Source of the DNA: a virus | Length of the DNA stretch: 45,367 bases | Virus record (IMG/VR): IMGVR_UViG_3300049797_000001 | Coordinates: 1-45,367 of that record | Reading direction: 5' to 3' (one strand) | Shown here: positions 1 through 45,367 of the stretch, in pieces | Numbering within the stretch: the first letter of the stretch is position 1 | Layout of the letters: every line of letters begins with the position of its first letter | Translations under genes and position numbers: made by a program | Notes under the pieces: model-generated | What the model was told of the DNA's origin: nothing | The model's database searches: none | What the model saw: only the letters and a program-made list of their open reading frames with translations

Positions 1-1
1 C

Positions 2-1306
2 GTTCCAATAGGTAAATATGGCACTGTAGCAAATAATTATCATTGTGTTGCAGGTGTACCAGCAGCGACACCTACAACAATTTATATATCTGCTGTTGGT
101 TCGTCTGGGACGTTTCCTGGCGATCCAGCACCCAATGATGCTATTAGTATTGATGTTGGTGCGTATGCTCCACAAGGCGCAGCGGCAATTCGTGGCTTAG
201 GTGGATATCGTAATTTTCTTATTGTATTCTTTCAGGGCCAATCACTACTTGTAACATTGGGGAACTATGATGCAAATGGCGTGCACAAGCCACAATTTCC
301 AGATACATTGCCTAAATTTGGGCTTCTTGGCCATCGTTGCGTTGTTGCTGTTGAGCACGATTTAATATTTACAGGACTTGACGGTTACAGTGATGGAAAG
401 CGTAACTTATTTTCAGGACTTATTACTAGCGATCATGTTAGTGATAGGATCGAACCTTTATATCGGTTTATTACTGGTAACCTTACTGACGCACAGCAGC
501 AAAATCAGTGCTTTCTTGTGCATGATCCTTTGTGGCATGACACTATCTTGTTTAATCCATCTGGTAGATATTTCGTACATACAGGAAGCGAGAACTTACA
601 TTATAGTTCGTGGAGTGAGTACAGTTTCCCAACTAATTGGACATGCGCATGTACTTCATTTCTAGGACGATTGTTTTACGCGAGTGGCACACGTATTTTT
701 CAGCATGGTAATGCTGTGTTTATAAATGAGAACTACACAGCAGATCGTATGAATGATCGTGACGGTAATTGGCAAATCAGCCATGCTTATGTTGTTAATA
801 ATATAGAACGAGATACAGCAACTGGCGAATCATATACTTGTTCAGTTAATCATACAAGTGGTACAGGTACATTTGCTGCTGATCGTGTTGCGCATCCGAC
901 ATTCTGGTCAAAATATGTAGGCTTGCCTATTGCATTTGAGATGGAATTACCATGGCTTAGCGGCCGTGATATAATGAAAGTTAAACAGTTGCGGTATGTA
1001 AGTGTTGGTACTGTAGGAACGTCCGAGTTTTTATTAGATGCGTATGTAGACGGTATGTATAAGGATGATGCTGGTGTTGTGCGATTCGATCCAGCTTTAT
1101 CCTTTGCGCTTATAGGTGGTAGTATTAATGGGTTTGGGTTTGACGCTGGACCATTTGGTGGTGGCCGGCGAGCAGACGATCCTAGACTATGGAACTATCC
1201 ATTAAAATTCAAATTACTGAAATTACGTTTTACAGGCTCAACAACAAAAACGTTACAAATATTGTCGGTATCGTTTTTGTATGCTCGTGGTAAATATAAA
1301 CGTTAA
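2..1306 (+). CDS. Tail protein, 3' part (gene continues from 44697 across the genome ends)
   Basis: This is the downstream part of a 605-residue protein whose start is at 44697. The open frame runs in from base 2, and bases 1-159 repeat 45209-45367, so the two parts join in frame. It follows the head-tail connector gene and precedes the tail fibre gene, the usual place of a podovirus tail hub or nozzle protein (P22 gp10-like position); this role is inferred from order and size. Residues about 441-474 hold a short module with HTS and ADRVAHPTFW, also present in the neighbouring fibre. A TTG at 257 is an internal leucine codon, not the start. The single repeat difference (A33 versus G45241) changes Asn to Ser. 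The gene ends TAA and is followed two bases later by the TTTGACTCAAA motif. Confidence 0.75.
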   Translation, partial: VPIGKYGTVANNYHCVAGVPAATPTTIYISAVGSSGTFPGDPAPNDAISIDVGAYAPQGAAAIRGLGGYRNFLIVFFQGQSLLVTLGNYDANGVHKPQFPDTLPKFGLLGHRCVVAVEHDLIFTGLDGYSDGKRNLFSGLITSDHVSDRIEPLYRFITGNLTDAQQQNQCFLVHDPLWHDTILFNPSGRYFVHTGSENLHYSSWSEYSFPTNWTCACTSFLGRLFYASGTRIFQHGNAVFINENYTADRMNDRDGNWQISHAYVVNNIERDTATGESYTCSVNHTSGTGTFAADRVAHPTFWSKYVGLPIAFEMELPWLSGRDIMKVKQLRYVSVGTVGTSEFLLDAYVDGMYKDDAGVVRFDPALSFALIGGSINGFGFDAGPFGGGRRADDPRLWNYPLKFKLLKLRFTGSTTKTLQILSVSFLYARGKYKR

Positions 1307-1332
1307 TTTGACTCAAACAAGGAGCATGTGAA

Positions 1333-3099
1333 GTGACTACAACATTTACTACCAATCTTAGGTTTCCAAAGCCTGACTTTCTATCTGAACCTTGGCAGCA
1401 GCCAATTTTAGACACATTTGACGCAGTAGACAAGGCTATATTTGCTCTTTATGCGTCGTTAGGAGTTACTGTTTGGGCAAATTCAACTGTATTTATAAAC
1501 AACGCACTTGCGTTTGACTCAGCTGATGGGTCTGTATGGCGTTGTCTAATTGCTCATACAAGTGCCATATCCCCTACAACATTCTCAGCTGATCGTATTG
1601 CACATCCAACATTTTGGACTTCTGTTAGTTTCATTACACCTGTTGGGCCAGCAGGCCAACGCGGCAATACTGTTTTATCAGGAAGTGGTGTGCCAAGTAA
1701 CGTTACAGGGCAAATAGCAGGTGATTTTTATATTGATACCGTTAGCCATTTTCTATATGGTCCACTTATTGCGCCTAATACGTGGGGTGCAGGAACTAAT
1801 CTAGTTGGACCATCAGGTAGTGGTAGTGGTGATGTCGTTCATACAAGACAGGTGCTGGCTGGTGGGTTGTTGACCGGTGGCGGAGATTTGTCTGCTGATC
1901 GTACGATAACAGCAACAGAAGCATCATTAGCACAGGCTCAGACAGGTACAGATCACACAACAGTAATGACTCCTGGGCGTGTGAGTGATGCTATTACTGC
2001 TTTGGCTGGAAATGTATTCACGACACGTACAATATCTGCTGGTGGTATTGCAACAGGTGGCGGAGATTTGTCTGCTAATAGAACGATTACTGTTACGAAA
2101 TCAACGAATGGACAAGCTGTTGCTGGTACTGACGATACGACAGCAATGACACCGTTACGTGTTGCTGATGCCATTACTGCACTTTCTCCTTCAGCCTTCC
2201 CAGATGCTCCACAAGGTAGACTAACGTTAACAAGCGTAACGCCTGTTATGACTTCGACAGTCAGTGGCGCTAATACTGTGTATTACACACCATATAAAGG
2301 ACAAGCCGTACCACTTTTTAATGGTACAACAACAATAATGACAGATACAGGCGGCGAGTTATCTCAACTAACTACTGATTCAACTAAATCGCCTACAGCA
2401 GTTGCAGCTAGCTCATGTTACGATATGTTTGTATGGAATGATAGTGGCACAATACGCTGTACACGTGGCGCTGCATGGAGTAATCAGACAGCGCGCGGCT
2501 ATACACTATCGCGTCAGAAAGGCATATTAACCAATCCAGCAACGATCACTAATGGGCCAGCAGCTAATCGTGGAACATACGTTGGCACTATTGCATCAAA
2601 CGGATCAAGTTTGATTGATTGGATTTACGGCGGCTCAGCGTCAGGTGGTACTGCTGCATTCTTTGGTGTTTGGAATGCATTCAATCGTGTAGACATATTC
2701 ACTGAGGTTATTGATAGCGGAACAGGATACACATACACAACAGCAACAACACGCAGCGCAAATAATAGTGTTGGTAACCGTATTAGTTTCGTTAGCGGGT
2801 TTCCAGAAGATGGAATGGAAGCACATTACCATCAAAGAATTGCAACATTAGCAGCCGCTGGTGCGCAGTTTGACATAGGACTTGGATTTGATTCAACTGC
2901 TGGGTTCAATACAGGAGCGGTTTCTTCTGTAATTTCTGTAAATGCACAGGTTACAACTGCATATGCTGACGCTGTGCTTTATAGAGGCGGTCAGACTGGT
3001 CTGCATTTCTTTCAAGCACTTGAGCGAGGTGATGGAACAAATGCCAACAATGTTAACGGAACACAAGCAGCAAAGCTATGTGGTCGCTTTCTAATGTGA
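1333..3099 (+). CDS. Tail fibre / receptor-binding protein
   Basis: This 588-residue protein starts with GTG at 1333, eight bases after AAGGAG; the ATG at 1326 is followed directly by TGA and cannot be used. Residues 1-50 probably attach to the tail. Residues 60-97 carry the same HTS/ADRIAHPTFW module as the preceding tail protein. A short collagen-like GPAGQRG lies near 105. Two copies of a 60-residue repeat follow (about 171-224 and 231-284), each with GGGDLSA, RTIT, TGTDDTT-like and MTPxRVxDAITAL segments, as in many phage fibres. The C-terminal 300 residues are Ser/Thr/Gly/Asn-rich and likely form the host-binding part. The stop TGA is inside TGAGTCA. Fibre identity is well supported; the receptor is unknown. 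Confidence 0.8.
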   Translation: MTTTFTTNLRFPKPDFLSEPWQQPILDTFDAVDKAIFALYASLGVTVWANSTVFINNALAFDSADGSVWRCLIAHTSAISPTTFSADRIAHPTFWTSVSFITPVGPAGQRGNTVLSGSGVPSNVTGQIAGDFYIDTVSHFLYGPLIAPNTWGAGTNLVGPSGSGSGDVVHTRQVLAGGLLTGGGDLSADRTITATEASLAQAQTGTDHTTVMTPGRVSDAITALAGNVFTTRTISAGGIATGGGDLSANRTITVTKSTNGQAVAGTDDTTAMTPLRVADAITALSPSAFPDAPQGRLTLTSVTPVMTSTVSGANTVYYTPYKGQAVPLFNGTTTIMTDTGGELSQLTTDSTKSPTAVAASSCYDMFVWNDSGTIRCTRGAAWSNQTARGYTLSRQKGILTNPATITNGPAANRGTYVGTIASNGSSLIDWIYGGSASGGTAAFFGVWNAFNRVDIFTEVIDSGTGYTYTTATTRSANNSVGNRISFVSGFPEDGMEAHYHQRIATLAAAGAQFDIGLGFDSTAGFNTGAVSSVISVNAQVTTAYADAVLYRGGQTGLHFFQALERGDGTNANNVNGTQAAKLCGRFLM

Positions 3100-3109
3100 G
3101 TCAAATTCC

Positions 3110-3598
3110 ATGTCGGCCAAAACACAAAAGACACATATACGTGCTTACGAGACCAAAGACATTCCGTATATGGTCGAGCAAGCATGTATTCATATACCAA
3201 CACTGCCAAGCTATGCACATATCAAGCCAATTCCAGAACGGTTGCATCAATGGTTAGCTAACAATGTCAACAATAATGGCTATTGGATGACTCATTTATT
3301 AGTCACGGACAAGGACGAGATTGTAGGCTGTATTAGTGCATACTGTTCCATGTGTGTGTTTTCATTTGACATGATAACGAACGACTCGTTTATGTTCATA
3401 CTTCCTGAATGGCGTACGTTGCCAAATGCTATTAAGTTGATGCGTACATATCGTGATTGGGCAATTGCCCGTAAGGCAACAGTTGTAAGTGCCACAACCA
3501 CAGGAGGATATCGAGCAGAACCTATGGGCAGGATGATCGAACGTGAAGGATTTGTTCAAGTAGGTACTGTGTTTCACTTCAAACCAGGAGCAAGATAA
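3110..3598 (+). CDS. GNAT-like acetyltransferase-fold protein
   Basis: This 162-residue protein begins with an IRAYETKDIPYM segment typical of the first strand and helix of GNAT N-acetyltransferases. It has the central beta strand pair (LLVTDKDEIVGCISAY) and a C-terminal GRMIEREGFVQVGTVFHF that matches the usual last helix and strand. The acetyl-CoA loop (R/Q-x-x-G-x-G/A) is not clear, so catalysis is uncertain. It overlaps the next gene by one base (TAATG) and so belongs to the virion operon. GNAT-like genes are common beside fibre genes in podoviruses, where they may be virion-associated or modify a host or virion protein; the substrate cannot be inferred. Confidence 0.6.
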   Translation: MSAKTQKTHIRAYETKDIPYMVEQACIHIPTLPSYAHIKPIPERLHQWLANNVNNNGYWMTHLLVTDKDEIVGCISAYCSMCVFSFDMITNDSFMFILPEWRTLPNAIKLMRTYRDWAIARKATVVSATTTGGYRAEPMGRMIEREGFVQVGTVFHFKPGAR

Positions 3599-4506
3599 TG
3601 TCTGCACCAGCACCACCTCCCGATCACTCATTGGAAGTTGAACAAATGCGTGAGCAAGAGGCACAACGAGCACAGCAGCAAGCTGATGCAAAGATTGCAC
3701 AAGACAAAGCTGATCTGTTGGCGTTGCGAACCAGTTCCGCAGCATCTGGAGCGACCTCAGCCAAGAACTACTTTACACAGCAAGGACTTGATCCTACTGA
3801 TGCTACTTATGGAATTGACTCACAAATCGCGGCAATTCTCGCTGGAATTTCGCCAACTGATCCAAATCCAGGCGCAGCGTTTGCTAATGCTGGTCAGCAG
3901 ATATTCCAGGCTGATACAACGGCAGGGCAAACTAAAGCAGGCCGTCAACTTGATCAGTTATTTCCTGGCAACTTCGAGACATCACGTGTTAACATGGGGA
4001 CACTTGACCCATTCTTGACTGGCATCGATACAGAGCAACGCAATACTGCTGATGCCATTATTCAAAACATGCTTGCTCGTGGTGTAATTACACCTGCTGG
4101 TCAGACAGCTGCTGAATCTGAATTGACTCGACAAGATCCTGGAGTCATGGCGAAACTGAAAGAAATCGGTACAGGAACAGTTGCGACTGAGCAGCAGGCA
4201 CTACGTGACATTGCAAACAAAGGTCGTACGAATGCACAGACACTCAAGCTTGGTACATCATTTGATCCGCAGACGTATGGTACAGAAGCTGATCAGAACT
4301 TCACAGACTTCATTAACAACTTAGGCACTACACTTCGAGGTAAGGTCGGGTCGGCAAATCTGTTCAATACAACAGGACTTGCAGCAATTGCAGGTGCTGG
4401 CCAAGGTGCTCAAAACTTGGCATATGATCCGGCTGCGCAGGCTGGTATCATTGATCCGAATAAGCAATCTAAACCAACAAGTACAGCTACGTCATCGGTA
4501 TTCTAA
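3598..4506 (+). CDS. Probable internal/ejected virion protein (Ala/Gln-rich)
   Basis: This 302-residue protein is not recognised from sequence alone. Its N terminus is a charged Gln/Ala-rich helix (about residues 12-45), followed by Ala/Gly/Thr-rich segments with repeated D, P and N turns, and a low-complexity end rich in Ser and Thr. No membrane segment or enzyme motif is seen. It opens a run of six genes between the fibre region and the 1,576-residue polyvalent protein, start and stop codons nearly touching (TAATG before, TAAATG after). Proteins of this kind are usually core or ejection proteins in podoviruses; that role is inference from position. Confidence 0.6.
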   Translation: MSAPAPPPDHSLEVEQMREQEAQRAQQQADAKIAQDKADLLALRTSSAASGATSAKNYFTQQGLDPTDATYGIDSQIAAILAGISPTDPNPGAAFANAGQQIFQADTTAGQTKAGRQLDQLFPGNFETSRVNMGTLDPFLTGIDTEQRNTADAIIQNMLARGVITPAGQTAAESELTRQDPGVMAKLKEIGTGTVATEQQALRDIANKGRTNAQTLKLGTSFDPQTYGTEADQNFTDFINNLGTTLRGKVGSANLFNTTGLAAIAGAGQGAQNLAYDPAAQAGIIDPNKQSKPTSTATSSVF

Positions 4507-5376
4507 ATGTCTGCGCCGAATGAGCCTCTTGGTGGTCTTTTTGGCAACCGAAAGACCATCTATCCGCCAGCGCCTGCGGGTTATAAATATGCTGACGTGA
4601 ATGTTCCGCAGGCGCCTCCTGGGTACAGCGTTGCGAAAATGTCTGATATTGTTCGGTCGGGTGGAGGCGTTGCTGGAGGCGCAACAGGTGGTACTCGGCA
4701 ACGCGATATGTTCAATACACATACTCCAGAAGGTATCAAAGAGCGTGCATCAGAGGCTAATCGACTGCAACAGAAATTTCAAGAGTTGCGTATGTTAGGA
4801 AATCCTAACTATAAGCCTCGTGGTGGTCGGTTTGACTCAAATGCGACTGGAGTCGATCCGAACAAAGTGATTAATTCACCTGATCTACCAGCGGTGCTAG
4901 CGTTATTGAAGCGGTACGAAGGTGGCGATCCTGTTCTGGAGTCGTCGACGTTACGCGCACCTGAGAACGCTGTGCCGATACCAGCTCCTGGGAAGATGTC
5001 GCAGATACTAGCTGCTCAACGTAAAGGTAATGCACTTGGCAATGATGTTCAAAAGGCGCTGGAGAAACTGCGGCCAATTCTTGGGCAGAATACACCATCG
5101 TCAGCGGCACCTGATAGTCCTGGCCCTATGCAGTCTCAGCCTCTTCCTGGTTTACCTGCTGGCGATGCTCCGCTGAGCGATGATATTCAATCCAAATTGG
5201 AAATGCGTCAGCCAACATCAGCAGCGCCATCACGTAGCATGATGCCAGAAGTGTTACAAGAAATGTGGCGTAACTTAACCGCACCTCCTGGGCCAGCATT
5301 CGATCCAAGCAAAGTTGATTTAGGCTTGCAGAAATACGATCCGTTGCCAGAGACTGACGAGGACGGAGAAAAATAA
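4507..5376 (+). CDS. Unknown virion-operon protein, Pro-rich
   Basis: A 289-residue protein starting one codon after the previous stop. Its first 60 residues contain a short internal repeat (PPAPAGYKYADV and PQAPPGYSVAKM), and the C-terminal half is Pro/Ser/Ala/Gln-rich with PGLPAGDAP-type segments, so it is likely extended or flexible. No catalytic motif is visible. Base composition and spacing match its neighbours. Position suggests a structural or ejected protein. It contains one full TTTGACTCAAAT motif at 4831 read as Phe-Asp-Ser-Asn. Confidence 0.6.
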   Translation: MSAPNEPLGGLFGNRKTIYPPAPAGYKYADVNVPQAPPGYSVAKMSDIVRSGGGVAGGATGGTRQRDMFNTHTPEGIKERASEANRLQQKFQELRMLGNPNYKPRGGRFDSNATGVDPNKVINSPDLPAVLALLKRYEGGDPVLESSTLRAPENAVPIPAPGKMSQILAAQRKGNALGNDVQKALEKLRPILGQNTPSSAAPDSPGPMQSQPLPGLPAGDAPLSDDIQSKLEMRQPTSAAPSRSMMPEVLQEMWRNLTAPPGPAFDPSKVDLGLQKYDPLPETDEDGEK

Positions 5377-5377
5377 C

Positions 5378-5668
5378 ATGGCAAGGCATAGAGAACTTGA
5401 CGAACTGGCTGGCTATGCTCGAATGCTTCATACGATGGCACCGAATCAGTATACACCTTCGGTACAGCGATCGAATACAGACTTAACTACAATTTTACAA
5501 AGAATGATGCAACAAGACTCACGAGAACTTGAGCGCTTTTCATTGCCATACGGGCCTGCTATCAACACTGATCCGCACAAGAATATTGTAGACCCTGAAA
5601 ACTTAGGCAATTGGCCATATAAAGACGATATCGAACTAGATCGTGAAGCTTCACAGAACGAGGGCTAA
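5378..5668 (+). CDS. Small virion-operon protein of unknown function
   Basis: A 96-residue, charged protein beginning one base after the previous stop, preceded by GACGGAGAAAAATAAC, which provides a GGAG site. It has an N-terminal helix with RHRELDELAGYARM and a C-terminal acidic half. The start MAR-x-R/N-ELD resembles the start of the 6685 gene product (MARNDELDSL), so the two may be diverged relatives; the similarity is short. No function is inferred beyond membership of the structural operon. Confidence 0.6.
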   Translation: MARHRELDELAGYARMLHTMAPNQYTPSVQRSNTDLTTILQRMMQQDSRELERFSLPYGPAINTDPHKNIVDPENLGNWPYKDDIELDREASQNEG

Positions 5669-5671
5669 ATC

Positions 5672-6667
5672 ATGGCTGAAATGTTGCTAGGTTTGGCAGG
5701 ACCATTGATTGGTGGTGCTCTTTCAGCATCGGCTGCTGGTCAATCTGCGCTGATCCAAATGATGGCATTACAGCAGGCGCGTAAGCAAGCTGATGACCAG
5801 ATGCGTATGGCGTCTGCCACACGTACTGACGCATATGGCAATCAGCAACATTACAATTCTGCGACCAACACATGGGAAAGCATACTTACACCAACACAAA
5901 AGCAGATTGTTGGTGGCGGTGAGCAGGAACAATTAAAGCAGTTGACTATCGATGCACCACGCAACCGCCGTATTCTTGAAGAAGCGCGTCAACGTGGTAT
6001 CGAAGCTATTCCTGATTACAATAAAGCGCTAGCGGGATTCCGTTATGATGAAGCGCCTAGTCGTGCGGCTGACGAAGACAAACTTGCATCACTGTTGTCG
6101 CTACAAACCCAAGATGCGGCTGGTAAGCAGACACAGGATGTAAGCCGAACACTGCTTCGCCAAGGTCGTGGTGCTGATTTGCCTAATATATTGAAGGCTG
6201 CCGATGATGCACAGGGCCGGAACATTGGTGGCAATTTAGTAAAGGCATATGAAGCGTCAATACCGCAATATCAACAAGATGTGCAAGCACGTCAATCACG
6301 ATATTTGCCTGTATTGAAACAGTTGCAAGAAACTATGGCTGGTGGTGGTAGCGCCCCTCCAAGATTTTCTACAACACCGCAGGAATTGAACGCTTTACAG
6401 AGCCAGCAAGCGCAGCTTGTACAGTCGGCTCTGGCTAGCGGTGGACAAGGCGTCAATGCTGCATTCCAGGGACTCGCTAAGAGCATTGGTGACACTGGAC
6501 CGGATTTGAAAGGCATTGCATCGTTGCTTAGTGCCGTGAAAGGCAAACAGTCGAACACACCACAGTACGGCCTTGTGCCGAATCAGCTAGATAACACTAA
6601 TACTTCCAGTGCTGGATTTGATGATAGCCAAGGCACTGATTACAGCAATGTCTTTAGTGACTTTTGA
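5672..6667 (+). CDS. Probable internal virion protein (Gln/Ala-rich, helical)
   Basis: A 331-residue protein, three bases after the previous stop. Residues 5-35 are Gly/Ala-rich and moderately hydrophobic (GPLIGGALSASAAGQSALIQ), followed by long Gln/Arg/Asp-rich helices and a Gly/Ser-rich tail. This resembles the small internal or ejection proteins that precede the large transglycosylase-type protein in podovirus genomes, but no family could be named. The stop codon TGA at 6665 is part of a TTTTGAGTCAAAGGAG block that also supplies the ribosome binding site of the next gene. Confidence 0.6.
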   Translation: MAEMLLGLAGPLIGGALSASAAGQSALIQMMALQQARKQADDQMRMASATRTDAYGNQQHYNSATNTWESILTPTQKQIVGGGEQEQLKQLTIDAPRNRRILEEARQRGIEAIPDYNKALAGFRYDEAPSRAADEDKLASLLSLQTQDAAGKQTQDVSRTLLRQGRGADLPNILKAADDAQGRNIGGNLVKAYEASIPQYQQDVQARQSRYLPVLKQLQETMAGGGSAPPRFSTTPQELNALQSQQAQLVQSALASGGQGVNAAFQGLAKSIGDTGPDLKGIASLLSAVKGKQSNTPQYGLVPNQLDNTNTSSAGFDDSQGTDYSNVFSDF

Positions 6668-6684
6668 GTCAAAGGAGCAAGACA

Positions 6685-6948
6685 ATGGCACGGAACGATG
6701 AACTAGACTCGTTATCAAACTCGATGGCATCGCCACGGCAATCATCAGATATGCGGCCGCAAGTGCTTGGTAAGATGATGGCATCTTCACCAAGTGGTGC
6801 TATTACTGAAACACCAGGAGGACAGTTCCGTGTCAATGACCTCAATCCGTCGAATGGCACTCAGAACTTCGGGACTAGCGCCACACATGCGCAGGCGCTT
6901 AAGCACCTACGCGCCATTGAATACTTCAAACATGGAGGCACACGATGA
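6685..6948 (+). CDS. Small virion-operon protein of unknown function
   Basis: An 87-residue protein. ATG at 6685 is chosen because AAAGGAG lies ten bases upstream, directly after the TGAGTCA motif; an upstream alternative start would read through the motif. The sequence is hydrophilic with many Ser, Met and Asn. Its ends overlap the following gene by four bases (ATGA), implying translational coupling. No domain recognised. Confidence 0.6.
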   Translation: MARNDELDSLSNSMASPRQSSDMRPQVLGKMMASSPSGAITETPGGQFRVNDLNPSNGTQNFGTSATHAQALKHLRAIEYFKHGGTR

Positions 6949-7283
6949 CAATGCAAGGACAAGCACCGGCTCCGGGGGGACTTCCGCCACAGTTAGCTCA
7001 ATTGTTACAGGGGCTGCCCCCACAAGTTATGCAAATGATTATGCAAGTGGCTCAGCAGAATCCAGGACTCGTACAACAGGTAATGCAAAACCCGTCAATG
7101 ATTCCACAGATTCTTGCTAAAATGATGGGTGGGGGAGCCGGCGGCGGTCCATCTATGGCGCCCATGCCACAAGGTGGACCGCCGCAAGGTGTACCTCAGA
7201 ATGTTCCAGGTGCAGCGCCGCCTTCAACTGCTGACGAGTTGGAGACTGCATCGAACACTATGGGTGCCAAGCCTCCATATTAA
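6945..7283 (+). CDS. Low-complexity Gln/Met/Pro/Gly-rich protein
   Basis: A 112-residue protein with an amphipathic Gln/Met-rich helix (residues about 15-60, several QVMQ repeats) and a Gly/Pro-rich tail. It starts inside the previous stop (ATGA) and ends TAA, followed two bases later by TTTGACTCAAAC. It lies directly before the polyvalent protein gene, so it may be co-packaged or act as a small scaffold or ejection partner; this is inference. Composition resembles the C-terminal tail of the portal protein in this genome. Confidence 0.55.
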   Translation: MTMQGQAPAPGGLPPQLAQLLQGLPPQVMQMIMQVAQQNPGLVQQVMQNPSMIPQILAKMMGGGAGGGPSMAPMPQGGPPQGVPQNVPGAAPPSTADELETASNTMGAKPPY

Positions 7284-7304
7284 TTTGACTCAAACAGGTG
7301 CATC

Positions 7305-10300
7305 ATGTCCTTGGATGATTCATATGACACTGATCAAGAATATGTTCCGTTACAGGAAGCCGTATCAGATGACCAAGTGCCGTTGATGCACCTAATACAG
7401 CTTGCGACGCCTTCTGGAACTGAACCAGGAGCGACTATTGGACTATCTCCTGATGCAGTTCAGATAGCTCAGGGGCCAGTCGAGCCGTATCAGCATCTTG
7501 AAAGTCGCGGCAATGGCCTTAATACACATAATCTCAATTCCACGTTTGCTGATCGTTTATCGCGTGCGATCCTTGATGCGGAAGCGCAGACTGGAGAACG
7601 TGCGGTACTTCGTGATTTGTACCGTCCGCCGGAGCGTCAAGCACAATACTATGCAAATTACACTCAACGCCCCATCACGTTCGGGGGCGTTACATATCAA
7701 CCTGGGGAACGTGGTGGTTTGGCGGCGCCGCCAGGGCAAAGTCGTCATGGGCAAGGACAAGCAGCTGATATTCAACGGGGGGCGGTTCTTGACTATCTCC
7801 ATAGCAACGCGGACAAATACGGCCTTGAGTTCTTGAAAGGAGCATCCTATGCACGTGATCCAGTCCATATTCAACTATCTGGAAGTGGTAACGGCAATCG
7901 GCCTAATCTTCCTGCTTCTGTATCTATGGACGCTACTGCCAGAGAGTTGGAAGCGCTCTCCCAAACACCGGCAAGGCAACCATTACGACTTACAGTCACG
8001 CCTCGCGAAGGAACAGGCATTGCTGCAGGAGGCGAAGGACCACTTCCGTACGATGTCCAACCCGTACCAGAACCCGATCAAAGAGACGAATCGCAAAGAC
8101 TTGACGAACTTCTGAATGAAGTACAAGCATTACAACAGCCTGACAAGCGTGCTGCACAACAGTTTCAGCAGGTTACTCAACAACCGTCTATAAACGAACT
8201 TCAAGCCCTATCCTTGCCTGTACCAGAGCCGCAGCCTGCTGGGCAGCCTAATTATGGCATTCCGGTTGTGAGTCAAACACCACTAATTGTAACAGGTGCA
8301 GATGGTCAGCCACAGACTATATCCGCAGAAGCCGCATTACAAAATCCTGCCATTGGTATGACTAAGGGTGCTGGTCTCGCTCCTGAGTTGTTGCAACAGG
8401 TTCAGCAAGGTACTGCTCCTGTATATAGTGGTGAGGACATTGCGTCTATGACACATGGGCCTGCTGGTCCTAGCACATATATTCAGCCTCACGGTTTTAC
8501 TGAACGTGCTGCGGTAGGTGTTGCAGGTATTCCATACGCGATAACCAAAATGCCTTACAATATGGTCAAAGGTGCACACGATTTGTACCAAAGTGCTATG
8601 CAGACGCCTCCTGGACAGCTTGAAGTTGATCCAGAGCAAGCTGGTGCTGGCTTCTTTCAAGGACTGGGCATGACTGGTGTACGATTTCCATTTGTTAAAC
8701 CTGGAGAACTTGGTGCAACTGGTGGTGGTAGACTTGGACCGATTGGACAACGCCCGCCCTCACCTGCTGCAATGCCACCGACACAACCACCACCGGCTGC
8801 TGGACACAACATGCCTCCTGGGCCGGTACCACCTGTGACACCCAATGCTACGGCGCCAACAGCTATGCGTCCTAGTGTTATTGATTATTTGCGTACAGGC
8901 GATGATCAAAGTGCTGGCTTTATTAGATTTGCTAATCGTGCTGGAGCGCATCCGCAAGCTATTAATGAGTTACGTGATTCGTTTCGTGTAAACACTGGAG
9001 CAGCGTCACAAACTTTTGCAGAAGGTGCTGCTACGCTAGGTCGTGCTGAACTGCCGGGAATGGCATTCAGTGTACCTCATGCCTTGCCTGAGTTGCGCCC
9101 ATTGATACAGGCAAGTAGATTAGGTTCTGAAGGCTTTAGTAAATACATGTTTGCATTAGATACAGCAGATGAAATCAATATGGCATATAATGCCATGACA
9201 CAAAGGCAACGTGCTGCATTGCCTGGACCAATTACAGTACGTGGACTTGATCTACAAACTGCACAGAATGTAGCTCGTGCATATGAAGCGGCTGATCCTA
9301 GTCTGTTACAGATGCGTCAAGTATATCGTGAGAATATGATGGAATTGGCACGCTTCCGTGGTGATGGTGAATATGCTACTATGACACCTAAGGAGGTTGC
9401 TGACTTCAATTCCATGAATCCAAACTATGTGCCATGGCGTGCACCTGTATCAGGTTCGACACGTGTCAAAGCATCGAACAGAAGCGACGCAAACAACATA
9501 GCTGTTCGTGGAGACCCAATCGATCAGGCACTGTACGATATTACTTACGGTACACGTGGCCGGTTAAATAATGAAGCTAAAGGTTTGGGTGTGGATACGA
9601 TCTTACGTACACCTAATGGCCAGCGCATTCTTCGCCGTGTGACACCGGAGGAATTGAGTCAAAATGCAGATTGGCGACGCCGGTCTGTAGACTTTAAACG
9701 TCGAGGTGAAACTGAGCATTATGTAGCTGAGTCACAAATTGTAGCTGACTGGCTCAAGATGGACCCGTATGGACGTATGGGAATGCTTGGTGACATTACA
9801 AACACAGGAAGAAACTGGTTCCAATTCTATACGACTGGCCCGGGTAATCCAGCATTCCCGCCAATTGATATGCTTCGCAATCTGTGGATATCTCAGGCCA
9901 GCGTGACTGCATTAGGTAAAGGCTATCGCAATCCAACAGCATTTAACATAATAGGTGCTCTTCGTGGTAAAGATGTTGCATTTGGTCCAGGCTCACTTCC
10001 ATACGCATATGCGTCGCAGCTTATTCCTGAATTAGCCAATGGCATGTCTAAAGGACTTGAAACTGCTGCTGGCGGTTTCCTTGGACGTGCATTCGGCAGG
10101 CAAAATCTATTGGGGTTGTCTGATGCTCTTGCACACGCTTACACTAATTCACTTCGGTTCCGTGTCCAGGGTATGGGTGGATATGCGGGTAGTCGCGGTA
10201 AGAATTTAGCTGAGGATGTTTGGTCGGCTAACAATCGTATAGATCAGTATCTCAAAAGTGCAGCAGGTAATACAATTCCCGGTAGGCTTGCTGGACGTGT

Positions 10301-12035
10301 GTTTAAGGCTTATATGGCTCATCAAGATATGATTCACGACAATACAAACTTTGCGTTTATGCAGCGTCGTGGTAATTTGCAACGGGCAGGATCATTGCAA
10401 GAGTTGGCAATGGATGCCCGTGATTTGACAGGTAACCCACGAACAGCAGGACGATATACAACACCGACAGGTAAACCTATACGATTTGATGTAGGACCAG
10501 CAAGCCAGGGCAGTTTGACTCAAATGGGTAGACGGATTGCTGCACCAATTGCTGAGACATATCTTGCTGCCAATGAGCTAGGGCGTGCCGGTGTTCCATG
10601 GTACAATATGACGCAACAGGGCATTAAGAATCAAGCATCTGGACTGCTTCCATATCCTGGGCTACGTCGTGGACTGCGTGAACAGGGTGCAGCATATCTA
10701 AAGAACCCTGCGGAGTTTATTGGGCGTTCATGGTTGCTTCACATGATGCCAATCGCTGGTCTGTATTTCTATGCATCATCACTTGGCAAAGATCCAAATG
10801 GTACGTCATATGTTGATCATATGATGAATCGCCGTGACCCTGGTCGTCAAGGCATGTATGCTTATATTCCATTACCAGGAAGAGCTGCCGAGGATGGCAT
10901 CGAATTACCTGTGCATCAGGAAGGTGTGTTCTTTAAGATGATGATGGAAGCATTTTTGCATCATACTTACGGAGATCAGAAATTTGTCAATCAGTCCATG
11001 ATGCAGGACTTTCAATCTGCTGCTACTACATTTCTGGATGTAGCAATTATGCCTCCAATGAATCCTATTATCAGTGCAGCGTTTGCCGCAGCAGGACAAT
11101 CACCACCAGCAAATTTTGGATATTTTCTACCTGGAGGAATGTTAGGCAACTTATCTGGTATTGGTGGTGAAGTGTACACACGCAAACAAAGTCCGTATGA
11201 TCAGAATGCAGCAATGCCAAGTACGCTGGAAGGCACTGTGCGTGCAATAGCGCCAACGATTGCGGATTATATTGGCAAAGGCTATGCAGCATATACACAT
11301 ACGAATCAGGAAATGGATAGTGCAGTAAAGAATGGATTTAAGGAAGCTGGAAGAGCAATTATTAAACGCACGCCAATTATGCGTGACATTGCTGATATGC
11401 ATTCCAATATATCTGGTAATACGCTAGCCAGCAGACAAGCATTTGAGCGGGACAAGGAGATTAATCAGCTTGCATCGTTCTGGAAACAATATGGTGCAAC
11501 TGGTAAGGAGCGAATCACGAAAGATCGACCATCGAGTAAATCCGGTGATGCTGCTGCTACGGCTGCTGTAGGAGAGCATATGCCTCCAGAATCTATGGGG
11601 CTAGATCAACCGCCGCCAACGAATCCATTATATCTTCAATTCATGCAACAGGTTTATAATGCAACCAAACACGATTCGGACAGGACTGGCGGATCAGGCT
11701 ACCGCTCAATATGGGATCGCTATCGTGAAACGACCAAAGATATCGCAGCGATGCGCAACATTGACTATGGCAATATGGTAACATGGCAACAGAGCATGGA
11801 TGCTCGACCAACTACACTTGATTATTTGAAGCGTAACAATATTGACCCACACAATCCATATGCTGTACGAAACTTCATTGAGCGGAAGCGTCAGAACATA
11901 TTAAAAGAGATCAATACTAAGATCAATCAGGTGGAAAGTACAATAGGATACAAGCTAAAGGACTTGCATCCGTATCATTTACCAGGGGCAACGCCTGTAG
12001 CAGAAGACATTGCACCCTGGAACACACCACTGTGA
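7305..12035 (+). CDS. Large polyvalent virion protein with N-terminal M15-type peptidoglycan peptidase
   Basis: This 1,576-residue protein starts at ATG 7305 after AGGTG. Residues about 70-192 form an M15 (VanY/endolysin-like) D,D- or L,D-peptidase: SRHGQGQAAD gives zinc ligands His148 and Asp155, and DPVHIQL gives the third, His188. Residues about 195-330 are Pro/Gln-rich linker. The remaining ~1,200 residues are a long helical part of the kind seen in phage large polyvalent proteins carried in the virion and ejected with DNA. Expected role: local cell-wall digestion during entry, then internal-core or ejection functions. It is the last gene of the rightward block. A membrane-protein gene is nested at 7849-8115 in another frame. 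The peptidase call is strong; the C-terminal role is inferred from size and position. Confidence 0.8.
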   Translation: MSLDDSYDTDQEYVPLQEAVSDDQVPLMHLIQLATPSGTEPGATIGLSPDAVQIAQGPVEPYQHLESRGNGLNTHNLNSTFADRLSRAILDAEAQTGERAVLRDLYRPPERQAQYYANYTQRPITFGGVTYQPGERGGLAAPPGQSRHGQGQAADIQRGAVLDYLHSNADKYGLEFLKGASYARDPVHIQLSGSGNGNRPNLPASVSMDATARELEALSQTPARQPLRLTVTPREGTGIAAGGEGPLPYDVQPVPEPDQRDESQRLDELLNEVQALQQPDKRAAQQFQQVTQQPSINELQALSLPVPEPQPAGQPNYGIPVVSQTPLIVTGADGQPQTISAEAALQNPAIGMTKGAGLAPELLQQVQQGTAPVYSGEDIASMTHGPAGPSTYIQPHGFTERAAVGVAGIPYAITKMPYNMVKGAHDLYQSAMQTPPGQLEVDPEQAGAGFFQGLGMTGVRFPFVKPGELGATGGGRLGPIGQRPPSPAAMPPTQPPPAAGHNMPPGPVPPVTPNATAPTAMRPSVIDYLRTGDDQSAGFIRFANRAGAHPQAINELRDSFRVNTGAASQTFAEGAATLGRAELPGMAFSVPHALPELRPLIQASRLGSEGFSKYMFALDTADEINMAYNAMTQRQRAALPGPITVRGLDLQTAQNVARAYEAADPSLLQMRQVYRENMMELARFRGDGEYATMTPKEVADFNSMNPNYVPWRAPVSGSTRVKASNRSDANNIAVRGDPIDQALYDITYGTRGRLNNEAKGLGVDTILRTPNGQRILRRVTPEELSQNADWRRRSVDFKRRGETEHYVAESQIVADWLKMDPYGRMGMLGDITNTGRNWFQFYTTGPGNPAFPPIDMLRNLWISQASVTALGKGYRNPTAFNIIGALRGKDVAFGPGSLPYAYASQLIPELANGMSKGLETAAGGFLGRAFGRQNLLGLSDALAHAYTNSLRFRVQGMGGYAGSRGKNLAEDVWSANNRIDQYLKSAAGNTIPGRLAGRVFKAYMAHQDMIHDNTNFAFMQRRGNLQRAGSLQELAMDARDLTGNPRTAGRYTTPTGKPIRFDVGPASQGSLTQMGRRIAAPIAETYLAANELGRAGVPWYNMTQQGIKNQASGLLPYPGLRRGLREQGAAYLKNPAEFIGRSWLLHMMPIAGLYFYASSLGKDPNGTSYVDHMMNRRDPGRQGMYAYIPLPGRAAEDGIELPVHQEGVFFKMMMEAFLHHTYGDQKFVNQSMMQDFQSAATTFLDVAIMPPMNPIISAAFAAAGQSPPANFGYFLPGGMLGNLSGIGGEVYTRKQSPYDQNAAMPSTLEGTVRAIAPTIADYIGKGYAAYTHTNQEMDSAVKNGFKEAGRAIIKRTPIMRDIADMHSNISGNTLASRQAFERDKEINQLASFWKQYGATGKERITKDRPSSKSGDAAATAAVGEHMPPESMGLDQPPPTNPLYLQFMQQVYNATKHDSDRTGGSGYRSIWDRYRETTKDIAAMRNIDYGNMVTWQQSMDARPTTLDYLKRNNIDPHNPYAVRNFIERKRQNILKEINTKINQVESTIGYKLKDLHPYHLPGATPVAEDIAPWNTPL
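7849..8115 (+). CDS. Nested membrane protein, possible spanin or holin
   Basis: An 88-codon frame lies entirely inside the polyvalent protein gene in a different frame. AAAGGAG sits six bases before its ATG, one of the best ribosome binding sites in the region. The protein has a short N terminus, one hydrophobic segment (residues about 12-31, ending LLLYLWTLL), then a charged, helix-prone tail (KEQALLQEAKDHF) with no hydrophobic stretch. This is the layout of an inner-membrane spanin or small holin. It begins exactly where the M15 peptidase domain ends, as lysis genes often overlap. The host frame here encodes a Pro/Gln-rich linker that would tolerate overprinting. Coding is not proven. Confidence 0.45.
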   Translation: MHVIQSIFNYLEVVTAIGLIFLLLYLWTLLPESWKRSPKHRQGNHYDLQSRLAKEQALLQEAKDHFRTMSNPYQNPIKETNRKDLTNF

Positions 12036-12041
12036 TTTGAG

Positions 12042-12164
12042 TCAAACGCCAGGATCGTCTTCCGTATGACGTCCAAACATTGCTAGCGCAAGTAGGTATG
12101 CTATGAACAGTAGCATACCTGCCCATTCGTAGTTGTGTGTCAGTTCATAAATCCAGTCATCCAT
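12042..12164 (-). CDS. Small single-pass membrane protein
   Basis: A 40-residue protein starting at ATG 12164 after AAAGGAGTAAAAC. Residues 17-29 (MLLFIAYLLALAM) form one membrane segment; the N terminus is hydrophilic (MDDWIYELTHNYEW) and the tail acidic. Its stop TGA is inside TGACTCA on this strand, six bases from the stop of the convergent polyvalent gene. A 10-bp perfect hairpin (12094-12120) lies within it. With its upstream neighbour it makes a pair of tiny membrane proteins at the end of the leftward block, plausible holin/antiholin or membrane-modulating products. Confidence 0.55.
   Translation of the reverse strand: MDDWIYELTHNYEWAGMLLFIAYLLALAMFGRHTEDDPGV
12094..12120. terminator. 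Hairpin at the convergence of the two blocks
   Basis: A 10-bp perfect stem AGGTATGCTA / TAGCATACCT with loop TGAACAG, 59 bases after the stop of the polyvalent gene and inside a small minus-strand gene. It could stop rightward transcription, but has no U tract. Confidence 0.4.
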
Positions 12165-12167
12165 GTT

Positions 12168-12260
12168 TTACTCCTTTGCGATAAGGCTTATGACTCCAAT
12201 GTATACAATTAGGATTAGTAGTGCTGTCAGTGCTATAGATGGATCCCAATGCTGTAACAT
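12168..12260 (-). CDS. Tiny membrane protein
   Basis: A 30-residue frame starting at ATG 12260, with CAGGAG and seven bases of spacer before it. Residues about 8-27 (SIALTALLILIVYIGVISLI) are a single hydrophobic membrane helix. It ends AAG GAG TAA, and that GGAG also serves the next gene. Its ribosome binding site directly follows a TGAGTCAAA motif that contains the stop codon of the upstream gene. Function unknown; size and topology fit a holin-type or regulatory membrane peptide. Confidence 0.5.
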   Translation of the reverse strand: MLQHWDPSIALTALLILIVYIGVISLIAKE

Positions 12261-12280
12261 GTGATTCACTCCTGTTTGAC

Positions 12281-12595
12281 TCACTTCTGGTCAAGTAGTT
12301 TCTCACCCTTTGCGTCAGGAATTTTTAGCATGTGAGAATTATATCGTCTCCACATAATTAGCCTTGTTTCCATACGTATTGCAGCAGCAATTTGCTCTGC
12401 ATCAGCATTGTGTTCCTTTAGCCTCGCGACGTATCCGCTGTGAGGATCACGAAACATTTCGCTGAACACTGTATCCTTTGCCAGAAACACAACCCATTGA
12501 TCATCGGGTACGATTGTACCATCCTTCACTTTATGAATGACACCTGTGAACTTCGCATCTAGTTTTTCTTTTCGATATTGCTCGTTGCTCGCCAT
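12281..12595 (-). CDS. Hypothetical protein, 104 aa
   Basis: Starts at ATG 12595 after GGAGTTATACA and overlaps the previous gene by 37 bases. It is a charged protein with no membrane segment and no recognised domain; the middle (WVVFLAKDTVFSEMFRD) suggests a small alpha/beta fold. The stop TGA lies in the TGAGTCAAACAGGAG junction block. It sits downstream of the polymerase in the replication operon, so a replication-accessory or host-interaction role is possible but unsupported. Confidence 0.65.
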   Translation of the reverse strand: MASNEQYRKEKLDAKFTGVIHKVKDGTIVPDDQWVVFLAKDTVFSEMFRDPHSGYVARLKEHNADAEQIAAAIRMETRLIMWRRYNSHMLKIPDAKGEKLLDQK

Positions 12596-12783
12596 TGTAT
12601 AACTCCATTAGGTAGAATGAACTTCTGGACCTTCCGTTCAGCAGCCAGCGACATCAGAAAGGCAATGACATCGCTTTCGTCGACCTTGCCGTTAGCTCTA
12701 ACTATGATTGCTGACTGACGACGGCCTTGCGTACCGCCTTCAATCAGATACTTAGTTATGGAGACTTGCCAATCTGAGGACAT
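12559..12783 (-). CDS. Hypothetical protein, 74 aa
   Basis: Starts at ATG 12783 with AGGATAACACCAA upstream. The sequence is basic and contains a VDESDVIAFLMSLAAERK helix and a short strand pair near the C terminus. It overlaps both neighbours (28 and 37 bases), which fits the compressed leftward operon. No family recognised. Confidence 0.6.
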   Translation of the reverse strand: MSSDWQVSITKYLIEGGTQGRRQSAIIVRANGKVDESDVIAFLMSLAAERKVQKFILPNGVIQWRATSNIEKKN

Positions 12784-12917
12784 TTGGTGTTATCCTGTAT
12801 CTGCTTTAGCTGTATCAAAAAATCCCTAACAGCATCTTGTTGTTTCCAGGTTAGTATTCTTGCATCTCCGTCATTGAATGCTTCAATGAAATAGTCAAGG
12901 CTGTTTGACTCACACAC
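12756..12917 (-). CDS. Small hypothetical protein, 53 aa, GTG start
   Basis: A 53-residue frame starting with GTG at 12917 inside the end of the previous gene, with AAAGG ten bases upstream. Its sequence (for example DYFIEAFNDGDARILTWKQQ) looks protein-like, with a predicted helix pair. The fourth and fifth codons fall in the TTTGACTCACA motif. No ATG is available and the ribosome site is weak, so coding is moderately supported only. Without it, 12784-12909 would be an unusual gap in this dense operon. Confidence 0.45.
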   Translation of the reverse strand: MCESNSLDYFIEAFNDGDARILTWKQQDAVRDFLIQLKQIQDNTKCPQIGKSP

Positions 12918-13131
12918 GGTGCAGGAACCTTTCATTGATTGTTTGACGGTGTATTAGTCCATCGACCTGGACGCTTAGACATGCAGTACTGCGTACGTTG
13001 CTATACATTCCTGTAAGCACGGTACCTGTGCGCCATTTCTTTCCCGGAACACGTATGATTACACGATCACCACGCTTGAATTTGGTGCTGGGTATTCTTA
13101 TTGCGCCTTTTATGTTCTGTGTACTAGACAT
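12910..13131 (-). CDS. Small basic SH3/KOW-like protein
   Basis: A 73-residue basic protein starting at ATG 13131 (GGAGGTAGTCC upstream), overlapping the end of the DNA polymerase gene by eight bases. KFKRGDRVIIRVPGKKWRTGTV matches the turn-rich start of an SH3/KOW-like beta barrel, a fold often used for nucleic-acid or protein contacts. Tight coupling to the polymerase suggests a replication accessory role, by inference. Its stop TGA is inside TGAGTCA on this strand. Confidence 0.6.
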   Translation of the reverse strand: MSSTQNIKGAIRIPSTKFKRGDRVIIRVPGKKWRTGTVLTGMYSNVRSTACLSVQVDGLIHRQTINERFLHRV

Positions 13132-15652
13132 GGACTACCTCCATATTGGACCAGCGATGCAGCCCTTTTGGGTCAGCTACGAACCGTTTCGTTTTATCGT
13201 CCCACGCAGATGGATACGAAATCTTGCATTCAGCAGCGATAGATAATGGCTCAGCCTTGCGGCGGCTCCAAGCGTCCTGTATCCATATGGGACTCTCAGC
13301 ATACTTCTTAAGAATACTAAGTGCAGTCTTAGCATAGCGACTTTTAACTTCAACCAGACCCACAAGATTATCATGTACGTTAATTGCAACACGAGCGTAC
13401 CCTTTTGGCCAGTCATCATCTTCCTCCGCTTGATACCATGTCTGCACAACTTTGTCGCCAATTGTACTCTGTGGATAGAACGCTATGACAGACTTTGCAA
13501 CTTCTTCATCTACTGGCTGCAACACACGGAACCTACGGCCAAGTGCATTGTACATGGTCCGTGTCTTCTTGAACATATATTCTTCTTGCTCCCACCAGTG
13601 CATCAGTTCAGGTGTGATCTGGTGGTACAATATGAATGCGTGTGCCGCTCGATGATACGGTAATTCCGTTACTTCGGAGAGCCTAAATCGCTCCATCCGG
13701 TAATTGAGCCCATGACGGCACCTTTTGGCAATGTACCGAATTGTAGGCTGATTATCTTCTGTCCAATCTTTAATTGGTACATCGTCATATGGAACCTTGA
13801 ACATTTCGCTAGCAAGCGCTCGATGGCAGTCATATTTGCCATCCTTCCTGGCTTGTGCAAACTGTTGACGCCACTTAGATATATCGGCCCTGAATGAAAC
13901 CACTTGGGCCTCAGCCTGTGCCAAGTCATAATATATATATTCGCAACCAGGATCACTAACGAAGAACCCTCTGGCTCGCATGGGTTGATTTTGGATATTA
14001 CCCCCTTCACCATTGATAAGCTCACTAGACGATAACCGTCCGGGAGCGTTCTGCACTCCATACTGTTTGAAATCAAAACGGTAGCGTCCATCATCTGACT
14101 CCTTTGCCGCTGCATATGTGCTGCGGAACTTATCCTCTTTCTTCCATCTATCCAATGCGACAAGCATTTCCTTTTCGATCGCTCGCGTCTTGGCATGTTT
14201 CAGAATGTGATTGCGATTGGTCTTGTCTGTAGATTTGCCATGGCCCTGTAGATCAAGCCGCTCGAAAAACAACTCTTTCATTTGTGGCCATGATGCGGGA
14301 TTTGGATTGTACCATTCGTCGTCGGTCGCTTCGTGGACCAATCGATGGAACTCATTTTCCATTGTCGCAACATCTTTATCTATTTCCAAAGAGATCGCAG
14401 CCTTGACAGACTGATCGACCGCGAGGCCATGTACCGTCGCCTCAACCAAATGGGGTTGCGCACGCATGACATGATCAAAGAAGAATTTGCTGAGATTTTG
14501 TTCTTCCAACTCGGCCAGAATTCGATGCCCGACATGATATGTAACTGCTGCGTCTTTGCCATTGTACACCCAAAACTCATTAATATCCCCACCTTCTTTC
14601 CAGTAGTCACCTTCGTCCTTATAATACGGATGTGTCGTATACTGCGAAGTGAGATACCCAAGGTCATGCGGTAATTGGGGATACAAAGTATGGTGACCCA
14701 ACAAAGTATCAAGCCATACCTTGAGTTCAAACCAGTCACGTAGTCGTAGCCAGTACGCATCGAATGACCCTCTCTGTGCTATTATCTTGTGTGAGTCACA
14801 CAGCTTCTGAATTGCCAACCAAAGATCGCATTCCTGCGACAAGCTAAATCGATTACGATTAGCGTCACGCCAATTGACACATATAGCGCGATGACCATTA
14901 TTAGCCAAACCGATGCAAGCCGTCTCGTCGTTGAGACCCTCAATATCCAATGCAACAGGTTTGCTACTACGCTGTAAATCACTAATGTACGCCATAGCGT
15001 CGCGGTATGACGGGTTGATAATAACATCAACTTTGTGTGGTTTGAACACATTGCGATTCACCAGATCAATCTTCTTGCAATCCATCGCAAAAGTAATACC
15101 TGCTTTCGGTTCCCTTAGCGGGTATGCAGGGTTGTTTGCGCAAATAGCTTTTCCCAACTTCCCATTTGGAAGTTTTACGTCCAGGACAGAGCCACGCCAC
15201 TTGCCTATACCTTCTTCGCCAGTTAATGCAGTCAAGGCGTAATTGCCAAGCAGGACTACAGTATCCAATTCTGGCAATTGCTCTAGTTCCCATATTAGCA
15301 TATCCTCCCATTGCGCCAATTCGTTCGGATGTATCTTGTTCTTTGAGTCAGGGTCTAGCTGCGAACTTAATTGCCTTTTACAAACGTTAGTAGAATAAAC
15401 GCTATCAGCGCCAAGGCCATAGCGACCCACAGTTTTCCACAAAAGCTGGCCAGACTGTCCGACGAAAGGACGCTTCTTACGAACCTCCGCAGGGCCAGGA
15501 CCTTCCCCAATAAATGCGATCCTGGAATCCAAAGGTCCGCTAGATATAACTTGCACCTCAAGACCTTGCGTCTCGGCCATTGCATGGAACTGACTTTCTA
15601 ATGTTTCTCTGTCAATGAGATAGCGAGTTTCTCGATTTGCTGTTTGAGCCAT
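13124..15652 (-). CDS. DNA polymerase, family A, with N-terminal uracil-DNA glycosylase-like domain
   Basis: An 842-residue replicative polymerase with three parts. Residues 40-195 form a family 4/5-type UDG fold: motif A GEGPG (50-54) with PFVGQSG (62-68) and motif B NNPAYPLR (173-180), where the usual His is Asn. No four-Cys iron-sulfur set is seen. Residues 230-380 form the 3'-5' exonuclease: Asp236/Glu238, Phe297-Asp298, and Tyr363 with Asp367. Residues 440-842 form the Pol I palm and fingers: motif A YYDLAQAEAQ (Asp576), motif B R639 and K643 in RYIAKRCRHGLNY, motif C VHDN (Asp761, with Asn where Glu is usual). The start at 15652 has AAAGG upstream and overlaps the kinase gene by 55 bases. 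UDG-PolA fusions are known in other phages (for example SPO1). Confidence 0.93.
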   Translation of the reverse strand: MAQTANRETRYLIDRETLESQFHAMAETQGLEVQVISSGPLDSRIAFIGEGPGPAEVRKKRPFVGQSGQLLWKTVGRYGLGADSVYSTNVCKRQLSSQLDPDSKNKIHPNELAQWEDMLIWELEQLPELDTVVLLGNYALTALTGEEGIGKWRGSVLDVKLPNGKLGKAICANNPAYPLREPKAGITFAMDCKKIDLVNRNVFKPHKVDVIINPSYRDAMAYISDLQRSSKPVALDIEGLNDETACIGLANNGHRAICVNWRDANRNRFSLSQECDLWLAIQKLCDSHKIIAQRGSFDAYWLRLRDWFELKVWLDTLLGHHTLYPQLPHDLGYLTSQYTTHPYYKDEGDYWKEGGDINEFWVYNGKDAAVTYHVGHRILAELEEQNLSKFFFDHVMRAQPHLVEATVHGLAVDQSVKAAISLEIDKDVATMENEFHRLVHEATDDEWYNPNPASWPQMKELFFERLDLQGHGKSTDKTNRNHILKHAKTRAIEKEMLVALDRWKKEDKFRSTYAAAKESDDGRYRFDFKQYGVQNAPGRLSSSELINGEGGNIQNQPMRARGFFVSDPGCEYIYYDLAQAEAQVVSFRADISKWRQQFAQARKDGKYDCHRALASEMFKVPYDDVPIKDWTEDNQPTIRYIAKRCRHGLNYRMERFRLSEVTELPYHRAAHAFILYHQITPELMHWWEQEEYMFKKTRTMYNALGRRFRVLQPVDEEVAKSVIAFYPQSTIGDKVVQTWYQAEEDDDWPKGYARVAINVHDNLVGLVEVKSRYAKTALSILKKYAESPIWIQDAWSRRKAEPLSIAAECKISYPSAWDDKTKRFVADPKGLHRWSNMEVVHV

Positions 15653-16125
15653 GGCACGCCTTTGCTGTTCATTATCGAGTAGTCCGGATCAGGAATCGCA
15701 AACGGGTATACTCGTTCAATGCGATCTCGATCCATGCGCACTAATACATATTGTCCTAGTTCACGTAAATCTGTTATGTTTGTACCGTCATCTACAATCA
15801 CGTACTCTGGCGGTTGTGTGTATCGTTTTATTCGAGACGCTAGTAATCTTCCTAGAACGCCAGGACCATATGCGAACCGCATGTGTTGACTTTGTAGCTG
15901 AATAAAGGTGCGTGGTGTTTTGTATAATAACTCGTATATTGGCTCGTCCATTGGCCTGATCGATATCTTCTGTGCGAACAGTGTATCGAGGTACTGCTTC
16001 ATCGGATATTCGAAACTTTCCAGCACTGTGGTGTATCCGTGTTCGCGTATTAGTGATACGAGTAGTGTGGCAGAGGTCGTTTTCCCTGACAAAGAAGGCC
16101 CAGTAAATACAATGTATCTGGTCAT
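15598..16125 (-). CDS. P-loop nucleotide kinase (deoxynucleoside monophosphate kinase-like)
   Basis: A 175-residue protein. ATG 16125 is chosen because it forms an ATGA overlap with the previous stop and places Walker A (GPSLSGKTT, residues 9-17) next to the N-terminal strand. A VIVDDG strand near residue 105 is a Walker B-like element, and DRDRIERV near 140 may be lid-like. Length and layout fit thymidylate or dNMP kinases, which supply dNTP precursors for phage replication; which nucleotide is used cannot be told. It lies directly upstream of and overlaps the polymerase gene. Confidence 0.7.
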   Translation of the reverse strand: MTRYIVFTGPSLSGKTTSATLLVSLIREHGYTTVLESFEYPMKQYLDTLFAQKISIRPMDEPIYELLYKTPRTFIQLQSQHMRFAYGPGVLGRLLASRIKRYTQPPEYVIVDDGTNITDLRELGQYVLVRMDRDRIERVYPFAIPDPDYSIMNSKGVPWLKQQIEKLAISLTEKH

Positions 16126-16355
16126 GGTTCGCCACGATCTGACCACTCCGCAAACCACGCATTGATGTCTGCCTTCATTTCAGTGCAGACTTTTGGATCA
16201 TCAAGTGCCGCAGCCATCCATTTTCCTAGATTCTCGGACGCCTTACGCAATGCTTTCCCATTTGACTCAAACATAGCTTTGCACTCGGCATGGCCCTTTG
16301 CATAACCACGTGCATACAAACGGTGTCTAGTTGGCAGATTATCTAACGTCATCAT
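16122..16355 (-). CDS. Hypothetical protein, 77 aa
   Basis: A helical, Ala/Lys/Glu-rich protein with the segment ARGYAKGHAECKAMFE, a pattern of small phage proteins of unknown role. The upstream AGGAGGAAATGATG offers two adjacent ATGs; the second has better spacing. The same AGGAGGAAATGATG start block occurs at the next gene upstream (16598). It contains ATGTTTGAGTCAAAT read as Met-Phe-Glu-Ser-Asn. Confidence 0.6.
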   Translation of the reverse strand: MMTLDNLPTRHRLYARGYAKGHAECKAMFESNGKALRKASENLGKWMAAALDDPKVCTEMKADINAWFAEWSDRGEP

Positions 16356-16361
16356 TTCCTC

Positions 16362-16598
16362 CTATGGCCTGTTTCCCGTATTGAAGTGCTCCCGCACCTG
16401 CATAATTGCATGTGCAAGATCGTTCATTTCCTTGAACAGATCAACCAAATTGTCATACTTGATACCTGTTTTTGGATCAGTAGGATTCTCGCCGAAGCGC
16501 CTGAGCTTACATATGGCTATGGTCACCTCACAACCTTCTTCAATTAAGCGATCGAGTTTGCCTTCAAGAGTAACCGGAAGTAAATCGGAGCGCATCAT
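16362..16598 (-). CDS. MazG-like NTP pyrophosphohydrolase fold protein
   Basis: A 78-residue all-alpha protein. LIEEGCEV gives an EExxE motif and FKEMNDLAHAI an ExxD motif in the spacing expected for MazG-type nucleotide pyrophosphohydrolases, which bind magnesium through these acids. Such phage proteins remove or remodel nucleotide pools (dNTP/NTP or ppGpp-like). It starts inside the helicase stop codon (AAATGATG, with GGGAGG before it), so it is coupled to the helicase. The domain is short, so it may need a dimer or be a minimal form. Confidence 0.55.
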   Translation of the reverse strand: MMRSDLLPVTLEGKLDRLIEEGCEVTIAICKLRRFGENPTDPKTGIKYDNLVDLFKEMNDLAHAIMQVREHFNTGNRP

Positions 16599-17836
16599 TT
16601 CCTCCCATGACCAGTCTCACGACGCAACGACAAATTCATCGCTCTACGATCGGCTATGACGAGCACTTTATGTTTAGCTCTAGTCACAGCCGTATAGAAG
16701 TTATTCCTGTTTAACATCCACACGTTTTGCCGACTTATACAGTAGATAATGCTTTCGAACTCTGAACCCTGTGCTTTGTGTGTAGTAATAGCATAGCCTA
16801 ACTCCAGTTGCTTTCGCGGATCGTAATTGATCATAGTGTGTAAGAACGAGTTGTACGTTCTCAGTCTCGGGGGTACTTCTAATGCGCGGCCGTCTACTGT
16901 CCTTAGCCATAACGTACCATCCTCTTTATCGACTTTCGTGATACGACCTATCTCACCATTGAACATACGCAGCGCATAGTCATTATGTATCCACAGGAAC
17001 TTGTCATTTGGCCTTACGACAAGTTCTGCTTCCTTATCGTCAAACCGTGGGAGTCGAATGAGATTCGCCCCTTTGTTAATCTTGACTTGAATTGATGGAT
17101 TGACTCTTGAAGTTCCAGTGCTTCCCTTTCGGACAGGCATGATAATTTGGTGATCGTCGTCTCCGTATTCTGGGTGCTCCTGTACATACTTGACAAGATG
17201 AAGTACAGGATTATCGGCGTACACAATATCAAAACGATCGTTGCGAACAGGAATACGACCGTGAAGGATACGATAAGCATTAGATACAATAGCATCTTGT
17301 GACCTATAGTTGTATGTTAGAGTTACAGATGGAAACTTACTAAGGACTGTTCGGAAAGGTGGATCACCTTCCTCCACTGGCAAAAGTTGATTGTTATCAC
17401 CAAAGAAACGTATAACGCCGTCTCGTCGCAGCGCGTTAATAAGGTAACGGTGTAACTCAGGCCCAACCATGGACGATTCATCCACGATAATAACCTGCTC
17501 ATCGAATCGATTTGTACTGTCACGCCGAGGCTCATTTGGATTTACCTCTTCACCATCATCGACATCGTCAGGTTGGGGAAATTCGAGCAACTTGTGTATG
17601 GTCTTAGCTTTAATACCTGTAAGTTCTTGTATACGCTTTGCGGCACGGCCTGTCGGAGCGCAGAGTGCGACACTGTATCCAGCAACCATGAGTTGCCTGC
17701 ACACGCGGCCAAGTACAAGCGTCTTTCCGACACCAGCGCCTCCAGTGATGCCGACAATTCGCTGGGTAAGATCGGTACAGAGATCGATGGCATGTTCCTG
17801 CTCCGTCGATAGGTATTGAACCTGTTCCGTTTGCAT
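16595..17836 (-). CDS. RecD/Dda-type superfamily 1 DNA helicase
   Basis: A 413-residue helicase. Q-motif-like LSTEQEHAI near residue 10, Walker A GGAGVGKT (32-39), motif Ia APTGRAAKR (60-68), Walker B VDES (118-121), motif III GDNNQLLPV (146-154), motif IV-like NYRS (176-179), then ITTHKAQGSEF and NNFYTAVTRAKHKVLVI as motifs V and VI near the C terminus. This is the AAA_30 plus UvrD_C_2 layout of 5'-3' helicases such as Dda. It likely unwinds DNA at the fork or loads proteins. The start at 17836 has GAGGT upstream, following a TTTGACTCAAG motif in the gap before it. Confidence 0.9.
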   Translation of the reverse strand: MQTEQVQYLSTEQEHAIDLCTDLTQRIVGITGGAGVGKTLVLGRVCRQLMVAGYSVALCAPTGRAAKRIQELTGIKAKTIHKLLEFPQPDDVDDGEEVNPNEPRRDSTNRFDEQVIIVDESSMVGPELHRYLINALRRDGVIRFFGDNNQLLPVEEGDPPFRTVLSKFPSVTLTYNYRSQDAIVSNAYRILHGRIPVRNDRFDIVYADNPVLHLVKYVQEHPEYGDDDHQIIMPVRKGSTGTSRVNPSIQVKINKGANLIRLPRFDDKEAELVVRPNDKFLWIHNDYALRMFNGEIGRITKVDKEDGTLWLRTVDGRALEVPPRLRTYNSFLHTMINYDPRKQLELGYAITTHKAQGSEFESIIYCISRQNVWMLNRNNFYTAVTRAKHKVLVIADRRAMNLSLRRETGHGRK

Positions 17837-17868
17837 TTATGTATCTACCTCTTGAGTCAAACACGAAG

Positions 17869-18183
17869 TCATTTTTGCCTCCGTATGTAGTCAGCGTATT
17901 CAATTCCAGGTGGACTAAATGGACTAAATTCTGGCTGCATTACATGATGGTCCCGCTCCTGAACATTGTCATTCTCTAATGCAACCGTCAAACGGTACAC
18001 CATGGCATTAGGGTCTGACTCAGTTTCCATGTCATTGGTGCGTATTGTAACTGTCACAGCAGGTACATTACCGAACATGACACGGTTCCAGAACTCTGGT
18101 CCCTTGTCCGAGAACAAATCTCCTGGCGCGAGATACCGTTCCTCGATCTTTGTAGCTATGACTCGTGCTCTGATCTGTGTCAT
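17869..18183 (-). CDS. Hypothetical protein, 104 aa
   Basis: Starts in an ATGA overlap with the ribbon-helix-helix gene. The segment IEERYLAPGDLFSDKGPEFW resembles a recurrent start of small phage proteins of unknown function, followed by a beta-rich middle with IRTNDMETESDPNAMVYRL. No catalytic motif. It is translated together with the ribbon-helix-helix protein and may act with it, but that is position-based inference. Confidence 0.65.
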   Translation of the reverse strand: MTQIRARVIATKIEERYLAPGDLFSDKGPEFWNRVMFGNVPAVTVTIRTNDMETESDPNAMVYRLTVALENDNVQERDHHVMQPEFSPFSPPGIEYADYIRRQK

Positions 18184-18416
18184 GCTGCCTCTGATTCTGC
18201 CACTACTATTCTGGCTGCTTGTACCACAACCGTTCGTACAAACTGCGCCTGAGACATCTTGAGTGCCTTCGCTGCCCTGGCTATGTCTCGTTTGTCCTGT
18301 ACCCTGATCCTGACAAGCAATCCATCCGATCCATGGATGATGAATTTATCAAGATCGACTTTGACTGTAGGCATCTTAGGGATCACTTCGTATCTCTCGC
18401 TCCAACTTGTCATCAT
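18180..18416 (-). CDS. Ribbon-helix-helix DNA-binding protein
   Basis: A 78-residue protein. Residues about 34-72 (strand LLVRIRV, helix DKRDIARAAKALK, turn MSQAQ, helix FVRTVVVQAARIVV) match the Arc/MetJ/CopG ribbon-helix-helix fold, in which dimers read short palindromes. The start at 18416 follows GAGGAAGAAG; a later ATG (18374) has no ribosome site. It is the clearest small DNA-binding regulator in the leftward block and therefore a candidate reader of the dispersed TGASTCA palindrome; this link is speculation to be tested. Confidence 0.6.
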   Translation of the reverse strand: MMTSWSERYEVIPKMPTVKVDLDKFIIHGSDGLLVRIRVQDKRDIARAAKALKMSQAQFVRTVVVQAARIVVAESEAA

Positions 18417-18618
18417 CTTCTTCCTCTTGCAATCGGATCGTATTAAGCAATCCGATTAGGTTGTGGTACGTGTCTGCATCACGACATTCTGACTTGATCA
18501 TATCTATGATTTCATCTGCTATGTCTAGCTTAAGCTGCTCGGTCATTTCAGCAAACCTGCGATCAAGACTACGGTTGATCGCGTCAATCAATGCTCGTTT
18601 CAACAGTTCTAGTTCCAT
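18376..18618 (-). CDS. Hypothetical helical acidic protein, 80 aa
   Basis: ATG 18618 is chosen because AGGAG lies nine bases upstream; a GTG nine bases earlier overlaps that site. The protein is almost entirely charged helix (LLKRALIDAINRSLDRRFAE) and ends EEEDDDKLE, so it may form a coiled coil. It overlaps the ribbon-helix-helix gene by 41 bases. Its upstream gap holds a strong hairpin carrying the TGAGTCA motif. Confidence 0.6.
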   Translation of the reverse strand: MELELLKRALIDAINRSLDRRFAEMTEQLKLDIADEIIDMIKSECRDADTYHNLIGLLNTIRLQEEEDDDKLEREIRSDP

Positions 18619-18637
18619 CTTGTGCACTCCTGGTTGG

Positions 18638-18667
18638 TGCCGTGTGAGTCAAATGGCTCACACGGCA
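18638..18667. terminator. Hairpin carrying the TGAGTCA motif (before the helical protein gene)
   Basis: An 11-bp stem (TGCCGTGTGAG with its complement CTCACACGGCA) and loop TCAAATGG, in the 58-base gap between the ssDNA-binding protein gene and the next gene. The motif spans stem and loop. No U tract follows. Confidence 0.6.
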
Positions 18668-18676
18668 TTGTGTTAG

Positions 18677-19240
18677 TTAACGTCGAGCGCGACGAGGTGC
18701 TCGGGTAGTCGTTGTGGCTTCCGGCTCCGGCTCCGGCTCCGGTTCAGCTTGCCTTCCACGTCCACGTGATGTCTGAGCCGGTTCCGGATCATCTGCCGGT
18801 TCGACGGACTGAACCTGTGCATTCCACTCACCCGAATTTGGGTTCTTGGAATGCTTGACTTTCAGTCTTGCAGTACAACCCATCCAATCATTCGGGTCGA
18901 TCGTGGTCGTGTTTGAGTCAAGCCCAATCGCTTCCACGAATTTCCGGAGATTGAACAGAGCCCGGCGGTCGCCCTTCGACGGCTTGATCTGACGATTCCA
19001 ATAAAGGGTACAGCCTTCCTCAAAGTCGTCACGCATATCGGCGGGAATATCGTCCGGCGGAATCTGAAACTTCACAGCGTAGTACTGGTTTCCTTTCTGA
19101 CTATTCTGAACCTGTACATCGACAATCTCACCCGTGTAATTACCAGCGGGAAGTTCTGGCGGCTTCTCGACTTCACCAAGCGTCTCTTCCAATTCGATGA
19201 CATCCAATTCGTCATCGTTCTGTTGCGTGTCACGTGCCAT
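18677..19240 (-). CDS. DUF669-like single-stranded DNA-binding protein
   Basis: A 187-residue protein. ATG 19240 has AAGGAG nine bases upstream; an upstream ATG would add a Thr/Ser-rich stretch without a site. Residues about 30-140 (LPAGNYTGEIVDVQVQ, YYAVKFQI, LYWNR, RALFNLRKFVEAIGL, CTARLKVKHSKNP) follow the OB-fold pattern of phage DUF669 proteins that bind ssDNA and accompany Sak4-type recombinases. The C terminus is low complexity: Arg/Gly, five Pro-Glu repeats (GGCTCC repeats on the plus strand), and a basic end. That tail could contact partner proteins or RNA/DNA. Confidence 0.72.
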   Translation of the reverse strand: MARDTQQNDDELDVIELEETLGEVEKPPELPAGNYTGEIVDVQVQNSQKGNQYYAVKFQIPPDDIPADMRDDFEEGCTLYWNRQIKPSKGDRRALFNLRKFVEAIGLDSNTTTIDPNDWMGCTARLKVKHSKNPNSGEWNAQVQSVEPADDPEPAQTSRGRGRQAEPEPEPEPEATTTTRAPRRARR

Positions 19241-19313
19241 TATGGCTTCTCCTTGCGGCGAGGTGGCGCCTGTGTTTGTACTGCCCACCACCTTGGGATT
19301 GTTGCGTCGTGTT

Positions 19314-19601
19314 CTATGTTTGACTCATACCGTCAGCACGGTCGCCAGTCGTGCCTTCATGTGCTTTGGTAGGCTCGGGCAGTGGATCATATTCAGGATA
19401 TAGCGCATATGCAGCAGCGAGCACTTCCACATCATCCAAATTTATCCGAATATTATGCAAACGTGCTACCTCACACATAAAAAACGCACCTGCGATGAAT
19501 GCATTGATCTCAGCACGGCGCATTTGAGTCACACGCGGTAACTTAGTCTGTGCATTCTTCGAGAACGTATGCTGTGCCACAATCTCGTCATCGGTGCCCA
19601 T
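19314..19601 (-). CDS. Hypothetical protein, 95 aa
   Basis: Starts in a TAATG overlap with the preceding zinc-finger gene, with AGGAG nine bases upstream. The middle is a hydrophobic helix pair (INAFIAGAFFMCEVARLHNI) that could be buried or membrane-proximal; the ends are charged. Its last four codons (Met-Ser-Gln-Thr) are formed by the TGAGTCAAA motif. It lies between the Sak4-like ATPase and the ssDNA-binding protein, so a recombination-accessory role is possible. Confidence 0.62.
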   Translation of the reverse strand: MGTDDEIVAQHTFSKNAQTKLPRVTQMRRAEINAFIAGAFFMCEVARLHNIRINLDDVEVLAAAYALYPEYDPLPEPTKAHEGTTGDRADGMSQT

Positions 19602-19780
19602 TAGTTGCTACTCCTGCCGAGTATGCGATCAATGCCGTCTTGCTGCAATCCGTATTCGATTGCCGTTCGTTCTGGTACAGAGCCTGCGTTACCACATGTT
19701 TCACAAGCCAATGGATGCCTACCCGTACCTTTGCAGTCAGGGCACTGAACACGTAACGTTTGTCCATTGTACGTTGTCAT
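19601..19780 (-). CDS. Small DnaJ-type zinc-finger protein
   Basis: A 59-residue protein starting in an ATGA overlap with the ATPase stop. It has CPDCKGTG followed by CETCGNAG, the CxxCxGxG-type pair of a DnaJ central-domain zinc finger, then a charged helix (DGIDRILGRSSN). It probably binds one zinc ion. Similar small proteins occur in phage replication operons; function unknown. Conserved cysteines and exact coupling on both sides (ATGA upstream, TAATG downstream) support coding. Confidence 0.65.
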   Translation of the reverse strand: MTTYNGQTLRVQCPDCKGTGRHPLACETCGNAGSVPERTAIEYGLQQDGIDRILGRSSN

Positions 19781-20676
19781 TTGTCTTTCACCTTGTCTTG
19801 TGGAGGTACGATTTTCACCCAGTTGTTATCTTCCCATTCATCAAACCAACGTGCAATAGTCATTTGACCTTTTGCGTCATCAGGCTTGTCTGCATCGTAC
19901 TCCAGCGTGAACTCAGGATTAAACTTGCCTGAGAACATGCGTGTTTTCATAGGCTTGCGCATTTTTGTTGGTCTAATAGCCAAATGTCTATTTCCATTAC
20001 GATCTTGGTGCATCCACCAGATTTCAGATAGTCGCCACGAGAAACTGTTAACTAACTTGCCACCGAGCATGATCGAAATATGAGATATGACCTCTATACC
20101 ATCTTGTTTAATAATTGTCGGATCATCCTCATGCGCTGTGATAATGATATGCACATTGTGCTTTGCTGTGACTTGTAGTAGTCCTTTGAGCACTTCGATC
20201 GTCACACCGTTCCGCCCACCATAAGCACTGAGTCCTGGTGTCTCAATTGTTGGGTAGAATCTATTCCCAGCGCCTACACCTTTGGCTATCACGTGAGTCA
20301 AAGCAAGTGCTGAAATGGCTGTCGCGCTATCGACTACCACAGTTTCGATATTGCGATACTGTGCCAGATACGCGTCAAGGCCAAATGGGTTCTCACTCTG
20401 TCCATGTTTGAACACCTCCGCAGCAGGCCGATCGAATAGTTTCATCACTTTCACGTCCGGTCTATGTTGCACAGATGTGTGTTCATTATCGCCAAATGAG
20501 ATCCAAAGCTTATCACCGGGGGCTGTTGCTGCAAAAGTAGTCTTGCCACACGAAAAGCCTCCCCATAAAAGTACAGCCATACGTCCTGGTGTCTTTGCAC
20601 CTTCTGTGATTTTGAATGGCCCAAGTTGATCGGGCGGATTGGATACATTGGATACCACTAACGTCGGCTTTTTCAT
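19777..20676 (-). CDS. Sak4-like RecA-fold ATPase (single-strand annealing/recombinase)
   Basis: A 299-residue P-loop protein with Walker A GGFSCGKTT (residues 39-47) and Walker B VVVDSAT (113-119); a later strand holds HIIITAHED. This is the AAA_24/Sak4 layout: a compact RecA-like core used by phages for strand annealing together with a DUF669-type SSB, which is encoded two genes downstream. Predicted role: homologous recombination and replication restart. It starts in an ATGA overlap with the upstream small gene and ends in one with the zinc-finger gene. Confidence 0.75.
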   Translation of the reverse strand: MKKPTLVVSNVSNPPDQLGPFKITEGAKTPGRMAVLLWGGFSCGKTTFAATAPGDKLWISFGDNEHTSVQHRPDVKVMKLFDRPAAEVFKHGQSENPFGLDAYLAQYRNIETVVVDSATAISALALTHVIAKGVGAGNRFYPTIETPGLSAYGGRNGVTIEVLKGLLQVTAKHNVHIIITAHEDDPTIIKQDGIEVISHISIMLGGKLVNSFSWRLSEIWWMHQDRNGNRHLAIRPTKMRKPMKTRMFSGKFNPEFTLEYDADKPDDAKGQMTIARWFDEWEDNNWVKIVPPQDKVKDK

Positions 20677-20849
20677 AGGTGCGGTCCTAATTTGTATTTA
20701 GCGAGGGCGGCCTCTTCTCGCAAGGCGTCATAGGCGTAGCGAAGCATGACTCTCGCTGCGTCTTCGCGGCTGTCGTAAACGCCCAAAATATGATCGCCGA
20801 TATGGATCGTCCAAAAGCCCGACCGCTTAGGGTGCGGAATGACTCCCAT
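20673..20849 (-). CDS. Small AP2-like protein
   Basis: A 58-residue frame starting at ATG 20849 with GAGGT eight bases upstream, and ending in an ATGA overlap with the Sak4-like gene. The pattern FWTIHIGDHILGVYDSREDA, then ARVMLRYAYDAL, matches the three-strand-plus-helix layout of AP2/ERF-like DNA-binding domains found in phages and HNH homing endonucleases (W-x-I, G-x-Y/F-D, E-D/E-A-A). No nuclease domain is attached. Coding is supported by coupling on both sides; DNA binding is inferred. Confidence 0.55.
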   Translation of the reverse strand: MGVIPHPKRSGFWTIHIGDHILGVYDSREDAARVMLRYAYDALREEAALAKYKLGPHL

Positions 20850-21069
20850 GGATATGACCTCTTCGTTTGCTGACTTCCATATCTTCTGCCATATTAGCTA
20901 GCTTTTCCAATGCTGTCGCTATGCGATCGATGTCGATCAGGAGTATCTCAACTAGGAACACGCCAGCAGTTATTTCTCCTCTTGGTCCCTTATAGCCGTC
21001 CAGAATCTGCGCAAACGCTTCCTCGATCGCTGCTCTGTTTGACTCGAATGGTGGAATTGTGTTGTTCAT
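20827..21069 (-). CDS. Hypothetical protein, 80 aa
   Basis: ATG 21069 is preceded by AAGGAGCCTGAC. The protein has an acidic helical N terminus with FESNRAAIEEAF, a hydrophobic segment VFLVEILLIDIDRI, and a basic C terminus. The FES codons carry a one-base variant of the dispersed motif (TTTGACTCG on the plus strand). It overlaps the AP2-like gene by 23 bases. No domain recognised. Confidence 0.62.
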   Translation of the reverse strand: MNNTIPPFESNRAAIEEAFAQILDGYKGPRGEITAGVFLVEILLIDIDRIATALEKLANMAEDMEVSKRRGHIHGSHSAP

Positions 21070-21210
21070 GTCAGGCTCCTTGTTTGTTATGTTCTTCTCT
21101 TGCAGCATCCGCAACACCGACCATCGGCTATGCAACATATCCAATTGGTGCATTTGGATAGGTCTCTTGTTACAGTTTCACCACTGATGTTGTATATGAA
21201 ACCTCTATAC
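21070..21210. other. Gap of 141 bases, no confident gene
   Basis: Between the 20827 and 21211 genes. One minus-strand frame here ends with a striking Cys-rich stretch (WICCIADGRCCGCCKRR) but has no ATG, GTG or TTG start after the preceding gene; a 14-codon ATGA-coupled frame also exists. Neither is convincing. Confidence 0.4.
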
Positions 21211-21399
21211 TCATATAAGCTCGTTATCTTTAGCGAACCATTCTGGAACAGTAATCTGCCGGCTGCCTGTGTCAATCTCGCATATAGATTTTGGGACCCA
21301 TTCGTCATTTCCGTTGATAACGAACAGGTAAGCGTTGTCGGTATCTGCTTCCGTTTTGTGTTGCTCATAGTCAATCTCCACAAGCTGAGGTTTTGCCAT
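21211..21399 (-). CDS. Hypothetical acidic protein, 62 aa
   Basis: ATG 21399 is chosen for the GGAG eight bases upstream. The protein is hydrophilic with alternating strands (YLFVING, QITVPEWFAK), probably a small beta fold. It overlaps the preceding gene by 29 bases. Function unknown. Confidence 0.6.
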   Translation of the reverse strand: MAKPQLVEIDYEQHKTEADTDNAYLFVINGNDEWVPKSICEIDTGSRQITVPEWFAKDNELI

Positions 21400-21655
21400 T
21401 TGCCCAACTCCATAACTTTGCTGCTGGCGTATCAATCTCCCGACTAACTTGATCTAGTTCACCCCATGTCATGATGCGTATCAGTCGCTTCATGTCAGGA
21501 ATCGGTTCAATACGCATTGGTGGTTCAGGTGGCATTCTGTCTTTAACTGGTCTATAATCTTCCTCGTTTGACTCAAAGTCATCCATTGGACGACCACCGT
21601 CTCTAGCGACGTTGAGCCGAAGTGACTGTGGTAGTGGTACTAGATTCTTTGTCAT
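21371..21655 (-). CDS. Hypothetical protein, 94 aa
   Basis: ATG 21655 has GGAGG seven bases upstream. Residues include a Pro-rich middle (RMPPEPPMRIEPIPD) and a C-terminal WGELDQVSREIDTPAAKLWS segment, helix-turn-like. DFESNEED is encoded by the TTTGAGTCAAA motif. It shares its first 53 bases with the small zinc-ribbon gene in another frame. Confidence 0.6.
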   Translation of the reverse strand: MTKNLVPLPQSLRLNVARDGGRPMDDFESNEEDYRPVKDRMPPEPPMRIEPIPDMKRLIRIMTWGELDQVSREIDTPAAKLWSWANGKTSACGD

Positions 21656-21779
21656 TTTTTCGCCTCCTACGATAACGCAATAACATGTCAAGTTTGTGTT
21701 GTTCGTAGCTGCACTCGGGGCAGTACTTAATTTTACACTCCTTACCACACACAGCACACGTTGGCCTAGGCCGTCGCAT
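21603..21779 (-). CDS. Small zinc-ribbon protein
   Basis: A 58-residue frame starting immediately after the nuclease stop codon (TAGATG), with GGAGGAT in the last nuclease codons as ribosome site. CAVC and CPEC (Cys8, Cys11, Cys20, Cys23) form a compact zinc ribbon, followed by a basic stretch (YRRRRK) and a Thr/Ser tail. The basic tail suggests nucleic-acid contact. The C-terminal third overlaps the next gene and could be non-essential. Confidence 0.55.
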   Translation of the reverse strand: MRRPRPTCAVCGKECKIKYCPECSYEQHKLDMLLRYRRRRKNDKESSTTTTVTSAQRR

Positions 21780-23030
21780 CTAATCCTCCATTGCAGCCAT
21801 TTCTGACGGACTCATACGTGCATCAATCATGTCATCCCATTGCTCCATCCGCCCCTCAAACGTGTCGCCGCAAAATGGTATGAGTGCGCACGGCCGAAAG
21901 TATCGATTGCATGAATGCGTATACCGCGGCGCGTACTCGTAATGGTCCTTATAGAACTCATACATATCGGCCGTATGCCTAAACCAGAACGCCCACCGTT
22001 CAAAATCCTCTGTCGTTCTACTTGGGTGAATGACCCAAATATCCTCGCCCCTGTTAGACGGCTTAACCTTAGAGCCCAATATCCGTGAGTGGAAAATATC
22101 AAAACCATACACTGAGGCTGCGGCAGCAAGATAGCCTGAAACCTGGTTCGATAGCTGGAACGAAGCCTTCCACCCGTCGTCAAGACGTGAAGCGGATTTG
22201 TTATCCTCAAGCGTATGGCGCGCTTTAGCAACATTGAATGTCAATCCGTCAAGCGTACCAATGAACCTGTACTGCTTACCGTCATCGTACGTGAGTATCG
22301 AATCGAACGTGTTTTCAATACCAACGACCGAATGCGAGTCATTTCGATCTTGTACATATATTGGCCAATTGTCCATCCGAGGGAGGATCTCTTCGATATA
22401 GACGATTGATGCGAGTTCCATGTTAGCGATCGTCCGATTCTTGTCATCCGGATTATCCTGCCAACCCCCGCTGCGTAATACCTCAGACGCCAGGACCATA
22501 AGCGACGTGCGCTCGTATCGCTCGGAGAGGCTTGCTTTCCAACATTTCCGCCATCGTTGTGAGTCAAATGTGTAGTCATGGTATGGTTTTTCCTCCTTCG
22601 GTCGCTCGAACAATCGTCTCGCTGTCATTGCGGCGTGGTCTGGTAATCGCTGCCGATGATGCACCTGCCATATACGCATCGCGGAGAAAACCTCGTGGAG
22701 CGCCGATCCCGCTTCCAATGCCATGGACCGGCTGCTCGTCTTGTATCGCTTCTGTGCTGACACCACTCCCCACGTCGGGCACATGTTGAGGTTCGTCAAT
22801 CGACTGTTGCTGTACGGGTGCAACGTCCGTTTCTGCTCGGAAGAACTCGGCGTGATTGATATCAAGTGGTGCTGGGCTTGTTGCGCGTTGTGCCCAACGC
22901 CCGTTATCGACAGGTTTCCAATCACGGCCTGGGTAGACGCGATCGGCATAGTCCTGTTTTGTTCCATGCCAGTTCTTGGCAAGCTCGTCAACGTTGGCGT
23001 TTTCCGCTTTGTTGTAGGCTTCTTTGGCAT
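21780..23030 (-). CDS. PD-(D/E)XK nuclease with probable iron-sulfur cysteines (RecB/Cas4-like)
   Basis: A 416-residue protein. ATG 23030 is preceded by TTAGGAG with seven bases of spacer, a better site than any nearby ATG. Core elements: YSNSRLTNLNMCP (start of the fold, Cys84), ALEAGSALHE (His112), IGTLDGL (Asp261), LEDNKSA (Glu275/Asp276 and Lys278), and a QVSGYLAAA helix. Cys374, Cys381 and Cys387 near the C terminus with Cys84 match the cluster that staples AddB/Cas4-type nucleases. Likely a ssDNA exonuclease feeding Sak4-type recombination. Its first 455 bases overlap the preceding gene in another frame. Confidence 0.78.
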   Translation of the reverse strand: MPKKPTTKRKTPTLTSLPRTGMEQNRTMPIASTQAVIGNLSITGVGHNAQQAQHHLISITPSSSEQKRTLHPYSNSRLTNLNMCPTWGVVSAQKRYKTSSRSMALEAGSALHEVFSAMRIWQVHHRQRLPDHAAMTARRLFERPKEEKPYHDYTFDSQRWRKCWKASLSERYERTSLMVLASEVLRSGGWQDNPDDKNRTIANMELASIVYIEEILPRMDNWPIYVQDRNDSHSVVGIENTFDSILTYDDGKQYRFIGTLDGLTFNVAKARHTLEDNKSASRLDDGWKASFQLSNQVSGYLAAAASVYGFDIFHSRILGSKVKPSNRGEDIWVIHPSRTTEDFERWAFWFRHTADMYEFYKDHYEYAPRYTHSCNRYFRPCALIPFCGDTFEGRMEQWDDMIDARMSPSEMAAMED

Positions 23031-23208
23031 CGAGATATCTCCTAACATGTTCGGCACATGCATCGATAATGATCAGTGCCTTCTTTGGATCAGCCCCTGC
23101 TTGAGTCACATGGAATGTCAGTGCAGCAAGTGCATCGTATAGCTCAGCCTGATCAGCCGTATCGAAGAATGTACCATCGTCGGCTAGAAAACCTTTAGCT
23201 GGTCTCAT
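22576..23208 (-). CDS. Hypothetical protein, 210 aa, with C-terminal half overlapping the nuclease gene
   Basis: Starts at ATG 23208 after GGAGGTAAAGTCAA. Residues 1-95 look like a folded helical domain (AELYDALAALTFHVTQ, KKALIIIDACAEHVRRYL). Residues about 60-210 are encoded by the same DNA as the nuclease N terminus in a shifted frame, and the part after about 105 is Pro/Gln/Ser/Asp-rich, as expected for an overprinted extension. The N-terminal domain is almost certainly real; the long C-terminal extension is unusual. No function inferred. Confidence 0.6.
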   Translation of the reverse strand: MRPAKGFLADDGTFFDTADQAELYDALAALTFHVTQAGADPKKALIIIDACAEHVRRYLDAKEAYNKAENANVDELAKNWHGTKQDYADRVYPGRDWKPVDNGRWAQRATSPAPLDINHAEFFRAETDVAPVQQQSIDEPQHVPDVGSGVSTEAIQDEQPVHGIGSGIGAPRGFLRDAYMAGASSAAITRPRRNDSETIVRATEGGKTIP

Positions 23209-23437
23209 TTGACTTTACCTCCGGTGGCCGTAAATGCTGCGCGACTTCGTATTTAACATCGAGAAGCATCTGCTTCATAGTCCACAGGAACTGTTCCTCT
23301 GAGCAATCTACATCAATTGCCATTGAAATGCTCAGCACTTCATTTCCTGCACACGAACAACGATAACGCATTGTAACAATGAGCGGGTTCTCACCAATGA
23401 CATTAGATGCGTGTCGTTCTCTAATTCTATGTGTCAT
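23195..23437 (-). CDS. Hypothetical protein, 80 aa
   Basis: Starts at ATG 23437 with GGAGGTAACGA upstream, overlapping the preceding gene by 11 bases and the following by 14. It has strands around TMRYRCSCAGNEVLSISMAI and an acidic helix EEQFLWTMKQMLLD. A CSC pair alone is not enough for a zinc site. Function unknown. Confidence 0.6.
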   Translation of the reverse strand: MTHRIRERHASNVIGENPLIVTMRYRCSCAGNEVLSISMAIDVDCSEEQFLWTMKQMLLDVKYEVAQHLRPPEVKSNETS

Positions 23438-23621
23438 TCGTTACCTCCGGGTGTGCCTCGAATATCCGGTCGGGCGACGGTGCTGTTTGACTCAAATAAC
23501 TATCCTCGTGCTTGGCAAAGTTGTTATTGCCATCATTTGCCATGAACGTATCGTGTGGACACATGACGCTGCGGAACACGTCTTCGAAGTACTTATTGCA
23601 AGCTTGGCAGCGAATGATCAT
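23427..23621 (-). CDS. Small zinc-binding-like protein, 64 aa
   Basis: Starts in an ATGA overlap with the upstream gene (ATG 23621). CQACNKYFEDVF and then MCPHDTF give CxxC and CxxH-like ligands of a degenerate zinc finger. The tail is polar; YLSQTAPSP is encoded by the TTTGACTCAAA motif. Coding is supported by coupling on both sides. Function unknown. Confidence 0.55.
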   Translation of the reverse strand: MIIRCQACNKYFEDVFRSVMCPHDTFMANDGNNNFAKHEDSYLSQTAPSPDRIFEAHPEVTNDT

Positions 23622-24106
23622 GCTGTGCCATCCCAAGGAAACATTAGCTGCTTCATTTTGTCTTGTAATGCATCGAGCACAGACCCTGAGAAGGAATTAC
23701 GATCCGCACCATTTAATACCTGCGCCATTTCACGCGCGACAAGCCGCTGTCTCGCAAATGTTACCTTGGCCATTGGTGAGAATGACTTCTTAATCATAAG
23801 ATCGAGGGGTATTTCGTGTATCATTCGATTATATTCGTATGCCCATGACTCAGCTTTGTCATAATCCTCTTTATTAGCGAGTATTTTGCGAACAGCGGCC
23901 CACCGTGACATGACAGGGCCTTGTACCTGAGACGGTGCCTGATTGAATCCTTGTCCTGGCTTACAGTCTTGTGCTTGCCCCACGTTACCGTAGGACTCTC
24001 CATGGGGCAATGCTGCTTTAGCAATACCAGCAACATTACCTAATGCAGCAGCAACACCAGCGGCTGCGACTGGTAACTGTCGTCGTGTGAATGGCATCTT
24101 AAGCAT
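23618..24106 (-). CDS. Exported or membrane-anchored hypothetical protein with Tat-like N terminus
   Basis: A 162-residue protein from ATG 24106 (GGAGG nine bases upstream). FTRRQLPVAAAGVAAALGN resembles a twin-arginine signal: Arg-Arg followed by an Ala-rich hydrophobic stretch, then AKAAL as a possible cleavage site. The mature part is helical and charged. A phage early protein sent to the envelope could alter adsorption or membrane state; whether the signal is used is unknown. It overlaps the previous gene by eight bases. Confidence 0.6.
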   Translation of the reverse strand: MLKMPFTRRQLPVAAAGVAAALGNVAGIAKAALPHGESYGNVGQAQDCKPGQGFNQAPSQVQGPVMSRWAAVRKILANKEDYDKAESWAYEYNRMIHEIPLDLMIKKSFSPMAKVTFARQRLVAREMAQVLNGADRNSFSGSVLDALQDKMKQLMFPWDGTA

Positions 24107-24395
24107 GGCCCGTTACCTCCGCCTGACCTTCAAAGCGCTTGATTTGTTCCTTCATCAGAATCACAATGTCCTTGCGATCCGCTCCGTTCGATATGTAATT
24201 GCAACGACCTTCGTGTGAGTCAAACGGAAACACAAGCAGTACGAAGCCAGTCTTTCGCGGCTCTCCAGCACGATCTTCCTTCGTGCCATTGAACATATCG
24301 TCGATGCCTGCGGCTATAGCTTCCATAAATGACTTGTATTTAGGCTCGATCGGGCCATCACCAAGCTGCTCTATTCGTCGTTTTGACTCACCCAT
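24099..24395 (-). CDS. Conserved phage hypothetical protein, 98 aa
   Basis: Starts at ATG 24395 with TAGGAGGTAGTC upstream. The layout MGESKRRIEQLG at the start and FVLLVFPFDSHEGRCNYIS, then ADRKDIVILMKEQIKRFEG, matches a recurrent family of small phage proteins (pattern NYxSNxxRxDxxxLMKExxxR) known only as hypothetical. Two TGASTCA cores lie in it (24384, just after the start codon; 24216). A folded alpha/beta protein is likely. Confidence 0.68.
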   Translation of the reverse strand: MGESKRRIEQLGDGPIEPKYKSFMEAIAAGIDDMFNGTKEDRAGEPRKTGFVLLVFPFDSHEGRCNYISNGADRKDIVILMKEQIKRFEGQAEVTGHA

Positions 24396-24404
24396 GACTA
24401 CCTC

Positions 24405-24680
24405 CTAATTCGATTTCGGTTTATCGAGTACGCTTTCCGTAGACACATCCACGCCTTCCGTACGACTACCACGAGCAATCTGCTGGAGCTTCCTCTCCAT
24501 TGCTTCATTTAGATCAACGAAATTTGCAACAGTCTGCGACAAAGCAACAATCAGCGACGCGCAGTCCGATAGCTGTTTAGCCTGTTCCCTAACTTGTTCG
24601 TATATGAGCGTCAAGAAGTACGCTTGGTTCTTAGGGATATCAAGATGTCGCAACTCTTTCTGAAACTGGTTAAATTCCAT
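24405..24680 (-). CDS. Hypothetical helical protein, 91 aa
   Basis: Starts at ATG 24680; the ribosome site GGAG directly follows a TTTGAGTCAAA motif that contains the stop codon of the preceding gene. The sequence is helical with SLIVALSQTVANFVDLNEAMERK in the middle, consistent with a coiled coil. No domain recognised. Confidence 0.62.
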   Translation of the reverse strand: MEFNQFQKELRHLDIPKNQAYFLTLIYEQVREQAKQLSDCASLIVALSQTVANFVDLNEAMERKLQQIARGSRTEGVDVSTESVLDKPKSN

Positions 24681-24698
24681 TGAACTTCTCCGTTTGAC

Positions 24699-24998
24699 TC
24701 AAACTATAAAGCGGATGAATTCCATCATGGCGTCATGTCGCGTCGTGAAAAATTTCATCCACCTGCTGTTATCTTCCTTGTCCCAACACTCGACTTCGTA
24801 ACCACGCTCCACAGTCGTGACTGTAATCATGTCACCACCACCCAATGTACAAGAAGCAATGTGATCATTATTCTTCGTCGCCGTTGCCATCAGTTCGTAC
24901 TCCCTAGCTGTAACCGTTAGTCCAATCCAGACTGTATTTTCGTCTGGCTGACGATCAAAACACAATGGGACGCCGTTTATACTAATCGTCGTCGCCAT
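24699..24998 (-). CDS. Hypothetical protein, 99 aa
   Basis: Starts at ATG 24998, overlapping the preceding gene by 17 bases. It is rich in strands (TISINGVPLCF, TVWIGLTVTA, MITVTTVERGYEVECW), suggesting a small beta-barrel or OB-like fold, followed by an aromatic C terminus. Its TGA stop is part of TGAGTCA on this strand. Function unknown. Confidence 0.62.
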   Translation of the reverse strand: MATTISINGVPLCFDRQPDENTVWIGLTVTAREYELMATATKNNDHIASCTLGGGDMITVTTVERGYEVECWDKEDNSRWMKFFTTRHDAMMEFIRFIV

Positions 24999-25299
24999 CA
25001 GGTAACTCTACATACTGGTCTTGCGCGCTCTGTAGTTCATGCGACAACTGTTCAAGTGTGGCCAAGCGTTTTTCCACAGCTTCATCCAGCTTGTCGTACC
25101 TAGCTAAGTCCTTGGCCAGCATCGTGTATTCACGATTGATCCGGTCCATAAACTTAGCCGTTGCGTGCATTACTTTGGCATTCTTGCCAGCATAAAATAC
25201 CGCAACGGCCTGCATTCGTCTCGCTCGAACGACCGACAGATGTTGCTCGATCTCGTCACGAGTCTTGTCGCTGAACTTCGGCTGGAGTATGAGTGGCAT
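24982..25299 (-). CDS. Hypothetical coiled-coil protein, 105 aa
   Basis: ATG 25299 overlaps the preceding stop as TAATG and has GGAGG four bases upstream, better than an earlier ATG at 25314. Residues 15-95 are continuous charged helix (DEAVEKRLATLEQLSHELQS) and the end is acidic. It probably forms a dimeric coiled coil. Function unknown. Confidence 0.62.
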   Translation of the reverse strand: MPLILQPKFSDKTRDEIEQHLSVVRARRMQAVAVFYAGKNAKVMHATAKFMDRINREYTMLAKDLARYDKLDEAVEKRLATLEQLSHELQSAQDQYVELPDGDDD

Positions 25300-25604
25300 T
25301 AATACCTCCGCCAACGATCATACCGATAGCCATATGGAGGCCAATAATTATTACCACGCCAATCCCTGTAATTAGGATAGTTGCCGTCACGCCATTGGCT
25401 CTGCGGCTGCATATCGTAAGGACGAAAGCTTGGCCTAAAGCTGCGCATGTCGTACCCAGGACCATAGGCACCACGCGGTCCATAAGGACCATATGGACCA
25501 TCCATTGGATACGGTTGCGACTGTACTGTACCCAGAAACATAACAATGAGTACTAGTGCAAGTAGCACCATAACCAGTAACATTAATTGCCCATGTCTTG
25601 ACAT
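25299..25604 (-). CDS. Membrane-anchored Gly/Tyr/Pro-rich protein, 101 aa
   Basis: Starts at ATG 25604 after AAAGGAGATACAAC. Residues 7-27 (LMLLVMVLLALVLIVMFLGT) are one membrane segment or uncleaved signal. The rest is low-complexity Gly/Tyr/Pro/Arg/Trp-rich with GPYGPYGP repeats, resembling outer-surface or periplasmic small proteins. It could anchor in the inner membrane and act outside. It follows a double hairpin (25627-25717) that probably ends or processes the upstream transcript. Confidence 0.62.
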   Translation of the reverse strand: MSRHGQLMLLVMVLLALVLIVMFLGTVQSQPYPMDGPYGPYGPRGAYGPGYDMRSFRPSFRPYDMQPQSQWRDGNYPNYRDWRGNNYWPPYGYRYDRWRRY

Positions 25605-25626
25605 GTTGTATCTCCTTTATTGAGTC

Positions 25627-25717
25627 GGCCGGATCAGCGGAGTGCGACCACTGATCCGGCCTAGGTTGCCGCGTGAGGTAGGGGGGCGAATCCCTTTACG
25701 TCCCTCTACGCGGCAAC
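25627..25717 (-). terminator. Double hairpin between 25.60 and 25.72 kb genes
   Basis: Two perfect stems in tandem: an 11-bp stem GGCCGGATCAG (25627-25637 with 25651-25661) and a 10-bp stem GTTGCCGCGT (25665-25674 with 25708-25717). They follow the stop of the 25725 gene on the minus strand and precede the ribosome site of the next gene. No U tract is evident, so processing or attenuation is as likely as termination. Confidence 0.5.
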
Positions 25718-25724
25718 TGTCTCG

Positions 25725-26039
25725 TTAGGCCGCATGTGCCTCTTCATGAAGCCCAAGCTTCGAAGCCATCTGTCTCAGTGCAGTATTACGATCGGTCGGT
25801 CGCTGGTATGACTGCCAACGCGCAGTCTCTAGCGGCGCGGCGTGCCCATCGCGCTTGTACAACGCATCACAATGACTATGAGTGAACGTGCCGGCTTGAT
25901 ATCGTTGCAACTCCCACTCACCGTTTGCAACATAGACAATGCGCCAGATCGTATTTCCACGGGCAGGAATGATTTTGCCTGTTTGTGAGTCACAAGTAAC
26001 CGCCTTAAGTTGACCCTTGCTGCGATATCGCCTACGCAT
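25725..26039 (-). CDS. Hypothetical basic protein, 104 aa
   Basis: Starts at ATG 26039 inside the previous gene (8-base overlap). It is Arg/Lys-rich at the N terminus with CDSQTGKI (motif-encoded) and a strand-rich middle ending in an RPTDRN segment shared with the start of the next gene upstream (KRPTDRNDP). The shared RPTDRN is short and may be chance. Function unknown. Confidence 0.6.
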   Translation of the reverse strand: MRRRYRSKGQLKAVTCDSQTGKIIPARGNTIWRIVYVANGEWELQRYQAGTFTHSHCDALYKRDGHAAPLETARWQSYQRPTDRNTALRQMASKLGLHEEAHAA

Positions 26040-26535
26040 TTGATTTCTCCACGATCTTGATGGTTACAGTTGACTTGGTAGGAACTTTGGCCTTGTCGAT
26101 CAACTCTTTCGAAATGATCTCCGGTATCTTGTATTTCTCTTTGAGCACACGTGCCAGTTCTCCCACAGCAAATCGTTTAACTGGCGCAGAGACACTCGCG
26201 GTGATCACAAAGTGTGGAGATTGCAACAGCATATGATCGCCTTGAGTCAAATCTTCAATATCCAAATCCTGGACTTTCTCCAACGCCTTCCATGTTTTCT
26301 CTGACATGGCCTTAGCGTACTTAGCAATTTCATCCCACAGAAACTGCTCTCCTATGAGATTGCCTACATTGTGTTTCGCATCAGGATTGTCCCTTAACAA
26401 ATCCTCAATAATGTCATTGATCGCCCACACAATCTTCCCGTGAAATGTACTGACGGGAGCGTTTAGTGCCTTTTCTATATTAGTTGGCGGCTTGACACGT
26501 GGATCATTTCGATCAGTTGGTCGTTTGCTAGCCAT
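26032..26535 (-). CDS. Hypothetical protein, 167 aa
   Basis: Starts in a TAATG overlap with the preceding gene. The protein has two helical parts flanking a strand pair (HFVITASVSAPVKRFAVGELARVL) and a basic C-terminal strand (STVTIKIVEK). No recognised domain. As a mid-size gene of the early region it may encode a host-interacting factor. Confidence 0.62.
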   Translation of the reverse strand: MASKRPTDRNDPRVKPPTNIEKALNAPVSTFHGKIVWAINDIIEDLLRDNPDAKHNVGNLIGEQFLWDEIAKYAKAMSEKTWKALEKVQDLDIEDLTQGDHMLLQSPHFVITASVSAPVKRFAVGELARVLKEKYKIPEIISKELIDKAKVPTKSTVTIKIVEKSNA

Positions 26536-26729
26536 TATTGCACCCGTGCTGTGCGATTATCAAATTCTTCATACGATCCAAAATCAGCATCGGATCGTAG
26601 ATTTACCAGGAACCCATTGCGAAGTTCCTGCATAGCCAACTCTACGGCATCAGCTTCATCACGCACAAAGCGCGCCACCCAATCCTGCGAATTTACGCCG
26701 CCCCATATATCAACGATGATCTTTTCCAT
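26535..26729 (-). CDS. Hypothetical protein, 64 aa
   Basis: ATG 26729 has AAAAGGAG and seven bases of spacer, the recurrent GGAGTGCAAC-ATG start context of this early region. The protein has an acidic alpha/beta look (IIVDIWGGVNSQDWVARFV, DEADAVELAMQELRNG). The TTTGACTCAAA motif lies 22 bases upstream of the start. Function unknown. Confidence 0.62.
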   Translation of the reverse strand: MEKIIVDIWGGVNSQDWVARFVRDEADAVELAMQELRNGFLVNLRSDADFGSYEEFDNRTARVQ

Positions 26730-26955
26730 GTTGCACTCCTTTTGTCTTGTTTGAGTCAAACGTGGGACCGGCCGTTCCACTTGCGCGGTTCCCACGCCTT
26801 GACAGCAGGGTTGTAGTAAGGGTCCTCGGTTTGCGTTGTTCCGCAACGCCACGGTCGAATGTCACGGGGCCAGGAGTTATTCGGTTAAGGCCGATCCCTG
26901 AAACCCCTCCCACGTAAGGCGAAGGCCTGCGCCAGTCGTGGTGTGTTCTAGTCAT
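26710..26955 (-). CDS. Possible Arg/Gly/Thr-rich protein, 81 aa
   Basis: An 81-codon frame beginning in an ATGA overlap with the preceding gene and GGTGA upstream. Composition is basic and low complexity, and its 3' end reads through the motif and ribosome site of the next gene, so it may be untranslated. The underlying DNA contains a hairpin (26760-26795, arms CGTGGGA and TCCCACG plus CCG/CGG), which fits a structured leader instead. Treat as tentative. Confidence 0.38.
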   Translation of the reverse strand: MTRTHHDWRRPSPYVGGVSGIGLNRITPGPVTFDRGVAEQRKPRTLTTTLLSRRGNRASGTAGPTFDSNKTKGVQHGKDHR

Positions 26956-27200
26956 CTTATATTCACCTTATGCCGCAACTGCTGCGGATATCGCTTTGCT
27001 GCAAGCTTCGCAGCAATGTCATGCAAGTTTTCCCAATCAGCCTTCCGCATGTCAATGTAATGCGAAACTCTGATTTCATGCGTTTGTGAATCAATGACAC
27101 TCACATGGATCGTGTCCCCGTACATAAATGAATTGAATTGATGGCGTCTATCAGGCAGCCACCATCGCTTGTGATTTGGTGTATTGATTAGGAAATCCAT
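26952..27200 (-). CDS. Hypothetical protein, 82 aa
   Basis: ATG 27200 follows GGTGATTGTT, five bases after the previous stop. It is rich in His, Arg and aromatic residues with strands TIHVSVIDSQTHEIRVSHYI and a C-terminal helix KLAAKRYPQQL. No domain recognised. Confidence 0.6.
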   Translation of the reverse strand: MDFLINTPNHKRWWLPDRRHQFNSFMYGDTIHVSVIDSQTHEIRVSHYIDMRKADWENLHDIAAKLAAKRYPQQLRHKVNIR

Positions 27201-27205
27201 AACAA

Positions 27206-27559
27206 TCACCACAACATCGTGCGGTGCAATTTTCGAATGTCGTAATATCCAGTTAAGTAAATTCTACCATCAAGACCGTAATGCTCCACATGGGTCTCGG
27301 CATTATTCGCAGCGACTTTGAATTTCTCCACAAGTCGCTCTGTAGCGCCTTCGTCCATCGTCGTAAATCCGCCAAGACGCAGCACAGCCTGAACAAGTCG
27401 CTGCAATGCTGTGTGACTCAAAGCCTTGTTCTTGTACCAATTTGTACGAAGTACCTCAGCTTGCATTGACGCGAGTTCGATGGCCACACCTTTGGTCTTG
27501 TGCTCGTATGCCAATCGTTGCGCACTCGTCAGTGGATTTAATGTTTTCGCCGTTGTCAT
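27206..27559 (-). CDS. Hypothetical helical protein, 117 aa
   Basis: ATG 27559 is chosen because GGGAGTGCGAAAT precedes it, the shared start context of this region; an earlier ATG at 27595 has no site. A degenerate motif (TTTGAGAC on the plus strand) lies before it. The protein is mostly helix, with LQRLVQAVLRLGGFTTMDEG in the middle and a short strand end. It is the first sizeable gene after the 27.8 kb promoter. Confidence 0.65.
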   Translation of the reverse strand: MTTAKTLNPLTSAQRLAYEHKTKGVAIELASMQAEVLRTNWYKNKALSHTALQRLVQAVLRLGGFTTMDEGATERLVEKFKVAANNAETHVEHYGLDGRIYLTGYYDIRKLHRTMLW

Positions 27560-27598
27560 ATTTCGCACTCCCGTTTGAGACATTTCCAGCGCCATTGA

Positions 27599-27667
27599 TT
27601 ACGTTTGACTCACACCGCTAAACCTCACGCCATGCGTCCTCAACATTGATACTGAAAACCATTTCAT
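27599..27667 (-). CDS. Leader mini-ORF, 22 aa
   Basis: ATG 27667 has AGGAGTGCGGAAC upstream, matching the start context of true genes here, and the frame ends after 22 codons at TAA 27599. The last codons (Gly-Val-Ser-Gln-Thr) are formed by TGAGTCAAA, and another motif copy (27684) lies before the ribosome site. It could be a leader peptide that couples translation to the next gene. Confidence 0.4.
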   Translation of the reverse strand: MKWFSVSMLRTHGVRFSGVSQT

Positions 27668-27723
27668 GTTCCGCACTCCTGTTTGAGTCAAACGCCCGTA
27701 GTTAAACGAAAGCAATCGCCGCT

Positions 27724-27763
27724 TTGCCTCGCCTCTATTCATCTTGCCTCGCCTCTATTCATC
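27724..27763. repeat. Tandem 20-bp duplication in the leader of the 27.8 kb transcript
   Basis: TTGCCTCGCCTCTATTCATC occurs twice, back to back and without mismatch (27724-27743 and 27744-27763). It lies between the leftward promoter and the mini-ORF, so it is transcribed as a repeated 5' leader element. Recent duplication or a protein/RNA binding pair are both possible. Confidence 0.85.
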
Positions 27764-27804
27764 ACAACACCCGTGTATATGCACCTGCGGTGAAGCAAGA
27801 TTGA

Positions 27805-27833
27805 AAGATATCACATGATATCGCATTTGTCAA
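27805..27833 (-). promoter_or_regulatory. Leftward sigma70-like promoter with overlapping palindrome
   Basis: On the minus strand, TTGACA (27833-27828), a 17-base spacer and TATCTT (27810-27805). The spacer and -10 overlap a perfect palindrome GATATCA-TG-TGATATC (27807-27822), a typical operator position for repression. The TGCGAC-N5-GTCGCA operator lies 26-42 bases upstream of the -35. Confidence 0.6.
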
Positions 27834-27841
27834 GCGAAATA

Positions 27842-28084
27842 TCATGGTATATCACCCCTGCGACGATATGTCGCAGCTATGCCTAAGCGTATGATCCATA
27901 ACGGTGTTTTGTATCTGTGTCGATTGACCTTCATGCCCTGTATCTGCGTTGGTTGACCTAATTGTTGGTTGACATCCACTCCTGGTTTACCTAATTGCCA
28001 ATACGATTTACTGATTTGTGCCTCTGTTTGACTCGAACAACATACCAGAACCAACACGATTTGACTCACACGGTTGATCTTCAT
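27842..28084 (-). CDS. Possible small exported protein or lipoprotein, 80 aa
   Basis: ATG 28084 has GGAGTGCGGC upstream, the local start context. VSQIVLVLVCCSSQTEA after MKIN looks like a short signal with a lipobox-like LVCC. The rest is polar. Two motif copies (28062 exact, 28030 with one mismatch) fall in its codons, and the 3' end contains the operator at 27859-27875, so part of the sequence serves regulation. Coding is moderately supported. Confidence 0.45.
   Translation of the reverse strand: MKINRVSQIVLVLVCCSSQTEAQISKSYWQLGKPGVDVNQQLGQPTQIQGMKVNRHRYKTPLWIIRLGIAATYRRRGDIP
27859..27875. promoter_or_regulatory. Operator TGCGAC-N5-GTCGCA, copy 1
   Basis: TGCGACGATATGTCGCA is a perfect 6-bp inverted repeat with a 5-base centre (CTGCGAC/GTCGCAG extends it to 7 bp). 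It lies upstream of the 27.8 kb promoter. Near-identical copies occur at 32606-32622 and 32701-32717 and a weaker one at 29870-29886. Confidence 0.65.
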
Positions 28085-28138
28085 GCCGCACTCCACTCAT
28101 ATATATATATATCTCTGTGCCACAATCTAATCACAATT

Positions 28139-28164
28139 GTGGCGCCGTATTACTACGGCGCCAC
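28139..28164. terminator. Hairpin downstream of the 28171 gene
   Basis: An 11-bp perfect stem GTGGCGCCGTA / TACGGCGCCAC with loop TTAC. On the minus strand it follows the stop of the 28171-28356 gene. A related shorter hairpin occurs at 28393-28410, sharing TTGTGGCGCCGTA, so the two are copies of one element. An (AT)n run lies just upstream on the plus strand (28099-28112). Confidence 0.55.
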
Positions 28165-28170
28165 GTTTTG

Positions 28171-28356
28171 TCACGTTTCGATGCGATCTATTCCCCACGC
28201 ACCATCTAGGTCCGTGACCTTGAACCGCTTTTCATCCACGGCCCAATTAAAAGCCTCGACATACATCTCTGCGTTTTCGCGGTGCTCAAACGTCCCGCCT
28301 TTGTCAAACATTTCCGCGAATTCAAGTAGTACCTTTTTTGCATTCAAGATTGACAT
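28171..28356 (-). CDS. Hypothetical protein, 61 aa
   Basis: Starts at ATG 28356 after GGAGTACAGCAA, with a degenerate motif (AGACTCAAAT) just before the ribosome site. The protein is acidic and helical (KVLLEFAEMFDKG, AEMYVEAFNWAVDEKRFKV). Flanked by two related hairpins, it is likely an independent small early unit. Function unknown. Confidence 0.6.
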   Translation of the reverse strand: MSILNAKKVLLEFAEMFDKGGTFEHRENAEMYVEAFNWAVDEKRFKVTDLDGAWGIDRIET

Positions 28357-28392
28357 TTGCTGTACTCCATTTGAGTCTAGGTTAGATTGTGG

Positions 28393-28410
28393 CGCCGTAG
28401 TGATACGGCG
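28393..28410. terminator. Hairpin downstream of the 28413 gene
   Basis: A 7-bp stem CGCCGTA / TACGGCG with loop GTGA, starting two bases after the 28413 gene stop on the minus strand. It is a shortened copy of the 28139-28164 hairpin. Confidence 0.45.
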
Positions 28411-28412
28411 GA

Positions 28413-28661
28413 CTATCCCTCCATACGCCCCCTTTTCGGCAGATACTCACTATGAACCGCCGAGAACGTGTCTTGCGGCGACTCTTCGATCTTTTCCACT
28501 GCTACAGCAACAGGCCAGCCATTGAGGTAACACACCTCCAGCCATTCGCTTGCAGCGTGTACCGCTTGATTTAGCTCCGGGAATCGTTGAGCCGATTCCT
28601 TCCAGTCACTTACACCTAACGCAATATCAACCGGCATGTTTGTATAAACAAACGTCCACAT
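28413..28661 (-). CDS. Hypothetical protein, 82 aa
   Basis: Starts at ATG 28661 after AGGAGTGCGATCAA; a TTTTGAGTCACA motif precedes that site. The protein has an N-terminal strand with aromatic residues (MWTFVYTN), a helix, and a second strand-helix pair with CYLNGWPVAVAVEKI. No domain recognised. Confidence 0.6.
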   Translation of the reverse strand: MWTFVYTNMPVDIALGVSDWKESAQRFPELNQAVHAASEWLEVCYLNGWPVAVAVEKIEESPQDTFSAVHSEYLPKRGRMEG

Positions 28662-28694
28662 TTGATCGCACTCCTATTTTGAGTCACATGAAAA

Positions 28695-28724
28695 CGACCC
28701 TGACATGGCCACATGTCAGGGTCG
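28695..28724 (-). terminator. Rho-independent-type terminator after the 28763 gene
   Basis: A 13-bp perfect stem (CGACCCTGACATG with its complement) and a 4-base loop, followed on the minus strand by TTTTC. It closes the transcript of the 28763-29788 gene just before the TGACTCA motif and the ribosome site of the next gene. Confidence 0.7.
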
Positions 28725-28762
28725 CTCTTTAGAACGGCGTTGGCTCTCGCTATTCGCTGTGC

Positions 28763-29788
28763 CTATCCGTTCTCAAGTACCACTTCGATAGCATTGCTCG
28801 CACTTTCCAATGCATCAATAGTCGTCTTATCCAACTTATCGGTAATCTTTTCAATCGCCTTGACGAGCAAGCCGCAGATCGCCGCACAAGCTTGTGCAGG
28901 TGTTTGGTTACGTATGGCCTTGTTAGCCTCAGCAACGGCAGGCCGTACCGTTCCAGTCTGCCGCGAACGATGTTGACCACCGTCGCCACCCGACACATTG
29001 GCACCTAGGGACGTAGCGCCCATAACAGCCAATTCCGTAAATGAAGGCTTCGCGGCGAGTTCTACTTTGTTATCGCCTTCACCCACTTTCTGCTTTTCGT
29101 TCAGCAGCACATTGTCGGCGCCGAAGTGTTTCTTAACCTCGGGGCCGGATATCATCAGAGTGCCCGATTTGTCACGCTTGGCAGTGATGCCCTTTTCGAT
29201 GATACCAAGTGCTGCTTGGATTACCTTGTTCATTTGCGTCGTAAAGTTGCTCCGGAATGTCGTTTTCTTTTGGAAGTCCGGGCAATTCTTTTCATTCTCA
29301 CCCGGCATTGGGAAGCTCTCAGCGACGGCCGGCGCGTTAACGATCACGTCAACAATCGTCCCATTCCGATCAGGCTCACTCTGCTTGACTACACGAAAGC
29401 CAAGCGCCACACCTAGCAAGGCGTTAAGTTTTTCCTTCGCCTTTTTGTCCGATCCCACAATATCGGCCAAATCGATACGGCTGTCATTCTCGGCAGCCTT
29501 GACGACTGCGAGCGTTAAGTCGGTTAGGCGGTCATAACGCTTTTGACCTTTGAGATTGTTAATCTCGCTAGTCAAAACGTCAATGCGCTTGTCGTCATTG
29601 AACCACTCGTTAATGATCTTCGGGCCAACATCAAGACTGACAGCACGCTTATTGAGCACGTACAGTCCCGTTCCGATAGTCGGCTCGGCTGGGCCACCAC
29701 GCGGCGTTGGCTTCGATCCACGCGCCGGCTTAGTCTTGGTTGCAGCACGCTCTTGCAAAGCCGCTTTTGCTTTGTTCGTATTAACCAT
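28763..29788 (-). CDS. Unknown early protein, 341 aa
   Basis: The largest gene of the early region. ATG 29788 follows AGAAGGAATGCAAACC. Residues 1-40 are basic and disordered; residues 50-200 look folded (helix LTLAVVKAAEND, strands GTIVDVIVNAP), and the C-terminal 100 residues are helical after a Gly-rich turn. It has its own upstream regulatory region (29.81-29.89 kb) and a terminator, so it is a separate transcription unit, as expected for an abundant early protein such as a host takeover or DNA-binding factor. No family recognised. Confidence 0.68.
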   Translation of the reverse strand: MVNTNKAKAALQERAATKTKPARGSKPTPRGGPAEPTIGTGLYVLNKRAVSLDVGPKIINEWFNDDKRIDVLTSEINNLKGQKRYDRLTDLTLAVVKAAENDSRIDLADIVGSDKKAKEKLNALLGVALGFRVVKQSEPDRNGTIVDVIVNAPAVAESFPMPGENEKNCPDFQKKTTFRSNFTTQMNKVIQAALGIIEKGITAKRDKSGTLMISGPEVKKHFGADNVLLNEKQKVGEGDNKVELAAKPSFTELAVMGATSLGANVSGGDGGQHRSRQTGTVRPAVAEANKAIRNQTPAQACAAICGLLVKAIEKITDKLDKTTIDALESASNAIEVVLENG

Positions 29789-29862
29789 GGTTTGCATTCC
29801 TTCTGTTACGTTTGAGTCACAATGTAACCGTACAGTCACACTGTTGCATATTTACAACACTA

Positions 29863-29886
29863 TATCAAGTGTGGCATAGTGTCGCA
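29863..29886 (-). promoter_or_regulatory. Possible leftward promoter with weak operator copy
   Basis: On the minus strand TTGATA (29868-29863) resembles a -35, but no good -10 lies 16-18 bases away (AACAGT is the nearest). Directly upstream, TGCGACACTATGCCACA (29886-29870) matches the TGCGWC-N5-GWCGCA operator in 15 of 17 positions of copy 3. The arrangement repeats the 32.6 kb promoter. Confidence 0.35.
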
Positions 29887-29939
29887 CCTGCTACACGATA
29901 ACAGGCCAATGCGCTGCATTGCAACAGCGCATCAGTCTG

Positions 29940-30125
29940 TTAACCTTTATTGATTATCCACATTCCAGGCGCATAGAATACAGCATGATAGTCATCGCTG
30001 TCAGTTAAGTAATTCAAATATAACTCATATTGTAGCGCTTTCTCCTTTGTTGGAAAGTAAGTGCTAACATCCGGTTCGTATTGCAAAGCGTAAGTTTTTG
30101 CCTCTGCTTCGGTCATCCTCGCCAT
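29940..30125 (-). CDS. Hypothetical protein, 61 aa
   Basis: Starts at ATG 30125 after GGAGGTTGAT. Residues 1-35 are helical and charged (TEAEAKTYALQYEPD), the C terminus aromatic (YHAVFYAPGMWII). It ends 74 bases before the putative promoter of the next unit. Function unknown. Confidence 0.6.
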   Translation of the reverse strand: MARMTEAEAKTYALQYEPDVSTYFPTKEKALQYELYLNYLTDSDDYHAVFYAPGMWIINKG

Positions 30126-30159
30126 ATCAACCTCCGATCCCTACCATCACGATAGGCCA

Positions 30160-30187
30160 TTGCGGCGCAGATTTCTCTACGCCGCAA
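30160..30187. terminator. Hairpin after the 30241 gene
   Basis: An 8-bp stem TTGCGGCG / CGCCGCAA with a 12-base loop that can extend through AGA/TCT. It lies between the stop of the 30241 gene and the next ribosome site. A weaker TCAAGC/GCTTGA stem sits beside it. No clear U tract. Confidence 0.45.
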
Positions 30188-30240
30188 CAGTCTATCAAGC
30201 GCTAGTCACCTGCTTGATTTAGTCCTTACGTTTAGTCGAC

Positions 30241-30609
30241 TTAGCGCTTTTTGCCGCGGGCTTCCATAACGACGCGACCGTTGTCATCATCAATCGCCGG
30301 ATCGATTTCCGTTTTCGGTCCGACAACGGGATGGCTCTCCATGTACTGTTTGATCGCTTCGTCATTGGTTGTCCTTGCCGCCTTTGCCCCGCACCCACCC
30401 TGCTCGACCGGCAAGCGCATGAACGCCGTATAAGACGCTCTACCAGTCTCACCAGACGTTGCCTTGTGTTGACGCCACTTGTAACCGCATTGCGCCTGCC
30501 AGCTCGGCGCCTTGGCTTCGTCTGCCGCATACGTTGCGGTATTGACGAATACCAATGCCGACACTGTCGAGAACGCAATGGCCGTGATAACGATCTTAGC
30601 CGAGAACAT
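30241..30609 (-). CDS. Secreted hypothetical protein with signal peptide, 122 aa
   Basis: ATG 30609 has AGGAGTGCAAAAC upstream; an earlier in-frame ATG lacks a site. Residues 1-29 form a standard signal peptide (basic start, hydrophobic FSTVSALVFV core, ATYA cleavage before ADEA). The mature part has two cysteines (Cys42, Cys74 approximately) that could form a disulfide, and a basic end. A periplasmic early protein suggests superinfection exclusion or envelope modification; inference only. Confidence 0.65.
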   Translation of the reverse strand: MFSAKIVITAIAFSTVSALVFVNTATYAADEAKAPSWQAQCGYKWRQHKATSGETGRASYTAFMRLPVEQGGCGAKAARTTNDEAIKQYMESHPVVGPKTEIDPAIDDDNGRVVMEARGKKR

Positions 30610-30675
30610 GTTTTGCACTCCTAATGGGCTTGATTGCCCCATGAGCCGACCTTTGCAGATCGGCTCAAAGTGCAT

Positions 30676-30888
30676 TCAATCATTCTCATAGAACGACAAA
30701 AGCAATTCTTCGGCCCCGTACACCTGCTTTTTCCCGCACTCGTCACATTCGTATTTGCGCGCGTCCGGTTCGCATTCGTTGTGATCAGCTCCGCACGCGA
30801 CGCAAAATCCCGGATTGTCGAGCGTGGTCATTCTTCGCAAGCACGCCTCGCCGATACGGTGTCCAGTCACACTCTTGTGCATCTTCAT
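30676..30888 (-). CDS. Small zinc-ribbon protein, 70 aa
   Basis: ATG 30888 is preceded by AGGTGGTTACA. CVACG and CDECGKK are CxxC pairs 17 residues apart, a classic zinc ribbon, with a histidine- and acid-rich loop between. Such proteins are common first genes of phage early operons and may bind nucleic acid or RNA polymerase. It is the first gene of the leftward block downstream of the control region. Confidence 0.68.
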   Translation of the reverse strand: MKMHKSVTGHRIGEACLRRMTTLDNPGFCVACGADHNECEPDARKYECDECGKKQVYGAEELLLSFYEND

Positions 30889-30897
30889 TGTAACCAC

Positions 30898-31300
30898 CTA
30901 TTTGCGCTTGATTGCGCGCCATGCTCACCATTCGACTTGCTACCTTGTCGCTCTAGCGCTCTCTTGCCTAGAATTGGACCACATAGAGCGAGGCGACTGG
31001 TTAGCTTGCGACACAATGAGCATGGCGCGCAACCATGGTTAGTCGCCTTTCCCGTTCATACGTTAGGGGCGTTTCGTACCTGTCGCATGGCTTGTTTCAG
31101 ACCCTGCGAAGGCTTGGCCGTGACTGCGCGTGCGATACGTCGCCTTTGGCTTGACGTACAGAGCGCAGGCTCTACCGGTGCGGACCCTAGTCCGTTGCCC
31201 TGGGGGCGTTTCGTCTATCCAATCAACCTCCTATCAACTTCTAACTATCCACATTATGATATACCGTTGTGGCGGAATTAAGGCATTTCGATCACGAATT
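30898..31300. other. Gene-poor structured region upstream of the leftward block
   Basis: No convincing gene on either strand. It contains a 16-bp perfect inverted repeat (30912-30927 / 31017-31032), several small stems such as AGAGC-N4-GCTCT (31160-31173) and CGGAC-N4-GTCCG (31181-31194 approximately), and two copies of GGGGCGTTTCGT (31066-31077, 31203-31214). A poor leftward promoter candidate (TTAATT-17-CATAAT, near 31255-31283) could transcribe it as an early leader or small RNA. Confidence 0.5.
30912..31032. repeat. 16-bp perfect inverted repeat enclosing 89 bases
   Basis: TTGCGCGCCATGCTCA (30912-30927) pairs exactly with 31017-31032. Inside, CGCTCT/AGAGCG (30949-30954 / 30985-30990) can form a second stem. 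The whole can fold as one long hairpin, in DNA or in the leader RNA of the zinc-ribbon gene. Confidence 0.8.
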
Positions 31301-31476
31301 GTTACAATGTGAGTCACACACCGATCAGCAATAGTCCTACGGCTCGGCGGAATAGTCCTACGGACGGACCGGACGGACGGCTCGCGACGGCTTTTACCTT
31401 ATCGCAAGCGCAAGGCGCGCAATAGTCCTATGGGAGGACACGATCGGCGGGCAATAGTCCTATCCTCTTTACCGGG

Positions 31477-31520
31477 GCGATAGGTAATTCCCTGCGCCGT
31501 AGGCACGGATTACCTATCGC
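31477..31520. repeat. 12-bp perfect inverted repeat in the control region
   Basis: GCGATAGGTAAT (31477-31488) and ATTACCTATCGC (31509-31520), 20 bases apart; two further pairs form if one base is bulged. It lies between iteron copies. Confidence 0.75.
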
Positions 31521-31653
31521 ATTGCCTATTTCATTCCTATTTCCTATCCTATTCCTATTCATGTGACTCAAAGCATATCATATGTGATCCTATTCCTACG
31601 TCTATGGAGTGTAATGTCGCACTAAATCGTGCACGTCATTGCCAAAATCACCT

Positions 31654-31682
31654 TCAAACCGTTTTCAAACCGCAATCAAACC
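31654..31682. repeat. Three TCAAACC words at 11-bp spacing
   Basis: TCAAACC occurs at 31654, 31665 and 31676, one helical turn apart, followed by a TTTGAGTCAAA motif at 31686. Helically phased short words suggest a protein bound along one face. Confidence 0.6.
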
Positions 31683-31872
31683 ACATTTGAGTCAAACACC
31701 ATAGGACTATTCCCCCACACAATAGTCCTATTTCGTTCCTATCTGTGCCTATGGCGCGTAGGAATAGGCCTATGGTCCTACCTCCATGCCCCCCCTTTTC
31801 AAAAGAGTCCTATGTATAGTCCTACGCCTAAAGGGGGGCGAGCGAAGTGAGGTACAGCGTCATCGTAAACGT

Positions 31873-31920
31873 TGTGGGAGAAACTGTGGGAGAAACTGTG
31901 GGAGAAACTGTGGGAGAATG
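31873..31920. repeat. Four tandem 12-bp repeats
   Basis: TGTGGGAGAAAC repeated at 31873, 31885 and 31897, with a fourth copy at 31909 differing in its last two bases (TG). The array ends directly at TGAGTCAAAA (31921). The strand asymmetry (purine-rich on plus) and an A-rich stretch downstream (31960-32010) fit an origin. Confidence 0.85.
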
Positions 31921-32015
31921 TGAGTCAAAATGAATGTGCAAAGTATGAGAATCGAGGCCAAAATGCGTACAAAACGCATACAAAAACTAGTCAAAACCAT
32001 AGTCAAAAAACGACG

Positions 32016-32063
32016 GTCATATGGTATATCCGTGCCTAGCGGCGATAGGATATACCATATGAC
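32016..32063. repeat. 16-bp perfect inverted repeat
   Basis: GTCATATGGTATATCC (32016-32031) with its exact complement at 32048-32063 and a 16-base spacer. It borders the A-rich part of the control region. Its GGTATATC word also occurs near the 27.8 kb promoter (27845) and at 31250 in the opposite sense. Confidence 0.8.
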
Positions 32064-32131
32064 AGACCCGGAGAGATAGAATGGGACCTATGCAGTGGCT
32101 AGGCAATGGCTAGGCACTGGCGAGTGCGAGA

Positions 32132-32491
32132 TCATGGTGTGAGTTGTATAGGTAATGAATTCATATAGCAACAACGATAAAAGAATATAGCATCAGCTTT
32201 TGTTTTGAATCTGTATTGTTTGAGGGAAACACGATTACGATCGCAATCCATAATAATATATTGTACGAACCATTTGTTATTCTTCTTTATTATAACTACC
32301 CAATTTCTAGGCGCACCTTCTTTGTAATGATATGCGTACCATGCATCTTTCAGAAATGGGTTGTCTTTTTCTATAGATGCACGTGCCTGAATATCAGCGA
32401 ATGATCCATGACCTTTGGCGATGTAGTCTGATGATGAGGGGTTGTGTTTGAATAATCGATTATGTTTGTTAGACCATTTATAGCGTGGCAT
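32132..32491 (-). CDS. Hypothetical basic protein of the control region, 119 aa
   Basis: The only leftward gene between the origin-like region and the divergent promoters. The protein is basic and aromatic (KWSNKHNRLFKHNP, WYAYHYKEGAPRNWVVIIKK, YRFKTKADAIFFYRC), likely a compact alpha/beta nucleic-acid or protein binder. ATG 32491 lies six bases after GTGAGTCAAAT, with no clear ribosome site, so translation may depend on the motif region or a leaderless mode. It has its own promoter (32571-32599). It is a candidate early regulator or origin-binding protein. Confidence 0.6.
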   Translation of the reverse strand: MPRYKWSNKHNRLFKHNPSSSDYIAKGHGSFADIQARASIEKDNPFLKDAWYAYHYKEGAPRNWVVIIKKNNKWFVQYIIMDCDRNRVSLKQYRFKTKADAIFFYRCCYMNSLPIQLTP

Positions 32492-32570
32492 GGATTTGAC
32501 TCACATGAATGATATACATGAACGCGGAGCCCAATTCCTGATCTGCTTAAGGGAGATGCACAGTAGGAAG

Positions 32571-32599
32571 ACAGTAGCACACTTTTTCATACTTGTCAA
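32571..32599 (-). promoter_or_regulatory. Leftward promoter of the 32132 gene
   Basis: On the minus strand TTGACA (32599-32594), 17-base spacer, TACTGT (32576-32571). The -35 is consensus; the -10 is weak. An operator copy (32606-32622) starts six bases upstream of the -35, an activator-type position. Confidence 0.5.
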
Positions 32600-32605
32600 T
32601 AGGGG

Positions 32606-32622
32606 TGCGTCGATATGTCGCA
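32606..32622. promoter_or_regulatory. Operator TGCGWC-N5-GWCGCA, copy 2
   Basis: TGCGTCGATATGTCGCA differs from the 27859 copy at one base. Together with copy 3 it also forms a larger inverted repeat: GGTGCGTC-N5-GTCGCAGT (32604-32624) faces its complement at 32699-32719. Confidence 0.6.
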
Positions 32623-32700
32623 GTCATCAGCATAATGATGGCGCGTGAGCGGCATCATATGCGGTTCATGGATATCATTTGATGAGGTATGCGATATCAC

Positions 32701-32717
32701 TGCGACACTATGACGCA
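32701..32717. promoter_or_regulatory. Operator TGCGWC-N5-GWCGCA, copy 3
   Basis: TGCGACACTATGACGCA, in inverted orientation relative to copy 2 and 95 bases from it, between the leftward and rightward promoters. GATATCA half-sites lie at 32671, 32693 and 32778. Confidence 0.6.
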
Positions 32718-32811
32718 CCGATATATCATTAAAATTGGTTATTTTGGGTTATTTTGAGTCAAATGTGGGTGTATCACGATATCATTTGTGATATATTATG
32801 TATATTATTAG

Positions 32812-32840
32812 TTGACTTTTGGTCTCGCGTATGCAATAAT
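32812..32840 (+). promoter_or_regulatory. Rightward sigma70-like promoter of the virion block
   Basis: TTGACT (32812-32817), a 17-base spacer and AATAAT (32835-32840), predicted start near 32847. It is the best-placed promoter for the whole rightward block. TTTTGAGTCAAATGTGGGTGTA lies 58 bases upstream of the -35. Confidence 0.6.
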
Positions 32841-32908
32841 GTGTATGCTGAATGGATGATATGCGACATTTTTGTATCCCAACACCTGGAATGTTGCGCC
32901 TATTCAGA

Positions 32909-32947
32909 GGGCCAGGGTCGTTTGTCGGCGGGCTAAGACCCTGGCCC
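32909..32947 (+). terminator. Leader hairpin between rightward promoter and first gene
   Basis: An 11-bp perfect stem GGGCCAGGGTC / GACCCTGGCCC with a 17-base loop, followed by ATTTGACTCAAAG. There is no long U run, so it may attenuate or stabilise the transcript. The motif directly after it repeats the word GTGGGTGTA seen upstream of the promoter. Confidence 0.5.
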
Positions 32948-32978
32948 ATTTGACTCAAAGTGGGTGTAGATTGATGGC

Positions 32979-33179
32979 ATGACAATGGAAAACAACGATA
33001 TGGACAGGATTCACAAGGACAATTCTGCCAGGATTTTGGCTGCGATGATAGCAAATAACGTTACGGCAGCGAAAGTCCCATTGCCAGTTGGTCGAACAGA
33101 GCCTGCGATCAACACAAAATTTATGCAAGGTACAGCAAATGGTGTTGTGCCTGACTTCATTTTAACGCAGCGTATCTAG
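32979..33179 (+). CDS. Hypothetical protein, 66 aa
   Basis: First gene of the rightward block. ATG 32979 or 32985; neither has a strong ribosome site. The protein has a helical N terminus (MDRIHKDNSARILAAMIANN) and a polar C terminus, with little hydrophobic core. The next gene starts one base after its stop. Function unknown. Confidence 0.5.
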   Translation: MTMENNDMDRIHKDNSARILAAMIANNVTAAKVPLPVGRTEPAINTKFMQGTANGVVPDFILTQRI

Positions 33180-33180
33180 G

Positions 33181-33408
33181 ATGCATGGTCGACCAAAGCG
33201 GCAGTGGAGAAAGTTCATGCCATTTCCTGGTGAGTTGAAAGACGAGGCTGATAGGCGCGAACAATTGTTGCTTCAACAACAACGCGATGCTGCGGCTGCG
33301 GCTGGTACGCCACTGACTCAGCAGCAGATTGCTACAGACGAAAATGCTGATCTGGCTGCTGAAGCCGCTCAGTTGCTGATCGAAGCTCAGACCGGTCAAC
33401 CGGTTTGA
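33181..33408 (+). CDS. Hypothetical Gln/Ala-rich protein, 75 aa
   Basis: Starts one base after the previous stop. A basic start (MHGRPKRQWRKF) is followed by a long Gln/Ala/Glu helix (REQLLLQQQRDAAAAAG). The stop TGA at 33406 is inside the TTTGAGTCAAA motif. Possibly a DNA-packaging accessory by position; no family recognised. Confidence 0.55.
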   Translation: MHGRPKRQWRKFMPFPGELKDEADRREQLLLQQQRDAAAAAGTPLTQQQIATDENADLAAEAAQLLIEAQTGQPV

Positions 33409-33442
33409 GTCAAACTCATGACTCTGATACTGGAGAAGTTCA

Positions 33443-33844
33443 ATGTCTGGAAGCAGCATAGCGACCGCAAACGTAAAGGGCGGACTGTTTGGAGACAGCG
33501 CTGGCCTACTGACGCTACCAAGTATAAGCGGCAAGAGTTTCAATCGGACTTTCGCTGCGAAACTGCTGAATACGAAATCGATGCTGGCCCTACGTCGGAC
33601 CCTGTTTATACTGGACGGCGCAGTGGCAGGCTCTAATGCCACGGTTACATTTCCGCAGGTGGAAGCGAATGTGGAACTTGGTGGCAAACGTAACATCACG
33701 ACGCAGACGCTGATCAATCGCAATACGACTGCGGCGGATATCACGGAAACGAAAGCTGACCTTCTTACGCTGACGACACGGACAAGTTTTGGTGCGTCGC
33801 CAGTTGCGAATAAGGATGGCAGTCCGCTTGGTGAGAAGCGGTAA
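33443..33844 (+). CDS. Hypothetical protein, 133 aa
   Basis: ATG 33443 follows GGAGAAGTTCA. The protein is Ser/Thr/Ala/Gly-rich with strand-like segments (ATVTFPQVEANVELGG, ADLLTLTTRTSFG), resembling small virion or head-decoration proteins in composition. It precedes the terminase genes. Function unknown. A TTTGACTCAAAG motif follows two bases after the stop. Confidence 0.6.
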   Translation: MSGSSIATANVKGGLFGDSAGLLTLPSISGKSFNRTFAAKLLNTKSMLALRRTLFILDGAVAGSNATVTFPQVEANVELGGKRNITTQTLINRNTTAADITETKADLLTLTTRTSFGASPVANKDGSPLGEKR

Positions 33845-33870
33845 TTTGACTCAAAGTATGGAACCACGTA

Positions 33871-34551
33871 ATGATTAAGAAGAAATTGGCAAAGTCGAAG
33901 AACAGCTCCCGGCAGTCTTTGGGTGAGCCAATTTTGCTCCGGACAGGTTCTCACCAATCTCCTGTCCGGAGCATTGCTGGTCCGAAGCTGGCGAAGGATG
34001 GTGATCCGCTTGTAATGATTGATGGTCGTGTCATTCAACCAGAGGAAATGTTTCCTCAAACGAAGCCGCCGGAACCTGATCGTAAAGTGTATCGTCCGTT
34101 GCGAAAGCGTGCGATTAGAGAATTGCCAGCAGCACCGAATGTTATGAAGGGCGTTGCTGTAGTTTTCGGTTTTACTGTATTGGGATTGACGGATCGAGAC
34201 ATTGCTGAAATTCTCGGTGTGACTGTAACGCAAGTTCGTGAAATTCGGGCACATGCTGCATATAATGAAACATTCAACATTATATCCAGTGAGTTCGTGA
34301 GTGCGAAATCGAAGCGATTGGATAGTCGGATTGCAGCGATGGCAGACAATGCTCTAGATACTGTCGGTGAAATTATGACTACAGGTAAAGAGAACAACCG
34401 CTTGCGAGCGAGTATCGATGTTTTGGATCGTGCTGGTGCTGGTCAGAAGGAAACACGTCAGAACAACATGCAGCAAAATGAGCTTCGCATTACCATTACG
34501 AAAGGTGATAGTGCGAATGTTGAGGTCAATGGCTTAGTCATTGATCAGTAG
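33871..34551 (+). CDS. Terminase small subunit (probable)
   Basis: A 226-residue protein, three genes upstream of the large terminase. Residues about 105-137 (LGLTDRDIAEILGVTVTQVREI) form a helix-turn-helix of the kind used by small terminases to bind packaging sites; the C terminus is polar with short strands (ELRITITKGD). Residues 1-70 are basic and flexible. A 13-bp perfect inverted repeat (33935-33973) lies in the early codons and could be part of a packaging recognition site. The call rests on HTH, size and gene order. Confidence 0.6.
   Translation: MIKKKLAKSKNSSRQSLGEPILLRTGSHQSPVRSIAGPKLAKDGDPLVMIDGRVIQPEEMFPQTKPPEPDRKVYRPLRKRAIRELPAAPNVMKGVAVVFGFTVLGLTDRDIAEILGVTVTQVREIRAHAAYNETFNIISSEFVSAKSKRLDSRIAAMADNALDTVGEIMTTGKENNRLRASIDVLDRAGAGQKETRQNNMQQNELRITITKGDSANVEVNGLVIDQ
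33935..33973. repeat. 13-bp perfect inverted repeat inside the small terminase gene
   Basis: TGCTCCGGACAGG (33935-33947) and its exact complement (33961-33973) around a 13-base spacer. It is GC-rich compared with its surroundings. Packaging recognition sites often lie in or near this gene, so it is a candidate pac/cos-related element or a translational control hairpin. Confidence 0.7.
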
Positions 34552-34574
34552 TGTGAGTCAAATGGGAGATTGAT

Positions 34575-34928
34575 ATGGTTGACGAGACTGAGCGACAGGT
34601 TCCGAGGCGGAGTTCTTCAGTGGTTAGTAACAATACGGAGCGTGCTATGACAAGAGCCAGGGCTGAGGCTGAGCGTGATACTGCGAAGGCACAGGCTGCT
34701 GAACAACAGAAGGCTGAAGAAGTTCGGAAGCCGCGTGTGATTTTGACTGATGGTGCGATCGTGCGCAGAGAGTGGTTGCACGATAGTGTCGTTAAGGACA
34801 ATGACAATCTCGATGGTCATCAGATGTGTTCGATTGGCGATAAGGTCATGATGACCGATGAAGAGTTCGATGCGCACAGGGCAGCCGGCGTGTGTATGGT
34901 GAATGAGGACGAGCGTGACGCGGCTTAG
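34575..34928 (+). CDS. Hypothetical protein, 117 aa
   Basis: ATG 34575 follows GGGAG; a TGTGAGTCAAA motif precedes that site. Residues 20-50 are an Ala/Arg/Glu-rich helix (RARAEAERDTAKAQAAEQQK), the C-terminal half a small folded part with MMTDEEFDAHRAAG, reminiscent of phage head-associated small proteins. It lies between the two terminase genes. Function unknown. Confidence 0.58.
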   Translation: MVDETERQVPRRSSSVVSNNTERAMTRARAEAERDTAKAQAAEQQKAEEVRKPRVILTDGAIVRREWLHDSVVKDNDNLDGHQMCSIGDKVMMTDEEFDAHRAAGVCMVNEDERDAA

Positions 34929-34936
34929 GCTGCGTC

Positions 34937-35005
34937 ATGTCTTTACCAGTAGAGCGTTTCAGATGTATCTGGAATGCAATAATGCGCTGGTTTGGTGTAA
35001 CGTGA
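34937..35005 (+). CDS. Possible micro-ORF, 22 aa
   Basis: A 22-codon frame (MSLPVERFRCIWNAIMRWFG...) in the 87-base gap; AGG lies eight bases before its ATG, and its stop TGA overlaps the GAGG of the next ribosome site. Such short coupled frames can be real but this one has only weak support. Confidence 0.25.
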   Translation: MSLPVERFRCIWNAIMRWFGVT

Positions 35006-35015
35006 GGAAACGTCA

Positions 35016-35234
35016 ATGGCTATTGTCGCAAACAAAGCTGGTACGGATGCAATGGTAACGGCAAAAGACACGTCGTACATTACACCAAGTCGAACGGCTG
35101 CAACGGCTGTAGCAGTTCAAGCGCTAACGCCAGCATTTACTGGTGAGGTAGTTGTCGCTTTAGACAGCGGATTGACGTTTCAAGCGTTTGGTCCTGCGGT
35201 CAATCAGTGGCAACAGTTATCGATGCGCTCGTAG
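35016..35234 (+). CDS. Hypothetical protein, 72 aa
   Basis: ATG 35016 follows GAGGAAACGTCA. Ala/Thr/Val-rich with strand-forming segments (TGEVVVALDSGLTFQAFG), possibly a small beta-sandwich head protein. It lies directly before a small membrane protein and the large terminase. Function unknown. Confidence 0.58.
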   Translation: MAIVANKAGTDAMVTAKDTSYITPSRTAATAVAVQALTPAFTGEVVVALDSGLTFQAFGPAVNQWQQLSMRS

Positions 35235-35243
35235 GAGGAAAGG

Positions 35244-35420
35244 ATGCGTAGCATGGGATCGATTATATATTGGCTTTGCATGTTTCTCATGTTTGTATTT
35301 GGCGGGTGGACGTACAGGTTAACATGGCAGACAAATGGTGGGCCACTCGGTGTGGGCTTTCTGTTGTTTATCATGCTGATCCTGATCGGCATTCGTTTGT
35401 TTCCAGTATCGTTGAACTGA
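35244..35420 (+). CDS. Small two-pass membrane protein, 58 aa
   Basis: ATG 35244 has AGGAGG five bases upstream. Two hydrophobic segments (IIYWLCMFLMFVFGGW, residues 7-22, and VGFLLFIMLILIGIRLF, residues 37-53) are separated by a polar loop (TYRLTWQTNGGPLG). The layout fits a holin or a small inner-membrane phage protein. It lies just upstream of the large terminase, separated by a TGAGTCA motif. Confidence 0.62.
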   Translation: MRSMGSIIYWLCMFLMFVFGGWTYRLTWQTNGGPLGVGFLLFIMLILIGIRLFPVSLN

Positions 35421-35438
35421 TCTGTGTGAGTCAAAACG

Positions 35439-36950
35439 ATGCCCGAATATAAGTTAATCGAAAATTCTGTTCAGTACGGCTTTCATATGAGCCGTGCAAA
35501 GATTCAGATATTCGGTGGGGCATTTGCGAATGGCAAGACGACCGCATTGGCCGTCAAAGGACTTAAACTAGCCAAAGACTATCCAGGATCGAATGGACTT
35601 CTAGCACGTGAAACTTATCCGAAACTTAATGACACGTTGCGGAAGGTGTTTCTCAAATGGTGTCCCTCGAATTGGATTGCCAAGAAGCCCACACAAGATG
35701 ACAATACGGTGTATTTGAAAAACGGTTCCGTGGTGAATTTCAGATACATATCACAACGTGGGAGATCACGTGATGATGGGAGTTCAACTTCGAATCTCTT
35801 GTCAGCTACGTACGACTGGATTGGTGTTGATCAAGTCGAGGACCCTGGGATTGTTTACAAAGATTTTCTCGATCTGCTTGGTCGATTACGCGGTGACGCC
35901 TCTTATCAACCAGATCAAGAAGATGACTCAATGCCGGCATCGGGTCCACGTTGGCTTATGCTTACTGCAAATCCAAGTCACAATTGGTTTTACAAGGAAC
36001 TCGTGCAGCCTTATTTATTGTGGCTGAAAACTGGTCAAAAGACGGAGAAACTCCTTGTCGACGCGGCAACGAAGCTTCCGATTGTGGAACTTTGGGAGAG
36101 TGATACTTACGCCAATAGGCCAAATTTATCCGAAGACTACATTGCCACACTTGAGACAACGTATCGTGGGCAGATGCGTGACCGTTATCTTTTGGGAAAA
36201 TGGGTTGCATTCGAAGGCTTGGTCCATCCTGATTACGATCCGTCGACGCATACCATCACCAGGGAAGAGGCCGAGAGTCACCTTGCGACATGCTTACTTT
36301 CACATGTCCAGGTTCAGACAATTGAGTGTTACGATTTCGGTATAACGTCGCCGAGTTGTTATTTATTAATGTTTGTTGACGATCGTGGGCGCGTTATTGT
36401 AATTGATGGGTATTACAAATCGAACTTTTCATATGATGAACAGCCGCAAGCTATTCGTGATATTCGTGCGAAGTATGCTGGACTGTTGAGTTTTACAGGA
36501 CGTATCAGGGCCGATCCAGCGATATTCAGGAAAGTAGTTGTGGCTGGAATGAAAGAGACTGGCTCAACTATTGCAAAGCTTTATGAGGAACATTATATTT
36601 ATATGAAGCCTGCAACGAATGATATTATTGCAGGTATAACAAAGGTTAATGCGTATCTTGCCGGAAAGAGCGGTGTCTCGCATATTGTGACTGGTGAGGA
36701 TATTGGTCCATTGATTTACTTTGTCGATGATTTGGATTTCATTGGCGACGAAATGTCAGCGTATTACTGGAAACAGAATACGCTAGGTCAACGTATTGAC
36801 GAGCCGATGGATGGCAATGACCATGCCATGAATACGTTGAAATATGGTTTGTCTGACTTGCCCGATGCAAGTAGAATTGTCGTGCCAGAGAAAGCACTGC
36901 CGCCGAAGTGGATGTTCTGGCATGAAGCTGAAACCACTGACGCGGCATAG
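35439..36950 (+). CDS. Terminase large subunit
   Basis: A 503-residue DNA-packaging motor. ATPase: Walker A GGAFANGKTTA (26-36), Walker B region YDWIGVDQVED (125-135), coupling motif LTANPS (175-180). RNase H-like nuclease: YDFGITSPS (Asp299), DDRG strand (314-317) and DGNDHAMNTLKYG (458-470). It cuts and pumps DNA into the prohead through the portal. ATG 35439 has no clear ribosome site; the TGTGAGTCAAAA motif occupies that position, so initiation may be weak or motif-dependent. Confidence 0.93.
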   Translation: MPEYKLIENSVQYGFHMSRAKIQIFGGAFANGKTTALAVKGLKLAKDYPGSNGLLARETYPKLNDTLRKVFLKWCPSNWIAKKPTQDDNTVYLKNGSVVNFRYISQRGRSRDDGSSTSNLLSATYDWIGVDQVEDPGIVYKDFLDLLGRLRGDASYQPDQEDDSMPASGPRWLMLTANPSHNWFYKELVQPYLLWLKTGQKTEKLLVDAATKLPIVELWESDTYANRPNLSEDYIATLETTYRGQMRDRYLLGKWVAFEGLVHPDYDPSTHTITREEAESHLATCLLSHVQVQTIECYDFGITSPSCYLLMFVDDRGRVIVIDGYYKSNFSYDEQPQAIRDIRAKYAGLLSFTGRIRADPAIFRKVVVAGMKETGSTIAKLYEEHYIYMKPATNDIIAGITKVNAYLAGKSGVSHIVTGEDIGPLIYFVDDLDFIGDEMSAYYWKQNTLGQRIDEPMDGNDHAMNTLKYGLSDLPDASRIVVPEKALPPKWMFWHEAETTDAA

Positions 36951-36973
36951 TTTGACTCAAATAGGAGGTTGTT

Positions 36974-37312
36974 ATGGTATCGAATATGCCACAAAGTGTA
37001 GCTGAGGCTCGTGCTGTACCGGCACAGACAGCAGTGACTAGGAGCGCCATGTTGGCAATTCCTGGTGGTCCAAATATCTTGCTCGATCTTGAGAAGGGTC
37101 TTGAGAGTGTGTTAGGCATTCTGCCGACGCTTGCAATGTTCGTTCCGCAATTGAATATCATCATTCCATTCATTCCGCTGATCAAGGCGGCAATCGCTAC
37201 GGCGGAAGATGTTCAGGCTCATGCTGGTGATGGGACTGACATCATTCAGGTTATTACTGAACACATGCACTCTCTCGCGGACGAATTGGAGGCCGTATTC
37301 AAAAAGAAATGA
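36974..37312 (+). CDS. Hypothetical protein with hydrophobic centre, 112 aa
   Basis: Starts at ATG 36974 after AGGAGGTTGTT. Residues about 48-75 (LGILPTLAMFVPQLNIIIPFIPLI) are strongly hydrophobic, flanked by charged helices; it could be a membrane-associated or holin-like protein. It lies between large terminase and portal with one other small gene. Function unknown. Confidence 0.58.
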   Translation: MVSNMPQSVAEARAVPAQTAVTRSAMLAIPGGPNILLDLEKGLESVLGILPTLAMFVPQLNIIIPFIPLIKAAIATAEDVQAHAGDGTDIIQVITEHMHSLADELEAVFKKK

Positions 37313-37320
37313 GGTGACCT

Positions 37321-37686
37321 TTGCCACTCGAAATCAACATTCATCACCATTTCCCAAGTGATATGATCCCCGCTTGGGCAAAGAAACTGCAAGTTAGTGT
37401 GGATCAAGTAAATGGAAAGTTGGATACTGTCATGACAACGCAAGCTCAGGTTATGGAAAAAGTCGTTGCGCTTACTGCTAACGTTGCTGCTGATGACGAC
37501 ATGATCAGCGGCTTCGAGACGTTTCTGGCAAATCTCGCCAAGCAGATGGCCGACCTTAAGGCGCAGATTGCAAACGCTGACGTTCCGCAGGGAATCGCTG
37601 ATGGGATTGATGCGATTGGACAGGCTGTCACAACGCATCGCGATCGTATTGTTGCGGATATCAAGGCCAATACGCCGGCGGTCTAA
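37321..37686 (+). CDS. Coiled-coil protein, 121 aa, TTG start
   Basis: Starts with TTG at 37321, shortly after GAGGTGACC; no ATG fits. The N terminus has INIHHHFPSDMIPAWAKKL and the rest is a helical coiled coil (LANLAKQMADLKAQIANAD). The product and the preceding protein may form a complex, since they are adjacent and coupled. Function unknown. Confidence 0.55.
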   Translation: MPLEINIHHHFPSDMIPAWAKKLQVSVDQVNGKLDTVMTTQAQVMEKVVALTANVAADDDMISGFETFLANLAKQMADLKAQIANADVPQGIADGIDAIGQAVTTHRDRIVADIKANTPAV

Positions 37687-37715
37687 CTGTTTGACTCAAA
37701 CGTAGGTGAATTGCA

Positions 37716-40028
37716 ATGCCTGACCCCGACATCGGTTCTGACGACATTTTTAACATCGACACAATGGATGTCGGGGACACTCCTGCGCCTAAGAGCAAGG
37801 GACAGCAGCCATTATTCCAGGTATTTAAGCAGAGCCGGATTGCAGTTAGTTCATCTGTCGGTAAAATGTGGGAACGTAAAGTCAAGGCTGCGATCAAGGC
37901 TCATGAATTGACTTTGCGTAGTTGGGACGAAGTTCTCAAGTATTATAACAATCGGCAAGATAAAGCCATTGACACAACACGTGGTATTTTTAAACGTGGC
38001 GATGGCACAGAGAATGTCATTTTCTCTAATTTGAATATCATGTTACCTGCGGTTTATAGCAAAGACCCTGACATTACATGCAGTACAATTGATGACAGCG
38101 AGGCGCCATTTTGCAAAGCGCTTGAGAAGTTATTGAATACTCTTATTCGAGGCAAGCAGGCTCTCAATGCAAAGCCAAAGGTGAAAAAAGCAGCTGGTAT
38201 GGGACTACTAACAAATTTCGGTGTGCTGAAAATTGATTATACTAAGAAGGATGATTCGCGTGAATTGGCTGTTAATGAAATGGTCAAGATTACACAAGCA
38301 TTGGCCAAAGCTAAGAATATTGAACACGTTGAGCGACTTTATGGTGAACTTGAAGCACTTGAACGGCAGATGGAAGTATTGAAGCCGAGTGGCCCATCGC
38401 TTGGGAATGTGCTTTCACATAACTTGATAGTCGATCCATATGCTGAACAACAGGATGGCTTGGATTCAAATTGGATGTGTGAGCGTGTTTGGTTTCCGAC
38501 CAATATGCTTACTGCTAGGTTTACGGAACCTGATCCTGACTCTGGAGATCAAGATGTTGACGGCACGGGCGCTGGCTCGCGCGTTCTTATTTACAAGCCG
38601 ACCCACAAAGCTATGTTCGATACGGCTGACGGTAGACGTGACGACGGACTCGGTTTTGTACAGCAGGCTTTTGAGTCAGGAAACGAAAACTCCAAGCATA
38701 CGGATGATGAGCGCACCGCTTATCTCAATATGTATTCCACTGAATGTTATTTATTGTGGGACAAAGCTACAAAGCGAGTCATGCTTTTTCATCGCGATGA
38801 TTGGACGTGGCCATTGTGGGTGTGGGATGACCCTCTTAACATCAGCCGGTTCTTTCCGTATTACATAGTAGGGTACACATTCAGTACGGGTGGTACGGTT
38901 ACGGTTGGCGAGACTTCATATTATTTGGATCAACAGGATCAAATAAATGATATCAATCGCAAATTGAAAACAATGCGCACGTCCGTATTTGACTATTTCT
39001 TATACAATTCAGACAAGGCTGATAGTGATCAGATTGAGAAGCTGATCAATGCTATGCGTGGTGAGAATACTGGAGGCAATACGAAGCATGTCCTCGGCAT
39101 TAAAGCAGGAGAAGGCAAGATTAGCGATATCCTGGAATCCATATACCCGAACATGGAGAAATTCAAGGAACTCTTTGATAAGCAGGGGTTATTGGACGCA
39201 ATTAATCGTATCACGAATACCTCTGATGCTTTGCGTGGAGTGCAATTCAAAACCAATACGAACGAAGATGCGGTCAACACGTATCAAGAATCGATGAAGT
39301 TGTCAGTTGGCGCGAAAGTTGATGTCCTCGAAGATGTCGTTGCTGACATTGCAATTTCGCTTGCCGAGTTGTGTATTCAGAATTTGACTCAAAATGATGT
39401 CATAGCATTGATTGGACAGACACTTGGGCAGAATTACAAGCAAATGTCTGTTCCTGAATTTACTGGCAATTATAATCTAGAGATAGTTGCTGGTAGCATG
39501 GAGAAACCGAACAGTGTATTCAAAAAGAGAGAAGCTGTGCAAATTGCACAGGCTGTGGGACAGTTCGCTCAGGCTGCTCCTGGAGCAACTTTGCAAATCA
39601 TGTTACGGGTACTCGAACAAGCATTTACAGAGGTTGTCATTAAACCTGAAGACTGGCAAGCAATTAACACTGAGATACAGGCGAAGGCAGGCCAGGGAGT
39701 TGGCGCGCCGACAGGAACAGCAGCAGGAGCGCAACCAAGCCCGACTCCTGGAGCGACTCAAGGCGCTGAGGCTCAGCAGGGACCAGTTACACCAACACAA
39801 GCAAGTGGTCCAGGACAGCCTCCAGGACAGAACATTTCGCAATTGCTAGCTAGTATTCCACCGGATATAAAAAGTCATGTGGTCCAGATGAAGCAGTCTG
39901 GTGCTGATCCACATGCAATCATGTCCTATTTGTTGCAGCACGTAGCTAGTTTGCACGCCGGAGGACAAGGTGCGCCACCAGCGGGTAATGGTCAACAGGC
40001 ACCACAGGCACAAGGAACAGTACAATGA
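37716..40028 (+). CDS. Portal protein
   Basis: A 770-residue protein between large terminase and scaffold, in the size range of podovirus portals. Residues about 40-560 are an alpha/beta portal core with repeated aromatic segments (SWDEVLKYYNNRQDKAID, FSNLNIMLPAVYSKDPDI, YYLDQQDQINDINRKLKTM, typical of portals). The C-terminal 130 residues are Pro/Gln/Gly/Thr-rich and end in a helix-rich QLLASIPPDIKSHVVQMK segment. It forms the DNA passage ring at one head vertex. Its stop overlaps the scaffold start (ATGA). Confidence 0.85.
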   Translation: MPDPDIGSDDIFNIDTMDVGDTPAPKSKGQQPLFQVFKQSRIAVSSSVGKMWERKVKAAIKAHELTLRSWDEVLKYYNNRQDKAIDTTRGIFKRGDGTENVIFSNLNIMLPAVYSKDPDITCSTIDDSEAPFCKALEKLLNTLIRGKQALNAKPKVKKAAGMGLLTNFGVLKIDYTKKDDSRELAVNEMVKITQALAKAKNIEHVERLYGELEALERQMEVLKPSGPSLGNVLSHNLIVDPYAEQQDGLDSNWMCERVWFPTNMLTARFTEPDPDSGDQDVDGTGAGSRVLIYKPTHKAMFDTADGRRDDGLGFVQQAFESGNENSKHTDDERTAYLNMYSTECYLLWDKATKRVMLFHRDDWTWPLWVWDDPLNISRFFPYYIVGYTFSTGGTVTVGETSYYLDQQDQINDINRKLKTMRTSVFDYFLYNSDKADSDQIEKLINAMRGENTGGNTKHVLGIKAGEGKISDILESIYPNMEKFKELFDKQGLLDAINRITNTSDALRGVQFKTNTNEDAVNTYQESMKLSVGAKVDVLEDVVADIAISLAELCIQNLTQNDVIALIGQTLGQNYKQMSVPEFTGNYNLEIVAGSMEKPNSVFKKREAVQIAQAVGQFAQAAPGATLQIMLRVLEQAFTEVVIKPEDWQAINTEIQAKAGQGVGAPTGTAAGAQPSPTPGATQGAEAQQGPVTPTQASGPGQPPGQNISQLLASIPPDIKSHVVQMKQSGADPHAIMSYLLQHVASLHAGGQGAPPAGNGQQAPQAQGTVQ

Positions 40029-41182
40029 GTTTCAATCAGAACCTGAACGGCAATGGTGCTGGCTCAGAGAATCCTATGGATATGGTGCTTGACAATCTTG
40101 GCATGGACGACGAACTTGCTAACGATTTGAATGGTATCGGTGATGAAGGCAATGATAATGAAGACCCTGATTTGGGCGACGGTAATGAGTCGTTTGAGTC
40201 AAATGAGCAATTTCGACGTGAACCTGAGCCTGAAATACGTCGCCAGCAGCAGCAACGTCCACAACGAAATGATCAGTCGCGACAGCAGCCACAACCTCAG
40301 CCACAACAAAATCGGCCATTGCCGCGTAATGCCGAAGTGCGCGCAGATCAACGTGGGAATTTGATTGGTCCGGATGGGCAGATTGTTGCAAGAGCAGGTT
40401 TTGAGGCTCGCACGTATCAGAATATGGCACGTGCGCAACAGGAAACTGTAGCGGCACGAGCACAGGTCACTGATGTATCGCAAAGACTTGCCAGAGCGAT
40501 TGAAATCGGTCAGCAGTTTCATGAACAAATGACCATAATGCAAACGCAATTGCGTGAACGCGGTGCACTTCCACAACGTCTTGGTATTACTCAGCAGGAA
40601 GAAATGCAAGCTTTGCAATTGGCAGCTGATATCAAACGCGATCCAGCGGCTGGCATCAGGAAAATTCTCACGATGGCTGCCGCCGCGGGCATTGATGTGA
40701 CTAAAATTGGAATTGCTCCTGGTGGAGTGGATGCGAAGTCACTTGTCGATCTTGTTCGGCAGGAAATAACACAAGCGATGAACCCACTGAAAGAGCGTAC
40801 AGCAGTGGAGCAGCGTCAGCAGCAAGTTACTGAGCAGCAGGCGCAACAGTATCGTAGTACTGAGACTGAGGTAAACAGTTTTTTCAATGAGAACCCAGGA
40901 GCCAGGGAACACATTCCGGTGTTTCATGCTGTGCTGAGCAATCCTCAGTTTGCGAATATGTCTCTTGGAGAGGTTTGGGCTAGAATACAATTGAACCAGA
41001 CGCGTAATGCTATGCAACAGAATAGCAATGGGCGGCTGAGACAACAGAACCCGCAGCAGCGGCGTACTCTCCCGTCGGGTCGTGGACAGCCACCGTTTGA
41101 CTCAAATGCAGGCGAAGTGGCATCACCGAACATGACGTATGATCAAATCCTTCGCGAGACGCTGGACACATTGGGTGTCTAA
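40025..41182 (+). CDS. Scaffolding protein (probable)
   Basis: A 385-residue protein directly before the capsid gene. The N terminus is acidic (MDDELANDLNGIGDEGNDNE), then Gln/Arg/Pro-rich, then long helices (QQETVAARAQVTDVSQRLAR) and a basic Gln/Asn-rich tail, the usual acidic-helical-basic layout of scaffolds that bind the coat through the C terminus. It contains two in-gene TTTGASTCAAAT copies (40193, 41096). The role is inferred from composition and place. Confidence 0.75.
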   Translation: MSFNQNLNGNGAGSENPMDMVLDNLGMDDELANDLNGIGDEGNDNEDPDLGDGNESFESNEQFRREPEPEIRRQQQQRPQRNDQSRQQPQPQPQQNRPLPRNAEVRADQRGNLIGPDGQIVARAGFEARTYQNMARAQQETVAARAQVTDVSQRLARAIEIGQQFHEQMTIMQTQLRERGALPQRLGITQQEEMQALQLAADIKRDPAAGIRKILTMAAAAGIDVTKIGIAPGGVDAKSLVDLVRQEITQAMNPLKERTAVEQRQQQVTEQQAQQYRSTETEVNSFFNENPGAREHIPVFHAVLSNPQFANMSLGEVWARIQLNQTRNAMQQNSNGRLRQQNPQQRRTLPSGRGQPPFDSNAGEVASPNMTYDQILRETLDTLGV

Positions 41183-41209
41183 CTCGCACGAATAGGAGAT
41201 ACGGACCAA

Positions 41210-42178
41210 ATGGCTACTCTTGACACAGTTGTTAACGCAATGCTGACTCGGAGCCGTGCGAAGCTGATCATGGCTTCGGCGATATCCGGTACAGTTTCAG
41301 CTTACCTCCATGCGAAGAAACGTGTGGTGGTCGAAGATGGTGGGCCACAGATCAGCAATCCGTTGATTACGGGCCTCAATCCAAATGTCGTGTCGATGCA
41401 GTACTATGACACGATGCCCGTCAACCAGACCAACGAATTTGTGACCGTGAATCACTTTATGTCACGTGTCGTTGGTTCGTTGATTATCTCGGATCAGGAA
41501 GAAGATGAAAACAGAGGTCGTGCAGCAATCTTCAAGATCATTAAGGGCAAGATCATGGCCCTGGATGAGTCTATCTCTCGTCAGTTTGCCACCTATCATA
41601 CTAGTGTGGGCGCTGGAACCGATCCTAACGGTTTGGGGAACCTTATTCCTGTCGATCCTACCAGCGGTTCTGTTGGTGGCATTAGCATGGCGTCTGAGTC
41701 CCAATGGCGAACATCTGCCTACGACTTTGCCGGATCGTTGACGCCGGAAAACATTGAGGAAGCATTTGACGACATTACAGAGCTTGATCTTAATCGGTCA
41801 ACGGATGGACAAAGCTCTCCGCAGCCTACGGTTATCTTTGCCGGCCGCAATATCTACCGGATGCACAAGGCGGCTGCGCGTGATAAGCAGCATATCGATC
41901 TTCAAGCAACTGGAACCGGGAAGAAGCTTGTCAATCTTGGCATTGTGGGGACTACCCATAATGGCATCCCGTTGCTATTCGACGAGAAACTGTCTGCCAA
42001 CGTTGCGTATTTTGTCAATGACGGATACATGACGTTGCATGTTCTCAAGGGCGTGAACATGAAAATCAAGAAGCTGGTCGCTCCGTGGAATACGGATGCT
42101 ATTGGTCGTCGTGTTGTGTGGGAAGGTCAGCTGTGTACGTGGCGGAACTATCGCACACATGCTTACTTGACCAACTAA
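41210..42178 (+). CDS. Major capsid protein
   Basis: A 322-residue protein with AGGAGATACGGACCAA upstream, in the canonical place after the scaffold. The sequence is typical of a podovirus HK97-fold coat: helix with alternating strands (NEFVTVNHFMSRVVGSLIISDQEEDENRG), central DPTSGSVGGISMASESQWR and WNTDAIGRRVVWEGQLCTWRNYR near the end. High codon regularity and strong spacing fit high expression. A P22/N4-like coat family is not distinguishable by eye. Confidence 0.85.
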   Translation: MATLDTVVNAMLTRSRAKLIMASAISGTVSAYLHAKKRVVVEDGGPQISNPLITGLNPNVVSMQYYDTMPVNQTNEFVTVNHFMSRVVGSLIISDQEEDENRGRAAIFKIIKGKIMALDESISRQFATYHTSVGAGTDPNGLGNLIPVDPTSGSVGGISMASESQWRTSAYDFAGSLTPENIEEAFDDITELDLNRSTDGQSSPQPTVIFAGRNIYRMHKAAARDKQHIDLQATGTGKKLVNLGIVGTTHNGIPLLFDEKLSANVAYFVNDGYMTLHVLKGVNMKIKKLVAPWNTDAIGRRVVWEGQLCTWRNYRTHAYLTN

Positions 42179-42193
42179 GGGAGTTTGACTCAA

Positions 42194-42643
42194 ATGTACA
42201 CCGCGAACATGAATGGAGCACGACTTGCGTATGTCGTGAAGAAGTTGGAAGGTACTGTCAAGCGTGAGAAGGTGCGGATGCATCTTGTCAAGAAGGGTAG
42301 TGGCCGAACACGTGACCAATGGGAAATGCGCAAAGAGTTGATTGAGGAAGATGCTGGCTATATGGTGTTCTTTCCTCGTGGACATGCTATGCGTGTTCCG
42401 ACAATGAAGCAGCTTGAGCATTACAATTTGGCGCGGGATGGGCAATTGCTCAAGCCGACTGTGATCAATATGAGCGAATGGGCCAATCCCAACAGTCCAA
42501 TTGGCCGGCTCATGATGGCACAGGACAATGAAGGCCGTGCAGGCGCAATGGCGGATATGGAAACCCTCCTTATTCGTATGGCAACGCATCAGTCCGGACC
42601 ACGGTTGATGCCTGAACAGTTTATCGGACAGGAGGCTGCATAA
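42194..42643 (+). CDS. Head protein of unknown role, 149 aa
   Basis: ATG 42194; GGGAG is ten bases upstream with the TTTGACTCAA motif filling the gap between it and the start codon. A TTG at 42185 inside the motif is rejected. Residues are basic at the N terminus, then DAGYMVFFPRGHAMRVPTMKQL and a helical C terminus. It sits between coat and a second abundant head protein, so decoration or connector role is likely by position. Confidence 0.6.
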   Translation: MYTANMNGARLAYVVKKLEGTVKREKVRMHLVKKGSGRTRDQWEMRKELIEEDAGYMVFFPRGHAMRVPTMKQLEHYNLARDGQLLKPTVINMSEWANPNSPIGRLMMAQDNEGRAGAMADMETLLIRMATHQSGPRLMPEQFIGQEAA

Positions 42644-42644
42644 C

Positions 42645-43694
42645 ATGGTAGCGAGAGCCCCAAGTTTTCTGCAACAGGGCATAAGTGAATATGTCAAGGC
42701 GATGCAATATGCGTCTGATCTTATTCATGGACAGCCTACACTATTCGCATTGGGATCACCGGCAGCGAGCAGTGCGTCTTTGGTGCAAAGTGCAATTGCG
42801 GCGAACTCAGCAGCGAATACCGATGCTGTGCTTGCATCTGTGTTCACGGCTGATGCAAAGTATGGCCGTACACTGATCTATACACCATCAGCTAACCCTG
42901 GCAACTCAAATGTCGTTACAGTGTTTGGTCAGGATTGGCTCGGTCAGCCTATGACTGAATCGTTTACGGGAGCGTCTGGTTCGACTGCTGTCGTATACGG
43001 CAAGAAGGCGTTTTATCGTGTACTTAAATCGCGTAACGTCACACCAGCATCGAATGCTATCACGTATTCGATCGGTACTGGTACGATGCTTGGATTGCCA
43101 TATAAGGGCGATCTTGCATATGCTATGGAGAACAATCTCCAGGTTCCAGTTTACAAGCGTGACTTCCAGTTGTCGACGACGTTCTCAGTCACTGATGCTG
43201 TATCCGGTGCTTCACTTCCGTTGATTGCACCGTGTCCAGGATTTGTCAAGAACGCCTTCGGATCAGGTACGACGACAGGTACAGCAGGTAACGATGTCAC
43301 TACTGTATCGCTTGGTGGTGTTGCCATTATAGGCTTGTCGGCAGCCATTGTAAATAACACGGCTGCATTCCTATCTGCCAATCCGACGACACCAGGATAC
43401 AATGCAAACAATCGATTTGCAGCCAATGCGCCGATAGTACTTGTTGCGGCCGCTTTAGCATCTGCCAAAGGCTTCCTGGCAGGTGTGACGATTACGCCAA
43501 CGCAGTTTGTGTTGCCTGACTTGACCGATCCAGCGACTGTGATTACGGGTGATACGCGAGGCACTTACGATCCAATCACGCCGCCGAACGGCAATCCGAT
43601 CGCTGTAGCGTTGATTGGAGACAATTCTGTGAACGCTGCTGGTAACGGTGGGTTGATGGGGCTGGCTCATTACTTCAATGCTGCTGGCACGTAA
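42645..43694 (+). CDS. Second major structural protein (head decoration or coat-associated)
   Basis: A 349-residue protein starting one base after the previous stop with AGGAGG upstream. It is Ala/Ser/Thr/Gly/Asn-rich with beta-type segments (TVFGQDWLGQPMTESFTGAS, FQLSTTFSVTDAVSGASLPLI) and a collagen-free, Gly-rich end. The composition is that of an external virion beta protein. A strong hairpin follows (43704-43738). Role inferred from location between coat and connector genes. Confidence 0.65.
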   Translation: MVARAPSFLQQGISEYVKAMQYASDLIHGQPTLFALGSPAASSASLVQSAIAANSAANTDAVLASVFTADAKYGRTLIYTPSANPGNSNVVTVFGQDWLGQPMTESFTGASGSTAVVYGKKAFYRVLKSRNVTPASNAITYSIGTGTMLGLPYKGDLAYAMENNLQVPVYKRDFQLSTTFSVTDAVSGASLPLIAPCPGFVKNAFGSGTTTGTAGNDVTTVSLGGVAIIGLSAAIVNNTAAFLSANPTTPGYNANNRFAANAPIVLVAAALASAKGFLAGVTITPTQFVLPDLTDPATVITGDTRGTYDPITPPNGNPIAVALIGDNSVNAAGNGGLMGLAHYFNAAGT

Positions 43695-43703
43695 GGATGC
43701 AAT

Positions 43704-43738
43704 ACAATGGGCCGTTTGAGTCAAAAGCGGCCCATTGT
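43704..43738 (+). terminator. Hairpin with the TGAGTCA motif in its loop
   Basis: An 11-bp perfect stem (ACAATGGGCCG / CGGCCCATTGT) surrounds TTTGAGTCAAAAG. It lies after the structural gene and before the holin-like gene, with no U tract. It may end or reduce transcription, or present the motif in a loop. A second hairpin of this kind occurs at 18638-18667. Confidence 0.55.
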
Positions 43739-43769
43739 TCGGCAGATGACTTATCAAATGGAGTGTAAT

Positions 43770-44039
43770 GTGATAAATGAATCGCTGCAATATGTGCTTA
43801 GTGATGTAACGCAAATTATCACCGCGATAGGTGTCATAATCACAGCAGCATCATCAATCTACAATAGATTCCAAATTAAGAAAGTAGCTGATAAAGTAGA
43901 AGAAGTTCACGCAGCAACAAATGGGATTGTAACTAAGTTAATTACTGTAAAGAACGAACAAATAGCTTCTGCAAAGGCTGAGACAGTAGCTGTAAAATTG
44001 GAGGCGGGACATGTCAGCAACAATTCGACAAATCGTTGA
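43770..44039 (+). CDS. Holin-like membrane protein, GTG start, 89 aa
   Basis: GTG 43770 has GGAG six bases upstream. A frame beginning at ATG 43707 would run through the hairpin and is rejected. The hydrophobic segment QIITAIGVIITAASSIY (about residues 15-31) is followed by an amphipathic coiled-coil tail (KVADKVEEVHAATNGIVTKL) and a Lys/Ala-rich end. Holin-like proteins with this single segment plus helix are common in phages. It overlaps the connector gene by 29 bases. Confidence 0.6.
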   Translation: MINESLQYVLSDVTQIITAIGVIITAASSIYNRFQIKKVADKVEEVHAATNGIVTKLITVKNEQIASAKAETVAVKLEAGHVSNNSTNR

Positions 44040-44691
44040 TGGTGCTCAAGGGATTGTTGGTGAAGTCTCTGGTGCAGGCGTGCAGATGTTTTCTGACGAT
44101 CGAATGTTTGCTGATGCCATTCGAGCATTCAATATGCTATTCAAGAAATTCAATTGGCGCAATTATTGTAATTGGCTGCAATTGACTCTTGATGGCATAA
44201 ATGGCGTTGTCACAACGAATGAGTTACAGTATGTGATCGATTTTGAAGACTTTATCAGTATACGCAAAGATGGTGCCTATAGTGATATAAGTGTACTGCC
44301 ACGATCAGTCAATCCATTTTCGGGCAGTTTGACATCAGGAACGAGTCCCCAATATTGGGACAGCCTGAATGTAACGAACACAAACTATGCACTGAAGAAA
44401 ATCTATATATTGCCAAAAACCGCCACTGGCAAAATCAATGTACACGCCAAATTCTATCCAAATCTTACCGGATGGGACTGGCAAGATACAATGCATATTG
44501 ATCAGGACATGCTTGAATATGGCACTGCGTATATGACACTTGTGCAGGATGATTTGAATGCTGCTGGTGCCGACGCTGCTAAGGGCATGATGGAAATGCG
44601 TTACAAGGACATTCAGGATCAATTGGCTTCGCAAGAGATCAAATTTGGTGGTGGTAGAAGTGGCGTGCCATCTACTTGGCAGGAAGTGTGA
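44011..44691 (+). CDS. Head-tail connector / DNA-stabilisation protein
   Basis: A 226-residue protein starting at ATG 44011 after GGAGGCGGGAC. It starts with a helical GAQGIVGEVSGAGVQMFSDDRMFADAIRAF segment and has an aromatic Trp-rich centre (FKKFNWRNYCNWLQLTL) and a helical end. Size, position (after the head proteins, before the tail protein) and the DDRMFADAIRAF segment fit P22 gp4-type connector proteins; this is an inferred match. Its stop TGA is in TGAGTCA, six bases before the next ATG. Confidence 0.65.
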   Translation: MSATIRQIVDGAQGIVGEVSGAGVQMFSDDRMFADAIRAFNMLFKKFNWRNYCNWLQLTLDGINGVVTTNELQYVIDFEDFISIRKDGAYSDISVLPRSVNPFSGSLTSGTSPQYWDSLNVTNTNYALKKIYILPKTATGKINVHAKFYPNLTGWDWQDTMHIDQDMLEYGTAYMTLVQDDLNAAGADAAKGMMEMRYKDIQDQLASQEIKFGGGRSGVPSTWQEV

Positions 44692-44696
44692 GTCAA

Positions 44697-45367
44697 ATGG
44701 GCCTATTTTCGAAACAGTTATTGAAGTCGACGCCTCGATCGCAATTACAAAACCTAACCTTGAAAGGGTTTGGTGGCGGACTTAATGCTGTTGATGACGA
44801 CTTTACTATGGAGCCAAGGTATGCTGTAACATTGAAGAACTTTCGACGTACTCCATCAGGAGGTCAACAGGTTCGCTTTGGCAGCAATTGGTTTGCAGAT
44901 ATAGCAAGTGTTGCAACTGGTACTATTGTTGATATGGTATATTTTAATGCTCGTATTGTTGCTGTAACTAACACAGGGCAAATTGTAACGATAACGGATT
45001 TAGGTGTTGTGACTCTTGGTTGGAGTAATGCTATTGCTGCATTGCTTCCAGGTGCTCCGACTGGTTGGGGGAGTGCATTTGTTTCGGTCAACTTTGTTCT
45101 TTTTAAGGATACACTTATTATTCATAATGGTGTTGACAAACCCCTAGAAGTTCTAAATACTTTTGCGTTTCGTTACTTACAAGATAACGCAACAGGTAGC
45201 AATGTTAACGTTCCAATAGGTAAATATGGCACTGTAGCAAGTAATTATCATTGTGTTGCAGGTGTACCAGCAGCGACACCTACAACAATTTATATATCTG
45301 CTGTTGGTTCGTCTGGGACGTTTCCTGGCGATCCAGCACCCAATGATGCTATTAGTATTGATGTTGG
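44697..45367 (+). CDS. Tail protein, 5' part (continues at base 1)
   Basis: ATG 44697 begins directly after GTGTGAGTCAA; AGGA lies 12 bases upstream. The frame is open to the end of the window and continues across the 159-base repeat into 160-1306, giving 605 residues. The N terminus (LTLKGFGGGLNAVDDDFTM) and later RTPSGGQQVRFG segments are typical of podovirus tail hub/nozzle proteins. It is the first tail gene after the connector. Confidence 0.75.
   Translation, partial: MGLFSKQLLKSTPRSQLQNLTLKGFGGGLNAVDDDFTMEPRYAVTLKNFRRTPSGGQQVRFGSNWFADIASVATGTIVDMVYFNARIVAVTNTGQIVTITDLGVVTLGWSNAIAALLPGAPTGWGSAFVSVNFVLFKDTLIIHNGVDKPLEVLNTFAFRYLQDNATGSNVNVPIGKYGTVASNYHCVAGVPAATPTTIYISAVGSSGTFPGDPAPNDAISIDV
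45209..45367. repeat. Terminal direct repeat of bases 1-159
   Basis: Bases 45209-45367 equal bases 1-159 except G45241 for A33. This shows that the ends overlap, either by circular assembly of a permuted or circular molecule with strain variation, or as a true short terminal repeat. The difference is an Asn/Ser codon change in the tail gene. Confidence 0.9.

Follow-up and report, generated by a model that had tools for sequence, protein, structure and literature searches.

Long same-strand overlaps between phage genes are already known from the two-component spanins, for which the part of the survey used here counts 182 embedded and 228 overlapped arrangements among 528 systems and links the out-of-frame segments to disorder-promoting residues (PMC6139136). 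The overlapped spanins, typified by those of phage P2, and the embedded Rz/Rz1 pair of lambda resemble the gene pair described in this report in that both genes lie on the same strand and the second protein starts inside the first, in another frame. They differ in that spanins are interacting lysis proteins of the envelope, whereas here the downstream gene is predicted to encode a DNA exonuclease and the overlap reaches into the folded enzyme domain.

Elsewhere, long co-directional overlaps are usually put down to annotation error. Of 715 co-directional overlaps longer than 60 bp in a survey of 338 prokaryotic genomes, not one was judged to be real, and the longest that the survey took as real below 60 bp, holD–rimI of Enterobacteria, measures 56 nt at most (PMC2478687). 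It is likewise a real co-directional overlap, but about 4–8 times shorter than most of those reported below. For viruses, the passages drawn on give a median of 14 nt for +1 overlaps (PMC8903798) and a length below 50 nt for 84% of overlaps (PMC7017920).

Here we describe a small gene, labelled P2 in this report, which shares 455 nt with a Cas4/AddB-like exonuclease gene. The overlap recurs in dozens of divergent phages with both frames apparently under selection, and is probably a real, old, same-strand dual-coding pair within a phage recombination module. The literature that we searched, mostly at the level of listings, contained no account of a small protein overlapping a Cas4/AddB-like phage exonuclease.

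Arrangement of the two genes

The window, that is the whole stretch of DNA analysed, is the virus record IMGVR_UViG_3300049797_000001 with its 45,367 bases. It contains genes for terminase, portal and major head protein, and a minus-strand module with DNA polymerase, a RecD/Dda-like helicase, single-strand binding protein (SSB) and a Sak4-like recombinase. P2 and the nuclease are encoded on the same (minus) strand, the nuclease frame being +1 relative to that of P2. The features of the locus are listed below.

23217–23222, minus strand: Shine–Dalgarno sequence of P2, GGAGGT (from the sequence)
22576–23208, minus strand: P2, 210 residues, predicted to comprise a folded core (about residues 1–79) and a disordered tail; ATG at 23208, TGA at 22578–22576 (from sequence and model)
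23039–23043, minus strand: Shine–Dalgarno sequence of the nuclease, AGGAG, within P2 codons (from the sequence)
23028–23030, minus strand: ATG of the nuclease, within P2 codons D60–A61; a single alignment column in 39 of 40 representatives
21780–23030, minus strand: predicted Cas4/AddB-like PD-(D/E)XK exonuclease, 416 residues, with a four-cysteine signature of the Fe–S type (from sequence, model and fold match)
22576–23030, minus strand: two-frame overlap of 455 nt (from the open reading frames)
22836–23030, minus strand: zone A, encoding the N-terminal extension of the nuclease (residues 1–48 of low model confidence) and, in the other frame, P2 tail
22576–22835, minus strand: zone B, encoding the first conserved part of the folded nuclease and, in the other frame, the distal P2 tail
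22779–22781, minus strand: codon of C84, first of four invariant cysteines, in the overlap
22695–22697, minus strand: codon of H112, the invariant motif histidine, in the overlap
22248–22250, minus strand: codon of D261, putative catalytic aspartate
22197–22205, minus strand: codons of D276-N277-K278, the (D/E)-x-K motif
19777–20676, minus strand: Sak4-like recombinase, conserved downstream neighbour
18677–19291, minus strand: SSB, conserved downstream neighbour

Both open reading frames were found where the original prediction had placed them, and the two nuclease segments that it had named as conserved (SRLxxxxxCP, here SRLTNLNMCP, and ALEAGSALHE) are indeed encoded within the overlap.

Relatives of the gene pair

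Viral contigs were searched with both proteins and with alignments, which yielded 138 loci, many of them repeated contigs; from one viral-contig search, the best 80 of 159 confirmed loci were taken. Merging of loci with 97% identity or more left 34 representatives, to which six loci selected by eye among those of the P2 search were added, giving 40 with the window included. Two loci stand outside this set: L067, which carries an insertion, and L095, whose nuclease frame is interrupted by a single stop. The contig of L010 is truncated and lacks P2, and L046 was excluded from the codon tests.

The +1 arrangement was found in the window and in all 64 viral loci with P2 beside the nuclease (several being one contig twice, and the best 80 of 159 included); L067, where the insertion lies between P2 and the nuclease, is the exception to the overlap. 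P2 crosses the nuclease start in all 40 representatives, and in none does it stop before the overlap. Its end lies between 86 nt (L029) and 458 nt (L063) past the nuclease ATG, with 164 nt in L033 and 455 nt in the window; most overlaps measure 220–460 nt. In the clade of the window (clade 1), the nuclease carries 14 additional residues following LFE (22562–22604 in the window), at the overlap end; this insert is absent from the other P2-bearing clades. P2 was not detectable beside the distant nucleases (23 representatives), most of which, among those examined, come after a different small gene, mostly with a short overlap.

The neighbourhood recurs as well: the Sak4 gene was found in 130 and the SSB gene in 103 of the 138 retrieved loci (the best 80 of 159 included). 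None of the 138 loci contains a relative of the three open reading frames directly upstream of P2 in the window (23195–24106), so P2 lies at the border of the conserved module. P2, exonuclease, Sak4 and SSB form a conserved block, and the genes upstream of P2 are not common to it.

Among the 50,697 named phage records of INPHARED there was no match to the DNA, to P2, or to the nuclease of the window, L092 or L120. The plasmids searched gave no match, and of 142 pattern matches in a set with one genome per species (84,980 species) none was confirmed. The overlap belongs to an uncultivated, little-known group of tailed phages.

The nuclease starts inside P2

Strong ribosome sites had been predicted for both starts, and both are present in the window (GGAGGT at 23222–23217 for P2, AGGAG at 23043–23039 for the nuclease). 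A run of four or more bases of the Shine–Dalgarno consensus stands at the right position before 38 of 39 nuclease ATGs, compared with 19% of 839 ATGs inside nuclease bodies. Among relatives that keep the pair, the nuclease starts at one and the same P2 column in 39 of 40, rather than further downstream; this column lies in the P2 codons for [YF]x[ND][AV]. The first two bases of the ATG come from a P2 codon that reads AAT or GAT, and so ends in T, in 39 of 39 cases; of the other Asp/Asn codons of the P2 core, 105 of 220 end in T. In many relatives, a stop codon of the nuclease frame lies directly 5′ of the ATG. The conserved column, the Shine–Dalgarno sequence, the T-ending codons and the preceding stops together indicate that the nuclease does begin inside P2, and as far as sequences can tell we regard this start as secure. 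In L046 the usual ATG is lost; the first in-frame ATG follows 39 nt further on and has a Shine–Dalgarno-like sequence before it.

A frame relation of +1 and a long stretch open in both frames are also what would be seen if P2 and the nuclease were made as one product by +1 ribosomal frameshifting within that stretch. However, the conserved ATG with its Shine–Dalgarno sequence and the frequent nuclease-frame stop just before it speak for an independent start, and make a frameshift product highly improbable. In the dual-coding arrangement that we prefer, ribosomes would start on P2 at 23208 and continue to 22576, and others would begin the exonuclease in the +1 frame at its own Shine–Dalgarno sequence and ATG (23030). 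One mRNA and a common start region may tie the synthesis of the two proteins to each other. As a form of such coupling, termination–reinitiation was ruled out because the P2 stop lies 455 nt beyond the nuclease start.

The nuclease

From sequence and model, the downstream protein is classified as a Cas4/AddB-like RecB nuclease with a putative Fe–S cluster, a predicted exonuclease. In an alignment of 33 P2-clade and 23 distant sequences, C84 is present in all 56, and C374, C381 and C387 in 55, the remaining sequence (L028, from a contig cut at its 3′ end) having a gap. D261, K278, Q296, Y300 and H112 are invariant in the same sequences, and position 276 is D or E. The protein thereby shares with the nucleases of the Cas4/AddB/Dna2 type one N-terminal and three C-terminal cysteines, the D...(D/E)xK and Q...Y motifs and the motif histidine; the four-cysteine layout of Cas4/AddB is described in the section of PMC3466216 that we cite.

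The structure model, calculated from an alignment of 47 of 62 proteins (39 + 23 representatives), has a pLDDT of 85.8 and a pTM of 0.83; residues 1–48 are of low confidence and the protein is folded from there. The best PDB fold matches by Foldseek were a Cas4-family protein (ACE1, E 1.2e-05) and AddB (E 1.6e-04), and the PHROG family ‘exonuclease’ was matched by seven of seven aligned members. The protein differs from nucleases of the Cas4/AddB/Dna2 type in having no match in a PDB sequence search and no Pfam hit above the cut-off (for the window, DUF1403 only, with 14.2 bits against 31.8), and in the N-terminal extension of 23–65 residues that is read over P2. Cas4-like nucleases borne by phages are common, according to the portion of PMC5704561 consulted. 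Gene callers that bar long overlaps would clip P2 or begin the nuclease too late, and would then drop the putative Fe–S ligand.

The P2 protein

P2 is predicted to consist of a folded core and a disordered tail with a variable end. In the AlphaFold model, based on an alignment of 32 of 39 proteins, mean pLDDT (by tens of residues) is 82–97 for residues 1–70 and about 45–63 for residues 101–210, in agreement with the folded N-terminal part and disordered overlapped tail that had been expected from the composition. Family searches returned weak matches (Pfam E 0.2, PHROG E 0.4; core members at best E 0.006). In structure comparisons nothing convincing was found among 79 aligned chains (best Z 4.1), and no fold at E ≤ 0.001 among viral models. 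As the end of P2 varies between lineages (86 nt in L029, 164 nt in L033), the distal tail must be dispensable and much of it can be lost. P2-like stand-alone proteins of 64–65 residues were found at seven loci (L127, L132 and L135–L139, from 3001), the nuclease being absent from the fetched stretch; these align to P2 residues 1–36 or 1–58 only, with weak E-values.

Selection on the P2 frame

When the codons of the window were permuted with the nuclease protein held fixed, the P2 frame stayed open as long as observed in 0.5% of 2000 shuffles, and a null based on codon usage gave P 0.002 for the open run. The 455 bases reported as coding in two frames are thus open beyond what chance would give. 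Among the representatives, P ranged from 0.0005 to 0.15 across the 33 tested by codon permutation, and from 0.002 to 0.15 across 39 for the second null. Fisher combination of the open-run probabilities over 19 lineages gives 1.6e-17, which is too optimistic because the lineages share ancestry.

Rates of nuclease-synonymous change were compared with those of the non-overlapped body of the gene, L002 being dropped from clade 2 since its P2 runs on. For the overlapped stretches termed B1 and B2, the relative rates in clade 1 were 0.76 (0.58–0.94) and 0.74 (0.53–0.97), and that of B1 in clade 2 was 0.77 (0.59–0.95). In homologous columns without overlap they were 0.97 for B2 of clade 2, where P2 has already ended, and 1.02 and 0.97 for the distant nucleases. 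The direct contrast between clades 1 and 2 at B2 was 0.77 for all synonymous changes, with an interval that includes 1 (0.52–1.08), 0.78 (0.61–0.97) for fourfold and 0.46 (0.14–0.97) for twofold sites. RNA structure is unsupported as a cause of the lowered synonymous change: for 15 of the 39 representatives, with one 120-nt stretch at the start and one in the overlap for each, folding in the overlap was not unusual (mean z −0.08).

The similarity of the P2-frame proteins was then compared with simulations in which the number of synonymous changes was held fixed, using 13 path-disjoint pairs chosen by hand from the tree. The observed proteins resembled each other more closely than the simulated ones did, with z at 4.7 in zone A, 5.0 in zone B and −0.2 in a downstream control. 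With pair-specific codon usage z was 3.7–4.3 in zone A and 4.6–4.9 in zone B; the whole range was 3.7–4.7 and 4.6–5.2, respectively, and the third frame gave −0.5 to 0.6. Some controls lay above zero, namely the distant nucleases without P2 (1.6–2.2 in homologous columns, 0.5–1.7 downstream) and one P2-clade downstream region (1.96), so that a bias of the statistic accounts for part of the excess and the raw z values overstate it. Among stop-free simulations only, z was still 3.9 in zone A and 3.6 in zone B. These comparisons indicate purifying selection on the P2 frame in the overlap, with the upward bias seen in some controls, and the stop-free test favours selection on the sequence of the tail beyond its openness alone.

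It could be argued that the nuclease alone is selected here, P2 being a protein of about 62 residues which has lost its stop and drags a tolerated junk tail. The ends of P2 do vary (86–458 nt) and fall on a few shared nuclease columns, the tail words over SNSRL...CPTWG mostly mirror the conservation of the nuclease, and the model tail is disordered. Nevertheless, the openness of the frame above the codon-shuffle nulls, the lowered nuclease-synonymous rates where P2 is open, the residue similarity beyond stop avoidance (z 3.6–3.9) and the stops that arise in the separated copy of L067 (see below) are at odds with a junk tail, which we consider unlikely.

More weight is due to the proposal that the open state alone is selected, keeping the mRNA translated past the nuclease start whatever the sequence of the tail. 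The disorder of the tail would suit it, as would the rarity of stop-free outcomes (2–8%) in zone B simulations of 3 of the 13 pairs. Against this, the excess of residue similarity persists among the stop-free simulations, no structured start region was found in the 15 of 39 representatives, and in L029 P2 stops after 86 nt. We judge selection for openness alone to be possible though not probable; as it is a variant within dual coding, the weight given to it overlaps with that of dual coding itself.

Selection on the nuclease frame

Fourfold sites synonymous in P2 had changed in 83 of 163 cases in the P2 core, in 16 of 99 in zone A and in 9 of 216 in zone B (13 pairs; 9 for zone B). The smaller share in the two zones points to constraint by the nuclease frame in the overlap. 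A test of which changes occur was significant in zone B (z 4.4) and not in zone A (z 0.80). By these sequence comparisons the nuclease frame is kept in the overlap, with a strong signal in zone B and a clear one in zone A. The synonymous-site constraint that had been suggested as a check was hence detected among relatives in both frames.

Possible origin and function

On the dual-coding reading, the 5′ part of the overlap would encode two disordered segments, the N-terminal extension of the nuclease and P2 tail, and the remainder would encode the first folded part of the nuclease, with the Fe–S-type cysteine and the motif histidine, together with the disordered distal tail of P2. Purifying selection would hold this distal tail open and similar, its end drifting between lineages. 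Through most of zone A, the models predict disorder for the nuclease extension as well as for the P2 tail.

The fixed nuclease start at P2 residue 60, the varying P2 stop and the stand-alone proteins of 64–65 residues would fit an ancestral P2 that ended near residue 60, slightly overlapping the start of the nuclease. Loss of its stop would have led to read-through, making the P2 tail the younger reading. Overprinting of the tail had been proposed originally; the relatives and the constraint on both frames support it, the direction (P2 tail over nuclease) is one that we infer, and the far end of the tail has turned out to be dispensable. Codon usage of the two frames in the window differs by about one standard error, which gives no verdict on their order. 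The tail-length variants, together with the one lineage in which the genes are apart, offer a test bed for the overprinting and subsequent trimming of a frame.

From its place in the block, P2 may or may not be, with about equal probability, an accessory of the exonuclease in an exonuclease–Sak4–SSB pathway. In zone A the net charge of the nuclease is positive in 38 and that of P2 negative in 37 of 39 representatives. A pairing device, in which the mostly basic disordered N-terminus of the exonuclease and the mostly acidic disordered P2 tail would bind during synthesis, with P2 holding or loading the nuclease at a fixed ratio, is a speculative and rather doubtful idea. As a selected trait, charge complementarity was rejected, being mostly a by-product of the frame relation: over 19 lineages the zone A charge of P2 was −3.9 against a null mean of −2.5, and P2 of the window is less negative than the null.

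Natural separation of the two genes

At positions 1268–2800 of L067, an inserted open frame is fused at ‘SNS’ to a first copy of the N-terminal part of the nuclease. The inserted frame resembles, and may be, an HNH homing endonuclease. Further on, at about 2105, lies a second nuclease start, which is complete and no longer under P2. In what used to be the P2 frame of this separated copy, two additional stops precede the usual one, and most of the resemblance to the P2 tail is gone; the nuclease itself is still similar (80% at the nucleotide level to L047). The pattern is what lost selection on the P2 frame would look like, in this one case.

In L095, the otherwise intact nuclease frame contains a single internal TAG (...HQV*GYL...), which may be either a sequencing error or the mark of a decaying gene.

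Follow-up and report, generated by a model that had tools for sequence, protein, structure and literature searches.

Twin outward-pointing hairpins mark a putative bidirectional replication origin and early control region in a family of uncultured phages

The window analysed here is the whole 45,367 bp of the virus record IMGVR_UViG_3300049797_000001, in which positions 31330-32071 may be both a bidirectional origin of replication and an early control region, with twin hairpins as putative single-strand priming signals and a repeat array as an accessory, a reading that we regard as evenly poised between right and wrong. The hairpins, one per strand, combine an invariant loop with covarying stems, and flank a gene-free interval of ~0.5 kb that holds the global GC-skew switch. 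On comparative grounds it is these hairpins, not the array, that are the conserved hallmark of the control region, and they were the feature not singled out by an earlier, sequence-only reading of this DNA.

The ends of the record share a 159-bp terminal repeat, 99% identical, and therefore the window is a complete genome, circular or circularly permuted, of ~45.2 kb. Its leftward genes encode a UDG-PolA fusion, a nucleotide kinase, a RecD-like SF1 helicase, a Sak4-like protein and an SSB-like DUF669 protein; the rightward genes include those for the terminase, portal and tape measure. Searches with the DNA, the terminase and the product of gene 28763 found no close relative among GenBank phages, with terminase matches only below 60%. 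The terminase had no match in GTDB genomes, and the polymerase had a single match there, at 24%, on an uncultured Prevotella contig. Many related contigs are nevertheless present in IMG/VR, several of them complete and syntenic with the window. Judged by the GenBank phage comparison, in which no cultured member was found, the family appears to be uncultured.

Both hairpins carry the same loop core, CCGTGCCT(N)CGGCG (14-15 bases), which the control-region scan found once per strand, each time within a long inverted repeat (Table 1). Across the family they are single stem-loops of 44-53 nt with stems of 9-17 bp, and they point outward: in every case the left hairpin occupies the - strand and the right hairpin the + strand, 430-615 bp apart in all loci reaching both sides. 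The pair persists to a terminase identity as low as ~57%, and all complete relatives with the loop have one structured, sequence-specific hairpin per strand with that same loop. Both window hairpins fold as DNA better than all 200 shuffles, and the right one is the strongest long-stem hairpin of the genome. The motif CCCGG lies 3' of 18 of 29 stems, versus 5' of five.

Table 1. Elements of the control region, numbered by position in the window
Feature	Position	Strand	Description
TGA[C/G]TCA sites	31310..31927	.	31310, 31564, 31688 and 31921; four of the genome's 64
Array of AATAGTCCTA	31330..31824	.	6 exact, 3 one-mismatch and 1 two-mismatch copies; near-palindromic core TAGKMCTA
CCCGG motif	31472..31476	-	3' side of left stem
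Left hairpin	31477..31520	-	12-bp stem GCGATAGGTAAT, loop core CCGTGCCTACGGCG; model match 31473-31523, E 1.4e-5; DNA fold z -3.8
Possible third, degenerate hairpin	31735..31764	+	Related loop CTGTGCCTATGGCGCG; weak evidence; similar strings in relatives L101, L111 and L145
C-tract, two array boxes, G-tract	31789..31840	.	Contains the cumulative GC-skew minimum, 31832
Short tandem repeat	31873..31930	+	12-bp unit TGTGGGAGAAAC, three perfect copies and a partial one
A-rich stretch	31935..32015	+	62% A+T, 47% A; between tandem repeat and right hairpin
Right hairpin	32016..32063	+	Perfect 14-bp stem GTCATATGGTATAT (16 bp with CC/GG), loop core CCGTGCCTAGCGGCG; model match 32014-32066, E 3.2e-5; DNA fold z -5.0
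CCCGG motif	32067..32071	+	3' side of right stem

A covariance model trained on nine hairpins, none of them from the window, returned 60 matches in 800 kb, nearly all at twin-hairpin sites (some being the same sites on the opposite strand). The model had no match in relatives below ~54% polymerase identity, a point against the priming reading. Across 31 distinct sequences, 92% of cells were paired, against 68% in shuffles and at most 49% when slid, and 142 cells were double-changed, against 46 in shuffles; the alignment was fitted to the structure and is thus somewhat favourable to covariation, although the margin is large. Compensatory change occurs in 12 of the 15 outer stem pairs, and the apical helix is invariant. 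The stems differ in sequence while covarying strongly around an invariant loop. When the whole collection was scanned for the loop 16-mer, family members had 7-15 net stem pairs, and unrelated contigs with the same 16 bases 2-6, relative to a random level with a 95% quantile of 5 and a 99% quantile of 7. Matches outside the family are mostly chance, and as these contigs have no stem they serve as a natural control for the hairpins. The 14-base loop and covarying stem together are a marker that locates the probable origin in every relative with both sides of the region.

A more distant phage (L191/G019) has the twin-hairpin layout at 32760-32796 and 33369-33409, with an altered loop, CGTGCCT(GA)CGGCG, and a skew minimum (33149) that also falls between its two hairpins.

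The sequence-only reading had proposed a replication origin here, to be checked by cumulative GC skew on the circular genome, and this check came out in its favour: the minimum lies in the control region, between the C-tract and the G-tract, and in each of the 10 complete genomes examined that have the pair (the window and nine relatives) the global minimum falls between the hairpins. The skew flips inside gene-free DNA, no conserved gene overlapping 31330-31826, as that reading had also held. The arrangement of C-run on the left and G-run on the right is repeated in relatives; in most of them the + strand of the gene-free interval is rich in C over its left half and in G over its right half. 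Two operons diverge at the skew switch, and transcription is therefore a confounder that could cause the skew. The sole gene coded against its arm, gene 32132 to the right of the origin, has 12 G versus 25 C at third positions (p 0.047), following its position; in its homologue in the relative G001 the counts are 19 G and 23 C, and the positional skew is not clear. The origin reading is supported, not proven.

The same hairpins could instead be RNA elements in two divergent early leaders, acting in put-/nut-like anti-termination or in processing, with the array as immunity-type repressor operators between divergent promoters, an alternative that we consider unlikely yet the most serious of those weighed. 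The hairpins point outward on both sides of the control region as the operons diverge, and many of the hairpins have a TGASTCA site upstream. The likeness is to putL and putR of HK022 and nutL and nutR of lambda, which are also two related hairpin elements, divergent, around a phage control region; those of HK022 lie downstream of PL and PR, with putR ~270 nt from the start (PMC9378689). However, put comprises two stem-loops in ~70 nt of RNA and boxB is a short hairpin, whereas each window element is a single stem of 9-17 bp, low in wobble pairs, with a skew minimum between the copies that leader RNA alone does not explain. Moreover, sigma-70 promoters in the interval are not above chance, and neither a repressor nor an N-like gene was recognised. 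The wobble pairs can be read both ways. G.T pairs are modestly more frequent than mirror A.C pairs (21 of 393 versus 9 of 379), which argues that one sense strand is folded; they are few in absolute terms, which leans weakly towards DNA, and the comparison did not settle RNA versus DNA. As the displaced strand and the outward RNA are identical in sequence, neither strand choice nor comparative data can separate the two functions. Two particular RNA identities were discarded: an intrinsic terminator, since the stems end without T-runs (none of 29 stems has TTTT in the 12 nt that follow it, and no terminator was found in 31200-32200), and a known Rfam family, since no curated model matched at the hairpins, the best matches being below gathering scores and elsewhere.

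The array itself was described accurately by the sequence-only reading, with all six exact and four near copies found in both orientations. Exact copies of AATAGTCCTA start at 31330, 31351, 31421, 31453 and 31721 on the + strand and at 31702 on the - strand, one-mismatch copies at 31763, 31803 and 31815, and a two-mismatch copy at 31771. The claim that the word exceeds chance and is confined to this region likewise stands, as dinucleotide shuffles predict 0.03 exact copies in the whole window, no exact copy occurs elsewhere in the record, and the sole one-mismatch copy outside the control region is at 663. The accompanying features were also located: the copies at 31702 and 31721 pair as an 11-bp hairpin, CCTATT/CCTATTCC runs occupy 31525-31559, and the A-rich stretch, at 62% A+T versus 53% overall, is a possible unwinding region. 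In several relatives, too, a short tandem repeat lies between centre and right hairpin, its sequence being private.

What the array does is less certain, and the proposal that it is iteron-like survives only in part. A classical iteron set for a phage Rep or O-type initiator, to which the hairpins would be secondary, is an improbable explanation of the region. The sites are dense and near-palindromic, and accompanied by the A-rich stretch and the skew minimum. The core TAGKMCTA occurs eight times in the control region and nowhere else in the window, and array-bearing relatives keep 4-8 boxes in the same region (six in G001, four in G002, five in G010/G011). Half-sites of the form RTAGG/CCTAY reach 23 per 500 bp in the window array, where the maximum elsewhere is four; the peaks are 23-28 in the window, G001 and G002 and 17-19 in G011 and L111, over a background of 4-8 elsewhere in the same complete genomes. 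Such dense half-site clusters occupy the same position in three branches of related phages. However, the peak is absent from the sub-clade of G003-G006 and G012, which has A/C-rich repeats (CAACAACCAA and similar) in its place and otherwise the same control region, with the hairpins kept. On the terminase tree the array-bearing genomes fall in three branches and the array-less ones lie together on one side of a branch with weak support (50/19), a pattern that would fit a single loss. The array is therefore not the part that the whole family conserves. Furthermore, it is irregularly spaced, with gaps between exact and one-mismatch copies of 21, 70, 32, 249, 19, 42, 40 and 12 bp in both orientations, rather than the phased tandem array of regular, same-direction repeats at about two helical turns expected of iterons.

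Nor was a cognate initiator detected, in agreement with the sequence-only reading, which had recognised no classical one. Models for Rep_3 (PF01051) and O (PF04492) were negative in the window and four relatives, and PHROG and Pfam scans revealed neither; the Toprim_2 primase (PF13155), Prim-Pol (PF09250), DnaB and DnaG were not found in the window and four relatives; some or all control genomes were positive for each primase, DnaB, O and Rep_3 model. No RepA-type ring helicase was found. A DnaA-dependent origin was rejected, as 31300-32200 contains no DnaA box (TTATNCACA, up to one mismatch). In our preferred reading of hairpins as priming signals, the AATAGTCCTA array is an accessory, lineage-specific cluster of putative protein-binding sites, not the defining element. 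In several relatives the left hairpin has a copy of the array box as its 3' arm (AGTCCTATCC), and one protein might therefore contact both.

The product of gene 32132-32491 (- strand; 119 aa, no family match), which the sequence-only reading had put forward for footprinting, is unlikely to bind the array, because the gene, inserted just right of the right hairpin, is confined to the window and G001, and the array is also present in G002, G011 and L111. Gene 34575 was seen only alongside the array among the compared genomes, save one weak 30% match in the array-less G012, but it resembles a late gene of the head region and is probably a marker of phylogeny. Gene 28763-29839 (- strand) lies close to the origin in the leftward operon and encodes a conserved protein of 358 aa that has neither a database match nor a credible match to the PDB by fold or profile; its AlphaFold model (mean pLDDT 70; helix-helix-helix-strand-strand) hints at a winged helix, making it a candidate only.

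That the hairpins are recombinase sites, an invertible segment or protelomerase sites is very improbable, for although ~0.5 kb is flanked by two inverted copies of one core, the arms vary between copies and genomes around a constant spacer, whereas recombinase sites show the opposite; neither a tyrosine nor a serine recombinase was found, and in the relatives read the interior keeps one orientation, with the C-run on the left and the G-run on the right.

Other repeated sites extend beyond the control region. The palindrome TTTGA[C/G]TCAAA (core TGASTCA) occurs 64 times in the window versus 7.6 expected (for example at 1309, 7286, 12038, 31564, 33847 and 36953), and in the right arm 14 of 28 sites are no more than 30 bp from a gene boundary, versus 2.4 expected. 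Complete relatives have 30-64 copies each, and phages below ~52% terminase identity have few or none. The layout resembles the stoperators of Cluster A mycobacteriophages, although the window's sites are palindromic and more numerous; no repressor gene for them was identified. A further palindrome, TGCGACA-N-TATGTCGCA-like, recurs near the right flank of the control region, at 32599-32724 in the window, downstream of the right hairpin in L108 and L124, and near contig position 1670 in G002.

Known systems offer partial parallels to the proposed priming hairpins. The F plasmid Frpo and similar single-stranded DNA promoters are folded single strands recognised to start a primer or transcript, Frpo being used after conjugative entry; the likeness to the window hairpins is one of working analogy only. 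The IncQ plasmid RSF1010 has ssiA and ssiB, one per strand, primed by RepB' (PMC4434180, PMC4234260). Its oriV is similar in having one hairpin signal per strand, of conserved strand-specific sequence, near a cluster of protein-binding repeats, and there is a GTG in the conserved loop of the window hairpins (CCGTGCC). Searches of the window with the Prim-Pol and Toprim_2 models revealed no RepB'-type primase, and no RepA-type ring helicase was found; unlike RSF1010, the window has no regularly spaced RepC iterons, and its loop is invariant while its stems are free to vary. The stem-loops at the putative origins of pRN1 and phage BIP-1 share with those of the window a low conservation of sequence and high conservation of structure (PMC4234260), but each is a single large stem-loop (~100 nt) beside an AEP primase-SF3 helicase gene, whereas the window has two short hairpins and no such gene.

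If the hairpins do prime replication, the DNA would open between them, through divergent G-rich transcripts or a phage protein on the array, whose sites may be bound by a dimeric protein, regulator or initiator, with a part in opening or controlling the region. Central opening would displace the + strand rightward and the - strand leftward, so that each displaced strand bears exactly one hairpin, which it would fold. A priming enzyme would then read the loop. Given that no DnaG, DnaB, Prim-Pol, O or Rep_3 was detected in the window or four relatives, this enzyme would be either the primase or the RNA polymerase of the host, or else a phage protein that was not recognised. It would start a strand for the phage PolA to extend.

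By a residue match read by eye, the UDG-fused family-A polymerase (13124-15652, - strand) has a histidine, H647, where E. coli Pol I has Phe762, in the motif R-x3-K-x3-H-G-x2-Y; it is invariant in nine relatives. The viral groups covered by PMC6302109 have Tyr, Phe or Leu at this position.

More broadly, and more tentatively, a family of uncultured PolA phages in which neither a primase nor a ring helicase is recognisable could possibly start replication bidirectionally from twin strand-specific hairpins, the invariant loop being read by a host or unrecognised enzyme and the protein-binding arrays between them being interchangeable, which would amount to a single-strand-initiation origin in tailed phages. 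Were the hairpins to prime replication, they would represent a compact single-strand initiation module in such phages, and would explain how DNA synthesis starts in a PolA phage without a primase of its own.
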